56,238 bases of DNA, taken from assembly GCA_009778135.1 (NCBI GenBank), contig WRKJ01000107.1, positions 1 to 56,238 on the forward strand, read 5' to 3'. The DNA is from Defluviitaleaceae bacterium. Its GTDB lineage: Bacteria; Bacillota_I; Bacilli_A; MOL361; Turicibacteraceae. This document shows, in pieces, positions 1 through 56,238 of the stretch. A model generated the notes under the pieces. That model saw nothing but the letters and a program-made list of their open reading frames with translations, did no database searches and was not told the origin of the DNA. Position numbers and translations under genes: made by a program. Numbering within the stretch: position 1 is the first letter of the stretch; each line of letters starts with the position of its first letter.

Positions 1-1893
1 TTCAAAGTAATTAGCGATTAAGTTATAAGCGACCGAAAGGTTGGTTATCACCAATAAAACAAGAAGCCCCATTAGTCGAACTTGATGCGCTTGCATGCTT
101 CTAATTTCACGAACATTGTCATCATAAAGTGACTCAATAAATTGGATTTGTGACTGCAAACCGTGCTGATGAATCAACGGTTCAATTTCTAGAAAAGGTT
201 GGTTGGTTTCGGCAACAAAGTAAACACTGTTTGTAATGGCACTTCCTATCCTAAAAGCACTTAAAGCAGGGCCTGAAAAAACAATCCCAAGTGGATCTCG
301 AATGCGATATCCTTCTATAGACCTTACCAAACGATCAAAAGAGAAATAATACTGACTATCTTGAACATAAATGACATTTAATCGTTCTGCTTTGTCATAA
401 GAAGCTAATAAAACCTCTTGAATAGCTTCCTCATCAATTATCAACGATTCAGGCAACAAAACATTTAACACCTCATCTTCTAAAATGAGTTGGTCATAGG
501 CATTTTCACCTTCTAACGTATAAATGGGGTTGATCCTTAAAAAACCAGGGCTAATCTCTACATTCTCTATACGGTCTAATAAATGACGTTCTTCGTATAG
601 AACGGGTGCTCCCCAATTATCTTCTTCATCAGCCCAGCTGTCTATCATTCGAACAACGCCTGAATCCATCATAAATCCATTATGATAAGCGATTAAATTG
701 TGATAAAAAGCGACTTTCTGCTCATCATAGCGGGTTAAACTGTCCCAATCCATGGGAAGTTGCCCTGTAATTCTGATTTGAAACACATTTTCTGTTTTTT
801 CCCAGTAAGCAGTTAAAGCCAAGCGTTCATTTACTTGAATAAAATTTGCAATTGTTATACTTAGTGAAAACAAGAATATCCCAGTGAAAACCAATTTAGA
901 GAAATGGTTAAATGCCTGAATGCTTAAACTCATTTTTTGACCTTTTATGATGGTTGAAACCTTGGAAGTTTGTAAGATTAAAAATGCTACACCATTCACG
1001 ACACACAGATAAAAAGCAACTAAGCTGGCCAGTCCTAGCATAAACAGTCTAGTAAATGAGCCTAATAAGCCATAATACCCCAGATAAATAAAATAAAATA
1101 GAGCTCCTGTATAGGCAACAACACTAGCAAGGCTAAATCGTTTTATCAAGCCCCAGGACAAATAATAAAGAATTCTTTTATAAGAATAGCCATGAATCGA
1201 AAAAACTGCACTTGATTTTATTTGCTTCAAAGCATATTGGATCAATGTCGTTAACATACAGATCAAAATAGTGGGGAAAATAATCGTAAATTCTATGATG
1301 TGTAATTCTGTTGATAAGCCATCGTGCCTTCCTAAACTGAATAAGGTACGTAAAAGCCGAGATGAAACAACATCTTCGGATAACTGGACATAATGAACTT
1401 GGGTTCGTAGTTGTTCAATTAAGGGTTCAATAATGGCTCGATTTGTCGTATTAATTTGATACCTGCCATCCAAGCCAAAATTCTGTGGATGGTGCATATC
1501 ACGAATGATAATTTGATGCCCCGGAACAATATCTGCAATCAGACCAACCTGACCTTCTTCTCCAGTGGCCTTGTTGCTAATAAAATTTGCAGATCCTATT
1601 GTTGGGAGTTCGCCATCAACCAAAGTAATACGACCACCTAATGTAACATCAGTCGTATAAACAAATGTTGTCTCGTTATTCGGATAAACAACTCGTGAAA
1701 CAATTAATCCGTTTTCTTCAACTAAATTTAAGAAAAAATCATAGGCTTCTCTATCCTCGTCAAAGCCTAACGTTATAAATGAATGATCCTCAAATACCAA
1801 TTGGTAAAAATTGGCACTTCGCAAATAAAACAACCCATAAAACATGCTGACAAACAATTGCAACATAAATAAAACAATAATTATTTTTTTCAT
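1..1893 (-). CDS. DUF1430-like bacteriocin-associated integral membrane protein (3' end outside window)
   Basis: The reading frame opens at ATG 1893 and stays open to the window edge for 631 codons, so the C-terminus is missing. It starts with a hydrophobic anchor (MKKIIIVLFMLQLFVSMFYG), followed by an extracellular segment, a block of several membrane segments in the middle, a second long extracellular segment, and a new membrane segment at the edge. This layout resembles FtsX/MacB-like permeases and the DUF1430 family (bacteriocin-associated putative immunity proteins), which usually sit between a lactococcin-972-type bacteriocin and an ABC ATPase. The small secreted protein just upstream fits that arrangement. 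An ATPase would be expected past the left edge, but this cannot be checked here. Family assignment is by pattern recall; a generic FtsX permease is the alternative. Confidence 0.65.
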   Translation of the reverse strand, partial: MKKIIIVLFMLQLFVSMFYGLFYLRSANFYQLVFEDHSFITLGFDEDREAYDFFLNLVEENGLIVSRVVYPNNETTFVYTTDVTLGGRITLVDGELPTIGSANFISNKATGEEGQVGLIADIVPGHQIIIRDMHHPQNFGLDGRYQINTTNRAIIEPLIEQLRTQVHYVQLSEDVVSSRLLRTLFSLGRHDGLSTELHIIEFTIIFPTILICMLTTLIQYALKQIKSSAVFSIHGYSYKRILYYLSWGLIKRFSLASVVAYTGALFYFIYLGYYGLLGSFTRLFMLGLASLVAFYLCVVNGVAFLILQTSKVSTIIKGQKMSLSIQAFNHFSKLVFTGIFLFSLSITIANFIQVNERLALTAYWEKTENVFQIRITGQLPMDWDSLTRYDEQKVAFYHNLIAYHNGFMMDSGVVRMIDSWADEEDNWGAPVLYEERHLLDRIENVEISPGFLRINPIYTLEGENAYDQLILEDEVLNVLLPESLIIDEEAIQEVLLASYDKAERLNVIYVQDSQYYFSFDRLVRSIEGYRIRDPLGIVFSGPALSAFRIGSAITNSVYFVAETNQPFLEIEPLIHQHGLQSQIQFIESLYDDNVREIRSMQAHQVRLMGLLVLLVITNLSVAYNLIANYFE

Positions 1894-1910
1894 ATCATCA
1901 CATCGCTTTA

Positions 1911-1940
1911 ATAAGAAAAAAGGCAATTTGCCTTTTTCCT
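1911..1940 (-). terminator. Intercistronic terminator after the small secreted protein
   Basis: On the minus strand an AAAAAGGCA / TGCCTTTTTT hairpin lies directly after the secreted-protein stop codon and before the membrane-protein start. It would let the peptide be made in excess over the membrane protein. The second module at 14824-14848 has a terminator in the same place. Confidence 0.75.
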
Positions 1941-1944
1941 AAAA

Positions 1945-2316
1945 TTAGCAAATTGCCTCTAAAGACCAACCTGACCGATTTCCATCCCATTCTCTTGCTG
2001 CATCAGCATGTGCCGTTCGCCCCTGTGTTGCAGATTGTCTATTGGTCCACCTCCCAATGGCAATCGCGACGCCACAAGCATTAGCGCCAATTGTTTCGGC
2101 TTGAACCCTACCCGACAAAGCATTCCCAGTTAGTTGATGTCTCCATTGTCCATTTGCTGGTCTTCTTGCAGCTAAAGGTTGACCATTAGCGCCAATAACG
2201 GGAACTTCCATACTGACATTTTGCCATGCTGACCATGCTTCAGCGGTTGCAGGCACTACTGTAAACAGCAAGGCGATTGGTAGTAATGCAAACATTACTT
2301 TTTTGAATCTTTTCAT
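1945..2316 (-). CDS. Small secreted protein, lactococcin-972-like bacteriocin candidate
   Basis: This 123-residue protein has a Sec signal peptide (basic start, hydrophobic core, cleavage probably after ATAEA near residue 26). The mature part is about 97 residues, with two cysteines, one mid-chain (ANACG) and one as the final residue, which could form a disulfide. The C-terminal pattern (GRWTN followed by a GN-x-S-x-W stretch and terminal Cys) recalls the lactococcin 972 family, but the canonical N-terminal motif is not obvious, so the call rests partly on the DUF1430-like partner downstream. The start is supported by TTTAGGAGG ahead of ATG 2316. Its own promoter and terminator suggest strong separate expression. 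A secreted protein of other function is possible. Confidence 0.5.
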   Translation of the reverse strand: MKRFKKVMFALLPIALLFTVVPATAEAWSAWQNVSMEVPVIGANGQPLAARRPANGQWRHQLTGNALSGRVQAETIGANACGVAIAIGRWTNRQSATQGRTAHADAAREWDGNRSGWSLEAIC

Positions 2317-2368
2317 GATAAAACCTCCTAAAATTTTTTAGAAGCTCCTGTTTGAGAAGCTCTTTTAA

Positions 2369-2397
2369 ATTATACCATACTAGGTATATAGTTGCAA
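2369..2397 (-). promoter_or_regulatory. SigA-type promoter of the first secreted-protein module
   Basis: On the minus strand TTGCAA (2392-2397) and TATAAT (2369-2374) are separated by 17 bp. The -10 box runs directly into TTAAAAG, an initial sequence shared with several other promoters in this window. Confidence 0.8.
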
Positions 2398-2569
2398 GCA
2401 CTTTTCTTAATGGAATTTAAAGCTTTTTGCAAAAAGATGTGTCGCACATTGCTTGAAAACGTCAAGATAATCAGCAACGTCACGTAAAAGAAGGATGGTT
2501 TTTTGCCAAACGATCTGTTATAATGGAAGCTACAGAAAGTGGATCAAATTTACTGGAGGAAATTCAACC

Positions 2570-5500
2570 ATGCAAAAAGAAATGGGCGTTTTATTAACGC
2601 AAATTAAATTCCCAGAGGATGTCAGACAGTCGTTTGAAGACGTAAAAATTGAGCGTGTTCAAATTTTTAAATCGACCCAACAGATGCAGTTTTCTTTTAC
2701 ATTTCCTCATGTGATGGCAGTCGGGCTATTTTCTCAATTTATTAAATTAGTTGACATCACATTTACAACCCTGCCTACCTTTAAATCTGTTCGGTATGAA
2801 GTGACCTATGTGACACAGCCAACACGTGAAGACTTCAAACAGTATTTTCCTTATGTGGTTGATCAGATATGCAAAGACATGCCTTTTGCTAAAGCGTTGC
2901 TTTCGATGGATCATCAGTTTGAAGGCGGAAAGCTCTCTGTTTTTGTCGCCGATGCTCAAACAAAAGTCGAAATGGAACGTGATTATGCACAGCTCATCAT
3001 GGATACTTATGTCCAGCTTGGTTTTTCGATTCAAAGTGTGCAAGGGATTGTGACAACCCATGCAAAATCAGATGAACAATTAATGGCTGAAAAAGAATCA
3101 CGTTTAGGTGTGACGAAGCCGGCCGAAAAAAAAGCTGAAACACTTGTTACGATGCATCAAGAAATGCCAACTTCATCGCCAGTTGTAACGCCTAAAGGTA
3201 GACATGCTGACCAGTTTAAAAATGGACAGCGCAGAAGAAAAGGACCCGTGTTAAAAGCAGATGGATTTGGTTCAGAGCCGATTGCCGATCCGATTCTTTG
3301 TCATGAGATCGTCGTTGAAGGAGATGAAGTGCGTGATGTGGTGATGGAAGGTTATATTTTTGATTCGGAAATCAGAGACATTAAAACGAAAGATGGTCGT
3401 GAGTTTACCATTTTTGAAGCCAAGTTTACTGATTATTCAGATTCGATGTATGTCAGTCTTTTTTTACGCGGTGATGACATGCGGACACATGTTCCAAAAA
3501 TTTTAGGAAAAGGGAACTGGGTGCGCATTGGCGGTAAAGTGAAACACGATGATTTTAAAAAAGAAGTGACCATGTCTGTGGAAAATGCGAAATTGATTGA
3601 TTCACCACGAACAGAGGAACGATTAGATACAGCGAAGGAAAAGCGGGTTGAGCTTCATTTACATACGAAAATGAGCGCGATGGACGGTGTCACGCATATT
3701 AGTGACTACATTAAAACAGCTGCTAAATGGGGACATCAGGCATTGGCTTTAACTGATCATGGCGTTGTTCAAGCGATTCCCGAAGCTTTTTTGGCTGCAA
3801 AAAAGCATGGTATCAAAATGATTTATGGTGTAGAAGCGAATTTTGTCGAAGATCAACCTTTAATTGGATGGAATGATCAAGCAATCGATTTAGCAGCTGC
3901 GACTTATATTGTCTACGATGTTGAAACGACAGGCTTTTCTACCACGTATGATGACATCATTGAAATTGCTGCTGTGAAAGTACGTCGTGGTGCTTTGATT
4001 GATGAATTTTCTGAATTTGTAAATCCTCATCGAAAATTATCAGCGATAACAACGAAGTTAACAGGCATTGAACAATCTGATGTGGATGGTGCACGTCACA
4101 TCGGTCCTGTGATGACAGACTTTCATTCATGGATGGGCGATGCGATTTTAGTTGCACATAATGCTGATTTTGATATGGGACATTTAGAAGCGAACTTTGA
4201 AAAATTGGGTTTACCAAAACCGATCAATCCAGTCATTGACACATTAGCATTAGCGCGCGTGATGTATCATGCGGAGCTAGGGATTTATTGGAACTATGCC
4301 ACCAGTGAAGCCGTTGACGAAAAATTTAAACGTAAAATGAAAATGTTTAATTTAAAAGCATTGGCGCGCTTTTTTAATGTTGACTTAACCCAACATCACC
4401 GTGCGATTTACGACGCCCGTGCCACAGCTGAAGCTTTTATCGGCATGATGAACGATGTGGCCAAGCTAGAGGTGAAAACACATGATCAACTCAATACGTT
4501 AACAGTCGGAAGTGGCGGCTATAAACTAAGCATTCCGACGCATTTGACCTTGCTTGCCACCAATGAAATCGGTCTTAAAAACCTCTTTAAAATTGTTTCT
4601 TTGTCATTAACAGATGATTTATATGGGGTGCCCAGGGTACGTCGTCATGTCATTGAGACGCATCGAGAAGGACTTCTAGTTGGAAGTAGTTGCGTCAATG
4701 GAGAAGTGTTTCGAGCTGCTTTGGAAAAACCTGATGCGATTTTAAAAAAGCGGGTTGCTTTTTACGACTATTTAGAAGTACAACCACCTGAGGTGTATGC
4801 ACACCTAGAAATGACCAATGGTCCGGAGCAAAAGGCCTATATTTTTGAAGCCATTCAAAAGATTATTCAAGCTGGACATGAGCAAAATAAGATCGTCGTT
4901 GCAACAGGCGATGTCCACCATCTCAACCGTGAGGATCGGTTATATCGCCAAATTTACACCAAAACGCCTGCTGTCGGTGGCGGACGGCATCAACTTAATC
5001 GGGCTGAAATAACAGATATTCCCAGCATGCACTTTCGGACGACAGATGAAATGTTAACAGATTTTGCTTGGTTAGGCGAAGCATTGGCTTACGAAATTGT
5101 TGTGACCAACACGCAAAAAATTGCCAATTTGTGCCAAGACATCCAACCGATTAAAGACAAGTTATTTGAACCGTCAGATACATTCATGGATGACCGTGGC
5201 ATCCCAAGTGTTAAAGCCAAACTTGAAGAAATGTGTCATGAGAAAGTTCGTGAATGGTATGGCGATCCATTACCTGAATATGTGATCAACCGTCTTGATA
5301 AAGAATTGAAAAGTATTATCGGCAATGGATTTGCAGTCATTTATTACATTTCTCATTTGCTGGTAAAGAAATCGCTTGATGATGGGTATTTGGTGGGGTC
5401 ACGTGGGTCGGTGGGGTCATCTTTTGTTGCGACGTTAATGGACATTACGGAAGTTAACCCTTTATCACCTCATTATTTGTGTCCAAACTGTCATTTTTCT

Positions 5501-7192
5501 AGTTTTAAGATGACTGATGAAGAGAAAAAGACATATGGTGTAAAAGCGGTCGAAACAGCGTTGCAAGTCATTTTAGATGGCTGTGAATCTGGGTTTGACT
5601 TGCCTGATGCGACATGTCCTGTTTGTCAAGCCAAGCTTAAAAAAGAAGGACATGACATTCCTTTCGAGACGTTTTTAGGATTTAAAGGCGATAAAGTGCC
5701 CGATATCGATTTAAATTTCTCAGGTGAATATCAAGCAAAAGCCCATTTATATTGTCGAGAATTATTTGGAGAAAATTACGCTTTTCGAGCAGGAACCATT
5801 ACAACCGTTGCAGCTAAAACTGCTTTTGGCTTTGTAAGAGGATTTTTAGAAGAAGAGAAAAAGACGATGCGTGGGGCAGAAATTGAACGTTTAGCAATGA
5901 ATTGTGAAGGCGTTCGTCGTTCAACAGGTCAGCATCCTGGTGGCATTATTGTCGTCCCTAATTACATGGATATTTATGATGTGACCCCGATTCAATATCC
6001 AGCTGATGATCGATCGGCGACTTGGAAGACGACCCATTTTGATTTTCATTCCATTCATGATAATTTATTGAAACTCGACATCCTTGGACACGATGATCCC
6101 ACCATGATCAGAACATTACAAGATTCATCGGGGATTGATCAAAAAGAAATTCCAGTGGATGACAAAGCTGTTTATGAATTGTTTTATTCAACTAAATCCC
6201 TTGGGGTTACACCAGCAGACATTAAATCCGAAATGGGAACATATGGCGTCCCTGAATTTGGCACCTTTTTTGTGCGTGCCATGTTAAAAGAAACAAAGCC
6301 AAAAACCTTTGCTGAATTGGTTAAAATATCTGGCCTTTCTCATGGAACCGATGTTTGGACCAACAATGCCCAAGATTTGGTGAATGGTACCCTGACGCAA
6401 TTTGGGAAAGTTGAATTTAAGCAAGTCATTGGGTGTCGGGATGATATTATGGTTTATTTGATGTATGGTGGACTTGAACCAGCGTTAGCTTTTGAAATCA
6501 TGGAATTTGTGCGAAAAGGGTTGCCGAGTAAAGTACCTGAAAAATGGGCAGGTTATGTGGCTTCTATGCGAGAAGCAGGCATTCCTGAGTGGTATATTTG
6601 GTCATGTGGACAAATTAAATACATGTTTCCAAAAGCCCATGCGACTGCTTATGTGTTAATGGCCGTTCGAATTGCATGGTTTAAAGTCCATAAACCAATT
6701 CATTACTATGCGGCTTACTTTTCAAAGAGAGCAGATGTGTTTGATGTGGGTGTCATGATAGCAGGTGCTGATGCGATTGCTTATCGGATCGATGAGATTA
6801 ATGCCAAAGGGTTTGATGCCACACCGAAAGAAAAATCATTGGTCACCGTTTTGGAATTGGCTTTAGAAATGACAAGACGAGGGATGACGTTTAAACAACC
6901 AGATCTTTACTTATCTGAAGCGACCGACTTTAAAATTACAGCAGATGAGCAGTCATTGATTGTGCCATTTGGTGCCATTGATGGTCTTGGTGATGCGGTT
7001 GCAGAAAAGATTGTTGAAGAACGAGAACTTAAAGAATTTTCGACAGTTATGGAATTTAAAAAGCGTACCAAAACCAATGGGACCATTTTGGAATTACTCA
7101 TGGGGATGGCATTTTTTGGAACAATGGAATATGGATCCACCGCTGCCCTTAAAGAACAAGTGGTGGCGCAAGGACAGGGGAGTTTGTTTTAA
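2570..7192 (+). CDS. polC: DNA polymerase III alpha subunit, PolC type
   Basis: This is the Gram-positive replicative polymerase with built-in proofreading. The start is set at ATG 2570, after TACTGGAGGAAATTCAACC, giving 1540 residues; the frame is open for 25 more codons upstream but those overlap the promoter region. Visible domains are an N-terminal region, an OB-fold (about residues 235-345), a PHP domain beginning ELHLHTKMS (about 361), and a DEDD exonuclease inserted in it (DVETTGF near 450, HNADFDMGHLE, HRAIYDARATAEAF). PHP then resumes (ATGDVHHLN near 778), followed by the polymerase core with PDIDLNFSG near 1043. A four-cysteine zinc site (CPNC...CPVC) lies before the palm. It is roughly 100 residues longer than the B. 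subtilis protein. A -10 box TATAAT lies at 2519-2524. Confidence 0.97.
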   Translation: MQKEMGVLLTQIKFPEDVRQSFEDVKIERVQIFKSTQQMQFSFTFPHVMAVGLFSQFIKLVDITFTTLPTFKSVRYEVTYVTQPTREDFKQYFPYVVDQICKDMPFAKALLSMDHQFEGGKLSVFVADAQTKVEMERDYAQLIMDTYVQLGFSIQSVQGIVTTHAKSDEQLMAEKESRLGVTKPAEKKAETLVTMHQEMPTSSPVVTPKGRHADQFKNGQRRRKGPVLKADGFGSEPIADPILCHEIVVEGDEVRDVVMEGYIFDSEIRDIKTKDGREFTIFEAKFTDYSDSMYVSLFLRGDDMRTHVPKILGKGNWVRIGGKVKHDDFKKEVTMSVENAKLIDSPRTEERLDTAKEKRVELHLHTKMSAMDGVTHISDYIKTAAKWGHQALALTDHGVVQAIPEAFLAAKKHGIKMIYGVEANFVEDQPLIGWNDQAIDLAAATYIVYDVETTGFSTTYDDIIEIAAVKVRRGALIDEFSEFVNPHRKLSAITTKLTGIEQSDVDGARHIGPVMTDFHSWMGDAILVAHNADFDMGHLEANFEKLGLPKPINPVIDTLALARVMYHAELGIYWNYATSEAVDEKFKRKMKMFNLKALARFFNVDLTQHHRAIYDARATAEAFIGMMNDVAKLEVKTHDQLNTLTVGSGGYKLSIPTHLTLLATNEIGLKNLFKIVSLSLTDDLYGVPRVRRHVIETHREGLLVGSSCVNGEVFRAALEKPDAILKKRVAFYDYLEVQPPEVYAHLEMTNGPEQKAYIFEAIQKIIQAGHEQNKIVVATGDVHHLNREDRLYRQIYTKTPAVGGGRHQLNRAEITDIPSMHFRTTDEMLTDFAWLGEALAYEIVVTNTQKIANLCQDIQPIKDKLFEPSDTFMDDRGIPSVKAKLEEMCHEKVREWYGDPLPEYVINRLDKELKSIIGNGFAVIYYISHLLVKKSLDDGYLVGSRGSVGSSFVATLMDITEVNPLSPHYLCPNCHFSSFKMTDEEKKTYGVKAVETALQVILDGCESGFDLPDATCPVCQAKLKKEGHDIPFETFLGFKGDKVPDIDLNFSGEYQAKAHLYCRELFGENYAFRAGTITTVAAKTAFGFVRGFLEEEKKTMRGAEIERLAMNCEGVRRSTGQHPGGIIVVPNYMDIYDVTPIQYPADDRSATWKTTHFDFHSIHDNLLKLDILGHDDPTMIRTLQDSSGIDQKEIPVDDKAVYELFYSTKSLGVTPADIKSEMGTYGVPEFGTFFVRAMLKETKPKTFAELVKISGLSHGTDVWTNNAQDLVNGTLTQFGKVEFKQVIGCRDDIMVYLMYGGLEPALAFEIMEFVRKGLPSKVPEKWAGYVASMREAGIPEWYIWSCGQIKYMFPKAHATAYVLMAVRIAWFKVHKPIHYYAAYFSKRADVFDVGVMIAGADAIAYRIDEINAKGFDATPKEKSLVTVLELALEMTRRGMTFKQPDLYLSEATDFKITADEQSLIVPFGAIDGLGDAVAEKIVEERELKEFSTVMEFKKRTKTNGTILELLMGMAFFGTMEYGSTAALKEQVVAQGQGSLF

Positions 7193-7222
7193 AAGCGAAA
7201 GGTAAAAAAGAGGTGATCTTTA

Positions 7223-7840
7223 ATGGTATTTTTTGAATATGGTGAAACGGAGCTTACGCATTTAAAAAAGGCATGTCCCAAGTTAGCAGCCGTCATCAAT
7301 GAAGCAGGCATGTTGAAACGAGAAGTAGCGCTTGATCTCTTTAAATCGCTTATTTCGGGGATTATCAGTCAACAAATTAGCACAAAAGCAGCTGTGACGG
7401 TTTTTGCAAGGGTAGAAGTGCTTGTGGGAAGGTTGACAGCGGATAACATTTTAGCTCAGACGGATGAAGCGCTGCAAGCATGTGGCCTGTCTTATCGAAA
7501 AGTGGGTTATATCAAAGGGATTTGTGAAGCTGTTAAAAGTGGCAGTCTTGATCTGGAAAGTCTTGTTCACCTGACTGATGAAGAAGTGGTCGCGAAGTTG
7601 GTGGCGTTAAAAGGGATTGGCGTTTGGAGTGCAGAGATGTTTTTACTTTTTTCTTTACAGCGACTTGATGTGTTAAGTTATGGTGATCTTGTGATTCGCA
7701 AAGGGATCATGCAACTTTATGACTTAGATGACTTATCCAAAAAAGAATTTGACGTGTATCGAAAGCTGTACGCACCTTATGGCAGTATCGCATCCCTTTA
7801 TTTGTGGGAACTCGCCAATGATAAGCAGGTAAGCAAATGA
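7223..7840 (+). CDS. DNA-3-methyladenine glycosylase II (AlkA-like, HhH-GPD)
   Basis: This 205-residue protein is a base-excision repair glycosylase that would remove alkylated purines. The helix-hairpin-helix is LVALKGIGVWSAEM (about residues 126-139) and the catalytic aspartate is in SYGDLVIRKG (D155). It lacks the N-terminal AlkA_N domain of E. coli AlkA and so matches the short single-domain type. It follows polC by 30 bp and its last codons overlap miaA by 4 bp, so polC, this gene and miaA probably form one transcript. The ribosome binding site is AAAAGAGGTGATC ahead of ATG 7223. Substrate range cannot be told from sequence. Confidence 0.9.
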   Translation: MVFFEYGETELTHLKKACPKLAAVINEAGMLKREVALDLFKSLISGIISQQISTKAAVTVFARVEVLVGRLTADNILAQTDEALQACGLSYRKVGYIKGICEAVKSGSLDLESLVHLTDEEVVAKLVALKGIGVWSAEMFLLFSLQRLDVLSYGDLVIRKGIMQLYDLDDLSKKEFDVYRKLYAPYGSIASLYLWELANDKQVSK

Positions 7841-8739
7841 AAAAAGTAATCGCAATTGTCGGACCAACAGCAGTTGGAAAAACAAAATTAAGCATTGAAC
7901 TTGCCACACGGTTAAACGGTGAAATCATCAGTGGTGATGCCATGCAAATTTACCTGGGCCTAGATATTGGCACGGCGAAAATTAAACCTGAAGAAATGGC
8001 AGGCATTCCACATCATTTGCTTAATGAAAAAAAACCAGATGAGCAGTATTCCGTCGCTGAATTCCAAAAGACCGTTCGGGCTAAAATAGATGAGATTCAT
8101 ACACGTGGAAAATTACCCATTATTGTCGGTGGAACAGGGCTTTATGTTAAAGCTGTTTTGTATGATTATGCATTTTCTAATAAAAAAACGCCTCATCTGT
8201 CCCAGTATGAAGCATGGACCAATGAAGCACTTCACGCTAAACTGACAACCATTGATCCACGATCAGCAAAAGAACTTCACCCGAATAACCGTCGTCGCAT
8301 CATTCGAGCCTTAACCATCTATGATGAAACAAAGCAAACCAAATCTGACATGATCCAAAAACAAGCAAAAAAATGCGTGTACGACGTCACGCTCATTGGG
8401 TTAACAGATGAACGTGCAAAACTTTACCAACGCATCAATGAACGTGTTGATCAAATGGTCGCTCATGGACTCGTTGAAGAGGTTCAAAAATTACACGAAT
8501 CGGGGATTAAAAAAGACGCACAAGCCATCCAAGCCATCGGCTATAAAGAAATTTATGCCTATTTAGCAGGCGAGATTGAGTTACCAACGGCCATTGAGTT
8601 GGTGAAACGAAATTCACGTCGGTTAGCTAAACGTCAATATACATGGTTTAAAAATCAACTGGATGTGACATGGTTTCACGTCGATGTCAACCAGTTTGAT
8701 CAAACCATCGCAGCTGTTGTTCAACATTTGAACGACTGA
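7837..8739 (+). CDS. miaA: tRNA dimethylallyltransferase
   Basis: The 300-residue enzyme transfers a dimethylallyl group from DMAPP to the N6 of A37 in tRNAs that read UNN codons. The P-loop GPTAVGKT is at residues 9-16. It is followed by the substrate motif SGDAMQIYLGLDIGTAK, the GGTGLYVKA motif and the C-terminal RNSRRLAKRQYTWF segment typical of the family. The ATG overlaps the stop of the glycosylase gene (ATGA), so translation is probably coupled. Length matches the family. Confidence 0.97.
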   Translation: MKKVIAIVGPTAVGKTKLSIELATRLNGEIISGDAMQIYLGLDIGTAKIKPEEMAGIPHHLLNEKKPDEQYSVAEFQKTVRAKIDEIHTRGKLPIIVGGTGLYVKAVLYDYAFSNKKTPHLSQYEAWTNEALHAKLTTIDPRSAKELHPNNRRRIIRALTIYDETKQTKSDMIQKQAKKCVYDVTLIGLTDERAKLYQRINERVDQMVAHGLVEEVQKLHESGIKKDAQAIQAIGYKEIYAYLAGEIELPTAIELVKRNSRRLAKRQYTWFKNQLDVTWFHVDVNQFDQTIAAVVQHLND

Positions 8740-8758
8740 TCAGTCGTTACAGTAAAAT
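8728..8758 (+). promoter_or_regulatory. Promoter with an 18-bp palindromic operator candidate
   Basis: TTGAAC (8728-8733) and TAAAAT (8753-8758) are separated by 19 bp, and a perfect 18-bp palindrome AACGACTGATCAGTCGTT (8731-8748) fills most of the spacer and covers the miaA stop codon. A dyad in this place is typical of a repressor operator. It does not match the Bacillus LexA box (CGAAC-N4-GTTCG). It could also act as an RNA hairpin. Confidence 0.5.
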
Positions 8759-8789
8759 GGACGACCCATAAATAAAGGAAGTGATCAAC

Positions 8790-9023
8790 GTGTTAGAACC
8801 TAAAAAAATGAACCGTTTAAATGAATTGGCACGAAAGAAAAAAGTCGGCTTATTAACAGAAGCCGAAGTTCAAGAGCAAGCCGCCCTTAGAAAAGAATAT
8901 TTAGCCATCTTTCGTACCAGTATGAAAGAAACCCTCGAACAGACAACAATCATTGATCCAGCAGGCAATGACGTGACGCCTGAGAAAGTTAAAGCAATTC
9001 GTACACGTAAAATGGTGCAATAG
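8790..9023 (+). CDS. DUF896 (YnzC) family protein
   Basis: This is a small basic helical protein with the family signature: NRLNELARKKK, the LTEAEVQEQAALRKEYL helix and the C-terminal IDPAGNDVTPEKVKAI motif. The start is taken at GTG 8790, because AAAGGAAGTGAT at 8775-8785 is well placed as its ribosome binding site. The in-frame GTG 8781 lies inside that site. This gives 77 residues, the same as B. subtilis YnzC. In Bacillus ynzC sits in the SOS-controlled yneA-yneB-ynzC group, near yneF. Here yneF follows, but lexA, yneA and tkt are absent from this window. The biochemical function is not established. Confidence 0.88.
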   Translation: MLEPKKMNRLNELARKKKVGLLTEAEVQEQAALRKEYLAIFRTSMKETLEQTTIIDPAGNDVTPEKVKAIRTRKMVQ

Positions 9024-9025
9024 AC

Positions 9026-9054
9026 TTGAAAAAAGTGTTGAAAAAGTGTATCAT
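9026..9054 (+). promoter_or_regulatory. Promoter of the UPF0154 gene
   Basis: TTGAAA (9026-9031) and TATCAT (9049-9054) are 17 bp apart, 50 bp before the start codon. Confidence 0.6.
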
Positions 9055-9103
9055 TAAGAAGCACTGTTTTAAAAAGTGAGTTAGAAGAAAAGAGGTTTAT
9101 TGA

Positions 9104-9322
9104 ATGAATATCATATTGGCAATTGTTTTAATTATTTTGGGGATTCTTGCAGGCGCAGTAGGTGGCTTTTTTATTGCGCAACGATTGATGAAGAAGCATT
9201 TGCAAGAAAATCCACCGATTACTGAAGAGGTGATCGTTGCAATGATGTCTCAAATGGGTCGTAAGCCAAGCCAAAAGCAAGTGAATCAAGTCATGAAACA
9301 GATTAATGAAAACATGAAATAA
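9104..9322 (+). CDS. UPF0154 (YneF) family membrane protein
   Basis: This 72-residue protein has one N-terminal transmembrane helix (residues 3-25, MNIILAIVLIILGILAGAVG then GFF) and a basic cytoplasmic tail with the family motifs NPPITEEVIVAMMSQMGRKPSQKQ and VNQVMKQI. It is conserved in Bacillota and Mollicutes, and its function is unknown. AAAGAGG precedes the ATG. It has its own promoter and a terminator immediately after the stop. Confidence 0.92.
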   Translation: MNIILAIVLIILGILAGAVGGFFIAQRLMKKHLQENPPITEEVIVAMMSQMGRKPSQKQVNQVMKQINENMK

Positions 9323-9347
9323 GGGCGGGTTCGTCCTTATTTTTTCA
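9318..9347 (+). terminator. Terminator of the UPF0154 gene
   Basis: The stem ATAAGGGCG / CGTCCTTAT (one G-T pair) is followed by TTTTTT. Confidence 0.8.
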
Positions 9348-9360
9348 TGCATGAAGAAAA

Positions 9361-9384
9361 GCCCCACACCGTCGTGTGAGGCTT
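9361..9384 (-). terminator. Terminator of the 6S-like RNA
   Basis: On the minus strand GCCTCACAC / GTGTGGGGC forms a strong hairpin followed by TTTTC. It lies about 35 nt beyond the closing stem of the predicted RNA at 9418-9604. Confidence 0.7.
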
Positions 9385-9417
9385 CCTTTGCAAAAAGGTA
9401 TATAAAAAAAATATATG

Positions 9418-9604
9418 GAGGTCCGAAATATCGTATATGTTAGGGTAGAAAACCCGCTTAATAGCAGGTGGGTATCCCTTCTTGCATATTAGGATTCTTA
9501 CGATACAAAGTAAAGCAAGCATTCAACACAATACAAGATGATCAGATTCCCGAATTCAAAGTGTTCGGATTCAAAGAACTAACAATTGTACGAGTATTTC
9601 AGAC
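9418..9604 (-). ncRNA. ssrS: Probable 6S RNA
   Basis: The stretch has no plausible ORF but has all the parts of a small-RNA gene. A near-consensus promoter lies upstream on the minus strand. The two ends can pair (5' side GAGGGTCTGAAATACTCGTA, 3' side the complement at 9418-9435), and a terminator follows. The pairing ends enclose about 187 nt, the usual 6S length. The interior is weakly paired with two short hairpins, including ACCTGC/GCGGGT near 9456-9473, as expected for the open-promoter-mimicking bubble that binds SigA RNA polymerase. Identification is from architecture, not a covariance search; another structured small RNA is possible. Confidence 0.65.
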
Positions 9605-9610
9605 CCTCTA

Positions 9611-9639
9611 ATTATAGCATCAAACCAGATTGATTGCAA
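9611..9639 (-). promoter_or_regulatory. Promoter of the 6S-like RNA
   Basis: On the minus strand TTGCAA (9634-9639) and TATAAT (9611-9616) are exactly 17 bp apart. Transcription would begin near 9604. Confidence 0.8.
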
Positions 9640-9755
9640 CTCTTTTTTGCACTTTTATAAATTTGACATTTTTTTTAGTTGAAATATGGTATGATTAACC
9701 GTGTGCAAAGATATGATTAAAAGCGAAGTCGCACGTGTAATTGGGGGAATGTTCG

Positions 9756-10304
9756 ATGAAGAAATGGATCATGATTGTAAGCTGGCTACTCTTAACAGGA
9801 TGTAGTGATTCAATGATACTTGAAACAAGCAGTGGGGAAGACTTGAAACCTGTTGATGCCAATGATGAAGTAACGCCTCATTTTGAAGAGATCGAAGGAC
9901 TCTTAACAAGGGTTGAGCTTGAAGTCGGCTTAAACAATTTGATGGTTGCCAGTTCCCTTTTTCGTCAATTAATGAGACTTGTTGAAGGACATGACGTCAC
10001 TGCACATCAACAAGCACGGATTCATACGATGTCTGAATTATTGACGGATACACTGGCTGGTGTTCATCTCGATGAAACACGGATTTTCTCTGGCAGTGAC
10101 GCAGCAACAAAAGTCATGAACATGATGGGGTTCACACCTGAGGGATATCGATTTGTTTATCATGAGATCCCAAGCTTTATCGGTTCAGAAGGTTTGGGTT
10201 ATTATGTCTTTTTAATCCCTGTTGACCCTGACGATTTAGGCGAGACAGGCGTTCGAGACATGTTTTTTGTTACAGATCGTGGTGAGATTTTGGTATTTGA
10301 GTGA
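9756..10304 (+). CDS. Lipoprotein of unknown function
   Basis: This 182-residue protein has a lipoprotein signal peptide with lipobox LLTGC (Cys16), so it should be anchored on the outer face of the membrane. The start is ATG 9756 after GGGGGAATGTTCG; a TTG 15 bp upstream is in frame but is followed by that site. The mature protein is acidic: a helical stretch (about 45-115) is followed by a C-terminal part rich in aromatic residues and beta-strand pattern, ending FFVTDRGEILVFE. I do not recognise a family. The leader at 9716-9726 carries an AAAAGCGAAGTCG element shared with the response-regulator leader at 30983-31124. Confidence 0.75.
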   Translation: MKKWIMIVSWLLLTGCSDSMILETSSGEDLKPVDANDEVTPHFEEIEGLLTRVELEVGLNNLMVASSLFRQLMRLVEGHDVTAHQQARIHTMSELLTDTLAGVHLDETRIFSGSDAATKVMNMMGFTPEGYRFVYHEIPSFIGSEGLGYYVFLIPVDPDDLGETGVRDMFFVTDRGEILVFE

Positions 10305-10346
10305 CATTTGTTTGATTTTGCCATTTTAGATTAAATCAATTTGTGG

Positions 10347-10366
10347 TATACTTAAAAGCGAGTAGT
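10347..10366 (+). promoter_or_regulatory. Probable -10 box and leader hairpin of gdpP
   Basis: TATACT (10347-10352) runs into TAAAAGCGAGTAGTCGCT, which can fold as AGCGA-loop-TCGCT. No good -35 box is visible. The start of the leader resembles those at 9712 and 30977. Confidence 0.4.
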
Positions 10367-10452
10367 CGCTCGGTGAAACGTGACAAGCATTTTGAAGCGA
10401 CTGAATGAATAAAATATAAAAGAAAAATGTTGCTTTTTAAGGTGGTGATCAA

Positions 10453-12399
10453 ATGAATTTACAGTCGAATTGGCATAAAAAACTCATGCTCCTTGTTTGC
10501 ATCAATCTCATCTGTGTGGTGCAGATGATCATTTGGGATGCCAATGCGCCATTTATTGTCGGTTTGATGATCAGTGTCATGTTGTTTAATGGCGGCTGTT
10601 TTGTTTATTATATCAGAAATCAACAAGCTGAATTTTTAAAAGAGAAGAAATTATTGACGCATCGGGTTGAACAAGTGGGACATCATGTCTTTGATCAAAT
10701 ACCGCTGGGTATTATTTTGTATGATCAAGCCAACAAAATTGTTTGGTCCAACAGTTATGCCAAAGAGATCTTTAATAAAGACATTGATAACCTTGAACTT
10801 GCCAGTGTCGATGCTGTTTTGTTCAGTCTGATGAAAACATCAAACAAAACATTTGAATTCACCTGTCATGGTGCAGTCTATGCGGTTGATCATCATAAAG
10901 AAGAACGCGTTTTTTACTTTGATGACATTACCAACTATGCCCAATTGATCAGCAAGTATGAAGATGAGCAAGCGACCCTTGGTTTAATTGTGATGGACAA
11001 CTTTGATGAAGTCGTCAAACATCTTGATGAACAAGCACAAAATGATTATCGACGTGCCATTGTCGACCGTTTGTCAAGTTGGGCTAATGAATATGGGGTG
11101 ATGTTTAAAACAGTGCGTGACGGACGTTATTTAATTTTAATGCGTCATCAAATTTTAACGCAACTCTGTCAAAACAAGTTCACGATTTTAGATGACATTC
11201 GTGGAATTGGGACAGATGGTATAACATTGACAATCAGCATGGGCATTGCATCGGGTTATATGAGTTATGTTGCGTTATTTAACCGGGCTTCTTCGCTTGT
11301 AGACCTGGCCTTGTCTCGTGGTGGCGATCAAATTGTCGTCAAGAAAAAAGGTGTGGATGACTTTTTGTTTTACGGTGGGAAAACCAACCCCATTGCAAGT
11401 CAAAATCGGGTGCGTGCCCGCGTTAACGCAGGCGCTTATGAACGCCTCATTTTAGATAGCGATCAAGTGGTCATTATGGGACATAAATTCCCAGATGCTG
11501 ATGCGATTGGTGCAAGTATCGGCTTGCTTAAAATAGCGACGACACTCGGAAAAGTGGCCCATATTGTGTTAAACAAATCAGAACTTGATAAAGCCAATGA
11601 AGTGTTCGTCCACGAAGTGTTAAAAGACGAAAAAATAGCTGATTATTTTATCTCTAGTATGAAAGCTGTCGAAGTGATGACAAAAAACAGCCTGCTCGTC
11701 ATTGCCGATACACAGAGCAGTAATCTGGTCATCGACAATAAGTTGCTCTGTTTAACGAATAAAATTGCGATCTTTGATCACCATCGCAGATCAGCTGATT
11801 TTATTGAAGCGACGCTTTCTTATACCGATCCTTCCGTTTCATCGACAGCTGAACTGGTGGTTGATATGCTGGACTACTTTTCAAAACGCGTTGGGTTAAC
11901 CCCAGCAGAAGCTTCCATTATGCTTTCCGGTATTATGCTTGATACGAGAAGGTTTATGTACAATACAAGCAAAAAAACCTATGAAGCAGCAGCCATTTTA
12001 AAGCAAAAGGGTGCAGATGAAAAATATGTTTCAAAGCTTTTAAAAGCACCCATTGACCATTATTACGCACGGGCACATTTAACCCATCGCGCGCGCGTGT
12101 TTGCAGATGTTTATTTGATTTCATCTGCCAGTGATGAGCTGATATTTGATCGAACAGAAATTGCCGCAACAGCTGATGATTTATTAAATGTTCAAAATAT
12201 TAAAGCGACCTTTGTTTTAGGATTAACCCATCAAAATGAAGTTGCCATCAGTGCCCGTTCTATCGGTGAAATCAATGTTCAACTCATGATGGAAGCTTTA
12301 GGCGGTGGCGGTCATTTAACCCATGCAGCAGCCCTTTTTAACGGCACTGTTGAAGAAGCAACAACGGCACTTGAAACTGTCATACAGAAATTTAATTAA
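10453..12399 (+). CDS. gdpP: Cyclic-di-AMP phosphodiesterase GdpP (DHH-DHHA1)
   Basis: The 648-residue protein has two N-terminal membrane helices (about 10-50), a PAS-like domain (about 70-140), a degenerate GGDEF-like domain (about 155-300) and a DHH-DHHA1 phosphoesterase module. The catalytic motifs are GHKFPDADAIGAS near residue 343, ADTQSS, DHHRR near 439, and GGGGHLTHAAALF near 616. It would hydrolyse c-di-AMP to pApA and so influence wall and osmotic homeostasis. Length and domain order match B. subtilis GdpP (YybT). The usual neighbours rplI and the replicative helicase gene are absent. AAGGTGGTGATC precedes the ATG. Confidence 0.96.
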   Translation: MNLQSNWHKKLMLLVCINLICVVQMIIWDANAPFIVGLMISVMLFNGGCFVYYIRNQQAEFLKEKKLLTHRVEQVGHHVFDQIPLGIILYDQANKIVWSNSYAKEIFNKDIDNLELASVDAVLFSLMKTSNKTFEFTCHGAVYAVDHHKEERVFYFDDITNYAQLISKYEDEQATLGLIVMDNFDEVVKHLDEQAQNDYRRAIVDRLSSWANEYGVMFKTVRDGRYLILMRHQILTQLCQNKFTILDDIRGIGTDGITLTISMGIASGYMSYVALFNRASSLVDLALSRGGDQIVVKKKGVDDFLFYGGKTNPIASQNRVRARVNAGAYERLILDSDQVVIMGHKFPDADAIGASIGLLKIATTLGKVAHIVLNKSELDKANEVFVHEVLKDEKIADYFISSMKAVEVMTKNSLLVIADTQSSNLVIDNKLLCLTNKIAIFDHHRRSADFIEATLSYTDPSVSSTAELVVDMLDYFSKRVGLTPAEASIMLSGIMLDTRRFMYNTSKKTYEAAAILKQKGADEKYVSKLLKAPIDHYYARAHLTHRARVFADVYLISSASDELIFDRTEIAATADDLLNVQNIKATFVLGLTHQNEVAISARSIGEINVQLMMEALGGGGHLTHAAALFNGTVEEATTALETVIQKFN

Positions 12400-12426
12400 A
12401 ATGAAACAAGAGGGTAGGGTGATCAT

Positions 12427-13053
12427 GTGAAAATCAATGAGTTGTTAAACATCATCAAAGCACATAACAGTCAACCGATGGATGGGCGACAAGGTGACAA
12501 CTATACGATTTTAATCCCCATTGTCGAACAAGATGATCAACTGCATGTGCTTTTTGAAGTCAGAGCAAAGCATTTACAGCGTCAACCAGGCGACATTTGT
12601 TTTCCGGGTGGAAAAGTAGATGAAACTGACGCGACATTTAAAGACGCAGCCATCCGAGAAACGTTTGAAGAACTCGGTGTTGCACCTCATCATGTTGTCG
12701 ATGTCTATCCGTTTGATTATCTCATTGGACATCTGAACCTGTATCCTTTTGTCGGTCGATTGTTAAACCCTGAAGCCATCACGCCGCACCCTGATGAAGT
12801 CGATGCTGTTTTTATGATGCCGTTAGATGTGTTACTTGAGATGAAACCCCTTGAATATGTGGTTGAACTCGTGCCACATTTACCAGAAGACTTTCCGTTT
12901 GACTTAATACCAGGTGGTCGCAAGTATCCGTGGTTCCCACGAAAAGTGACGCAGTATTTTTATTTATATGAAGATAAAGTCATTTGGGGTCTAACAGCGC
13001 ATATTTTACACCATTTTTTAGAAGTGCTAAGGATGAAAGCAACAGATGCCTGA
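12427..13053 (+). CDS. Nudix hydrolase, CoA-pyrophosphatase-like
   Basis: This 208-residue protein contains a full Nudix box in GDICFPGGKVDETDATF and RETFEELGV (about residues 54-86), with the REx2EE metal-binding core. The preceding LQRQPGDICFPGGK resembles the UPF0035 signature of CoA diphosphatases (NudL/YeaB type), which cleave CoA into 4'-phosphopantetheine and 3',5'-ADP. Start is GTG 12427 after AGGGTAGGGTGATC. It lies 27 bp behind gdpP and probably shares its transcript. The exact substrate is inferred. Confidence 0.85.
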   Translation: MKINELLNIIKAHNSQPMDGRQGDNYTILIPIVEQDDQLHVLFEVRAKHLQRQPGDICFPGGKVDETDATFKDAAIRETFEELGVAPHHVVDVYPFDYLIGHLNLYPFVGRLLNPEAITPHPDEVDAVFMMPLDVLLEMKPLEYVVELVPHLPEDFPFDLIPGGRKYPWFPRKVTQYFYLYEDKVIWGLTAHILHHFLEVLRMKATDA

Positions 13054-13061
13054 AAATGAAA

Positions 13062-13108
13062 AAATCAACACGAGACGATGTTTAATCAGTCTGTGTTGAC
13101 TTTTCTTT
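13062..13108. terminator. Bidirectional terminator between convergent genes
   Basis: TCAACACGAGAC and GTCTGTGTTGA pair with one bulge. The stem is flanked by A-rich sequence on one side and TTTTCTTTTT on the other, so it can serve the Nudix gene and the permease gene on the opposite strand. Confidence 0.75.
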
Positions 13109-13117
13109 TTAGTGCGA

Positions 13118-14773
13118 CTACTCATTGATCAAAATATCTTTTGGTCTTAAACGCATCATGTAAAATATTGAGACAAAGGTCGAGATCGTCACAACAAGCG
13201 TGGCTGAGCCATAAAAGAGTGCGATATCTGTTCCTGCTAAATCAACATGGTGTAACTCGATAAGTTCTTCTAGCTGGTGCACTTTTGGAACAAACCAATC
13301 AAGTAAATTTAGATCTCTCAAAAACAATTGATCATTAAGCAACATCATTGAAGTTGGTCCTTGTATCTGAACATTTACCATTTCCTGACTAGTCAAGTAT
13401 CGGGATATTCGACTTGAAAGTAATTGATTGATCGGCAAAGATAAGGTGATCGCAAATAGCGTTACAAAGAGTGATTCAGCAATAAATTGAGATGCAATTT
13501 TCCTTTTCTTTTCTCCTAATGCCAAATAGATGCCAATCTCACTTTTTCTATTTCGTAAAAGAAGGATCATGATAAAACTTAACAGCAATAAAGCAGCACT
13601 GATGATGAAAAAAACGATAAACAGTGTTACGCCTCTGATGTTATTCATGGCAATAAATACATCACTAAGTCCATCTGTTGTCACATCTCTTGCCATGATA
13701 AACTCAGGTAATATTTCTGACATTGCCTGATGAAAGTTTGGCAGTGATCGTGAATCATTTAAAATGAGAAAGTTATCAATTCTAGAAAGACTATTTCTTC
13801 TATCTATTCTGTCTATCTCCCAAAATGTCTCCCAATCTCCGGCTTCTTCTTCCCAAATCTCTTGCCAATTTTCCCCTAATGTTACTTCAAAATATCTTCT
13901 TGTTTCCTCTTCCCAAAAAGCTGCTGTTGTTGTAGCATTGAAATCAATAAATTCCTCGATTACACCTAAAGGCAGATAAATCAAATTTAACATCCGCATT
14001 TCTTCAAGGAGGTGTTCATTACCTCCAAGGATTGTATCACCTATGTGGACAGGTTCGAATTCACTTAGTTGAGCTTCAAGGCTATAAATCCCAATGACTT
14101 CAAATTCAGTAACTTGTGAGTCGAAAATATTTTCATCATTATATCTTGCCATGATATCCTCAGGCCATCTGTTGACAATGTCTTTTAAAACAATCGTGTC
14201 GCCGACACTTAGATGATTAGCCACCGCTAATTCTTGTGAGATTAAAGCAACAGGCAGTCCATTGATAAGTTGTTTATCAGTAAAATTTGAACCTGATACG
14301 ATTTGAATAATCCCATGACTCAACTCAGTAAAATTTGGATCATTGACACCTTTGACCTCGAATGTTTCAATGTGATAAATCCCTTGAGAGACCAAGCTAC
14401 TTCCATCACCATAAATAAGCTCTAAATCCCAATATCGCTGTAAATTGGGACTATATAAAGTATGATTAATTGAAATTTCAGCGTGTTGAACAAAGGGTAA
14501 ATTTGAAACTTCTTCTATCAACTCACGCGTGATGATTGGAGCAGGCCATTCACCATATAAGTCCCAATGGCGTTCATTTGCAATCCGGTCTTCTTCTATA
14601 AAGACAACAGCCGGCAAGCCAGACCATAGATTTTCTTCAGTATGACTCATCATCCGATAAGCATAAATTGCACCAAATGCGACTGTCGCAAGAAACGCAA
14701 TGATCAATGTTAAAACCAATGTATAGAAAACATGCCGTTTGATATAAATAAGCCCACGTTTGATAACGTTCAA
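13118..14773 (-). CDS. FtsX/MacB-like ABC transporter permease
   Basis: The 551-residue protein has an N-terminal membrane helix (about 15-40), a large acidic extracellular domain (about 45-385) and three C-terminal helices (about 388-412, 428-450 and 520-542). This is the MacB/FtsX plan. The extracellular part carries the LxxGxxF-type segments usual for MacB periplasmic cores (IVSGSNFTD, VGDTIVLKD). No ABC ATPase gene adjoins it. Its partner upstream is a small secreted protein, so export, immunity or sensing of that product is likely but unproven. The layout parallels the module at 1-2316. A run of acidic and tryptophan-rich residues (EEETRRYFEV, WQEIWEEEAGDWETFWE) in the middle is unusual. 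Confidence 0.75.
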   Translation of the reverse strand: MNVIKRGLIYIKRHVFYTLVLTLIIAFLATVAFGAIYAYRMMSHTEENLWSGLPAVVFIEEDRIANERHWDLYGEWPAPIITRELIEEVSNLPFVQHAEISINHTLYSPNLQRYWDLELIYGDGSSLVSQGIYHIETFEVKGVNDPNFTELSHGIIQIVSGSNFTDKQLINGLPVALISQELAVANHLSVGDTIVLKDIVNRWPEDIMARYNDENIFDSQVTEFEVIGIYSLEAQLSEFEPVHIGDTILGGNEHLLEEMRMLNLIYLPLGVIEEFIDFNATTTAAFWEEETRRYFEVTLGENWQEIWEEEAGDWETFWEIDRIDRRNSLSRIDNFLILNDSRSLPNFHQAMSEILPEFIMARDVTTDGLSDVFIAMNNIRGVTLFIVFFIISAALLLLSFIMILLLRNRKSEIGIYLALGEKKRKIASQFIAESLFVTLFAITLSLPINQLLSSRISRYLTSQEMVNVQIQGPTSMMLLNDQLFLRDLNLLDWFVPKVHQLEELIELHHVDLAGTDIALFYGSATLVVTISTFVSIFYMMRLRPKDILINE

Positions 14774-14823
14774 ATGAAGCCCTCCTTTTACTTGTATCTG
14801 GATTATTTTATTGATTAAAGTAT

Positions 14824-14848
14824 AAAAAGCGTGCTATGCACACTTTTT
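14824..14848 (-). terminator. Intercistronic terminator in the second secreted-protein module
   Basis: On the minus strand AAAAAGTGTGC / GCACGCTTTTT form a hairpin with a three-base loop between the secreted-protein stop and the permease start. It matches the position of the terminator at 1911-1940. Confidence 0.75.
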
Positions 14849-14868
14849 AAGAAATTCAGCTTCATCAT

Positions 14869-15270
14869 TTATCTGGTTTCTATTCCAGTCGTAATAATTG
14901 TATTGGCGTTATGATTATGTGTGACCGAACTAGTTTGACCTGCACTACGCCAAGGTCCTCTCACAACAACAATTAAATTAATGCGCCCAACAGCTCTATG
15001 TTCACGATGTGAGTGAAAAGAAGAAATCGTTGTCGTTGTATTATTGACTGTCGTCCTCCAATGGTTAGATATAACAGATGAGCTGCCACAATCCGGTTGA
15101 AATGAAAAATCAGATTGACCAATCCCTCTGGCTACAAAAAAATCAAGTTCAGGTATATCTAAACAAGTAATCGGTTGCGCATAAGCAACAGTGCCGCCGC
15201 TAAGTGTGAACGTAAATGCGAAAACAGATAATACGGCTAAAACCATAAAAAACAATTTATTTCTCTTCAT
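14869..15270 (-). CDS. Small secreted protein, bacteriocin-like candidate
   Basis: This 133-residue protein has a clear Sec signal peptide with probable cleavage after TVAYA (near residue 31). The mature part is about 102 residues, has two cysteines near its N-terminus (ITCLD, PDCGS) and a His/Thr/Asn-rich beta-type C-terminal half with SFHSHREHRA and GPWRSAG. The FHSHREH stretch vaguely recalls the YSNYxH region of lactococcin 972, and the W-R spacing resembles the protein at 1945-2316, but no firm family match is visible. It is followed by an intercistronic terminator and an FtsX-like permease, as in the first module. AGGTGG lies about 8 nt before ATG 15270. Confidence 0.5.
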   Translation of the reverse strand: MKRNKLFFMVLAVLSVFAFTFTLSGGTVAYAQPITCLDIPELDFFVARGIGQSDFSFQPDCGSSSVISNHWRTTVNNTTTTISSFHSHREHRAVGRINLIVVVRGPWRSAGQTSSVTHNHNANTIITTGIETR

Positions 15271-15373
15271 AATCTTTTACCACCTTTTTATCAGTATATT
15301 GTACATCCATTGAATATTAACAAACTTTACTTTCTTTTTCAACACTTACACTGTGTTTCAAGAAAATGTGCAA

Positions 15374-15430
15374 TTAAGGATATTCAGCAAGTCGTTGGAT
15401 GATTCGTAAATACATCATTTCCTTTTTCAT
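15374..15430 (-). CDS. 18-residue leader ORF
   Basis: The sequence encodes MKKEMMYLRIIQRLAEYP, starting at ATG 15430. It is preceded by AACGGAGGTAAGAATC, one of the strongest ribosome binding sites in the window, and by a consensus promoter 67 bp further upstream. It ends 104 bp before the secreted protein. The product is a basic amphipathic peptide without a signal sequence. It could be a regulatory leader peptide, a small functional peptide or an attenuator. Expression is inferred only from the signals around it. Confidence 0.5.
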   Translation of the reverse strand: MKKEMMYLRIIQRLAEYP

Positions 15431-15496
15431 GATTCTTACCTCCGTTTCAATTTTTTAATTTTGGCCTACAAAGCCTAATATATCCCCATAGTGACG

Positions 15497-15524
15497 ATTA
15501 TATCATTTTTGATTTAAAAGTCAA
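15497..15524 (-). promoter_or_regulatory. Promoter of the second secreted-protein module
   Basis: On the minus strand TTGACT (15519-15524) and TATAAT (15497-15502) are 16 bp apart. Confidence 0.75.
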
Positions 15525-15779
15525 TATCTTTTAAAATGAAAGTGTTTAAAAAATGTCAAATCCTATCAAAAATGATCGTAAGCGAGTAAAAGAAGACTGT
15601 ATTTAAAAACACCTTAAACTTGTTTCGCTCATTTGCTCGGAACAAAAGCTTCTTTAAAAGTTAGATCATTAAAATATGAACATTAAATACGACAATGTCA
15701 ACAAAAATGGTGTAAAATAAGGAAAGACATGTTATAATAAGAGAGGTTATTTGAAGTAAGGTTTTAGGAGATGTTGTAC
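15525..15779. other. Intergenic region between divergent units
   Basis: No gene or strong secondary structure is seen. A TATAAT at 15733-15738 is a possible -10 box for the MFS gene, without a convincing -35 box. Confidence 0.4.
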
Positions 15780-17063
15780 ATGTTTAAAGGGTTAACGAAA
15801 GAAGAAAAAAGTTGGATTTGGTTTGATTGGGCCAATGCTGCATATACCATGACAGTAATGGCAACGATTATGAGCTTGTATTTTTTGCAAGCAACTGAAC
15901 AAATGGGCATTACAGGGTATCGTGCCAATGCTTATTGGGCATTTGGGAATACGGTTGCAACGTTGATTGCGGGGATTCTTGCACCGATTTTAGGCACATT
16001 GTCTGGTTATCACGGGAAAAAGAAACTGTTGTTTAATTTCTTCACTTTTCTCGGTATTTTGGCAACGGCTGGTTTGGCCTTGGTTCCTGAGTCATTGTGG
16101 TGGTTATTGTTAACAGTCTTTGTCGTTTCATCCATTGGTTTCTCAGGTGCCATTAAAATCTATGATGCTTTCTTGATTGATGTAACAGAAAATCATAAAA
16201 TGGATCGCATTTCAACGACTGGCTTTGGGTGGGGCTATTTAGGGGGTGGACTCGCTTTTATTCTATGTATTATCTCTGTTGTGTTGGTCGAAATGAATGT
16301 CATTAACTGGTCACTGACAACCACTTATCGCTTGGCTTTTTTGATGACAGCCATCTGGTGGTTGATGTTTAGTTTACCAATGTTTAAAAATGTCAAACAA
16401 AAATACGGCACAGCAATCGCCCCAGGTTATGTCCGTCAAAGTTTTGTTCATATTTGGACAACCCTCAAAGACATGGCACAGGATAAGCGCTTGATTTATT
16501 TCTTAATTGCCTTTTTTCTATATAGCGACGGCGTGTCATCTATCATTCGCATGGCGACCATTTACGGTGCTGAAATTGGGATTGGTGCCATGACATTACT
16601 CCTCGTTTTGTTAGCTGTTCAATTTGTCGCTTTTCCATTTGCCATTCTTTATGGGAAAATGGCAAGTAAATGGGGTGCTAAAACGACCATTTATATCGGG
16701 ATTGCCACGTATATCGTCATTTGTATGATTGCGCTACTCATGCATCCAGATCGTGATCTTGAATTTTTAACCTTGCTGTTTTGGGCATTGGCCATGCTTG
16801 TTGGAACTGCCCAAGGCGGCATTCAAGCGCTGTCACGTTCTTATTTTAGCAAAATCATTCCGAAAGAAAAATCCAATGCATATTTTGGGATTTATAATGT
16901 CTTCGGTCGTTTTGCTTCCATTATCGGCACCACACTTTTTGGTTGGGTGGCGATTTGGACGGGACAACCACATTTAGGTATCGCTGTTATTGCCATTCTA
17001 TTCATTTTAGCAGCCATTATTTTTAAATTTGTACCTGACGATCGAACATTTAACCAAAAATAA
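15780..17063 (+). CDS. MFS transporter, UMF1/Atg22-like
   Basis: The product has 427 residues and about 12 hydrophobic helices. The N-terminus (LTKEEKSWIWFDWANAAYTM) carries the W-x-x-(F/Y)-D-W-A-N-S/A-A-Y signature of the UMF1/Atg22-like branch of the major facilitator superfamily. LSRSYFSKIIPKEKSNAYFG is also typical. The start is ATG 15780, 9 nt after TTTTAGGAG; the in-frame ATG 15771 touches that site. The substrate is unknown; some relatives are annotated as amino-acid or nucleoside-type effluxers. Confidence 0.88.
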   Translation: MFKGLTKEEKSWIWFDWANAAYTMTVMATIMSLYFLQATEQMGITGYRANAYWAFGNTVATLIAGILAPILGTLSGYHGKKKLLFNFFTFLGILATAGLALVPESLWWLLLTVFVVSSIGFSGAIKIYDAFLIDVTENHKMDRISTTGFGWGYLGGGLAFILCIISVVLVEMNVINWSLTTTYRLAFLMTAIWWLMFSLPMFKNVKQKYGTAIAPGYVRQSFVHIWTTLKDMAQDKRLIYFLIAFFLYSDGVSSIIRMATIYGAEIGIGAMTLLLVLLAVQFVAFPFAILYGKMASKWGAKTTIYIGIATYIVICMIALLMHPDRDLEFLTLLFWALAMLVGTAQGGIQALSRSYFSKIIPKEKSNAYFGIYNVFGRFASIIGTTLFGWVAIWTGQPHLGIAVIAILFILAAIIFKFVPDDRTFNQK

Positions 17064-17085
17064 ATAACGTAACGGAGATGATCGC

Positions 17086-17550
17086 ATGTTAACAGTTGGT
17101 GAACAAGCACCGCTTCACATTGCATTAGCAGGCAGTGATGGAAAGAAGCATACATTGGGAGATTTTAAAGGTCAAAAAGTGGTGTTGTTCTTTTATCCGA
17201 AAGATAACACGCCAGGTTGCACCACGGAAGCGAAAAGCATCAGTTGTTTCGATGCTGAATTTAAAGAAATGGCGGTTAAAGTCATTGGTGTAAGTCCTGA
17301 TACCGTTGAAAAACATCAACGATTCATCGACAAACATGAACTTAAACCACTATTGTTGGCTGATCCTGAGAAACAATTGGCTGAAGGATTCGGCGTTTGG
17401 GGACTGAAAAACAACTTTGGTAAAACATATCTGGGTTTAATTCGGACAACTTTTGTTTTAGACGAAACAGGGACCATTATCAACGTCTTTGATAAAGTTA
17501 AAACGAAAACGCATGGCGAAGATGTGCTAACCTATTTAAAAAGTATCTAA
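17086..17550 (+). CDS. bcp: Thiol peroxidase, BCP/PrxQ-type peroxiredoxin
   Basis: This 154-residue cytoplasmic enzyme would reduce hydrogen peroxide and organic peroxides with thioredoxin. The peroxidatic cysteine is C45 in KDNTPGCTTEAKS. C54 is a candidate resolving cysteine, slightly further away than the C45/C50 pair of E. coli BCP. The PGCT motif and the later arginine in GLIRTTFVLDETG complete the family pattern. It begins 22 bp after the MFS gene, with GGAGATGATCGC ahead of the ATG. Confidence 0.93.
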   Translation: MLTVGEQAPLHIALAGSDGKKHTLGDFKGQKVVLFFYPKDNTPGCTTEAKSISCFDAEFKEMAVKVIGVSPDTVEKHQRFIDKHELKPLLLADPEKQLAEGFGVWGLKNNFGKTYLGLIRTTFVLDETGTIINVFDKVKTKTHGEDVLTYLKSI

Positions 17551-17558
17551 TCAAATAG

Positions 17559-18734
<1,176 letters not shown>

Positions 18735-18830
18735 TGTCGAAGAGCACCTTAAATCCTGTTCAAATAAGGGATATTCTCAAGAAAATGCGAAACAGCTTCT
18801 CAAAATTTGACTTATTTCCTCAAATCATAC

Positions 18831-18859
18831 TTGCTTCTTTCACTCAATTTTGATACAAT
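18831..18859 (+). promoter_or_regulatory. Promoter of the small lipoprotein gene
   Basis: TTGCTT (18831-18836) and TACAAT (18854-18859) are 17 bp apart. The -10 box runs into TAAAAG, as in several other leaders here. Confidence 0.65.
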
Positions 18860-18908
18860 TAAAAGTGGGGATTGGCGAATGTTCAAATTGTGAACGGAGG
18901 AAGATGAA

Positions 18909-19265
18909 ATGAAAAAATTACTTGCATCACTTGTTATTTTAGTCGTTGCTATCACGATGATGGTTGCTTGTAACAGTGAAGAAGGGATTAACCCTGATGA
19001 TTTAGTCGGGACATGGGCATGGGAAGAATTTACTGAATGGACCTATATCTTCAATGCGGATGGAACAGGAAGTAGGGGAGGCGGGTTTGAAGACGTCTTT
19101 GACATTGAATGGCGTATCGTTGGTGATGAATTACATATCGAATGTTCAGTTGCCAGATTTGGTGTCTACTCTGAAAGATGGGAAATGAGTATTGACCAAG
19201 ATGCATTAACTTTAATCAGCCTTCAAGATGAAGCTCATGAAGGGTTTACTTACCTTCGTCAATAG
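18909..19265 (+). CDS. Small lipocalin-like lipoprotein
   Basis: The 118-residue protein has a lipoprotein signal with lipobox MVAC (Cys21). The mature part begins with a low-complexity linker and then LVGTWAWEE, followed by repeated beta-strand patterns (YIFNADGTGS, WRIVGDELHIE, WEMSIDQDALTLIS). This resembles the lipocalin-like/DUF5640 group of small Gram-positive lipoproteins. No ligand can be inferred. AACGGAGGAAG precedes the ATG. Confidence 0.75.
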   Translation: MKKLLASLVILVVAITMMVACNSEEGINPDDLVGTWAWEEFTEWTYIFNADGTGSRGGGFEDVFDIEWRIVGDELHIECSVARFGVYSERWEMSIDQDALTLISLQDEAHEGFTYLRQ

Positions 19266-19273
19266 TGTGAATC

Positions 19274-19297
19274 AAAAAAGCGCTGAGGCGTTTTTTT
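19274..19297 (+). terminator. Terminator of the lipocalin-like lipoprotein gene
   Basis: AAAAAAGCGC / GCGTTTTTTT form an A/T-flanked hairpin with a TGAG loop. Confidence 0.65.
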
Positions 19298-19403
19298 ATA
19301 CCATTTTAAATGTTGATTGAGTCATGTTAGCATTTCGACACCTTTTAGGGGCATCTTGTGATAACATATGACCATCACACTTAACTTTGACTGGAGTGAG
19401 ACG

Positions 19404-19742
19404 ATGTTTAAATACTTACTTATTTTATCCATGATCCTGCTTATAAGCGGTTGTGGGCGACAACTCTCGACAGAAGCGTTAGATCAGGCTAGGATTGCGA
19501 TTGAATCAGGAGAATATTCACAAGGAAGCCTCTTACTCCTGATGGCTTCTGAAGATTTACATGCACAAAGCGTCTATTTATTGCGAATGATTGACTATCA
19601 AGCAGCTCATGATCTCATGGGCATGGTGTACGCTTGGATGGCAATTAATGCTATTCAAGCAGAAGAAGACTTTGTTCATGAAGCAGCCTATCACATGCTG
19701 AGGACAACATTAAATAATGCCACTATCGTAGACAGCGATTGA
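19404..19742 (+). CDS. Small lipoprotein, unknown function
   Basis: The 112-residue protein has a signal peptide with lipobox LISGC (Cys17). ATG 19404 is chosen because TGGAGTGAGACG precedes it; the frame is open 12 codons further upstream from ATG 19368, which lacks a site and would spoil the signal peptide. The mature part is helical and reads like paired helical repeats (ALDQARIAIESGEYSQGS, LLRMIDYQAAHDLMGMVYAW), possibly TPR-like. I recognise no family. Confidence 0.65.
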   Translation: MFKYLLILSMILLISGCGRQLSTEALDQARIAIESGEYSQGSLLLLMASEDLHAQSVYLLRMIDYQAAHDLMGMVYAWMAINAIQAEEDFVHEAAYHMLRTTLNNATIVDSD

Positions 19743-19776
19743 ATCAAAATTAAGAATAGGGTGAGGTAAAAATAAA

Positions 19777-19820
19777 AAAACGATGACATGATTGGCATTT
19801 AACCAGTCAGTCATCGTTTC
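19777..19820 (-). terminator. Terminator of cysK
   Basis: On the minus strand AAACGATGAC and GTCATCGTTT pair around a short loop region and are followed by TTTTATTTTT. Confidence 0.8.
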
Positions 19821-19836
19821 ATTTTAATTTCCATTG

Positions 19837-20769
19837 TTATGCTTCTGAAAACATCACCGTTGATAAGTAGCGTTCTCCAGTATCTGGGATAATGATCACA
19901 ATGTTTTTACCTGCATATTCAGGACGAGCTGCCACTTGTAGCGCTGCCCAAACAGCTGCACCAGAAGAAATACCAACGAGTAGACCTTCGACTTTCGCAA
20001 GTTGACGTCCAGTTTCAAACGCATCTTCATTTGAAACCGTTATAATTTCATCATAAACTGCTGTATCTAAGACATCAGGAACAAATCCTGCCCCAATCCC
20101 TTGAATTTTATGTGGACCAGGTGTTCCTTTAGATAAAACTGGGGAATCTGTTGGTTCAATGGCAACAACATGAAGGTTTGGATTTTTTTCTTTTAAGTAA
20201 GAACCTGCACCAGTAATGGTTCCACCTGTTCCAATACCAGAAATGAACACATCGACGTTACCAGCAGTGGCTTCCCAAATTTCAGGACCCGTTGTGTTCA
20301 AATGAACCGCTGGATTTGCTGGATTCGCAAATTGACTCGGTACAAATGAGTGAGGCGTTGCAGCAGCCAGCTCCTCAGCTTTAGCGATGGCACCTTTCAT
20401 TCCTTTTGCACCTTCAGTTAAAACAAGTTCCGCACCATAAGCTTTTAATAGATTACGACGTTCAACACTCATCGTTTCAGGCATGGTTAAAATAATACGA
20501 TAGCCACGTGCTGCCGCAACAAATGCAAGTCCAATTCCTGTATTGCCACTTGTCGGTTCGATAATGACTGAATCTGCCGTGAGTAAACCTTTTGCTTCAG
20601 CATCTTCAATCATCGCTTTCGCAATACGATCTTTAACACTTCCACCTGGGTTAAATCCTTCTAATTTTCCAATTAAATTCGCTGAGACTTGGTGTTCAGC
20701 TGCGATCTTTTCAAGACTAAGTAGGGGCGTTTTCCCGATCAAATCTGTCAAGTTTTTTGCAATCATCAT
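19837..20769 (-). CDS. cysK: Cysteine synthase A (O-acetylserine sulfhydrylase)
   Basis: The 310-residue PLP enzyme makes cysteine from O-acetylserine and sulfide. The PLP lysine is K46 in [11 protein letters not shown]. The substrate loop is [11 protein letters not shown], the phosphate-binding glycine loop is [10 protein letters not shown], and the C-terminal [10 protein letters not shown] is present. The start is ATG 20769 after GTGGAAGAAGGTATTAAC; 17 in-frame upstream codons lie beyond the ribosome binding site. A strong promoter and a tandem repeat upstream suggest regulation, perhaps by sulfur supply. Confidence 0.96.
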
Positions 20770-20826
20770 GTTAATACCTTCTTCCACCGTTATATTATAG
20801 ACACTTTGAAAAGTTACCATGTTTCT

Positions 20827-20854
20827 ATTATATCAAATAAATAAGGTTTGTAAA
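20827..20854 (-). promoter_or_regulatory. Promoter of cysK
   Basis: On the minus strand TTTACA (20849-20854) and TATAAT (20827-20832) are 16 bp apart. Confidence 0.7.
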
Positions 20855-20875
20855 GTACACACTTTTTCGATACTA

Positions 20876-20989
<114 letters not shown>

Positions 20990-21006
20990 GATTCTAACTC
21001 TCTCAT

Positions 21007-21456
21007 TTAATAAGACAGTCGATGATGCCCTTCTGCAGCTTCTGCGATGGCTTTTGTTTCATGAATAGCACCAGGTAAATGATTGGGTGGTGAATAAATG
21101 GAATAAAGCTTGAGTGGCTTGCTTCCTGTATTCGTGATATTATGCCAAGTGCCTGCTGGTACAAACACAGCGCTATCTTCGTAAACAGGTTGTGTAAAGT
21201 GTAGATGATGTTGACTGTTTCCCATTTGAACCAAACCTTGCCCTGATTCAAGACGTAAAAATTGATCGGTGTTTGGATGAATTTCTAATCCAATACTTTC
21301 ATGAACTGGAATGGTCATGAGCGTCACTTGTAAATGATGGCCGGTCCACAAAACAGTTCTGAAATTTTCATTGTTTAATGTTGCTTTTTGAATATCTACC
21401 ACAAAAGGTTTTGCGCCGTGATCCATAACGGTCATTTGCTGTGATCTTCCATACAT
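21007..21456 (-). CDS. Cupin-domain protein
   Basis: The 149-residue single-domain protein has both cupin motifs: GLEIHPNTDQFLRLESGQG and a later VPAGTWHNITNTG with its histidine. It looks like a small metal-binding cupin of unknown reaction, similar to polyketide-type or mannose-6-phosphate-isomerase-like cupins. The start ATG 21456 follows GGGGAGAAGTGAGAAC; an in-frame ATG lies 24 bp upstream, ahead of that site. It is divergent from the deacetylase gene. Confidence 0.85.
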   Translation of the reverse strand: MYGRSQQMTVMDHGAKPFVVDIQKATLNNENFRTVLWTGHHLQVTLMTIPVHESIGLEIHPNTDQFLRLESGQGLVQMGNSQHHLHFTQPVYEDSAVFVPAGTWHNITNTGSKPLKLYSIYSPPNHLPGAIHETKAIAEAAEGHHRLSY

Positions 21457-21673
21457 GTTCTCACTTCTCCCCTTTTTCATTGAGCCATATGGTCATTATA
21501 TGTCCCTTTACCTAATATGGAACTATTTTTAACGCAGTTCGCTGTTTTTGCATGTCAATCTCATCACCAACTTGACGTTGCTTCAATGTCGTGCCCTTTT
21601 CTATTGATAAAAATGAACCTCCAAACATATCATTAAAGATAAGTTGGCTTATCAATTTAATGGAGGTTATGCT

Positions 21674-22420
21674 ATGAACTATTTTTATCCCTACCCCACT
21701 TACCTGTATAACGACTTGCGCTACCGAAAAAGTTATGGTTATGACGACATCAACCCATTTTTAAGTAGAGGGGTCTGGACGCCTTTTACATGGGTCGAAA
21801 AATATCATTATGCTTTTTCAGGGCCATTTGATCAAGCAGCCATTGCGTTAACATTTGATGATGGACCCGATCCTATTTTCACACCACATATTTTGGATAA
21901 ACTCAAAACATATGGGGCCCAAGCGACGTTCTTTTTACTCGGTGAAAACATTGAGAAGTTTCCAGACATCGTAAAACGCATCGCAGCAGAAGGTCATGTC
22001 ATCGGAAATCACACGTACGCCCATCCCAACTTACCTCAAGTAAGCGATGAAGATTATCATCAACAAATTCAAAAAACTGACGCATTAATTGAACAATTAG
22101 TCGGATACAAACCCAAATTTTTCCGTCCTCCTTACGGTGCCATTCGAGAAGATCAATTACAGTGGGCGACTGAACAAAACATGATGGTCATTCAATGGAG
22201 TCTTGATACGCTAGACTGGCAAGGCTTATCTGCCAAGCACATTACTGAAGCCGTCATGGCCAATGCCTTACCTGGTAGCATTATTTTACAACATAATGCG
22301 CAAGGTGTCCCTTTACAAGGATCAGTCGATGCACTGGATCAAATCATTCCACAACTTCAAGAAAAAGCAACAAGGTTTGTGACACTTCCAGAGATGTTTC
22401 ATTTGGATAAAGCACGATGA
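21674..22420 (+). CDS. Polysaccharide deacetylase (NodB homology domain, CE4)
   Basis: This 248-residue protein would remove N-acetyl groups from a glycan, perhaps peptidoglycan. All CE4 motifs are visible: LTFDDGPDP (D62, D63), the metal-binding GNHTYAHPN (H113, H117), RPPYGA (residue 151 on) and a late LQHN histidine. The start ATG 21674 follows AATGGAGGTTATGCT. There is no signal peptide or membrane helix at the N-terminus, which begins MNYFYPYPTYLYNDLRYRKS. That is unusual for a wall-active enzyme and recalls cytoplasmic or sporulation-type relatives. Confidence 0.9.
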   Translation: MNYFYPYPTYLYNDLRYRKSYGYDDINPFLSRGVWTPFTWVEKYHYAFSGPFDQAAIALTFDDGPDPIFTPHILDKLKTYGAQATFFLLGENIEKFPDIVKRIAAEGHVIGNHTYAHPNLPQVSDEDYHQQIQKTDALIEQLVGYKPKFFRPPYGAIREDQLQWATEQNMMVIQWSLDTLDWQGLSAKHITEAVMANALPGSIILQHNAQGVPLQGSVDALDQIIPQLQEKATRFVTLPEMFHLDKAR

Positions 22421-22565
22421 ATAACCGTCAATTTCGCTCATAACGTCCTTAGCCGCTCTTTTTTCTTTCGCTCATTCGTTTGAAATAACTGCCCATCCAG
22501 CTTTTGTTTTGAGCGCTTTTATGATAAGATAGTCTTCATGAATTGAAGAGGAAGTGACGCATCAC

Positions 22566-23012
22566 ATGAGTTGGGAATTGAAAAAATTTAATGCATTAAC
22601 AAATCAAGAATTACATGATATTTTTCGTTTGCGGGTTGATATTTTTGTCGTTGAACAAGCATGTCCTTATGATGAAATTGATGGCAAGGATCCCAAGTCT
22701 TGGCATTTAATGTATAAAGAAAACGGTGATATCATCGCTTATGCGCGTCTGCTTCCACCAGGTCTTAGTTTTGATGAAGCTTCTATCGGACGTGTTGTTG
22801 TCGCAAAAGCTCACCGTGGGCGTCAATTGGGTTATGCCTTAATGCATGAAGCTGTGAAAAGAAGTCTTGACATTTATAAAAAGTCGATTAAAATCGCTGC
22901 ACAGGCTCATTTGGAAGCTTTTTATCGTGTCAGTGGCTTTGTTAAAGCATCAGACATTTATCTCGACGATGGAATTCCCCATATTGACATGCTATTAGAC
23001 GTTAAAGGTTGA
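22566..23012 (+). CDS. elaA: GNAT family acetyltransferase, ElaA type
   Basis: The 148-residue protein has the ElaA hallmarks: FRLRVDIFVVEQACPYDEIDGKD near the N-terminus and the acetyl-CoA site IGRVVVAKAHRGRQLGYALM. A C-terminal AHLEAFYRVSGF follows. Its acyl acceptor is unknown. The ATG 22566 start is about 11 nt after GAGGAAG; a GTG 12 bp upstream is in frame but overlaps that site. Confidence 0.88.
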   Translation: MSWELKKFNALTNQELHDIFRLRVDIFVVEQACPYDEIDGKDPKSWHLMYKENGDIIAYARLLPPGLSFDEASIGRVVVAKAHRGRQLGYALMHEAVKRSLDIYKKSIKIAAQAHLEAFYRVSGFVKASDIYLDDGIPHIDMLLDVKG

Positions 23013-23109
23013 TATCCGTCTTTTAAATCGAAATTTAGCTTGTTATTTGTTTTGATCAGGTATGTTTCATTTAAATTTGCACAACCTAATCAAGAAGGAG
23101 TTGAATGAC

Positions 23110-23250
23110 ATGCCACTAACAGAAAAACAAAGAGCGGAAATCTCTGCTGAATTTGGAATTAATGTTGGAGCTGAAGCCACTGCACGAGAAAATGGACTCG
23201 TTACCAAGTATCTCGTTGCCAAAGCACTTCAGCAAATGTCAAATGAATAA
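23110..23250 (+). CDS. 46-residue conserved-looking small protein
   Basis: The protein begins MPLTEKQRAEISAEFGINVG and ends ALQQMSNE. AAGAAGGAGTTGAATGAC gives a strong ribosome binding site at ATG 23110, and a good terminator follows the stop. It is soluble, helical and lacks cysteine. I recognise no family. The codon pattern and signals support a real gene. Confidence 0.6.
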   Translation: MPLTEKQRAEISAEFGINVGAEATARENGLVTKYLVAKALQQMSNE

Positions 23251-23275
23251 AACCATTTATCTCCGACTTCAAAGC

Positions 23276-23312
23276 GCTACTTTACGCAATACTGTTGTAA
23301 AGTAGCCTTTTT
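23276..23312. terminator. Bidirectional terminator
   Basis: GCTACTTTAC and GTAAAGTAGC form a 10-bp stem followed by CTTTTTT. It separates the small-protein gene from the convergent ABC importer operon. Confidence 0.85.
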
Positions 23313-23325
23313 TGCGCATGTCCTG

Positions 23326-24084
23326 TCATCTTTTCCATCGCGTTAATGCTGCTTTCATATAAGCGACAACCTGGGTTTCAAAAACATCATTCATGACATT
23401 CAAATCAATCGTTTCACAACTTTCATGTGCGACGATTTGACCCGATTTTAAAAGGAGTAATTCATCTGCAAAGGTTAAAGCTAAATTCAAATCATGCACA
23501 ACCCCGATAACAAGGCGATCGGGTTGTTTCACCCACTCATCTAAATACGTCATCAATTCAAGTTGATGGCGTAAATCTAAATGATTAGTCGGCTCATCAA
23601 GTAAAATAAGCTGTGGTTCTTGCACCAAAACTCTGGCTAAAAACACCCGTTGAAGTTGACCACCTGACAGTTCTTTAATGCTTTTATCTTTTAAATCCAG
23701 TAAATCGGTCATCTGAAGGTAAGTTTGTACAACTTCATGATCTTCTGCGGCTGCTTCTTTAAAAAAAGTCTTTTTAAAATGCACATAACGCCCTTGCATG
23801 ACCGTTTCATAAACTGTATAATCGAAATAAATAGCTGATTTCTGACTCAAGAAAGCGATCTTTTTAGACAATGCTTGTTTTTTTAAAGTTTGAATGTCAG
23901 TGTTGTTAAAGGTAATTTGGCCCTGATAAGGTAACAACCCTGCCAGAGCTTTTAATAAAGTGGTTTTCCCACACCCATTAGGGCCAAGGATCATCAAGAA
24001 CTGATTGGACTTAACAGAAAAAGTCAAGTCGAAAAGGACATGTTGATCCTCATAGCCACAGTTCAGTTTACTCACCCGAATCAT
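23326..24084 (-). CDS. ABC importer ATPase, iron-siderophore/B12 class (FecE/BtuD-like)
   Basis: The 252-residue ATPase shows Walker A GPNGCGKTTLL (about residues 34-44), the Q-loop in FLSQKSAIYF, the signature ELSGGQLQRVFLARVL, Walker B LILLDEPTNHLDL and the H-loop GVVHDLNLAL. It would energise the FecCD-type permease next to it. Its ATG directly follows the permease stop (TAGATG), so translation is probably coupled. The class of substrate (ferric siderophore, haem or cobalamin) is known from the family; the exact one is not evident. Confidence 0.93.
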   Translation of the reverse strand: MIRVSKLNCGYEDQHVLFDLTFSVKSNQFLMILGPNGCGKTTLLKALAGLLPYQGQITFNNTDIQTLKKQALSKKIAFLSQKSAIYFDYTVYETVMQGRYVHFKKTFFKEAAAEDHEVVQTYLQMTDLLDLKDKSIKELSGGQLQRVFLARVLVQEPQLILLDEPTNHLDLRHQLELMTYLDEWVKQPDRLVIGVVHDLNLALTFADELLLLKSGQIVAHESCETIDLNVMNDVFETQVVAYMKAALTRWKR

Positions 24085-25131
24085 CTACAGTTCCCTCCTC
24101 TTTTTTGCCCCATTTTTAAGGAATAGATAAGCAAAGAAAGGTGCACCCATCAAAGCCGTCACAGTTCCAACTGGAAGTTCAGAAGGTGCAAGGATGGTTC
24201 GAGCAATTAAATCTGAAAAGACCATGAAAAGACCACCAAATAAGGCAGATAAAGGGATCACATAGCGATGTTCAGAACCGAAGAAACGTCGAATGACATG
24301 GGGTGCAATTAAGTCAATAAAGTCAATCATGCCAACAAAAGCAACTGCCACACCTGTTAGCATCGTCGATAACATAATCAGACGCCATTTTGTTTTTGCC
24401 ACTTCAATGCCAATGGCACTCGCTTGTTCATCACCAAAAGTTAACACATCCATTTCTTTCACATCATGTAACAAACAGCAGATAAGGAGCAACAATGCGC
24501 CTGAAACAATGCCGACAACGACCCAACCCCTTAAAGCAAAACTGCCCAATTGCCACCTTAAAATTTGTTGCGCATGACTGGCATTTTTTGATGCAAGGGT
24601 TCTGATCATAGCTGTGATAAAAACGGATAAAATCATTCCAACCAAAATAATAGAATAGTCGCTTAATTGCGTGCTAACCCGCTTTGCAATGACCATGGCG
24701 AGCATGATCGTCAACATGCCAAAAACAATGGCAAATACTGGCATTAAAAACATGCCTAAAAAAGACGCAGAAATCCCAAAGGAAATGACGATAATGGCAC
24801 CGAGACCTGCACCTGCTGAAACACCAATGGTGTAAGAAGAAGCCAATGGATTTTTAAGCACCGATTGCATGACACTGCCACTAACTGCCAAAGATGAACC
24901 CACGACAAAGCTAAGTAAAACGCGTGGAAGACGAATGTTCCAAATGAGCCCAACTGTTGTAACTTCAACATATTGGGGAAGTTGAATCCCAGCTAAACGA
25001 TATAAAAGCACATGAAAAACATGACGAATTGGGATAGAAGCCCCACCCACTGTTAGACCCATTAACAGCATGACGATGGTACAGCTGATCAAAAAGATCA
25101 GTTTGAAACGTCTACGCATCGACTTATTCAT
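24085..25131 (-). CDS. ABC importer permease, FecCD family
   Basis: The 348-residue permease has about 10 helices and the family motifs LPRVLLSFVVGSSLAVSGSVMQSVLKNPLASSYTIGVSAGAGLGA (seen in pieces) and FVGMIDFIDLIAPHVIRRFFG. The start is ATG 25131, overlapping the end of the binding-protein gene by 8 bp. The frame is open for 52 more codons upstream, but that part lies inside the binding-protein gene and would add an implausible leader. It forms the membrane channel with the ATPase at 23326-24084. Confidence 0.93.
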   Translation of the reverse strand: MNKSMRRRFKLIFLISCTIVMLLMGLTVGGASIPIRHVFHVLLYRLAGIQLPQYVEVTTVGLIWNIRLPRVLLSFVVGSSLAVSGSVMQSVLKNPLASSYTIGVSAGAGLGAIIVISFGISASFLGMFLMPVFAIVFGMLTIMLAMVIAKRVSTQLSDYSIILVGMILSVFITAMIRTLASKNASHAQQILRWQLGSFALRGWVVVGIVSGALLLLICCLLHDVKEMDVLTFGDEQASAIGIEVAKTKWRLIMLSTMLTGVAVAFVGMIDFIDLIAPHVIRRFFGSEHRYVIPLSALFGGLFMVFSDLIARTILAPSELPVGTVTALMGAPFFAYLFLKNGAKKRREL

Positions 25132-26062
25132 GATGCCAAAGCGCCTTCGCCATGGCACGTAAGCCTTGCGTGATCCGATGAGTTGGAATCGCTGTATAAT
25201 GATTATCGATGGCATAAACTCGCTCATTGATAACAGCATCGACACCTTCAAAACCAGGTCTTGATAAAAGTTCACCGACTGCATCATCTATGAAATCTAC
25301 ATTGGTAAAAATCACATCTGGATTTAATGCGACAATGCTTTCAGGCTCAACAGAAGTCCAACCTGATAAATCGCCTAACATATTTTGGGCACCGATTAAT
25401 TCGATCATTTCATGTAAAAAAACGCCCGCTCCAAAACTAAATAAATGAGGTGCTGGTGAAATTTCGAAATAGACTGTGGGCATCTCAACACTGTTATCAA
25501 TCAATGTGACAATTTCTGTTATTTCTTGCACCATTTCATCAATTAAAGCTTCACCACGTGCGATTTCTCCTGTCACATGCGCAATAAATCTTAAATCCGC
25601 TTGAATATCTAAGATCGTATCACTTGTTGGCAAATAAGCAACAGCAATGCCGAGATCACTGAGTCGTTCAAAAGGATCAGTTGAGACATCCCCCATCATA
25701 CTAAGGGTTGATGCTAAAACAAGATCAGGGTTGAGGACAATGATGCTTTCAATTTCAGGATGTAACACATCAAAAGTTGGAACATCCAAGTGATCAAACA
25801 TCAATCCAGAATGCGTATCCATGGCGACAATACAAGCTTCTAACCCTAAATCAGAAAGCATGACAGTCATTGAAGGTGCCAGTGATACGATCCGGTTGAT
25901 CTCGTCCGGTAACGTGATGTCAAATCCAGCACGATCGCGTATCGGACGTTCTGTCTCTAAGTGAATCCTACACGCCGACGTGCGATCTTCAATTGTCTCA
26001 TTGTCACATGCTGTTAACACGAGTAACAATCCGATGGTTGAAGCGATTAATAATTTTTTCAT
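25124..26062 (-). CDS. ABC importer substrate-binding lipoprotein (BtuF/FecB-like)
   Basis: The 312-residue protein has a lipobox LTAC (Cys19) and the helical-backbone binding-protein fold of cluster A-II/class III. Examples are INRIVSLAPSMTVMLSDLGL at the N-lobe, NPDLVLASTLSM, and WTSVEPESIVALNPDVIF at the C-lobe. It would capture a metal chelate or corrinoid at the cell surface. ATG 26062 is chosen because GAGGGTGAACGA precedes it. The gene is tightly packed behind the short-chain dehydrogenase. Confidence 0.9.
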   Translation of the reverse strand: MKKLLIASTIGLLLVLTACDNETIEDRTSACRIHLETERPIRDRAGFDITLPDEINRIVSLAPSMTVMLSDLGLEACIVAMDTHSGLMFDHLDVPTFDVLHPEIESIIVLNPDLVLASTLSMMGDVSTDPFERLSDLGIAVAYLPTSDTILDIQADLRFIAHVTGEIARGEALIDEMVQEITEIVTLIDNSVEMPTVYFEISPAPHLFSFGAGVFLHEMIELIGAQNMLGDLSGWTSVEPESIVALNPDVIFTNVDFIDDAVGELLSRPGFEGVDAVINERVYAIDNHYTAIPTHRITQGLRAMAKALWHHE

Positions 26063-26076
26063 TCGTTCGTTCACCC

Positions 26077-26844
26077 TCAAGAGAGTTTTTCAAATAAGCT
26101 TGGCACCAGTGCATAACACTTCCCTAAAAATCCAAGGGTTGCTGGTAGATTCAATTCACGCTTTTTTGTCCCAATGGTTGCCACGATTTTTTGTGCGACT
26201 ATTTTGGGATCTAGCATATGGTCTCGATTGGGGTATTGATCAGCCACACCCGCTTTTTCAAAAAGTTCAGTGTTAACAGGTCCTGGATTAATGGCGGTGA
26301 CTTGAACATTTGTTTTCAGCAGTTCGAGCCTGAGTGCATTCGTAAAACCTAATGCAGCATGTTTCGTTGACACATAAGCACTTGCCTTTGGTGCAGGTAG
26401 CTTCCCATTGATTGACACCACATTAATAATCTGTCCTGCATTTTTCGCTTTCATTTTACTTAAAACAGCTTGCGTACACGCGATCAACCCGAGGACATTA
26501 ACAGCAAATAAATCTTTTATTTCTTGATAGACCATTTCCTGAACTTCTTGTTGAGAAAGGAGATAACCCGCATTGTTAATTAAAACATCAATGTCACCCA
26601 TTTGCTCATCGATTGTCGCAAAAACCTTTACAACTTCTTGTTCATTTGCAACATCAAGTTTAAAAGCATAAGCACGTACATGAAATGTTTCTTCAATTCG
26701 TTTCACAAGTACTTCTAGTTGATCTAATCTGCGTGCCAGTAAGATCGGTGTCCCACCTTGCTTTGCAACTTCTAACGCTATACATTCCCCAATACCACTA
26801 GAAGCCCCTGTAATGACAATGTTTTTTCCTGAAAGCTTCTTCAT
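26077..26844 (-). CDS. Short-chain dehydrogenase/reductase
   Basis: The 255-residue SDR has the cofactor motif TGASSGIGE (residues 12-20), the NNAGY motif (about 92-96), the catalytic serine in VVSINGK and the YVSTK active-site pair. The C-terminal PATLGFLGKCYALVPSLFEKLS is typical of the YqjQ/DltE-like subgroup of classical SDRs. The substrate is unknown. It sits between an unknown gene and a metal-chelate importer in one operon, which does not by itself define a role. Confidence 0.88.
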   Translation of the reverse strand: MKKLSGKNIVITGASSGIGECIALEVAKQGGTPILLARRLDQLEVLVKRIEETFHVRAYAFKLDVANEQEVVKVFATIDEQMGDIDVLINNAGYLLSQQEVQEMVYQEIKDLFAVNVLGLIACTQAVLSKMKAKNAGQIINVVSINGKLPAPKASAYVSTKHAALGFTNALRLELLKTNVQVTAINPGPVNTELFEKAGVADQYPNRDHMLDPKIVAQKIVATIGTKKRELNLPATLGFLGKCYALVPSLFEKLS

Positions 26845-26851
26845 TTACTTT

Positions 26852-27667
26852 TCAAATCCTTCCGCCCATCATTTTGGCATAAATGTTTTTATAATAAGAG
26901 ATCGCCTCTTCATGATCAATGGCATGACCAATCGTTTGAAGTTCAGCTTCCATTTTTTTGACAACATGATCTAACGCAGCCTTCATTCCATTCGGATGCG
27001 TCGTACTCTCAATCCGAAGAATGATTAAACCTGCCATCACTTTCCCGAGATACATCGGTGTGGGAGATGTTTCAGTTGCTTCTTGATCAAAATACTTATT
27101 TAAATCTGTGAACATCCTACATATTTTTAAATCTTCTTTGCTTTGTCTCAATAATTGTTCATAGATGATGGGATATTGTTTCAAAAACACTTGACACACG
27201 TTGAATAAGCGTTTCTTTCCAGAATAAATCGACTGCTCATATTCACTTTTAAGGAGAAGCGTGTTCATTTTTAAGTCAGCTGTTAAAAGCTCACCCAAAT
27301 GTTCACGCTGGCTTGCCACATTCGTCTGCTGTTTTAAGTAAACCAAATACAACGTTAACAGTAATTTCAATGTATAAGGAATGGTAATCTTTTCAGTTCC
27401 AAATGTTGTCTTAATCTGTGCTTTAATTTGTAAGAAGCGTTTCTCATCTACTTTAAGAACAATATGTGCTGGGATCGCATCTTTAAATGTTTCACCAATG
27501 GAGATTTCAGAAACAGCTTGCCAGTCCACATTGTTAGATGTTAATGCCACTTTCATGGCATGATCAACAATGGAATTACGATCAGTTTTTGGCAAGTTTT
27601 CCATCTTTTGAACAGCTTCAAAAAGATTCATCAGCTGTTGTTTCGGACGTAAACTAATATCTTTCAT
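26852..27667 (-). CDS. Unknown protein, first gene of the SDR-ABC importer operon
   Basis: The 271-residue protein is soluble and predominantly helical, without signal peptide or membrane segment. It contains charged and leucine-rich helices (YTLKLLLTLYLVYLKQQ, LRQSKEDLKICRMFTDLNKYF). I do not recognise it. The start ATG 27667 has GACAGGGGATATAAA before it; 14 upstream in-frame codons lie before that site. A consensus promoter lies immediately upstream. The SDR gene follows 7 bp later. Confidence 0.7.
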   Translation of the reverse strand: MKDISLRPKQQLMNLFEAVQKMENLPKTDRNSIVDHAMKVALTSNNVDWQAVSEISIGETFKDAIPAHIVLKVDEKRFLQIKAQIKTTFGTEKITIPYTLKLLLTLYLVYLKQQTNVASQREHLGELLTADLKMNTLLLKSEYEQSIYSGKKRLFNVCQVFLKQYPIIYEQLLRQSKEDLKICRMFTDLNKYFDQEATETSPTPMYLGKVMAGLIILRIESTTHPNGMKAALDHVVKKMEAELQTIGHAIDHEEAISYYKNIYAKMMGGRI

Positions 27668-27707
27668 TTTATATCCCCTGTCTTTTATCACAACCATTCT
27701 ACCACAC

Positions 27708-27736
27708 ATTTTACCTTATACAAGAGTTTTTGTCAA
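27708..27736 (-). promoter_or_regulatory. Promoter of the unknown-SDR-ABC importer operon
   Basis: On the minus strand TTGACA (27731-27736) and TAAAAT (27708-27713) are 17 bp apart, the best promoter match in the window. No Fur-like dyad was recognised around it. Confidence 0.85.
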
Positions 27737-28003
27737 ACAAAAAGAAGTAATGGATCAGTCTTTACAAAAAAGTACAAGAAAAACGAAGCCCTAAAACTTA
27801 CCTCATTTCGCAGTGATTTTTTGACATTAGCGGTTCTGAGCGATCACCCAGGTTCGGTCATGCCAAAAAATCGCAATAGCAAACGGTCGTGCAGCTGTTA
27901 CAGGTGGATTAAGGCTAAAAATAACCTTGAGTTAATGACATTGTTCGTAAAAGTGAACAACCCTCTTATCGACAGTAACGAAAAGCAGTTTCCAGATGGA
28001 TGA
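27737..28003. other. Non-coding region with a long-arm inverted repeat
   Basis: No credible gene is seen. GATTTTTTGACAT (27815-27827) pairs with ATGCCAAAAAATC (27860-27872), with one mismatch, around a GC-richer loop containing GGTTC twice. The sequence differs in texture from neighbouring spacers and could be a decayed repeat element or an unrecognised RNA. Confidence 0.4.
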
Positions 28004-28031
28004 TAAAAAGCCAGTGGGTAACTGACTTTTA
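28004..28031 (-). terminator. Terminator of the foldase gene
   Basis: On the minus strand AAAGTCAGT / ACTGGCTTT form a hairpin followed by TTTAT, starting a few bases after the foldase stop codon. Confidence 0.7.
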
Positions 28032-28035
28032 TTTT

Positions 28036-29433
28036 TTATTGCTGAGCAGCTACAAAATATTGGAATCTGGCTTGCAGTGTTGGATTTGTAAAGACAACAC
28101 CTGCTTCTTCACGCAAGTTCATTAACAACTCATTCATCACATGTGGCATTTGCATTAACCCTGCAATTTCTTGTTCTTTCAACTCATCACGAATATCTTC
28201 AAATTCAGGAACGTCTTCAGCACCTGTTTTGTAAATAATATGAAATCCAAATTCGGTTTCAACAGGTTCATCTGTAAATTCACCAACTTCTAATGCCACA
28301 ACAGCCTCATCAAATTCGGCAACCATACAGCCCACGCCTGGAACAGAACAAATTTCCCATGAACCTAAGTCACCACCCTCGGCTGCTGATGGACAGATGC
28401 TATACGTATAAGCTAATTCAGCAAATAAAGCTTGGAAATCATTTGCATCTTGCAATTGTTCGATTAACGCTGCCGCAAATTCATAATCTTCTACGAGAAT
28501 ATGACTACCACTAACAGTCGGTCCCAATGCATCATAAATTTCTCTTAACCGTTCGTCAGTTGGTTCAAGTAATGCTTCGATAGATGTCTGTGCAATAATC
28601 TTTTCATCCAGTTCATGAAATGCCATTTCTAATCCTAACTCAGTACTTAACGCATGGAACAATTGACCCATTGTAATATCAACACCATTAACCCGAGCAA
28701 CCACATCTGCTGAAGGTGGCGTTGAAGCGGCGTGCGTTTCAATATCAAGTAAAGCCGTGGCTAAATATTCTTCATATGCAGCTTCAAGGATGTGATTAAA
28801 AATTTCAAGTCCCGCTTCATAACGTAAACGTGCCAACGCTTCAAAGATGACTTCGTTAATGGCTTCTGAAACTAAAAAGTCATAAATTTCTTCACGAAGC
28901 TCATCAAAATCAGCTTCTTCAGGATCAAACCACTCATCAAACATGGCTTGCACCTCTTCATTTGTCACATTGATCAAGTGACGTACTGACGCAAGACGCA
29001 GCTCTTGTAATTCCAAACGATGTAAAACATCTGCTTCCGATTCAAAACCAAATTGGATCATCCAAGATTCAAAGTCAGGGATATCTGCCTTCAATTCTTC
29101 TAAAACGCCTACTGTATTCGCTTCATCCATTTCAATATTACCACGTAACAACACTTCATCAATCAAGTTCATTAAGCCAAATACCGCATTCGGCGTTTCC
29201 AAAATTAAATCGAATAATTCTTGATTCGTCATGTTACCAACATCTGATGTGACAAAATAAGCACCACCATCAAAATCAGCCGTCTCCAATGGTTGCGACT
29301 GACCCAACTCAACCTGCTGCTCACTGGCTGAATCATTACCACTACAACCTGTCAACATTAAAACACCAATTAACACCCCACACATCCCAAGTAAAAACAA
29401 AACTTGAAACAAGGCACTTTTTTTCTTCGTCAT
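28036..29433 (-). CDS. PrsA-like foldase lipoprotein (parvulin-type peptidyl-prolyl isomerase)
   Basis: The 465-residue lipoprotein (lipobox LTGC, Cys30) would assist folding of exported proteins outside the membrane. It has a SurA-like helical chaperone region (about 60-300) and a parvulin domain (about 305-405) beginning VSGSHILVEDYEFA, with GGDLGSW and VETEFGFHIIYKTG. It is longer and more acidic than B. subtilis PrsA. The parvulin loop holds three cysteines (SICPS, WEICSVPGVGCMV) where family members usually have short cysteine-free loops. CAGAGGTGTTTAATC precedes the ATG. A TGTGGCA-type direct repeat upstream links it to the adjacent htrA/two-component locus. Confidence 0.88.
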   Translation of the reverse strand: MTKKKSALFQVLFLLGMCGVLIGVLMLTGCSGNDSASEQQVELGQSQPLETADFDGGAYFVTSDVGNMTNQELFDLILETPNAVFGLMNLIDEVLLRGNIEMDEANTVGVLEELKADIPDFESWMIQFGFESEADVLHRLELQELRLASVRHLINVTNEEVQAMFDEWFDPEEADFDELREEIYDFLVSEAINEVIFEALARLRYEAGLEIFNHILEAAYEEYLATALLDIETHAASTPPSADVVARVNGVDITMGQLFHALSTELGLEMAFHELDEKIIAQTSIEALLEPTDERLREIYDALGPTVSGSHILVEDYEFAAALIEQLQDANDFQALFAELAYTYSICPSAAEGGDLGSWEICSVPGVGCMVAEFDEAVVALEVGEFTDEPVETEFGFHIIYKTGAEDVPEFEDIRDELKEQEIAGLMQMPHVMNELLMNLREEAGVVFTNPTLQARFQYFVAAQQ

Positions 29434-29494
29434 GATTAAACACCTCTGATTAAAATTTCTGTTTAAATTTTGATTTAAACCCCAACAACTTCCA

Positions 29495-29523
29495 ATTGTA
29501 CCACAGGCTTTATCTTTTTACCA
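29495..29523 (-). promoter_or_regulatory. Weak promoter of the foldase gene
   Basis: On the minus strand TACAAT (29495-29500) is preceded at 17 bp by TGGTAA (29518-29523), a poor -35 box. This suggests dependence on an activator bound at the repeat 14 bp further upstream. Confidence 0.5.
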
Positions 29524-29537
29524 CTTTTTTTTAACAT

Positions 29538-29555
29538 TGCCATAAAGTTGCCACA
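29538..29555 (-). promoter_or_regulatory. Direct-repeat operator candidate upstream of the foldase gene
   Basis: On the minus strand TGTGGCAACTTTATGGCA holds two heptamers (TGTGGCA, TATGGCA) 11 bp apart, the spacing used by OmpR-family regulators. The same arrangement is at 30921-30938. Confidence 0.55.
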
Positions 29556-29577
29556 GTTAAACGTTCATTTCTTCAAA

Positions 29578-29637
29578 ATGCGCTTTTAAGCGCATTGATC
29601 CATCTAAATAAGCCCAGTTTAATAAAACCGGGCTTAT
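29578..29637 (-). terminator. Two hairpins downstream of htrA
   Basis: ATAAGCCCAGTTT / AAACCGGGCTTAT (29608-29637) and AATGCGCTT / AAGCGCATT (29578-29597) are strong stems between htrA and the foldase operator. Neither has a long T-run, so termination is likely but not textbook. Confidence 0.5.
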
Positions 29638-29656
29638 CATCCATATTCGTCGTTTT

Positions 29657-30829
29657 TTAAGAGCCCGAATCTGGCAGCACAATGCGGGCTGTTTCATCAA
29701 AAGCAATGCCATTTCTAAGAATGGTAAGGGTAATCTCATCACCATCGCGATAAGTAAATAAAATTTGTCTAAAAGTAGAATTATCTGAAATTTCTACATC
29801 ACCAATATGCGTCAACACATCGCCTGCTTCAATCCCCATGCTACTTGCTAAACTTTCGGGGACAACATCATTAACAAAGACACCTGTTGTCACATCAGCT
29901 GGCAAGTTAATCTCATCACGAATCGATCCTGGTAACATACTTAAATTAACGAGGCTTACACCGAGTAGCGGACGCGTCACTTGACCATAACGCTCTAAAT
30001 CTTCGATAATAGGCAAGGCAATATAAGTCGGGATCGAAAATGACATCCCTTCCACTGCTGATTGCGCGACTTTCATCGAATTAATCCCGACGACTTCTCC
30101 AGCTAAGTTAATCAATGCGCCACCACTATTTCCCGGATTGATCGCTGTATCCGTCTGCAAGACAGTCATGTTCCAATTTTGCATTTGCCCATTGGTCGAT
30201 AAAATTGGAATGGGTACACTGCGGTCATGCCCTGAAACAACACCCATGGTTGCTGAACCGGCAAATTCTAACCCAAGTGGATTCCCGATGGCAATCACGG
30301 TTTGACCCAAGCGTAAATCTTCCGTTCTCCCAAAGGTTGCAACGACATCAGCTTCAAAATTTTCAATTCTAAGCACCGCAATGTCCGTATAAACATCTTG
30401 TCCGACTAAAGTGGCTGGCAGACGTGTTCCTGCAGCATCATTAAAAACAACTTCAATATGAGCCGCACGGTTAATCACATGCTCATTGGTCGCAATATAG
30501 GTGTGTCCATCACGAACCGCATACACAATTCCTGACCCCGTCCCTGCCCGTTGTCCACCAAAGTTCCCAAGAAAACCGCCGTAACCATCAATGGTACTCA
30601 CCACACCGACAATGGCTTCTGCCACTTTATCAATGGCATTCATTTGCGCTTCTTCATGATTGACAACCGAAACAATTTGAGCTGTTTCTTCCGTCAATTG
30701 GGTAACGACCGGAATACTTTCTCCATCCACTGCGACCGAGACGATCTCCAGTTCCAACCAAAAAAGTAAAACAAATAAAGTCCCAACCGTTGTTAAAATC
30801 GAAATCATGATCGTTCCTAAAGTTTTCAT
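29657..30829 (-). CDS. htrA: HtrA/DegP-like serine protease with PDZ domain
   Basis: The 390-residue membrane-anchored protease would degrade misfolded exported proteins. One N-terminal helix (about 7-27) anchors it, with the protease domain outside. The catalytic triad is H117 (TNEHV), D149 (TDIAVLRI) and S235 (GNSGGALI). One PDZ domain spans about 285-380 (LLGVSLVNL, GDVLTHIGDVEISD). ATG 30829 is used, about 11 nt after AGGAG; in-frame codons upstream include ATG 30868, which overlaps the region before that site. It is divergent from a two-component system, as expected for a secretion-stress (CssRS-like) locus. Confidence 0.94.
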   Translation of the reverse strand: MKTLGTIMISILTTVGTLFVLLFWLELEIVSVAVDGESIPVVTQLTEETAQIVSVVNHEEAQMNAIDKVAEAIVGVVSTIDGYGGFLGNFGGQRAGTGSGIVYAVRDGHTYIATNEHVINRAAHIEVVFNDAAGTRLPATLVGQDVYTDIAVLRIENFEADVVATFGRTEDLRLGQTVIAIGNPLGLEFAGSATMGVVSGHDRSVPIPILSTNGQMQNWNMTVLQTDTAINPGNSGGALINLAGEVVGINSMKVAQSAVEGMSFSIPTYIALPIIEDLERYGQVTRPLLGVSLVNLSMLPGSIRDEINLPADVTTGVFVNDVVPESLASSMGIEAGDVLTHIGDVEISDNSTFRQILFTYRDGDEITLTILRNGIAFDETARIVLPDSGS

Positions 30830-30882
30830 TTTTTCATTCACTCCTGACATTCTTTTATTTAGCATCATTCAAAACCAACTAA

Positions 30883-30911
30883 ATTATACCTCTTATATTC
30901 ACGAAAAGTTA
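30883..30911 (-). promoter_or_regulatory. Promoter of htrA
   Basis: On the minus strand TATAAT (30883-30888) is preceded at 17 bp by the weak TAACTT (30906-30911). The regulator repeat at 30921-30938 begins 9 bp upstream of the -35 position. Confidence 0.6.
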
Positions 30912-30920
30912 CCGAAAAAC

Positions 30921-30938
30921 TGTGGCAGGATTGTGGCA
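30921..30938 (+). promoter_or_regulatory. Direct-repeat operator candidate between htrA and the two-component system
   Basis: TGTGGCAGGATTGTGGCA contains two perfect TGTGGCA heptamers 11 bp apart. It lies 38 bp before the -10 box of the two-component operon, against 37 bp for the similar repeat at the foldase gene, in the same orientation. Confidence 0.6.
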
Positions 30939-30953
30939 ACATCCTCTTTTTCA

Positions 30954-30982
30954 TTTAAAGTCATCTAACGACATGATATAAT
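30954..30982 (+). promoter_or_regulatory. Promoter of the first two-component system
   Basis: TATAAT (30977-30982) has a weak -35 TTTAAA (30954-30959) at 17 bp. Confidence 0.6.
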
Positions 30983-31124
30983 TTAAAAGCGAAGTCGAGT
31001 GTGGGAACTTCCGATGAAATCTTGAAGCCGACTTTTGGTACGAAGTGACAACAGTACAGGCAAAAGATTATCAAGGAAGTTACGAGACGTAGCTAGATAT
31101 CATTTAAAAGCGAAGTCGAGTGTG
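30983..31124 (+). repeat. Duplicated leader element with intervening hairpin
   Basis: TTAAAAGCGAAGTCG plus AGTGTG occurs at 30983-31003 and again at 31104-31124, each directly after a -10-like box (TATAAT, TATCAT). Between them CTTTTGGTAC and GTAC-AGG-CAAAAG (31032-31066) can form a bulged hairpin. Copies of the core also occur at 9716 and, divergently, at 10353. Confidence 0.6.
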
Positions 31125-31154
31125 TAAACCCCGACAAGCAAAAGGAGACTGAAG

Positions 31155-31865
31155 ATGGGAGATAAAACCATTTATATTGCAGAAGATGAAAAAAACATTC
31201 GGAACCTCATTGCATCCTTTTTAAAAAAGGAAGGGTATCAAGTCTTAGCTTTTGAAACAGGAGATGACTTATACGACACATTTCAAATACAACCTGCTGA
31301 CTTGGTTATTCTTGACGTCATGATGCCAGGCGCTAGTGGGTTTATCATTTGTAGCAAGCTTCGTGACATGTCAACTGTCCCCATCATCATGCTAACTGCT
31401 AAAGATACAGATGAAGATTACATTTCTGGCATTGCTTTAGGAAGTGATGCCTACTTCACGAAGCCTTTCAGTCCTGTCAAACTGGTTATGCAAGTCAAAG
31501 CCATGTTACGACGTGCTGAGATGGATGCAGCCGCCACGAACATCAAAAGTACCACTGATGACTGCCTTGTATTTTCTGATATCACCATCCAACCAGAAAA
31601 ATTCATGGTTTTTTGCGACAAAGAAGAGCTTAAACTCACGCACACAGAGTTTTGTTTACTCACCTTTTTAGTCGAAAACAAAGAACGTGCTGTTTCAAGA
31701 GAAGAGCTACTACTTAAAATATGGGGGTACGACGCTGCCATTGAAACACGGGCAACAGACGATACGGTTAAACGATTGCGGCGAAAACTCGCTGATATGA
31801 ACAGTCTCATGCAAATCGAAACTGTTCGTGGATATGGCTTTAAACTCGGGACAAAGGAAGCATGA
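31155..31865 (+). CDS. OmpR/PhoB-family response regulator 1
   Basis: The 236-residue regulator has a receiver domain (phosphoacceptor D54 in VILDVMMPG, K103 in FTKPFSP) and a C-terminal winged helix (about 140-235, ending ETVRGYGFKLG). It is co-transcribed with the kinase that starts 4 bp later. Its position opposite htrA suggests control of envelope protein quality, like CssR of B. subtilis; this is inference. AAAGGAGACTGAAG precedes the ATG. It is very similar to the regulator at 34540-35247, and the stretch TRATDDTVKRLRRKL is almost the same in both. Confidence 0.95.
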   Translation: MGDKTIYIAEDEKNIRNLIASFLKKEGYQVLAFETGDDLYDTFQIQPADLVILDVMMPGASGFIICSKLRDMSTVPIIMLTAKDTDEDYISGIALGSDAYFTKPFSPVKLVMQVKAMLRRAEMDAAATNIKSTTDDCLVFSDITIQPEKFMVFCDKEELKLTHTEFCLLTFLVENKERAVSREELLLKIWGYDAAIETRATDDTVKRLRRKLADMNSLMQIETVRGYGFKLGTKEA

Positions 31866-31869
31866 TCCA

Positions 31870-33312
31870 ATGAAAAAAAGCTTTGCAAATCGACTGATGT
31901 TGAACTTTACTTGTGTGGTTTTTGTCGGTTTTTTAATGATTTACTTCTTATTTAACGTTCTCATTGACAACCACATCAGAGCAGAAGCAGAAGCAGCGCT
32001 CAGTCACGAATTCACCATCGTTAACGAAACTGAATTGATCCCAACACTCCCATTTTTCCCCTTCAATGACACCCTTAACTTTCAAATTGGGCTCAATCGG
32101 CTTCAATCGAGTCGTTCCATTGTCAATGTCCATACCATTGTGATTGATCAAAACGATGTTATTTTATACCCAGACCCCCAACATTTATCACCCATAGAAA
32201 TTGACAGGATCAAAGCATTGGCCACATTTTGGAATGAGCATCAATCTTTATTTGAAGCCAGCGAAGACATGATCATGACTGCCCACGAAGGACATACTTT
32301 TTATATGCGGGCAACGTCTCATTATTTGATCCATAGACATGTCTTCTTTTTTGAATCAACCCCTGTTTCTGTTTTAATATACACCGACATTACCCCAGCC
32401 ATGAATTTAAAAAACAGTATGAATCACGTACTGCTTGCTTTACTTGCCATTCTGGGCACCTTAACTTTAGGCATTTCATTTTTACTGTCTACCCGATTCA
32501 AACAAGCCATTAAACGTTTGTCCGTTCATGCACAAACCATTGGACAAGGTCACTTTGATCAAAAAATAAAACGACTACGCTACTTAGAATTTGAACAGCT
32601 TGGAAACAGCATGAATACCATGGCAGACATGTTAAATACTTATGAAACGAATCAAAAACAATTTTTTCAAAATGCTTCTCATGAACTTCGCACCCCGTTA
32701 ATGTCTATTCAAGGTTATGCTGAAGGGATCCAATTAGGTGTCTTCGAAAACGACGAAGCCACTGATGTCATTCTTGAAGAAAGTCATAAAATGACAGAAC
32801 TAATCAACGACATTTTATATTTGTCAAAACTCAACACAGCAGAAGATTTCCAGATGGCATTTCGCACCATCACAGTAGATGCTTTGATGAAACGTTGTAT
32901 CAAACGCGTTAACATTCTCGCTGAAAAAGAAAATAAACAATTGTTTCTCGACACATCGTTAGAAATCGATTTCGAAACTGACGCAGACAAACTTGAACGC
33001 GCCATCATTAACATTTTATCCAATGCCATCCGTTACGCACAAGCAGAAATTCGACTAAATTGCAAAGCGGAAGCAGATTTCTTATGTATGACCATTTTTA
33101 ACGATGGACCTGCCATTGATGAAAAAGACCTTCCTTACCTCTTCGACCGCTTTTACAAAGGACGTAGCGGGAATACAGGGTTAGGTCTTGCGATCACAAA
33201 AGATATTATCATTGGCTTAGGTGGACAAATTGAAGCGAAAAATTTAGAAAAAGGTGTTGTCTTTAAGCTTCAGTTACCACTTAAACAAAGCCTTAACGAC
33301 CGCCTAAAGTAA
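31870..33312 (+). CDS. Sensor histidine kinase 1
   Basis: The 480-residue kinase has two membrane helices (about 12-32 and 190-212) around an extracellular sensor domain of about 155 residues, then a HAMP-like linker. A HisKA motif FFQNASHELRTP (H271) and an HATPase_c domain follow, with NILSNAIRYA (N-box), FYKG and GLGLAITKDI. It is transcribed with the regulator at 31155-31865. ATG 31870 after AAGGAAGCATGATCCA is the start; in-frame codons upstream lie inside the regulator gene. The signal is unknown; misfolded secreted protein is a reasonable guess from the htrA context. Confidence 0.93.
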   Translation: MKKSFANRLMLNFTCVVFVGFLMIYFLFNVLIDNHIRAEAEAALSHEFTIVNETELIPTLPFFPFNDTLNFQIGLNRLQSSRSIVNVHTIVIDQNDVILYPDPQHLSPIEIDRIKALATFWNEHQSLFEASEDMIMTAHEGHTFYMRATSHYLIHRHVFFFESTPVSVLIYTDITPAMNLKNSMNHVLLALLAILGTLTLGISFLLSTRFKQAIKRLSVHAQTIGQGHFDQKIKRLRYLEFEQLGNSMNTMADMLNTYETNQKQFFQNASHELRTPLMSIQGYAEGIQLGVFENDEATDVILEESHKMTELINDILYLSKLNTAEDFQMAFRTITVDALMKRCIKRVNILAEKENKQLFLDTSLEIDFETDADKLERAIINILSNAIRYAQAEIRLNCKAEADFLCMTIFNDGPAIDEKDLPYLFDRFYKGRSGNTGLGLAITKDIIIGLGGQIEAKNLEKGVVFKLQLPLKQSLNDRLK

Positions 33313-33375
33313 GCTTAAACTTTTGTGTTGTCTAAAACATCAGTAACGAATTAACATCGAATGGAGGAATTACAA

Positions 33376-34074
33376 ATGCTTATGAACAATATTGAGTACT
33401 TTTCAATTCTGGAAAATGTCAAAACCCAAATGACATCAGCACAAAATAAAGCCGTCATGGGTGTCAATCGTGAACAAATCATTCTCTACTGGGAACTTGG
33501 AAAAATTATTATTAATAATTCTGAATGGGGAAATAAGTTTATTGACAACCTTGCAAGAGATATAAAACTTGAATTTCCTAATGTGAAAGGTTATTCTGTA
33601 AGAAATTTAAAATACATGAGAAGATTTTCGGATTTTATACCGAGTTTGGAAATTGTGCAGACAGTGTCTGCACAATTTAGTTGGTCACACAATACACTCT
33701 TAATTGACAAATGTAAATCACTTGGTGAATATTTGTGGTATGCTGATAAAATCATTGAAGATGCTTTATCTTTGTCAGGCTTGCAAAATAGAATTGAGCT
33801 TAAAAATTACGAACGACAAGCAAACGATGAAAAAGCAACGAACTATGAAAAATTACTATCTAAAAATCAAGGGAAGTTAGTTCAAGAAACGTTAAAAAGT
33901 CCTTACGTTTTTGATTTTATAGAAAAACATGATGATATTATAGAACGTGAAATAGAACAAGGCCTTATTGCAAATATCGCCAAAACTTTGCTTGAATTAG
34001 GAACTGGATTTGCATTTATTGGAAACCAGTACCGATTGACGGTTGGCAACATTTTCCTAATTCAGAATGGTTAG
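33376..34074 (+). pseudogene. DUF1016 (YhcG-type) nuclease gene, 3' truncated
   Basis: The frame encodes 232 residues. It has the DUF1016 N-terminal domain (AVMGVNREQIILYWELGKII, YSVRNLKYMRRF, VQTVSAQFSWSHNTLL) and the start of the PDDEXK nuclease domain (KSPYVFDFI, GFAFIGNQYRLTVG). Full-length relatives continue for about 100 residues with the catalytic D-(I/L)-LFYH and ELK motifs. These are missing here, because the frame ends in LTVGNIFLIQNG. The catalytic centre is therefore lost. It sits between two paralogous two-component systems and has a more AT-rich, Asn/Lys/Ile-heavy composition than its neighbours, suggesting transfer followed by decay. ATG 33376 follows GGAGGAATTACAA. Confidence 0.8.
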
Positions 34075-34196
34075 TTCAAACCACTCAAGAAATATACCCT
34101 TATTATGAGAAGCTTGGTTTCGAAGTTAAAAATGATGTGTTCTTAACAATACCATCTAAGTGGATACCATCACCTTATTATGGTACAATAGCATGA
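34032..34196 (+). pseudogene. C-terminal remnant of another protein fused to the truncated DUF1016 gene
   Basis: In a different frame from the DUF1016 gene, positions 34032-34196 read PIDGWQHFPNSEWLVQTTQE and on through YYEKLGFEVKNDVFLTIPSK to a stop. The YYEKLGF segment resembles the C-terminal end of GNAT acetyltransferases. No start or ribosome binding site exists for it, so it looks like the tail of a gene joined by a deletion. Confidence 0.45.
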
Positions 34197-34440
34197 CAAC
34201 AAACTTCTTTTGACGTTAGTCCAAAATGAGAATTAATTTAAAACTGCACCAATTCATATGCAGATTATCGCATATGTAACGTACAGTTTTTATCATATTA
34301 AAAGATTTTAAAGCTCACACACTGGAAAAGTTGCGCTCATACGCCTTAGTTACTCGTATAAGACCTAAAAATAATAAACCAATGAGCTAACAGAAACTGT
34401 TTAATTTTTTACCTCATTATGGTACAATAGCATGACAACA
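34172..34440 (+). repeat. 30-bp direct repeat flanking a non-coding segment
   Basis: ACCT-ATTATGGTACAATAG with CATGACAACA occurs at 34172-34201 and 34411-34440 with one mismatch, 239 bp apart. The first copy overlaps the stop of the remnant at 34032-34196; the second lies upstream of response regulator 2 and could carry its -10 box (TACAAT). Between them lies non-coding DNA with a nested hairpin (34240-34291). Confidence 0.75.
34240..34291 (+). terminator. Nested hairpin, possible terminator
   Basis: AAAACTG / CAGTTTT (outer) and CATATGC / GCATATG (inner) pair, and a T-run follows. It may end transcription from the pseudogene region. Confidence 0.4.
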
Positions 34441-34539
34441 GATGACAACTTTTTTACTTTGGTTATCGTCTTATTATGTCATGCTTTTATGTAGGTAACG
34501 AAAGATTAAAAGTAAAGTCAAAGGATTGGAGGTCAAACA

Positions 34540-35247
34540 ATGAGCAAGTTGATTTATCTTGCAGAAGATGAAGCAAATATTAGAATTCCACTTAAAGCTT
34601 TTTTAGAAAAAGAAGCCTACAGCGTCGTCGCATTTGAAAATGGCGATTTACTTTTTGAAGCCTTTCAACAAAACGTACCCGATTTGGTCATCTTAGATGT
34701 GATGATGCCGGGAAGTAACGGTTTCATCATCTGTACCAAAATTCGTGCCCTTTCAACGATTCCCATCATTATGCTCACAGCAAGGGGATCAGATGAAGAT
34801 TATACCACAGGCATTTCTTTAGGCAGCGATGACTACTTAACCAAGCCATTTAGTCCCATTAAATTGGTGATGCGCGTCAAAGCATTATTCAGACGCCTTG
34901 AAATGACTTCGACCACAACAAAAAAGACTGAGATGCCTGATAAAATTGAATATGGTGATCTTTCCATTGACCCTGATAGTTTGCTCAGCTTATGCAAAGG
35001 TATTGAATTCAAATTAACGAATACTGAATTAAAATTTTTAATCCATTTGATGCAACACAAAGATAAAGCCATTTCACGTGATGAACTACTCTCAAAAATT
35101 TGGGAGCACGATTATGCCATTGAAACAAGGGTAACTGACGACACTGTCAAACGATTGCGAAAAAAACTCATCGACGCCAAAAGCGATGTCCGCATTGAAA
35201 CCATATGGGGATTTGGCTTTAGAATTGGTACGAAAAATGAAGGATAA
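34540..35247 (+). CDS. OmpR/PhoB-family response regulator 2
   Basis: The 235-residue regulator has receiver residues D53 (VILDVMMPG) and K102 (LTKPFSP), and a winged-helix domain ending ETIWGFGFRIG. It is a clear paralogue of the regulator at 31155-31865. The recognition-helix region (TRVTDDTVKRLRKKL) differs little from that of regulator 1, so the two may bind similar sites. GATTGGAGGTCAAACA precedes the ATG. The kinase gene overlaps its 3' end by 11 bp. Confidence 0.95.
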   Translation: MSKLIYLAEDEANIRIPLKAFLEKEAYSVVAFENGDLLFEAFQQNVPDLVILDVMMPGSNGFIICTKIRALSTIPIIMLTARGSDEDYTTGISLGSDDYLTKPFSPIKLVMRVKALFRRLEMTSTTTKKTEMPDKIEYGDLSIDPDSLLSLCKGIEFKLTNTELKFLIHLMQHKDKAISRDELLSKIWEHDYAIETRVTDDTVKRLRKKLIDAKSDVRIETIWGFGFRIGTKNEG

Positions 35248-36778
35248 CATAAAAAGTTTTGCAGCTCGGTTTATCTTTAAAAGCGTCTTTGTTATTTTAT
35301 TGCTTTTTTTAATCATTTATTTTCTTTTTAACCAAATCACTGCTGAGTTCATTCGAAACACGACTGAATCAGAATTGACCGTACAAATCTACAACAGTGT
35401 TGCTGACACAGTTGCCGTACTCGGAAATGGTTGGCGGTCCATGGACATGTCAGAGGCTGTTTTACATTTTCTTGACTTACCTGCTGATGCTACCCCTGGC
35501 GACTCGTTAGCTTTAGCCCTTTTAAGTGACACGATATCAGAAAACTATGTCATCATTAATGAACGCGGTGTCATTGCAACGTCTGCCCACGCCTTAATAG
35601 GAAGTCCAAATCTTTTAGGTTATCGCGGTCGACTCGTTGACACACGTCTCTTTTTAGCTGAATACTACCGAGAAAATCGCGGACTTTTTGAAGTTGGCGA
35701 AACAACAACGCTTTATATCGGTGATTACATTTTTCACTTAAAATCAGTTCCAACTGACTATCTCGGTGACCAAGTCTTCCCTGCTCCCCCTTCCCCACTT
35801 ACCATCTTACTTTATACCGATGTCACTGAAATGATCACCTTCAAAAACACGATTAACCAAATTTTGATCATCGTCTTATCCTTATCAGCATTTGTTATTT
35901 TCACAACGACGCTTAGCATGTCTATTAAATTTAACCAATCGATCAAAAGACTCTCTCATTATGCACAAGAGTTAGGGTATGGTCAATTCGATGCCAAAAT
36001 TGATCCCCTTAAATACATTGAATTTCAAAAACTTGCAAGTAGCATGACTGACATGGCCAACATGTTGGCTACTTATGAAGTAAATCAAAAGCAATTTTTC
36101 CAAAATGCGTCTCATGAACTTCGTACGCCACTGATGGCTGTTCAATGCTACAGTGAAGGCATCCTTGCTGACGTTTTTGAACCTAATGATGCCGCACATA
36201 TCATTAACAGTGAAATTGAAAAAATGACCCAATTGGTTGGCAGTATTCTCTACCTATCTCGCATCGATCATCAAACTTTCCAATTAGAACCAACAAGTAC
36301 CAATGAATTTTTAACCGCTTGTTATAATCAAATTAAAGTACTCGCTGACAATAACACATTGCGCCTCACCTTCACACCGCTAGATCAAGACTTACAAATC
36401 AACATTGACAACGCACTGCTTGATCGTGCCGTCTTGAATATTTTATCAAATGCATTGCGCTATGCCCAAACAGACATCACACTCTCAGTCGAGAAATACC
36501 TGAATCGAAATATTTTTGCAAATCTCAAACAAGAAGTCATTCGTATCAACATTACAAACGATGGTGAACAAATTGATGAAAAAGACCTGCCTTACATTTT
36601 TGACCGTTTTTATAAAGGAAAAGGCGGACACACCGGACTGGGACTCGCCATTACAAAAGAAATCATGATTGCCTTAGGCGGTAAGGTGACTGTTTTTAAT
36701 TTAGAAAACGGTGTGTGCTTTACCATTGAATTACCTGTCTACGAATCAAAAATGATCCTTCAACCTCTATCGTTTTAA
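35237..36778 (+). CDS. Sensor histidine kinase 2
   Basis: The 513-residue kinase shares its plan with kinase 1: helices near residues 12-32 and 208-230, an extracellular domain of about 175 residues, a HAMP-like linker, FFQNASHELRTP (H293) and HATPase_c motifs (NILSNALRYA, GLGLAITKEI). The cytoplasmic halves of the two kinases are much more alike than the sensor domains. This suggests duplication followed by divergence of the signal input. The start ATG 35237 lies within the regulator gene, overlapping its stop. Confidence 0.93.
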   Translation: MKDNIKSFAARFIFKSVFVILLLFLIIYFLFNQITAEFIRNTTESELTVQIYNSVADTVAVLGNGWRSMDMSEAVLHFLDLPADATPGDSLALALLSDTISENYVIINERGVIATSAHALIGSPNLLGYRGRLVDTRLFLAEYYRENRGLFEVGETTTLYIGDYIFHLKSVPTDYLGDQVFPAPPSPLTILLYTDVTEMITFKNTINQILIIVLSLSAFVIFTTTLSMSIKFNQSIKRLSHYAQELGYGQFDAKIDPLKYIEFQKLASSMTDMANMLATYEVNQKQFFQNASHELRTPLMAVQCYSEGILADVFEPNDAAHIINSEIEKMTQLVGSILYLSRIDHQTFQLEPTSTNEFLTACYNQIKVLADNNTLRLTFTPLDQDLQINIDNALLDRAVLNILSNALRYAQTDITLSVEKYLNRNIFANLKQEVIRINITNDGEQIDEKDLPYIFDRFYKGKGGHTGLGLAITKEIMIALGGKVTVFNLENGVCFTIELPVYESKMILQPLSF

Positions 36779-36779
36779 C

Positions 36780-37424
36780 CTAACCACCTAATGTGACGTC
36801 TTGTTTTTGATACCACTGAATGGCGTCAATGAAATGTTGATCTTCATAGTCAGGCCACAGGGCATCAACGACATAGAAGTCGGAATAGACCGATTGGACA
36901 GGTAAAAAACCTGATAATCTTCGCATCCCACCCCAACGGATAATCATATCCATTCGTGAAATGTCTTTCGATTTTAAATCTTTCGTTACATGACCACCAT
37001 CAATCCCTTTTAAATCCCATTTCCAACCATAATTAACAAGAAAATTCACCCTTACTTTTGGATTTCCCACTGCGACTGGTTGTAAATAGATGCGTAATTC
37101 ATCGGGAAAAAACTTAGATGCTGCATCACCGACGACCAACACTTCCACATCTCCTTCTGCAAGGATCAATGCCACTGCTTGGACACAAGCTACTTGAAAC
37201 GATGCCACTTGTGAAACAGGTCTGCGACAATTATCAGTCGTAAAGCCATAAAAAGTTATTTCTTCAATCCCATATGCTTTGGCCATGTTAACAACACAGA
37301 CACCTGGATTTAACCCATATGCATAGCCTTCATTTTTTTCTAACCCTTGTCCACAGGCATACCTTCGATTGCCATCTGGAATCACCCCTACATGCTTCGG
37401 TACTCTCACTTGTCCCACATCCAT
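36780..37424 (-). CDS. Divergent cis-prenyltransferase (undecaprenyl diphosphate synthase family)
   Basis: The 214-residue protein is a cis-prenyltransferase: HVGVIPDGNRRYA (catalytic D17) and the C-terminal RLSGFLPVQSVYSDFYVVDALWPDY are recognisable. It is shorter than usual (about 230-250) and departs at conserved sites. The family FSxENWxRP is FTTDNCRRP (Trp to Cys), RTGGE is RWGGM, and the metal-ligand Glu before (L/F)YF is Asp. It may be a paralogue with altered chain length or a weakly active copy; whether a standard uppS exists elsewhere is not visible. No strong ribosome binding site precedes ATG 37424. It converges on histidine kinase 2 with one base between the stop codons. Confidence 0.8.
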   Translation of the reverse strand: MDVGQVRVPKHVGVIPDGNRRYACGQGLEKNEGYAYGLNPGVCVVNMAKAYGIEEITFYGFTTDNCRRPVSQVASFQVACVQAVALILAEGDVEVLVVGDAASKFFPDELRIYLQPVAVGNPKVRVNFLVNYGWKWDLKGIDGGHVTKDLKSKDISRMDMIIRWGGMRRLSGFLPVQSVYSDFYVVDALWPDYEDQHFIDAIQWYQKQDVTLGG

Positions 37425-37516
37425 TTCATCCGTTTCATTTGCTACTTAACTGCTCTATCATCTTATGAAAAGCTGACCCGTTATTATACATGGTCAACTG
37501 TGAAATTGAAACCTAG

Positions 37517-37540
37517 AAAAAAGCGACCAAACGATCGCTC
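37517..37540 (-). terminator. Terminator of the YitT gene
   Basis: On the minus strand AGCGA / TCGCT pair and are followed by TTTTTT, immediately after the YitT stop codon. Confidence 0.65.
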
Positions 37541-38408
37541 AGTACAACTTTTTCTTTACAAAATGTCCGATGACTGCTTCGCTTCTGACCACGTTGATAA
37601 AAGCCTCGGTATCACACGCTTTGATAATGGCCAATGCTTCATATAATTCATAGCTGGATAAAACCATCATTAATACATTGCGACGCTCGTTCGTATAAGC
37701 ACCAGCTGCTTCTAAAACTGTGATCCCCCGGTAAAGTTCTGACCAAATGGCATTTTTAACATCATCTTCTTTTTGTGTCACAATGTATAAGGTTAAATTC
37801 TGATGAATCGTATGAATTTTATCAACAATCAATGATGAAATATAAATAGAAATAATGGTGTACATGGCAACTTCCCAACTTTGGTAATAGCCAGCGACGC
37901 CAATGACAAATGCATTAATGATAAATGAGTATTTTCCCACTGACCCATTAAATTTATAAGACATCACTTGAGAGACCACATCCATACCGCCAGCTGAAGC
38001 ACCAATTTTCAAAATCATCCCACTGCCAATGCCCACTAATACACCACCAAAAATAGCATTGATCATCACATCATCTATCAGGTGATAAATGGGAATGATT
38101 TCAAATAGCAAAGATTGCGTAACGACAGAAATAATAGTCAAAATGGCAAACCTTTTACCAACTGATTTCCATGCAAGCCACAAAATGGGTAAGTTACAAA
38201 GAAGAACCAGTAACCCTAAACTCAATGTGATGTTAAAAAGATCGTCAACAATCATGATGACAATTTGTAGAACACCTGTCAATCCACCAACATAAAGACC
38301 ACCTGGACCAACAAACATATTGATGGCAACTGTAAAAAGGAGGCTTCCCACTAATAAAACAAAAGCATTTTTAATTTTCACATCATGTTTAAAGTTGAAA
38401 AATTTCAT
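37539..38408 (-). CDS. YitT family membrane protein (DUF2179)
   Basis: The 289-residue protein has five or six membrane helices (about 20-235) with the YitT pattern GPGGLYVGGLTGVLQ and GASAGGMDVVSQVMSYKFN. A cytoplasmic DUF2179 domain ends the protein (GITVLEAAGAYTNERRNVLMM). The family is widespread in Bacillota and its function is not established. ATG 38408 follows GAGGTGGCGTCAATCG. It begins 25 bp behind the cyclophilin gene, so the two are probably co-transcribed. Confidence 0.92.
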   Translation of the reverse strand: MKFFNFKHDVKIKNAFVLLVGSLLFTVAINMFVGPGGLYVGGLTGVLQIVIMIVDDLFNITLSLGLLVLLCNLPILWLAWKSVGKRFAILTIISVVTQSLLFEIIPIYHLIDDVMINAIFGGVLVGIGSGMILKIGASAGGMDVVSQVMSYKFNGSVGKYSFIINAFVIGVAGYYQSWEVAMYTIISIYISSLIVDKIHTIHQNLTLYIVTQKEDDVKNAIWSELYRGITVLEAAGAYTNERRNVLMMVLSSYELYEALAIIKACDTEAFINVVRSEAVIGHFVKKKLY

Positions 38409-38433
38409 CGATTGACGCCACCTCATTTAACAG

Positions 38434-38970
38434 TTATAATTGCGTCGGCGCTGGATAATCCACACCTTTCGTATCAACTGTCATCGTTTTGATTTTTTGA
38501 TCAACAACTGGCTTATCATTGTGATTGCATGCTGATTCAGCAATCATATCCACCACTTCGATGCCTGTTATGATTTGACCAAATGCAGCATATTGACCAT
38601 CTAAATGTGGTGAATCTTGATGCATGATAAAAAACTGACTCCCTGCAGAGTTAGGCATCATTGAGCGCGCAAATGAAATCACACCACGACGATGGATCAA
38701 CTCGTTTTTTACACCATTTGATGAAAACTCGCCTTTAATGCTGTAACCAGGTCCACCCATACCTGTCCCTTGAGGGTCGCCACCTTGAATCATAAAACCA
38801 CGAATGACGCGGTGAAAAATCAAGCCATCGTAAAAACCCGCTTTTATTAATGACAGAAAATTATGAACTGATTCTGGTGCCACTTCTGGATACAACTCAA
38901 GCGTCATCACACCACCTGTTTCCATTTCAATCGTGACAATTGGATTTGTTGCTTTACTAAATTCACTCAT
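38434..38970 (-). CDS. Cyclophilin-type peptidyl-prolyl cis-trans isomerase
   Basis: The 178-residue enzyme catalyses proline isomerisation. It has FHRVIRGFMIQGGDPQGTGMGG with the catalytic arginine, then ISFARSMMPNSAGSQFFIMH and LDGQYAAFGQI. It lacks a signal peptide, so it is cytoplasmic (PpiB-like). GGAGGTTTAAAA precedes the ATG and a TATAAT (minus strand, 39014-39019) lies 44 bp upstream. Confidence 0.95.
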   Translation of the reverse strand: MSEFSKATNPIVTIEMETGGVMTLELYPEVAPESVHNFLSLIKAGFYDGLIFHRVIRGFMIQGGDPQGTGMGGPGYSIKGEFSSNGVKNELIHRRGVISFARSMMPNSAGSQFFIMHQDSPHLDGQYAAFGQIITGIEVVDMIAESACNHNDKPVVDQKIKTMTVDTKGVDYPAPTQL

Positions 38971-39051
38971 TTTTAAACCTCCAAAGCTTGTTTAATTTTT
39001 TAAAACCACAAGTATTATACCAGTTTTGTGCCTTTTTGAATAGTGTATTCA

Positions 39052-39080
39052 TTGAAATCAAACAAATTAAACGGTATAAT
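39052..39080 (+). promoter_or_regulatory. Promoter of the lone CDP-glycerol transferase gene
   Basis: TTGAAA (39052-39057) and TATAAT (39075-39080) are 17 bp apart. Confidence 0.8.
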
Positions 39081-39122
39081 AAAGCAGATAATGATCAGTG
39101 TTAGACAAGGAGCTGCTTCACA

Positions 39123-40280
39123 ATGAGAGAATGGATCGTTTTTATTTACCTCTTTAGCATGAAAATTTTATTTACAGGATTTAAACTGCTTCCGTTAACA
39201 AACAAAATAACCTTTCTCGTTTCGTTTCCTGACAATACCTGCTACATTTACGACGCATTGAAACAACAAAAAAGCAAGCATTCTGTTATTTTCTTATGTC
39301 ACAAGCGCTGTTTCAATGCCTTTAAAAAAACGAAGCAACCGACTTATTTAATCGAAACGCTAAACGTACGCCATACGATCATCGGCCTTTACCACCTCGC
39401 CACTTCAAAATATATCATCGCCGATAATTATTACGGCTGTTTAGCTGTCACGACCTTCAAAAAAGAAGTCAGCTGTATCCAAGTTTGGCATGCTGTTGGT
39501 GCTATTAAACAGTTTGGTGCCATGGATCCAAGCAATGGACACCGGACACCCGCTGCACATAAAAGATTCAAAAAAGTTTACAACCGTTTTGACCATATCG
39601 TCATTGGCTCTCCTTTCATGAGAGATATTTTTAAACAAGCATTTCTCGTCAAAGACCCTGTCTTTTTAAAAATCGGCGTGCCGCGAACAGATTTCTTTTT
39701 TGACATCAAAAAACAAAAGCAAGTCAAACATGTTTTATACGAGAAAAATCCTTTACTTAAAGAAAAGAAAGTCATCCTTTATGCCCCTACTTTTAGACGA
39801 TATGCAGCTGGTCAGCATCATATCCCATTAGATATACAAAAATTATACACAACCCTTCAAACTGAATACAACTTCCTCATCAAACTTCACCCCAATATCA
39901 AAACAACAGCAAACTTAGCCGATCTCTATCCAGATTTTGTTTTTGATTATAGCGATTATCACAGTATCAACGACTTACTAACCCTCACAGATATCCTCAT
40001 CACAGATTACACATCGATCCCGATGGAATTTTCACTTTTAAAACGTCGGATGATTTTTTATGCTGATGATTTAGAACAGTATCAACACGATAATGGATTG
40101 TGGGAAGATTATGAATCATCTATCCCAGGCCCCCTTGTCAAAAATACAGACGAATTAATCACTGCTGTTTTACATGGCAAAAGTGACCCAGAACAACTGG
40201 CCGCTTATGCTCAAAAATGGACAGCTTATTGTCAAGGAGATGCCAGTGAAAAGTTGGTCAATCACTTATTGAGATCATGA
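39123..40280 (+). CDS. CDP-glycerol glycerophosphotransferase family protein (TagB/TagF-like)
   Basis: The 385-residue protein contains the Glyphos_transf domain: an N-terminal hydrophobic segment (about 5-35), VWHAVGAIKQFG with the catalytic histidine, ILYAPTFRR, LIKLHPN, and ILITDYTSIPMEFSLLKRRMIFY. It would transfer glycerol phosphate from CDP-glycerol to a lipid-linked acceptor at the membrane. It has no large extra domains and so resembles a primase-like TagB more than the fusions in the main cluster. It has its own promoter and terminator, opposite in direction to the main cluster. CAAGGAGCTGCTTCACA precedes the ATG. Confidence 0.88.
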   Translation: MREWIVFIYLFSMKILFTGFKLLPLTNKITFLVSFPDNTCYIYDALKQQKSKHSVIFLCHKRCFNAFKKTKQPTYLIETLNVRHTIIGLYHLATSKYIIADNYYGCLAVTTFKKEVSCIQVWHAVGAIKQFGAMDPSNGHRTPAAHKRFKKVYNRFDHIVIGSPFMRDIFKQAFLVKDPVFLKIGVPRTDFFFDIKKQKQVKHVLYEKNPLLKEKKVILYAPTFRRYAAGQHHIPLDIQKLYTTLQTEYNFLIKLHPNIKTTANLADLYPDFVFDYSDYHSINDLLTLTDILITDYTSIPMEFSLLKRRMIFYADDLEQYQHDNGLWEDYESSIPGPLVKNTDELITAVLHGKSDPEQLAAYAQKWTAYCQGDASEKLVNHLLRS

Positions 40281-40325
40281 AAAACGACCTTTAATAGGCG
40301 CTTTCATCCCCAAGGTCGTTTTTCA
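40279..40325. terminator. Bidirectional terminator overlapping the LRR gene's 3' end
   Basis: AAAAACGACCTT and AAGGTCGTTTTT form a 12-bp stem between the convergent genes. Part of it codes for the last residues of the leucine-rich-repeat protein. Confidence 0.8.
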
Positions 40326-41442
40326 TTGCTGTTTTCGATCGATGACTTTTTGTTTTCAAATAAACCAACACACCTCCGAGGCTTAAAACACCAAGTCCAA
40401 TTAACAACGTGTTAATCAAAACAGTTCCCATTTGCGGTAAAGGAGCGCTTGTTAACGCCGTCGATGGTTCGGTTGGGGTTGTTACTTCTGTATCTTCTGA
40501 ATCGCTTGAAAGCGTAGGTCTATTTTGTTCTTCATCTTCGTTACCAACGACATTTTGAAAGATCGTTGCAGAAAATGGAAATGGATCTGAGCGATTAAAA
40601 AACGCAGCATGACTCCCTATTTGATGCCAAGTCAACATCCCATCTGAATAGGTAAAAGAAACGTTTGGGGATTGAAATGCTTCAACTTGGCTTCCATCAG
40701 GCAAGAAAAACCTGATGGATGTCGCCTCTCCAAGCGTGACAGTTGGCAGGTGAATCATTTGATATCGAAGGTTGATCGCCTGAATATTTAAAGCGCCTAA
40801 TACCTGTGAATCAGTAATTTGATTTTCGCTTAAATCAAGATAAGTCAAGTTAGTCAACTGAGATAAAGGAGAAAGATCCGTAATTTGATTGTCTCTTAGG
40901 TTCAATGTGGTCAAATTTGTTAAACCGCTCAAAGGTTCAAGATGAGTAATCAGGTTATCAAATAATTGTAAATGCTGTAAATGTGTTAAACCTGCTAGAG
41001 GTGAAAGATCAGTGATTTGATTATGACCTAATTCTAAAACTTCTATGTTAGACAAGTGCTCTATTCCTTGAATTGACGCAATAGACTCATCTAGCCAACT
41101 TTCCGCATGCAAGAATGTAATCGTCTCCAAATCTGTTAATGAAATATAAGAATCTACGCTAAGATTAAGTGCTTCTGCAATAAATCTTGCCAATAAAGCG
41201 TCTGGAAAAATGTCACCAATCTGAAGCTGTTGAGCGTCTGTGTCACTTTCATCAACCTCAACAGTTAATCCAGTTTGTTCTTCATCTCCTATTTCATTTC
41301 TGATGTTTTCCTCTTTTTCTAAATCCATTGGATCTTCAACTTCCAACATCTCGTCTGCTTCATAAGCATCAACATGGCCAGGTAATAAAAGTTGAAAAAA
41401 CAATGTAACGATCAATAAACCTTTCGTTGCTTTCTTGAACAT
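40291..41442 (-). CDS. Surface leucine-rich-repeat protein with LPxTG-like sorting signal
   Basis: The 383-residue protein has a Sec signal peptide (MFKKATKGLLIVTLFFQLLL, cleaved near residue 27), an acidic linker, and about five internalin-type 22-residue repeats (LEVLELGHNQITDLSPLAGL pattern, about 120-230). A beta-rich inter-repeat-like domain and a Ser/Thr/Glu-rich stalk follow. It ends LPQMG, a hydrophobic helix and a basic tail, the layout of a sortase signal with Met in place of Thr. The usual threonine, where sortase cuts, is missing, so the protein may be only membrane-anchored or use an unusual sortase. It probably binds a protein or glycan partner. GACGAGGAGTGAGAAAG precedes ATG 41442. 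Confidence 0.88.
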   Translation of the reverse strand: MFKKATKGLLIVTLFFQLLLPGHVDAYEADEMLEVEDPMDLEKEENIRNEIGDEEQTGLTVEVDESDTDAQQLQIGDIFPDALLARFIAEALNLSVDSYISLTDLETITFLHAESWLDESIASIQGIEHLSNIEVLELGHNQITDLSPLAGLTHLQHLQLFDNLITHLEPLSGLTNLTTLNLRDNQITDLSPLSQLTNLTYLDLSENQITDSQVLGALNIQAINLRYQMIHLPTVTLGEATSIRFFLPDGSQVEAFQSPNVSFTYSDGMLTWHQIGSHAAFFNRSDPFPFSATIFQNVVGNEDEEQNRPTLSSDSEDTEVTTPTEPSTALTSAPLPQMGTVLINTLLIGLGVLSLGGVLVYLKTKSHRSKTAMKNDLGDESAY

Positions 41443-41564
41443 CTTTCTCACTCCTCGTCTTTCATCCACACCCACTTATAGTATAGCATATTTTTTCTGC
41501 TGATGTTCGTGAAATTTGTCAACCTCAATACATGACCCCTATTCTTCTCCTCATGCAGCAAACA

Positions 41565-42038
41565 TTAATCACTGAATATCACTTGTAATCTCGCATCAAT
41601 TGATTCAGAAATCGTTCCACTCAGTCCATAAGGTTTCATTTTAAAATGCTGCAAATCGTGAAACACTTGACAAATCTCATCACCGTCATTAAAAACCATT
41701 AAATGGCCTAATGCTTGAAGCTTGCCAGCCAATTGTAATTGATGGTCATCGACATGTTCACCATATTTTTTTAATCGGGGAAACACAAGGCTCTTCTTCC
41801 CCGCTTTAATGCTTTCAAACATGGATCCTGCTCCGCCATGCGTCATCACATAGTCGGCTCTGTTAAAGCAGGTTTTTAATTCATCTCCAGCCATAAAATC
41901 AACGATTTTCATTTTATCACTTGTATACGCAGTATGCCCTGCTTGAACAACAATTTCGTGATCATCAGCTAGTTTTTCAACTTCTCTTATCATCCGAGAG
42001 AAATCTTGTTTTTGCGTCCCACATAACACGAAAATCAA
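41565..42038 (-). CDS. Alg13/PssE-like glycosyltransferase catalytic subunit
   Basis: The 157-residue protein is the C-terminal half of a GT28-type enzyme: MTHGGAGSMFESIKAGKKSLVFPR is the UDP-sugar binding motif. It would act with the neighbouring membrane subunit, as PssD/PssE and Alg14/Alg13 pairs do. The start is taken at TTG 42038, which overlaps the partner's stop (TTGA) and gives the family-like N-terminus (M/L)IFVLCGTQK; GGGGGTG lies before it. An in-frame ATG at 42092 would lie inside the partner gene and add 18 residues with no family counterpart. Confidence 0.82.
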   Translation of the reverse strand: MIFVLCGTQKQDFSRMIREVEKLADDHEIVVQAGHTAYTSDKMKIVDFMAGDELKTCFNRADYVMTHGGAGSMFESIKAGKKSLVFPRLKKYGEHVDDHQLQLAGKLQALGHLMVFNDGDEICQVFHDLQHFKMKPYGLSGTISESIDARLQVIFSD

Positions 42039-42499
42039 AAGAGGACACCCCCATAAATGCCATTGGGATAAGTCACTAATAATTCTTCCCACTGAACATA
42101 AAATTCAGATGCAACTTTGTACATGACTTTTCCTGTTAATGTCGGTTGCGTAACAGCTGCGACAGTTTCAATATAGATCACTTTTCTTCTAAACAACCAG
42201 CCTAATAAACACAGTGGGAGGGTTGAATGAACCCCTGTTGAAATAATGACTTTTGGTCGATACTGGAGGAAGTAACAAAATGACAGCCAGCAGACAGACA
42301 GGAATTTAAACAAATAAGTGACACCTTCACTTCTTGAGCTGTACGGCACATATTGTGTAGGAAGTGCTGTTTCAAGGGACAGTTTGGTTTTTTCTGTCAC
42401 CACAACGCCTTGATATTTTTCGATGAGTGGCGTTAATTGTAACAATTCGGTATAGTGCCCGCCTGCACTGGCACAAAATAAGACTTGACCGGCTTTCAT
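42035..42499 (-). CDS. Alg14/PssD-like membrane subunit
   Basis: The 154-residue protein starts with the typical KAGQVLFCASAGGHYTELLQL motif. It has a hydrophobic membrane-associating stretch (LFKFLSVCWLSFCYFLQY) and PKVIISTGVHSTLPL. It recruits the Alg13-like subunit to the membrane for transfer of a sugar to a lipid-linked acceptor. The ATG overlaps the stop of the TagF-GT4 gene (ATGA), so three genes are translationally linked here. Confidence 0.88.
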   Translation of the reverse strand: MKAGQVLFCASAGGHYTELLQLTPLIEKYQGVVVTEKTKLSLETALPTQYVPYSSRSEGVTYLFKFLSVCWLSFCYFLQYRPKVIISTGVHSTLPLCLLGWLFRRKVIYIETVAAVTQPTLTGKVMYKVASEFYVQWEELLVTYPNGIYGGVLF

Positions 42500-44928
42500 T
42501 TAACATCACCTATTTTTCCTTTCGCCACATTTTGATCAAGGAGTCGTTCGAATTCTGATTTTGACTGTTCTTTCGGCATTGAAAAGTCAAATGCATTCAC
42601 TTGATAGCCTGATAAATAGATCGCCATTCCTTCTTGAATACCTTGAATAGAATTCGGGACAATGATCGCTTCATTATTTTGTAAATGCCCAATGACTTCT
42701 TTTAACGCAACGGTCACCACAACCGTCCCTACTGCCAGCGCTTCGTAAACGACTAATCCAAGTCCTTCATAGTGAGAAGACAGCACAAAGCAGTCACATT
42801 TGGCAAGAAGTGCATACGGATTAGCCATTCGTCCAAGCACATAAATACTTGAATGCGCTGCACTGTTTTTGATCAGATCAAGGGTTTGTTGGCGTAACGG
42901 CCCATGCGGTGCGACCATGACCAACCTGATCTGTTGATTTGTTTCATAAAGGGTTGTAAAAGCTTTGATTAAACGATCATGTCCTTTTTGGTAATCAAAA
43001 CGTCCAATCGTCATAAAAACAGTCACCTGTTCATCTGCTAACGCTGCAATTAAGTTGTCTTTGTCCCCATGTTCCATTTCAACATCGGTTAATGTGGCTA
43101 ACCAATCGACTTTTGCCCATTCACGAACGCGTGCTTCTCCTAAAAAATTAGTCATCACATATAATTGATTTTGAAGCCAAGGAAAGTTTTGGAGAAGCCC
43201 TAATTTTAAGTTTTCATGGACCACGGCAACTTTATTGACTTGCCGATAAGCAGAAAAAATAATCTTCTTGCTAAAGTTTTTCTTCGCTTCATATTCAGCC
43301 ATCATATCTGTATGGACATACATCACTGTATGAACATGATCAGGCATGTATTGGATCAATGTACCGTAACGATTGCCAAAACCGGTAAAATGAATCACGT
43401 GATCCACTTTCAAATTTCCAAAAATCCGATGATAATCACGGCTCACCATTGCGCCTATGCGGCGACGAATAAAGTGTCCGTTAAAACATTCAAATTTCAA
43501 ATAAGCCATATATAAAAACCGATCAATGACCCCTGCTGTTAATTGCTCAGGAAACGGATAAAAAATGATGTCGTTAGACAAATTTCTAATCCTGAATTCA
43601 TACTTTTTTTCTAACTGTTTTTGACCAAGTAACACCACATAATGACGATCGGTTAACGAGATGTTATCAAAAGTATTCAGTAAAGCTGTGGTCACACCAT
43701 TGTCCCAAAAACCGCCCCCTAATATAAAAACTGTTTCTTTTTCACTTGAAAGGGTTGATTCTTGAATCAATGCATGTCGCTCGTTTTTAAAAATGTAATC
43801 ACAAATCAGTTGCGCACCATTTACCACATCAATGGGACAAAACGCATCGATCATCGTTTTATAATCAAAGGCAGTTTCGTGATCTTGTAAGGCCATTAAC
43901 AACTCATGAACATGTTCAACTTTTACAAACGGATAACGACTGATATCGTCATAAACGCCCCTCGTTTTAAAGTAATTTTCTTGATCATACGTATACAAAA
44001 TAATCTTGCGATTTGTCAGTAAAAAATCATACATAATGGATGAATAATCTGTAATAAGCACATCAACAGCCGTTAAAAATTCATACAATTCATAGTCGGC
44101 AGGCATGATCAGCACTTGATCAAATGCTTCGAGTTCAATTTCTTGAGAAAAAGGATGTAACTTGACGTATAAGATCATCTCTTCAGAAAAATGTTGTGAT
44201 AAATAATGCAAGTCAGCCATGATTTTATCAGTTTCATTGTGAATACAATTGACATTTCCGCGCCAAGTAGGTAAATAAAAGCAGACTTTTTTCGAACAAA
44301 GTCCCAGTTGTGCTCGAACTTCAGCCCTTTTCTCTAAATCCAATAAAATAGCATTTCTTGGTGAAGGCCCAATGACCAGCTTGCCTTGGTAAATTCCATT
44401 TAACCCATGGGAATCAGCAAGTACCTTTGCAAGAAAAGCGTTATTAACAATCAACTGATCGACCATGTAAAAATTACGCTGCACATTGGCAGCATCGGTT
44501 AAATTTTCCATGTCTTGTCCCAATGTCTTCAAAGGCGTTCCATGCCAAAAATTCACATACTGTTGACCGGGCTTTTTAATAAAAAAGTGATAAAAACTCG
44601 TATCATTCAGTAAATAAGCTGCACTCGCTAACACAGATAAATATTTTCTTGACAGATGTTTAACTAAGTGAACACGCTTCAATTGATATCTGTTTAAAAA
44701 GGCTTTTGTTTGTTTAACATGTCGAGCAGCAACATAAATTTCTAAATGAGGGTAATCACGGTCAAGAATTTGTAACACATAGAACAAATGTCCCCCTAGA
44801 GACTTCCCATGGGTCGACTCTAAAAGGACAACATTGTGTTTAATCTTTAATTTTTCATAATAAAAAGCATATAAAGGTTGTTGATATAAAAATATTTTAA
44901 TTGCATTCCATCGCTTATTAATTTCAAT
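42496..44928 (-). CDS. TagF-like glycerophosphotransferase fused to a GT4 glycosyltransferase, probable AUU start
   Basis: The product has about 810 residues. The N-terminal half is a CDP-glycerol glycerophosphotransferase (VNFWHGTPLKTLGQ, YLPTWRGNV, LYVKLHPF, VLITDYSSIMYDFLL). The C-terminal half is a GT-B glycosyltransferase of family 4 type (TIGRFDYQKGHDRLIKAF, then SSHYEGLGLVVYEALAVGT). The frame has no ATG, GTG or TTG before TTG 44787, which would remove the family-like N-terminus (NVVLLESTHGKS). It is open back to 44928, where ATT stands 3 nt after AAAAGGGAG. A real or sequencing frameshift is the alternative, since a TTG lies one base off at 44927. A single polypeptide would both add glycerol phosphate and glycosylate. 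Confidence 0.82.
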   Translation of the reverse strand: MEINKRWNAIKIFLYQQPLYAFYYEKLKIKHNVVLLESTHGKSLGGHLFYVLQILDRDYPHLEIYVAARHVKQTKAFLNRYQLKRVHLVKHLSRKYLSVLASAAYLLNDTSFYHFFIKKPGQQYVNFWHGTPLKTLGQDMENLTDAANVQRNFYMVDQLIVNNAFLAKVLADSHGLNGIYQGKLVIGPSPRNAILLDLEKRAEVRAQLGLCSKKVCFYLPTWRGNVNCIHNETDKIMADLHYLSQHFSEEMILYVKLHPFSQEIELEAFDQVLIMPADYELYEFLTAVDVLITDYSSIMYDFLLTNRKIILYTYDQENYFKTRGVYDDISRYPFVKVEHVHELLMALQDHETAFDYKTMIDAFCPIDVVNGAQLICDYIFKNERHALIQESTLSSEKETVFILGGGFWDNGVTTALLNTFDNISLTDRHYVVLLGQKQLEKKYEFRIRNLSNDIIFYPFPEQLTAGVIDRFLYMAYLKFECFNGHFIRRRIGAMVSRDYHRIFGNLKVDHVIHFTGFGNRYGTLIQYMPDHVHTVMYVHTDMMAEYEAKKNFSKKIIFSAYRQVNKVAVVHENLKLGLLQNFPWLQNQLYVMTNFLGEARVREWAKVDWLATLTDVEMEHGDKDNLIAALADEQVTVFMTIGRFDYQKGHDRLIKAFTTLYETNQQIRLVMVAPHGPLRQQTLDLIKNSAAHSSIYVLGRMANPYALLAKCDCFVLSSHYEGLGLVVYEALAVGTVVVTVALKEVIGHLQNNEAIIVPNSIQGIQEGMAIYLSGYQVNAFDFSMPKEQSKSEFERLLDQNVAKGKIGDVK

Positions 44929-44977
44929 CGACTCCCTTTTGAAATAGAAAAACCAACCGACCTATTTTTGCATCAAA

Positions 44978-45379
44978 TTAACCGTTCATTGATAAATCAT
45001 CTTTAATTTGAGACGTCGAAACTTCAGGTGTTCTTGAAAGATACACCACTTCTGCTTCTGTCTCTTCAGCAATGAAATCAAATTTCCCTGTCCAATCATC
45101 TCCCATTACAAACACATCAATTTGATACAGCTTAACATCTGATACTTTTTGTTCCCAATTATGCTCTGGAACAACTAAATCAACATAGCGAATGGCTTCT
45201 AATAATTGTTTGCGTTTCTCATAATCAAAATAGCTTTTCTTTTGCTTGCTTTCCCAATTAAATTCATCTGTCGACAAAACAACCACCAAATAGTCACCTT
45301 GTGCTTTTGCTCTTTTTAATAAATTAATATGTCCATAATGTAATAAATCAAATGTTCCATACGTAATGACACGCTTCAT
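44978..45379 (-). CDS. tagD: Glycerol-3-phosphate cytidylyltransferase
   Basis: The 133-residue enzyme makes CDP-glycerol from CTP and sn-glycerol-3-phosphate. It shows the nucleotidyltransferase motifs TYGTFDLLHYGHINLL and YLSRTPEVSTSQIK, close to the TagD length of 129 residues. It supplies substrate for the TagF-like enzymes in this cluster. ATG 45379 is chosen, with GGAG about 8 nt upstream; GTG 45388 is in frame but touches that site. It has its own promoter. Confidence 0.95.
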   Translation of the reverse strand: MKRVITYGTFDLLHYGHINLLKRAKAQGDYLVVVLSTDEFNWESKQKKSYFDYEKRKQLLEAIRYVDLVVPEHNWEQKVSDVKLYQIDVFVMGDDWTGKFDFIAEETEAEVVYLSRTPEVSTSQIKDDLSMNG

Positions 45380-45438
45380 TTTTAACACTCCAACTTCCTT
45401 ATTTCACGACTCGTATCGAAATCGCACCATGAGTTTTA

Positions 45439-45467
45439 ATTTTATCATATTTCTTTTTTGATCGCAA
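45439..45467 (-). promoter_or_regulatory. Internal promoter ahead of tagD
   Basis: On the minus strand TTGCGA (45462-45467) and TAAAAT (45439-45444) are 17 bp apart. It would allow separate expression of tagD and the four genes after it. Confidence 0.65.
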
Positions 45468-45494
45468 CAAACTTTATTGGAAAAGTCACGATGA

Positions 45495-45908
45495 CTAAGA
45501 CTTAAAAATCAAAAACTTACTCATCAAATAGTTACCGATCACAACAGCGACACTCACTAAAATTTTAGCATCAAGTCCTGTTGTCCCAAATACGAAACCG
45601 TCTAATCCAATGTGTACAAGAAATGGGACAAGTCCTAATTCAAGGACACCTGTTAAAAAACGTCCACCCATAAACGTCATCGCTTCTTTTAAAACACCGC
45701 TAACGCCTTTGGTCGTACTTTTAAAGACCAAAAATTTGCTGGTACAAAAAGAAACCATAACAGCAGTCAGCCACGAAATAACATTACTCACTTCAAAGGG
45801 GATCCCAAAATGGACAAGTAAAGTGAAAACACTCCAATTGACGCCAGTCGTTACCCCGCCAAAAAAAAGATAAGCAAGCTGTTCACGGTATTTATAAAAC
45901 AGTGTCAT
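45495..45908 (-). CDS. GtrA family membrane protein
   Basis: The 137-residue protein has four membrane helices with the GtrA pattern (LAYLFFGGVTTGVNWSVFTLL, FLVFKS, NYLMSKFLIFKS). GtrA proteins are thought to help flip bactoprenol-linked sugars made by a GtrB-type transferase; the gene upstream encodes one. ATG 45908 follows GATGGAGATCAAACAA; ATG 45923 is in frame just before. It overlaps the GT2 gene by 17 bp. Confidence 0.9.
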   Translation of the reverse strand: MTLFYKYREQLAYLFFGGVTTGVNWSVFTLLVHFGIPFEVSNVISWLTAVMVSFCTSKFLVFKSTTKGVSGVLKEAMTFMGGRFLTGVLELGLVPFLVHIGLDGFVFGTTGLDAKILVSVAVVIGNYLMSKFLIFKS

Positions 45909-46875
45909 TTGTTTGATCTCCATCTGCTAAATGCTCCTCTTTTAACGCTGTTTCCTTCTTATTAACAAAATAAAGGGGTCTTTTTTTAGATTCTATAAAA
46001 ATTCTACCTAAATACTCACCGATAATACCTAAAGAAATTAATTGCACACCACCTAAAAACAAAACCAAAATAGTGAGTGTGGGTATCCCCGTTCCAGGAA
46101 TCCCATTGATCATCGTATCTATCCCAACAAAAATCATATACATCAGGGCACTTAATGAAACCAGAAATCCAAAAATCGTGGATAATTTAAGCGGGCGCGT
46201 GGTATAAGAGGTAATCCCTTCGATAGCGAGTTTCGCCAATCCCGCAAAGTCCCATTTTGTTTTACCAGCAAATCGCTCTGCAGCTTCAAATTGAAATTCA
46301 ATTTTACGAAAGCCGACCCACTCATACAAGCCTTTTGTATAACGGGTGCTTTCTCTCACTTCTTTCAACGCATCGACAACTTGTCGATCTAAAAGTCTAA
46401 AGTCACCTACATTGGATAAAATCTGTTCCTTCGTCATTCTGTTTAATAAGCTATAATAAGCATTTGAAAATGCAATTTTTAGCTTCGACTCGCCATGACG
46501 CGTTGTTCGTTTCCCATAAACATCTTGATAACCCAATTCCCATAACATCATCATTTCTTTCAAAGAAGAAAAAGGATGTTGTAAATCTGCATCCATCGTA
46601 ATAACAGCATCTCCAGTCGCATGGTCAAAGCCAGCTGCCATGGCAACTTCTTTTCCATAATTACGCGATAATTGGATGCCGATCACCCGTGCGTCTTGAT
46701 CTTCTAGTTCGCGAACCAGTGTCATTGTTTTGTCTTGACTGCCATCATCTACAAAAATAAACTCAAATGCGTAATTGGGTAACTCTTGATCAATGTATGC
46801 CAGCATTTGTTCATAAAAAGCCAAAATATTTTCTTCTTCATTATAGGCTGGGATGGAAATACTTACTTTTTTCAC
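45892..46875 (-). CDS. GtrB-like family 2 glycosyltransferase (polyprenyl-phosphate sugar synthase)
   Basis: The 327-residue protein has a GT2 domain (VSISIPAYNEEENILAFY, FVDDGSQD, MDADLQHPFSSL, RLLDRQVVDAL) and two C-terminal membrane helices (about 235-300). This is the DPM1/GtrB plan that makes a polyprenyl-phosphate-linked hexose. With GtrA it forms a pair for glycosylating the surface polymer on the outside. GTG 46875 is taken as start after CAGAGGTGAAAACA; in-frame ATGs upstream lack a site. Confidence 0.9.
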   Translation of the reverse strand: MKKVSISIPAYNEEENILAFYEQMLAYIDQELPNYAFEFIFVDDGSQDKTMTLVRELEDQDARVIGIQLSRNYGKEVAMAAGFDHATGDAVITMDADLQHPFSSLKEMMMLWELGYQDVYGKRTTRHGESKLKIAFSNAYYSLLNRMTKEQILSNVGDFRLLDRQVVDALKEVRESTRYTKGLYEWVGFRKIEFQFEAAERFAGKTKWDFAGLAKLAIEGITSYTTRPLKLSTIFGFLVSLSALMYMIFVGIDTMINGIPGTGIPTLTILVLFLGGVQLISLGIIGEYLGRIFIESKKRPLYFVNKKETALKEEHLADGDQTNDTVL

Positions 46876-46913
46876 TGTTTTCACCTCTGATCTGTGACTC
46901 ATAGACAAGGCAT

Positions 46914-47747
46914 TTAAGCTAAATCAATAAACTTGGATCTTAATTTCAAATGTAAATGAGATGCAATCATCGCAATTAAGAAAACCAATAGCCAGAAAAA
47001 GACGGTGGTTTCCCAATGTTGCCAAAAGAAGGCTTGACCAAAAAATGTGTATCGAAATCCAGTAATAATATAAGTGAATGGATTTAAATCCATCAGTTGA
47101 ACAAACCAATTCGGAATCCTTGTCATCTCATTTAAACGCCAAATCACACCTGAAAACAACATCATAAAACGCATGATCGGCCGCAAAATCTGCATATAAT
47201 CACGAAATAAAATCGTCAAAGTTGAATTAAGTAATGCAAAGAAGTAAGTGAATGCGAACATCGCAAACATATAATAAATCGCTTGAATCCAAAACAAATG
47301 AGGCGTAAATCCATAAAAAGCGAGAATGACAATCGCTGCGAGCGTCGTGACTGTATAAGACGTTATTCTTGATGCAAGGGTCATCGCAGGTAAAATGCTA
47401 ATGGGAAATTGCATCTTCGAGACGAGCTTGATCTTTTTTTGAACACTTTCGCTTCCGTTAATGGTGACGCGATTCATAAACATCCATGCAGACATCCCCA
47501 CGACCATCCATGGTAAAAAAGAGACCCGCACATAATGCGCTCCTAAGCCTACTCGAACAGGGTTCATATCTCTCATCGCACCAAAAATAAAAAAATTAAT
47601 GCCAATTTGAATCAAAGGATCTAAAACTTCCCAAATCATACCAAAATGATGTCCTTGAAAAGCAGCTTTATTATTATATCGTGCAACAGCCCAAATCAAA
47701 TGAAGATTAGTGATGATTTCCGTTAAAATTCTTTTTATTTTCAACAC
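46914..47747 (-). CDS. tagG: Teichoic acid ABC exporter permease (TagG-like)
   Basis: The 277-residue permease has six membrane helices and the ABC-2 polysaccharide export pattern. Examples are LIWAVARYNNKAAFQGHHFGMIWEVLDPLIQI at the N-terminus (shown to be a re-entrant helix in relatives) and LNPFTYIITGFRYTFFG near the end. It forms the channel partner of TagH, encoded just upstream. The start is GTG 47747, after AAAGGAAGCCAGTT. Confidence 0.93.
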   Translation of the reverse strand: MLKIKRILTEIITNLHLIWAVARYNNKAAFQGHHFGMIWEVLDPLIQIGINFFIFGAMRDMNPVRVGLGAHYVRVSFLPWMVVGMSAWMFMNRVTINGSESVQKKIKLVSKMQFPISILPAMTLASRITSYTVTTLAAIVILAFYGFTPHLFWIQAIYYMFAMFAFTYFFALLNSTLTILFRDYMQILRPIMRFMMLFSGVIWRLNEMTRIPNWFVQLMDLNPFTYIITGFRYTFFGQAFFWQHWETTVFFWLLVFLIAMIASHLHLKLRSKFIDLA

Positions 47748-47784
47748 ACAACTGGCTTCCTTTCTTTCAATGTCTCATGTTCAA

Positions 47785-48753
47785 TTAAGGTTGTGCTAAT
47801 TGTGTCATATAAAACAACCCAATGACACAAAGTAAAACGACGACTACAATAATCATAAGTTTAGATCCCATTCTCATTTTAGTTGTTACTCGAATGGGAT
47901 AAAACATTTGATGGAGTGCTTCTTGATCAATGCCTGGCTGTTCGGCAACAACTGCTTCATAATAACCTTCGAAGTCAAAATTCCGACGTTCTGCTTTTAA
48001 TGCTTTTTTATAGTCACGTCGTTCAATTTTTGGCATTTTTTTATACCATTTAATGTAGGCGCGATAAGCTTCAATGACTTCTTCTGTTGGACCAAACTGC
48101 TTCAACTCACCTTCATGTATCCACATCACTTTATCACATAATCTTCTGATTTGCGTTTTAGAGTGACTCACAAAGAAAATCGTTTTTCCACTCGCTTTAA
48201 ACTCCATCATTTTATCAACACAACGCTGGTAAAAAGTATCATCACCAACTGATAAGGCTTCATCAATGATCATAATATCGGGATCATTATGAACAGAAAT
48301 GGCAAAGCCCAATCTTGACTTCATGCCACTGGAATAATTTTTAAGTGGTTGATCAATGAAATCATCTAGCTCTGCAAATTCAATAATATCATCAATAACC
48401 GCATCAATTTCTTTATGGGTCATACCAGAAAGTAAACATTTCAATTTGACATTTTCACGGCCTGTTAATTCTGATTTTAAGCCTGTGTTAATGGAAATAA
48501 TCGACGTTTTTCCGTTTATAACGATTTCTCCCGTTGTCGGCTTAGAAGCCCCGGCAATAATATTAGACAAGGTCGATTTCCCTGATCCATTGGTTCCAAT
48601 CAATCCAATTGCTTCACCGGCATACACTTGGAATGTAATGCCCCTTAAAGCCCAAAAACCTCTTTGTTCTTGTTCAGGTGTACTCGACTTTTTTTTCTTC
48701 ATTTCATACTTCTTCGTGACATAAGAAGCAGCAATTTTAATTTCTTCCGTCAA
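47785..48753 (-). CDS. tagH: Teichoic acid ABC exporter ATPase (TagH-like)
   Basis: The 322-residue protein has an ATPase domain with Walker A GTNGSGKST, the TagH-type LTGRENVKLKCLLSGMT, the signature NYSSGMKSRLGFAISVH and Walker B IMIIDEALSVGDD. It ends with a charged linker and a single membrane helix (about 298-318), without the long extracellular SH3-like tail of B. subtilis TagH. TTG 48753 is chosen, 7 nt after GTGAGGTG; upstream in-frame codons have no site. With TagG it exports the completed polymer. Confidence 0.93.
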   Translation of the reverse strand: MTEEIKIAASYVTKKYEMKKKKSSTPEQEQRGFWALRGITFQVYAGEAIGLIGTNGSGKSTLSNIIAGASKPTTGEIVINGKTSIISINTGLKSELTGRENVKLKCLLSGMTHKEIDAVIDDIIEFAELDDFIDQPLKNYSSGMKSRLGFAISVHNDPDIMIIDEALSVGDDTFYQRCVDKMMEFKASGKTIFFVSHSKTQIRRLCDKVMWIHEGELKQFGPTEEVIEAYRAYIKWYKKMPKIERRDYKKALKAERRNFDFEGYYEAVVAEQPGIDQEALHQMFYPIRVTTKMRMGSKLMIIVVVVLLCVIGLFYMTQLAQP

Positions 48754-48872
48754 AAAATTACACCTCACTTTGATCACATGTTCATTGGATAGTTTAAACG
48801 GTTTAGATAAACTGAACATAAACTCTAACTCATTATGCCCAATTTTTCAACGGTTTACCAACTTACTGCGCT

Positions 48873-51800
48873 TTAATCCTGACGTTGATCAAAAACCCGC
48901 TTGTAGACTTGTTCAGCTGAATCACCCCGACCATACATCCCATAAACGTCGTAAAATGATTCAATTTTTTCCTGGTAAGTCGTTTGAACCTCATCTAAAG
49001 CTAACAGTAACGCCACAACTTCTTCTGTCGTTTTCGCAATTGGTCCTGGAATTTCTTTTTCATAATCAAGATACATGCCTCTTAAAATATCCCGATAGAG
49101 CGCCAAGTCATAAGCAAAAAAGATCATCGGGCGTTTCAAATGTACATAATCAAACATCACAGAAGAATAATCTGTCATCAAAACGTCGGAAACCAAGTAT
49201 AATTCTTGAATATCAGGGTAACTCGACATATTTCTAATAAAAGTACCATATTTTGAAATGTCTAAAGATTTTGCCACAAAATAATGAAGCCGCATTAAAA
49301 CAACATACTCTTCTGAAAGTTCGTTAGCCAATTGATCTAAATCTAATGTCACATCAAACCCACTGCGCGCGCGATAAGTCGGTGCATAAAGTAAAATTTT
49401 CTTGTCTTTCGGTAAGTTGAGTTGCGCTTTAAGTGCTTCAATGCTTTTGGGATGATTGTTTTGATACAAGACATCATTGCGCGGAAATCCTGTTTCTAAC
49501 ATGTCTTTGTTATAACAAAACACCCTTTTTGAAATCGTCGTCATATACGCACTCGGTGAAATCAAATAATCCCATCTGGATGCCCTTTGAAGTAAGCCTG
49601 CTTTTTTTTCTTCTGTATCAAATGTTCCAAAGTCATCAAGTCCCATTTTTTTCAAAAAAGTACCATGTAGCGTTTGAACTTCAATTTGCTTCGGGCGTTT
49701 CACATAACGATCTGGAAAATTGGCATTTTCAACAAAGTAGTGTCCACGTGCCAAATAATACCAGTAACGCCAACTTTCTTTTCGAACTTTTTTTCCGCTT
49801 CCATTGATCGGGATATTTTCATTGTCTAAAAACCAAATGCATTGATAACTCGGTTGATGCTTTTGAATATATTCATAAATCGCACGCGGGTTACAGCTAT
49901 ATGAACGTCCCCAATAACTTTCAAAAATAATCGTATTTTTCTTTAATGGCAACAGACGCATCAACGGATAGAACACTTTTTGGATGATTTTCTTTTTTCT
50001 CGTGCTATTTTCAAACCTGTTCCACCATAGCGTATTTCTCATTGATAACCCATGATTCAGATTTTGATAAGGCATTGTCCTGATGTTACCATTAATGCGA
50101 TAACTTATTTGATTGACGACTTCTTTATCAAAAAGAAGCGGCTTCCTTGTGCTTTTATTTTCACTGTCACAGCTTTCTAAATAAAAATCCCAGACACCTA
50201 ATGCAAACGACATTTCTTTCATTTCATTGAGAAAGCTTATTTCTGTTTCATACGTCGTATGTTGACCCTGTGCAATGGGTCGTAAATCAATCTTTCTTTC
50301 ATCTCCACTTTCTCTTGACACCAATACCAACGTTTGATGTTTCACATGACCAGCCTGCTCATCTTGAATGATCTTTAAGGATAAAACATCTGCTTGTTTC
50401 CATGCGATGCTTTCGATCCTCGGGTGCACATACGGATAAAAAGAAAAAGTCAGTTGACACGAATTATTGACTTTTAAGATGAGTTCTTTATCTCCAAAAA
50501 CAAAAGCATGGCGATGGAAATCAGGAAGCGTTAAACATTTTGTTTTCAGTCCAGACGCAAAACAGGTGAGTTCCCAACGCGTCGAACCATTTAATCTGAA
50601 GTAATCTAAAGCCGGAATCGTGACTTGAAAAGCATAAACGTCTCCGATTTCATCGATGGATGACACCCCAGCATCATTGATCGGTATGAGCGGATACAGC
50701 GTCCTTTCTTTGCCAGAGGTTAAAGCTAACGACAAAGCACCTTCCACAAACTTTTCTTTGGTCCAACCTTTCATCATCACGTCATCTTGTTCTTGCTTGA
50801 TTTCTTGAATAAAGTGTTGAATGGCGCCCACACGAAAAACCAATTCCCAAATGTTGTTATAACCCGGAATCACTTCATAGCCTTTTAAAATTTGTCCCAA
50901 CCCTTTTTTAGAGTTTTTCATTGGATTTGCTAAGTAACTTGTTTTTTGTAAACCTTGGACCGTTAAATCAAGTTTTATTTTCCACGTTCCGTCTCCAAGA
51001 AGGGTCAATGCCTTTTGTAAATCAAACGTGATTTCAAAGCCTGAAAAGTGATAGTTAAATATCCGTGCTGTCGGGAGTAACGCATGAGGCTTTCTCATGC
51101 CCCATCTTCTCGTCACTTCCTTGTTTTTTTTCACAACAGTTTGAACCGATAGCTTAGCCCCTGTTAAAACATTGACTAACTCAGCATTTAATGAAACATC
51201 TGAAGCCCTTCTTGCGTCCATTTTATGAATATAGGCATGACCCAAAATCTTCACTTGCGAATCCACTATTTCGACCGCACCAATACGAGATTGGATCGTC
51301 AAATGATCTGTCACATCAAAAAAATCTTTTGAGAAGATGTCTCGATTGGGATAATCCACCACATATCGGCCATCTTTTAAATAAGGTTTTGTTTGGTTCA
51401 ACACTTTTGAATCTAATTGAAACAGTAATGCAAGTTGATCATTTAAAATGAACTGATATTTCATTTGATCAATTAAAGCTAACTTTTCAAAAGCCTTTGG
51501 GTGTATCTTTTTTATTTCTTTTTTTATTTCTGATTGGAATTTCTCTCTGTATGTTTCATCACAATGAATTAATTCATCTATAAAAAGTAAATAATCAAGC
51601 GATAAACGTTTGAAATCTTTCGCAATATACATGTGTTCATCAAAGTCATGTGCTTCAAAAAATTCATCAACCATTTTTTGCGATTTAACCCTGTCTTCAA
51701 AATAACGATATTCTGTTCTGGATTGCGTGAAAGATTTATCATTTCCTTCTCTTATTCGCCAATAATAGACGGTTTCGTCTAAAATGTCGACAGAATTTGC

Positions 51801-52385
51801 ATAATAGTGCATTTTCAAAGTGACAGGGATGTCTTCATAAATCATCCCAGTAGGAAATAACATGTTGCATTCTTCCCATAAAGATCTTCGAAACAGTTTA
51901 TTCCACACCGTTGTATCATATAACAACTCTGGATTTTTGGTGATATGCGTTCGTTCAATGGTGTCATGAATGGCTTTTTTATGTAAAGGTGATTTTCCTC
52001 TGTGTGAAGAGTTGAATCTAGTGACGGAACCGACAACGATATCAGATTTTGTTTTTGAAATCTGACCATACATTTTCTCATAAGCATCATGAGGTAACAC
52101 ATCATCACTGTCTACAAATGCAATGTATGTGCCTTTTGCATAGCGCACGCCAGTGTTTCTCGCCATACTGATGCCTTGATTTTCTTGATGAATGACTTCA
52201 AAATGTTCATATTTATCGGCGTATGCATCCATCATTTCAGGTGTTCTTCCCGGTGAACCATCATCAACCAGGATCACTTGTAACCCTGATAATGTTTGAT
52301 TTGCAATGGAGTCCAAACATTCTTCTAAATAAGGATCTACATTGTATCCTGGGACAATCACACTAATTTTAATCTTTTCACTCAT
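48873..52385 (-). CDS. GT2 glycosyltransferase fused to a TagF-like glycerophosphotransferase
   Basis: The product has 1170 residues. The N-terminal GT2 domain (about 1-230) has ISVIVPGYNVDPYLEECLDS, DDGSPGRTP and FVDSDDVLPHDA. A central region of about 500 residues has no recognised motif and looks beta-rich. The C-terminal CDP-glycerol polymerase domain (about 800-1165) has VQTLHGTFLKKMG, LLYAPTYRARSGF, VVLMRLHYF and VLMTDYSSVMFDYVHLKRPMIFF. One enzyme could therefore attach sugar and glycerol phosphate alternately, making a glycosylated poly(glycerol phosphate) chain; this is inference. AGAAAGGTGAAACACA precedes the ATG. Confidence 0.9.
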   Translation of the reverse strand: MSEKIKISVIVPGYNVDPYLEECLDSIANQTLSGLQVILVDDGSPGRTPEMMDAYADKYEHFEVIHQENQGISMARNTGVRYAKGTYIAFVDSDDVLPHDAYEKMYGQISKTKSDIVVGSVTRFNSSHRGKSPLHKKAIHDTIERTHITKNPELLYDTTVWNKLFRRSLWEECNMLFPTGMIYEDIPVTLKMHYYANSVDILDETVYYWRIREGNDKSFTQSRTEYRYFEDRVKSQKMVDEFFEAHDFDEHMYIAKDFKRLSLDYLLFIDELIHCDETYREKFQSEIKKEIKKIHPKAFEKLALIDQMKYQFILNDQLALLFQLDSKVLNQTKPYLKDGRYVVDYPNRDIFSKDFFDVTDHLTIQSRIGAVEIVDSQVKILGHAYIHKMDARRASDVSLNAELVNVLTGAKLSVQTVVKKNKEVTRRWGMRKPHALLPTARIFNYHFSGFEITFDLQKALTLLGDGTWKIKLDLTVQGLQKTSYLANPMKNSKKGLGQILKGYEVIPGYNNIWELVFRVGAIQHFIQEIKQEQDDVMMKGWTKEKFVEGALSLALTSGKERTLYPLIPINDAGVSSIDEIGDVYAFQVTIPALDYFRLNGSTRWELTCFASGLKTKCLTLPDFHRHAFVFGDKELILKVNNSCQLTFSFYPYVHPRIESIAWKQADVLSLKIIQDEQAGHVKHQTLVLVSRESGDERKIDLRPIAQGQHTTYETEISFLNEMKEMSFALGVWDFYLESCDSENKSTRKPLLFDKEVVNQISYRINGNIRTMPYQNLNHGLSMRNTLWWNRFENSTRKKKIIQKVFYPLMRLLPLKKNTIIFESYWGRSYSCNPRAIYEYIQKHQPSYQCIWFLDNENIPINGSGKKVRKESWRYWYYLARGHYFVENANFPDRYVKRPKQIEVQTLHGTFLKKMGLDDFGTFDTEEKKAGLLQRASRWDYLISPSAYMTTISKRVFCYNKDMLETGFPRNDVLYQNNHPKSIEALKAQLNLPKDKKILLYAPTYRARSGFDVTLDLDQLANELSEEYVVLMRLHYFVAKSLDISKYGTFIRNMSSYPDIQELYLVSDVLMTDYSSVMFDYVHLKRPMIFFAYDLALYRDILRGMYLDYEKEIPGPIAKTTEEVVALLLALDEVQTTYQEKIESFYDVYGMYGRGDSAEQVYKRVFDQRQD

Positions 52386-52425
52386 TGTGTTTCACCTTTC
52401 TGTTTCTTCGATTAGCGGCTATTGC

Positions 52426-53448
52426 TTATGTTTTCATGCGTTTCGCCAGATTGTGTTTAATTCTTGCAAATTTTTGCAACCATTTTAATTTTCTTACATT
52501 CATTTCACGTATAAAACGATATCGCATTCTATCAATGATATAAAGTCTGTTAAAAACATCTTGATCCATACGGTCAAGTACCGGACGGATGATTTTCATC
52601 ATGGCAAGCTGATAATCAATGTCACCATCGGGTAATGTGTTGATGTATATTTTAAAGTCATGGGTTAAATTTTTGTAATCAAAATGTTTTTTGATGTCCG
52701 TCGAAATGTGCTGCTGAGCTAAAAAGTCATAAACCAAGTTAATGGCTTTCACTCTATCGATTAGATTTTCCTTTTCAGTTCTTTGCTGGGTAATGGATTT
52801 ATCGTCACCATCTCTTGAACGCCAAAAATACACCACTTCTGTCATGACACTAACTGAAGTAGCTAAAATATGAGCAGGTATGGTGACAGGAATGTCTTCA
52901 TATAGCATCCTTTCTGGGAAAGCAAATTGATATTTTCGCCAAAAAGAGATTCTGATCAATTTATTCCAAGCTGTCGTGTCATAAAGTAATTCAAAAGCGT
53001 CGAAGACATGGGTTTTCTCTTTCGTTTCTAAGAAAACATATTGGTGAAGCGAGCTTGGATATGCTTTCGTTGAGTTGAACCGCATGACATTTCCAATCAC
53101 CATATCCGTTTGGTTTCTTTCTGCCATCGCAAGCATTTTTTCATAAGCATCTTTTGTCACATAGTCATCCGAATCAACAAAGGCAAGATAATCCCCTCGA
53201 GCCAGATCAGCACCGTAATTCCTGGCATAACCAAGGCCACCATTTTCATTATGGTGCACATGAAAATTAGCGTATGTATGGGCATACGCATCCATAATTT
53301 GACCTGTTTCATCTGTTGCACCATCATTAACCATAATAATTTCCATTTCTTTTATGATCGTCTGATTAGCCAATGAATCTAAACATTCCCGTAAATAACG
53401 TGCGACATTATAGGCAGGAACGACGACACTAATTTTTATCTTTTCCAT
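52426..53448 (-). CDS. Family 2 glycosyltransferase
   Basis: The 340-residue protein has a GT2 domain (ISVVVPAYNVARYLRECLDS, NDGATDETGQ, FVDSDDYVTKDA) and a helical C-terminal tail, without membrane segments. Its first 300 residues are clearly similar to the N-terminal part of the fusion protein encoded next (DTTAWNKLIR against DTTVWNKLFR, YEDIPVT in both). The two probably arose by duplication. ATG 53448 follows GAAGAGGTAAAC; it begins 2 bp after the phosphotransferase stop. Confidence 0.92.
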   Translation of the reverse strand: MEKIKISVVVPAYNVARYLRECLDSLANQTIIKEMEIIMVNDGATDETGQIMDAYAHTYANFHVHHNENGGLGYARNYGADLARGDYLAFVDSDDYVTKDAYEKMLAMAERNQTDMVIGNVMRFNSTKAYPSSLHQYVFLETKEKTHVFDAFELLYDTTAWNKLIRISFWRKYQFAFPERMLYEDIPVTIPAHILATSVSVMTEVVYFWRSRDGDDKSITQQRTEKENLIDRVKAINLVYDFLAQQHISTDIKKHFDYKNLTHDFKIYINTLPDGDIDYQLAMMKIIRPVLDRMDQDVFNRLYIIDRMRYRFIREMNVRKLKWLQKFARIKHNLAKRMKT

Positions 53449-53450
53449 GT

Positions 53451-54716
53451 TTACCTCTTCAGCATTCGCTTTAATTTTCGCATCATTCTTAAGCAAAATG
53501 CTCTTTTTTGAATATCTTGGTATTCTTTCTTGAGTTGCTCTAATTCTTTCTTTTGGTTTCGATACTTTTTCGTTAATTCATCCATTTTAAACTGATGATC
53601 TTCTACGATTTCCTTCATCTTTGGCATCAATTCATACGAAGGGCTTCTTTGATAAGTTTGTCCTGGTTGACATTCAATAAGATGGTTTTTAATGTTTTCT
53701 AATTGATCAAAAAGCGTTTTATAACCTCTGAAGATAGAGAGTGTGTAGATAATTTGTTTTTCTGCACGTTCTTTTGAAATATCATCTTTCGTTTCAAGAT
53801 ATCGCCTAAGTGCATTACGAAAATAAAGTAATCTTTTATAAAGCACCATTCTCAAGTTTATTTCGATATTATCAGCATTGATCTTTCTTTTTGTTGCATA
53901 GCCTTCAAAAAAAGCATACAATTTCTTCATATCGACAGACTCTTCAACATGAGTTGCATGGTTATTTGTCGCCCATCTTATCCCTGTATATAAACAATCA
54001 TAGGTTGAATCAATAAAGCCACTTTGTTCCCAATCAATAATATGCGGCATGTTATTTTTCCATAATATATTATGATTAAAGATGTCTCCATGTGCAATAA
54101 CCACATCTTGTGGTATAAATGTCAGATAACCGATCATTGAAAGGTCAAATGCTTCATACAAATGATGGCGTTCATTCGCAAAACTTTCTTTCCAATGAGG
54201 AGAAAGCTTGGAGATTCTCTTGAAATAATAATCCCAGTCTATTCTGTTACCTTTTACGTGTCCGTAGTCATGCGTTTGAATAACGGCTTTATCATCTCTA
54301 TCTAATAATTTTTCAACATTTATCTGATGTAATTCAGCTAATAATCTTCCTACTTCAAAACAGTTCTCAGCAGTTATGCTTTTAAGTGGCATTATTTTTC
54401 CTTCAAAAAAATCAAAAACGATATAATACTGTTCTTGGAACACATTCACAAATTTTCCATCTATTCTTTTAGCTGAAATACTTGTAACACCTTGTTCATT
54501 GACCACTTCTGCAATGCGCTCTGTCAGCTCTATTTTCTTTAAATCGGTTTCTGACTTGATTTTCAAGGGATTAAGTGCTTTTATCACATATTTGCCCATC
54601 GTTGTTTCAACAGAATATGTTCGATTTCCTAAGCCTGTTGGAAATAAACGAGATGCTTTAACTTCTCCTAATCCAAAAGCTTCACAGAATGCTTCGATTA
54701 ATACGTTATAATTCAT
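53451..54716 (-). CDS. APH-fold phosphotransferase with C-terminal coiled coil
   Basis: The 421-residue protein has the aminoglycoside/choline kinase fold: the N-lobe GLGNRTYSVETTMGKYVIKAL with the ATP lysine, VVIAHGDIFNHNILW (catalytic Asp and metal Asn), and HIIDWEQSG (metal Asp). The last about 50 residues form a charged coiled coil (KKYRNQKKELEQLKKEYQDI). The role is not certain. As first gene of a teichoic-type cluster it could phosphorylate a small molecule or sugar for chain decoration, as choline kinase LicA does. ATG 54716 follows AAAAGGTGTTGGTT; 22 in-frame codons upstream lie ahead of the ribosome binding site. Confidence 0.8.
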   Translation of the reverse strand: MNYNVLIEAFCEAFGLGEVKASRLFPTGLGNRTYSVETTMGKYVIKALNPLKIKSETDLKKIELTERIAEVVNEQGVTSISAKRIDGKFVNVFQEQYYIVFDFFEGKIMPLKSITAENCFEVGRLLAELHQINVEKLLDRDDKAVIQTHDYGHVKGNRIDWDYYFKRISKLSPHWKESFANERHHLYEAFDLSMIGYLTFIPQDVVIAHGDIFNHNILWKNNMPHIIDWEQSGFIDSTYDCLYTGIRWATNNHATHVEESVDMKKLYAFFEGYATKRKINADNIEINLRMVLYKRLLYFRNALRRYLETKDDISKERAEKQIIYTLSIFRGYKTLFDQLENIKNHLIECQPGQTYQRSPSYELMPKMKEIVEDHQFKMDELTKKYRNQKKELEQLKKEYQDIQKRAFCLRMMRKLKRMLKR

Positions 54717-54833
54717 AACCAACACCTTTTCTGTCGCTATTATTTGAAATCTATCTTGTGCTTTCCGCTTTAACAGAACCACACGACAGTCTTCATATTA
54801 TGAACAGGGGATCCAAGTAATATGAATGATTTT

Positions 54834-54862
54834 ATTTTACCATAGATTTGCAAGTTTTTCAA
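54834..54862 (-). promoter_or_regulatory. Main promoter of the surface-polymer cluster
   Basis: On the minus strand TTGAAA (54857-54862) and TAAAAT (54834-54839) are 17 bp apart, giving an untranslated leader of about 110 nt. Confidence 0.75.
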
Positions 54863-54884
54863 TTTTTTCTGTGCGCCCAAAATG

Positions 54885-54929
54885 AAAAGCATCACTTTTA
54901 GTTACTGTAAAGTAGCCAAAAGTGACGCT
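54885..54929 (-). terminator. Terminator of the SH3-repeat peptidase gene
   Basis: On the minus strand AGCGTCACTTTT and AAAAGTGATGCT pair, followed by TTTTC. It separates this gene from the surface-polymer promoter. Confidence 0.8.
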
Positions 54930-54934
54930 TGCTA

Positions 54935-56238
54935 TCAATTACGTCCCCAAATTTCTAAATGGAAGTGATGGGAGCTACCCACATAAGTGGATCCTCGATG
55001 GTTTCTTTGCGTTCGAAAATTCCAAACGCCTTCTAAATGGTTAAGAATGGCTGTAGGTGTTTGACTTATGCCGTTTACAATGTGATTGGTTGATTGAATA
55101 TCTACTGCTAATCCTCTGGCATGGGGGTCATTTGATCCACCCAAGTGCATCCCTCCTGCGATGGTATTCACTTGAAAAGTACCAAACTGATCATTCATAC
55201 GAAGCATCGCACGAAGTAAATCTGGGCTAAGATCTCTTCGACCCCAGTGGGTCATAGCACCCTTAGCTGCTGCTACATCTCGAATATTACCAAAAGAAGA
55301 TCGCCCATTTGTCACGTTCATATCTTCAAAGGTTACCAATAATGTGATCCGACGTCCACTAGTAGAAGTTCCATGATGGCGATTTAAAATTTCTTGAGCC
55401 AATTGTTGCTCGTTCATTGTGCGATAATTCATGCCATTTACAGGTATTAAATCGGGTAAACCCATTCGATCAGTTCGAACCCAACCTCTCTCTGTTCCGA
55501 CTTGAACATGTGTGCGTTCTCCATTTGTTGATACACCTAAAACAATGAGGCGTGTTCCTTCTGGTAAGCGACGAATAAGATCAGCACTTGCCCTTGCTCC
55601 TCTCCTAAATGTTGCCCGCTCTGACCCGATGATGAACTGCTCTCTTTTGGCGTGCGCTATTAAATGGCTGCTAACCCAGCCAATTGTATTTTCATGTTGA
55701 ACTTGCGTCCGATCACCGGTTAAGTTGATTCCGAAGATCGTCACATATTCATTACTTCGTATCGCATGAACTGTTAGAGAAGATGTATCACTTCTCTGTC
55801 GAAGCTGAGCCGTAGACCTGACGATCCCTTGCCTTCGAGCTGCTTCTATGCTATTGTTATTCACCCAACCTATGAGATGTTCATCACGTACTTGTGTGCG
55901 ACTTCCATTGGCATTATGTCCCAAAATGATCACATGATGATTTCTTGGCAGATTTCTAACAATTGTTGTTGCAGATCGATTTGAATCTCGACGAAGTGGT
56001 GTTGCAGCACTGATAATGCCTGGACGTTGAGCTGCTTCTATGCTGTTACTGTTAACCCAGCCTATTATGTTCCCATCACGTACTTGCGTTCGACTACCTG
56101 TTGCGTTCATCCCCAAAATGGTCACATGATGATTTCTTGGCAGATTTCTAATCGTTGTTGTTTCAGATCGATTTGAATCTCGACGAAGCGGTGTTGCAGC
56201 ACTGATAATGCCTGGACGTTGAGCTGCTTCTATGCTGT
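54935..56238 (-). CDS. Cell-wall protein with SH3-like repeats and M15-like peptidase domain (5' end outside window)
   Basis: The frame is open to the right edge, so the N-terminus (and any signal peptide) is missing; the GTG at 56125 is internal to a repeat. The visible 433 residues hold four SH3b-like repeats of about 64 residues (pattern ATPLRRDSNRS, RNLPRNHHV, GSRTQVRD, IGWVN), which usually bind peptidoglycan. A C-terminal domain with SNDPHARGLAVDI and SSHHFHLEIW follows. That S-x-x-x-H-x-x-G-x-A-x-D plus H-x-H arrangement is the zinc site of M15/VanY-like D,D-carboxypeptidases or L-Ala-D-Glu endopeptidases. It probably trims peptidoglycan. Confidence 0.85.
   Translation of the reverse strand, partial: SIEAAQRPGIISAATPLRRDSNRSETTTIRNLPRNHHVTILGMNATGSRTQVRDGNIIGWVNSNSIEAAQRPGIISAATPLRRDSNRSATTIVRNLPRNHHVIILGHNANGSRTQVRDEHLIGWVNNNSIEAARRQGIVRSTAQLRQRSDTSSLTVHAIRSNEYVTIFGINLTGDRTQVQHENTIGWVSSHLIAHAKREQFIIGSERATFRRGARASADLIRRLPEGTRLIVLGVSTNGERTHVQVGTERGWVRTDRMGLPDLIPVNGMNYRTMNEQQLAQEILNRHHGTSTSGRRITLLVTFEDMNVTNGRSSFGNIRDVAAAKGAMTHWGRRDLSPDLLRAMLRMNDQFGTFQVNTIAGGMHLGGSNDPHARGLAVDIQSTNHIVNGISQTPTAILNHLEGVWNFRTQRNHRGSTYVGSSHHFHLEIWGRN
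55858..56238 (-). repeat. 192-bp tandem coding repeats
   Basis: The two repeat units nearest the edge are almost identical at DNA level (for example 56055-56238 against 55863-56046), with a 192-bp period. The two units further inside have diverged. This points to recent unit duplication in the coding sequence. Confidence 0.85.

Follow-up and report, generated by a model that had tools for sequence, protein, structure and literature searches.

A pair of TGCCACA half-sites, repeated head-to-tail at 11 bp, lies in the promoter regions of an htrA-type protease gene, the divergent two-component operon, a PrsA-like foldase gene and two FtsX-type ABC permease genes of a Turicibacteraceae bacterium, and between htrA and the regulator gene it is conserved together with the regulator in a relative. 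Reading from sequence, we propose with a probability of about 0.7 that the first response regulator of the locus (RR1), phosphorylated by the sensor kinase HK1, binds these pairs head-to-tail and activates htrA, the RR1-HK1 operon, the PrsA-like foldase and both permease operons. HK1 would sense trouble outside the membrane and phosphorylate RR1; an RR1 dimer would then occupy the two 7-bp half-sites, 11 bp apart on one face of the helix, and recruit RNA polymerase to promoters that have an extended -10, a weak -35, or both. One site (box A) would serve both divergent promoters, that of htrA, toward which the half-sites read, and that of RR1-HK1, whose activation would amount to positive feedback. 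A second site (box B) would serve the foldase, and two boxes on another contig the permease operons. Protease, foldase and transporters raised together would form an envelope or secretion-stress circuit. That RR1 is the binder, that control is positive and that secretion stress is the probable signal are our inferences.

The locus lies in the window, the whole stretch of 56,238 nucleotides that was analysed (see Table). Pfam profiles bear out the gene identities that the earlier note had guessed: a PPIC-domain lipoprotein, an HtrA protease, an OmpR/PhoB-type regulator and a HAMP-containing kinase. RR1 combines a receiver domain (PF00072, 1.6e-25) with a winged-helix Trans_reg_C domain (PF00486, 1e-20), which places it in the OmpR/PhoB type. 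The PrsA-like protein stays below the cut-offs of the NCBIfam PrsA models, and the protease matches the NCBIfam HtrA models, again below their cut-offs. Between the two two-component systems of the window lies a gene for a DUF1016/YhcG-type nuclease (33361-34074), possibly truncated, with 56 of the 157 positions of the C-terminal domain matched.

Table. Genes, boxes and promoter elements of the locus (positions in the window)
Feature	Position	Strand	Description
PrsA-like lipoprotein foldase	28036-29433	minus	PPIC domain (Pfam PF00639, 6e-13); LTGC lipobox
PrsA-like gene, extended -10	29495-29500	minus	TGG-TACAAT; 37 bp from box B
Box B	29538-29555	minus	TGTGGCA-ACTT-TATGGCA = TGTGGCAACTTTATGGCA; upstream of the PrsA-like gene; one mismatch
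HtrA serine protease	29657-30829	minus	Trypsin and PDZ domains (Pfam PF13365, PF13180); ORF open to 30868
htrA -10	30883-30888	minus	TATAAT; 32 bp from box A
Two weak units in the 11-bp register	30899-30916	minus	TTCGGTA, TTCGTGA; extend box A toward htrA
Box A	30921-30938		TGTGGCA-GGAT-TGTGGCA = TGTGGCAGGATTGTGGCA; minus strand TGCCACA-N4-TGCCACA; common to htrA and the regulator operon
Regulator operon, extended -10	30977-30982	plus	TGA-TATAAT; 38 bp from the end of box A; -35 TTTAAA (4/6)
RR1, OmpR/PhoB-type response regulator	31155-31865	plus	Pfam PF00072 and PF00486; proposed box binder
HK1, membrane sensor kinase	31870-33312	plus	HAMP, HisKA, HATPase (Pfam)
RR2, paralog of RR1	34540-35247	plus	57% identity with RR1; probably not the main binder

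Both heptamer pairs reported in the earlier note are present at its coordinates, and its distances from them to the -10 boxes of the two-component operon and the foldase gene proved correct on measurement. It had also placed box A 9 bp upstream of a weak htrA -35, which is accurate (TAACTT, a poor -35). Its statement that the promoters of the two-component operon and the foldase both have poor -35 boxes holds for the foldase (TGGTAA) but goes too far for the regulator operon, whose -35 is fair. The weak units that extend box A stop 10 bp before the htrA -10, and they may be further bound units.

The htrA/regulator box can be followed in a second member of the family, a termite-gut MAG labelled Turicibacter (G002, locus L090). 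Its regulator shares 71-72% and its HtrA 69% identity with the counterparts in the window, and the two genes are divergent in the same order. The earlier note would have given up its hypothesis had the repeats been lost in a close relative keeping this gene order. Instead the G002 spacer carries an exact box (TGTGGCAAGATTGTGGCA), with both distances unchanged: 38 bp separate it from the regulator -10 and 32 bp from the htrA -10. Elsewhere the two spacers mostly differ; a conserved block of about 40 bp takes in the box and runs on toward htrA through the weak units. In the register of the weak units of the window, G002 has TTCGGAA and TGCGTGG. In 20,000 shuffled versions of the G002 htrA-regulator spacer an exact box never arose. 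Because this best-conserved geometry, the 32 bp and the further weak units, points toward htrA, htrA looks like the prime target.

Genomes in which the regulator is distant or was not found gave no promoter-placed box. Five genomes of genus g3 have no close RR1 ortholog (best 42-44% identity), and in G001, which is only 75% complete, we found neither RR1 nor htrA. Almost all box matches inspected in these six genomes lie in ORFs and none is placed at a promoter as the htrA box is; the g3 htrA genes and the prsA genes that we checked have no box.

The genome to which the window belongs, a draft assembly of 109 contigs, was searched by pattern. With up to one mismatch, intergenic copies of the box occur only at htrA/RR1, at the PrsA-like gene and at two permease promoters. 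The scan that the earlier note had suggested adds two candidate targets to its set. The other PrsA-type genes checked in this genome have no box, and none was found at the foldase gene or the other two htrA genes of G002. Boxes at these promoters define the predicted set: htrA, the regulator operon, the PrsA-like gene and two permease operons. Both permease genes lie on contig C85, encode paralogous FtsX-type ABC permeases and carry TGCCACA pairs 31 and 32 bp before a TATAAT, oriented as at htrA; being paralogous, the two promoters are not independent evidence. Up to five 11-bp units stand in a row before the first gene, behind which lie genes for an ABC ATPase and a PASTA protein.

We considered a wider regulon across other FtsX-type permease copies and discarded it: the upstream regions covered, those of the majority of copies in G000, G001 and G002, yielded only the two boxes on C85, and the other copies examined in the own genome have none. 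Next best is a site in G001 (TGTCACT-N4-TGTCACA, three mismatches), beside a different regulator. The FtsX-type family is strongly expanded in these three genomes, with 23-29 matches each vs 0-2 in genus g3, and on contig C214 of G002 a permease gene closely precedes an htrA paralog.

It is possible, though we doubt it, that the circuit consists of htrA and RR1-HK1 (with or without the permeases) and that box B, a near-match, arose by chance or goes unused. It differs from the exact box at one position, and no relative provides this PrsA-like gene with an orthologous promoter for a test of conservation. The lack of a box at other PrsA-type genes points the same way, as do four further copies with at most one mismatch in the own genome, all within genes. 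Against this, when the prsA-htrA spacer was dinucleotide-shuffled 20,000 times, a box with at most one mismatch arose only 4 times, which makes chance occurrence unlikely. Furthermore, the spacing and orientation of box B match those of box A relative to the RR1 operon (37 vs 38 bp), an extended -10 is again present, and PrsA foldases are also controlled by PieRS in Listeria (PMC12234432). We see the circuit of the earlier note as supported in part, its interpretation being largely borne out and extended: the OmpR/PhoB-type box it assigned to the first regulator is kept in G002 at htrA and RR1, and the foldase site is statistically unlikely to be a chance match.

The arrangement of the sites bears on how they would work. 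Box A has opposite orientations toward htrA and toward the regulator operon; more generally, the boxes run in one direction relative to htrA and the permeases and in the other relative to RR1 and the PrsA-like gene. The spacings from box to -10 form three classes, 31-32, 37-38 and 26 bp, the last in the more distant loci described below. Because of these two directions and three classes, a single mechanism may not fit all sites. A head-to-tail dimer would present different faces to the two divergent promoters, which is the least comfortable part of the model.

One could instead suppose that the box serves repression or autorepression, with bound RR1 shutting the divergent promoters until the signal changes its state. 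The array of the first permease overlaps the -35 region, and activation is not strictly needed at the RR1 operon because that promoter has a fair -35 of its own. However, sites that end 31-38 bp upstream of a -10 lie outside the core contacts of RNA polymerase, and such positions, before promoters with mostly poor -35 boxes and an extended -10, would fit activation. We consider repression unlikely. By analogy with PhoP of M. tuberculosis (see below), putative RR1 dimers on boxes A and B may bring polymerase to weak promoters.

RR1 is the economical choice as the putative binder, and we regard it as improbable that the box is bound mainly by RR2 or another PhoB-like regulator, with RR1 a mere neighbour. 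RR2 does share 57% identity with RR1 and a nearly identical recognition helix (RVTDDTVKRLRKKL vs RATDDTVKRLRRKL), so that cross-binding by RR2 is plausible, and the RR1 search gave nine matches in the own genome. Yet the RR2 promoter has no box at up to four mismatches, and G002 keeps the exact box beside its RR1 ortholog while a close RR2 homolog was not found there (next-best match 41%). Upstream of RR2 a promoter-like stretch around ATTATGGTACAATAGCATGACAACA is duplicated (34177-34200 and 34415-34450), the second copy being followed by a TGACAAC repeat with 10-bp spacing.

RR1 orthologs elsewhere also carry 11-bp repeats at their own promoters, which again argues for RR1 over RR2. Five Defluviitaleaceae MAG loci (L091-L094 and L097) encode regulators about 62-66% identical to RR1, and in all five such a repeat lies exactly 26 bp before the extended -10 of the regulator gene. 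It reads TGSNACA-AAAT-TGSRACA in four of them and, more loosely, TGTAACA-AAAT-TGAGGCA in L092. The best 7-mer self-match, taken over 11 promoters, is highest at lag 11 (6.18, vs a maximum of 5.27 in 2000 shuffles), and lag 22 gives a second peak. The recognition helix has TDDT in both Turicibacteraceae orthologs and in L095, where the half-site is TGCCGCA and the regulator gene is divergent to an FtsX-type permease gene. It has TDAT or TDAA in the Defluviitaleaceae loci with the shifted half-site. In L091, L092, L094 and L097 the regulator gene is divergent from an operon for transport permeases and two large proteins, one lipoprotein-like with a weak solute-binding match and the other of envelope type.

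We tentatively suggest that these regulators could be a previously undescribed envelope-stress two-component subfamily of termite-gut Firmicutes (Turicibacteraceae and Defluviitaleaceae MAGs). Its predicted box may have drifted from TGCCACA to TGSRACA together with the D-to-A change in the helix. One lineage may have put it to use again at htrA, foldase and FtsX permeases, another at ABC-transporter operons.

What sets the N4 box apart is its placement and not its frequency in the genome. With up to two mismatches the own genome has 30 matches with the N4 spacer vs 52 with N5. We dropped these counts as support for the box, N5-spaced controls being as frequent; raw counts are uninformative because coding sequence supplies most matches. 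Seven of the 30 N4 matches are intergenic, both exact ones among them, and four promoter regions account for six of these seven. By contrast, every one of the 20 N5 matches inspected, including all nine with one mismatch, is in an ORF. That chance alone put 11-bp-spaced matches into AT-rich spacers is therefore highly improbable: N4 counts no higher than N5 would agree with it, but the intergenic and promoter placement, the shuffles and the exact box of G002, with its two unchanged distances, contradict it.

Separate from the box, the leader between the regulator -10 and the start codon holds a two-unit repeat with 121-bp spacing (30975-31129). This repeat is dispersed, about 120 bp long and often tandem, with a further copy in the window (9719-9737) and others on contigs C2, C29, C36, C54, C97 and C98 of the same genome. 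It starts with AAAAGCGAAGTCGAGTGTG, in several copies directly after a TATAATT-like -10, and several copies lie at contig ends. The fold signal is mild (z -2.35), neither the leader nor the repeat copies gave a convincing Rfam match, and the repeat was not found in the eight relatives searched. The single copy adjoins a 6S RNA gene (RF00013, 65.6 bits; 9416-9608, minus strand).

Several known systems share features with the proposed circuit. In streptococci the OmpR-type regulator CiaR of CiaRH activates htrA among other targets through TTTAAG-N5-TTTAAG upstream of the -10 (PMC3091779), likewise a direct repeat with 11-bp spacing. The half-site and the recognition helix of CiaR (VVEVYVSKVRKKL) differ from those of RR1, however, and its repeats lie 10 bp before the -10, in contrast to 31-38 bp for the boxes of the window and of C85. 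A CiaR-type site is absent from the two spacers at up to two mismatches. The 7+4 head-to-tail layout is that of PhoB/PhoP-type regulators: PhoP of M. tuberculosis recognizes 7-bp motifs with a 4-bp spacer as tandem dimers, and three or four units raise its affinity (PMC4832192). The half-site is different (TGCCACA here vs TCACAGC), and we found no M. tuberculosis PhoP site in the spacers.

CssRS of B. subtilis, as presented in part of a review, responds to misfolded exported proteins and raises htrA paralogs (PMC12826053), and the title of a paper cited there calls it autoregulated. The regulator gene lies beside an htrA-type gene, as it does, divergently, in the window and in G002; unlike here, PrsA and permeases are not described among the CssRS targets in that part of the review. 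No CssR model was among the profile matches listed for the libraries searched.

The closest likeness is to PieRS of Listeria monocytogenes, which controls the foldases PrsA1 and PrsA2 together with an ABC ATPase/permease pair (PMC12234432), with evidence for regulation of HtrA too, according to the same review (PMC12826053). A PrsA-type foldase in such a regulon therefore has precedent, and foldase, ABC transporter and HtrA are nearly the combination predicted here, where boxes stand at the promoters of all three kinds of target. Differences are that htrA is here divergent from the regulator gene and that RR1 is classed as neither PieR nor PhoB, scoring 157 bits vs the equivalog cut-off of 450 of NCBIfam NF041209 and 191 bits vs 296 for TIGR02154. 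In the literature we found no published PieR box for comparison. The box is thus new and the kind of circuit already known, since PieRS is reported with nearly the same genes, and the known workings of such circuits are unchanged by our finding. If correct, it provides a concrete predicted DNA box for an uncultured lineage and an envelope quality-control regulon predicted from the genome alone, and would add, beside PieRS, a case of joint control of protease, foldase and ABC permease.
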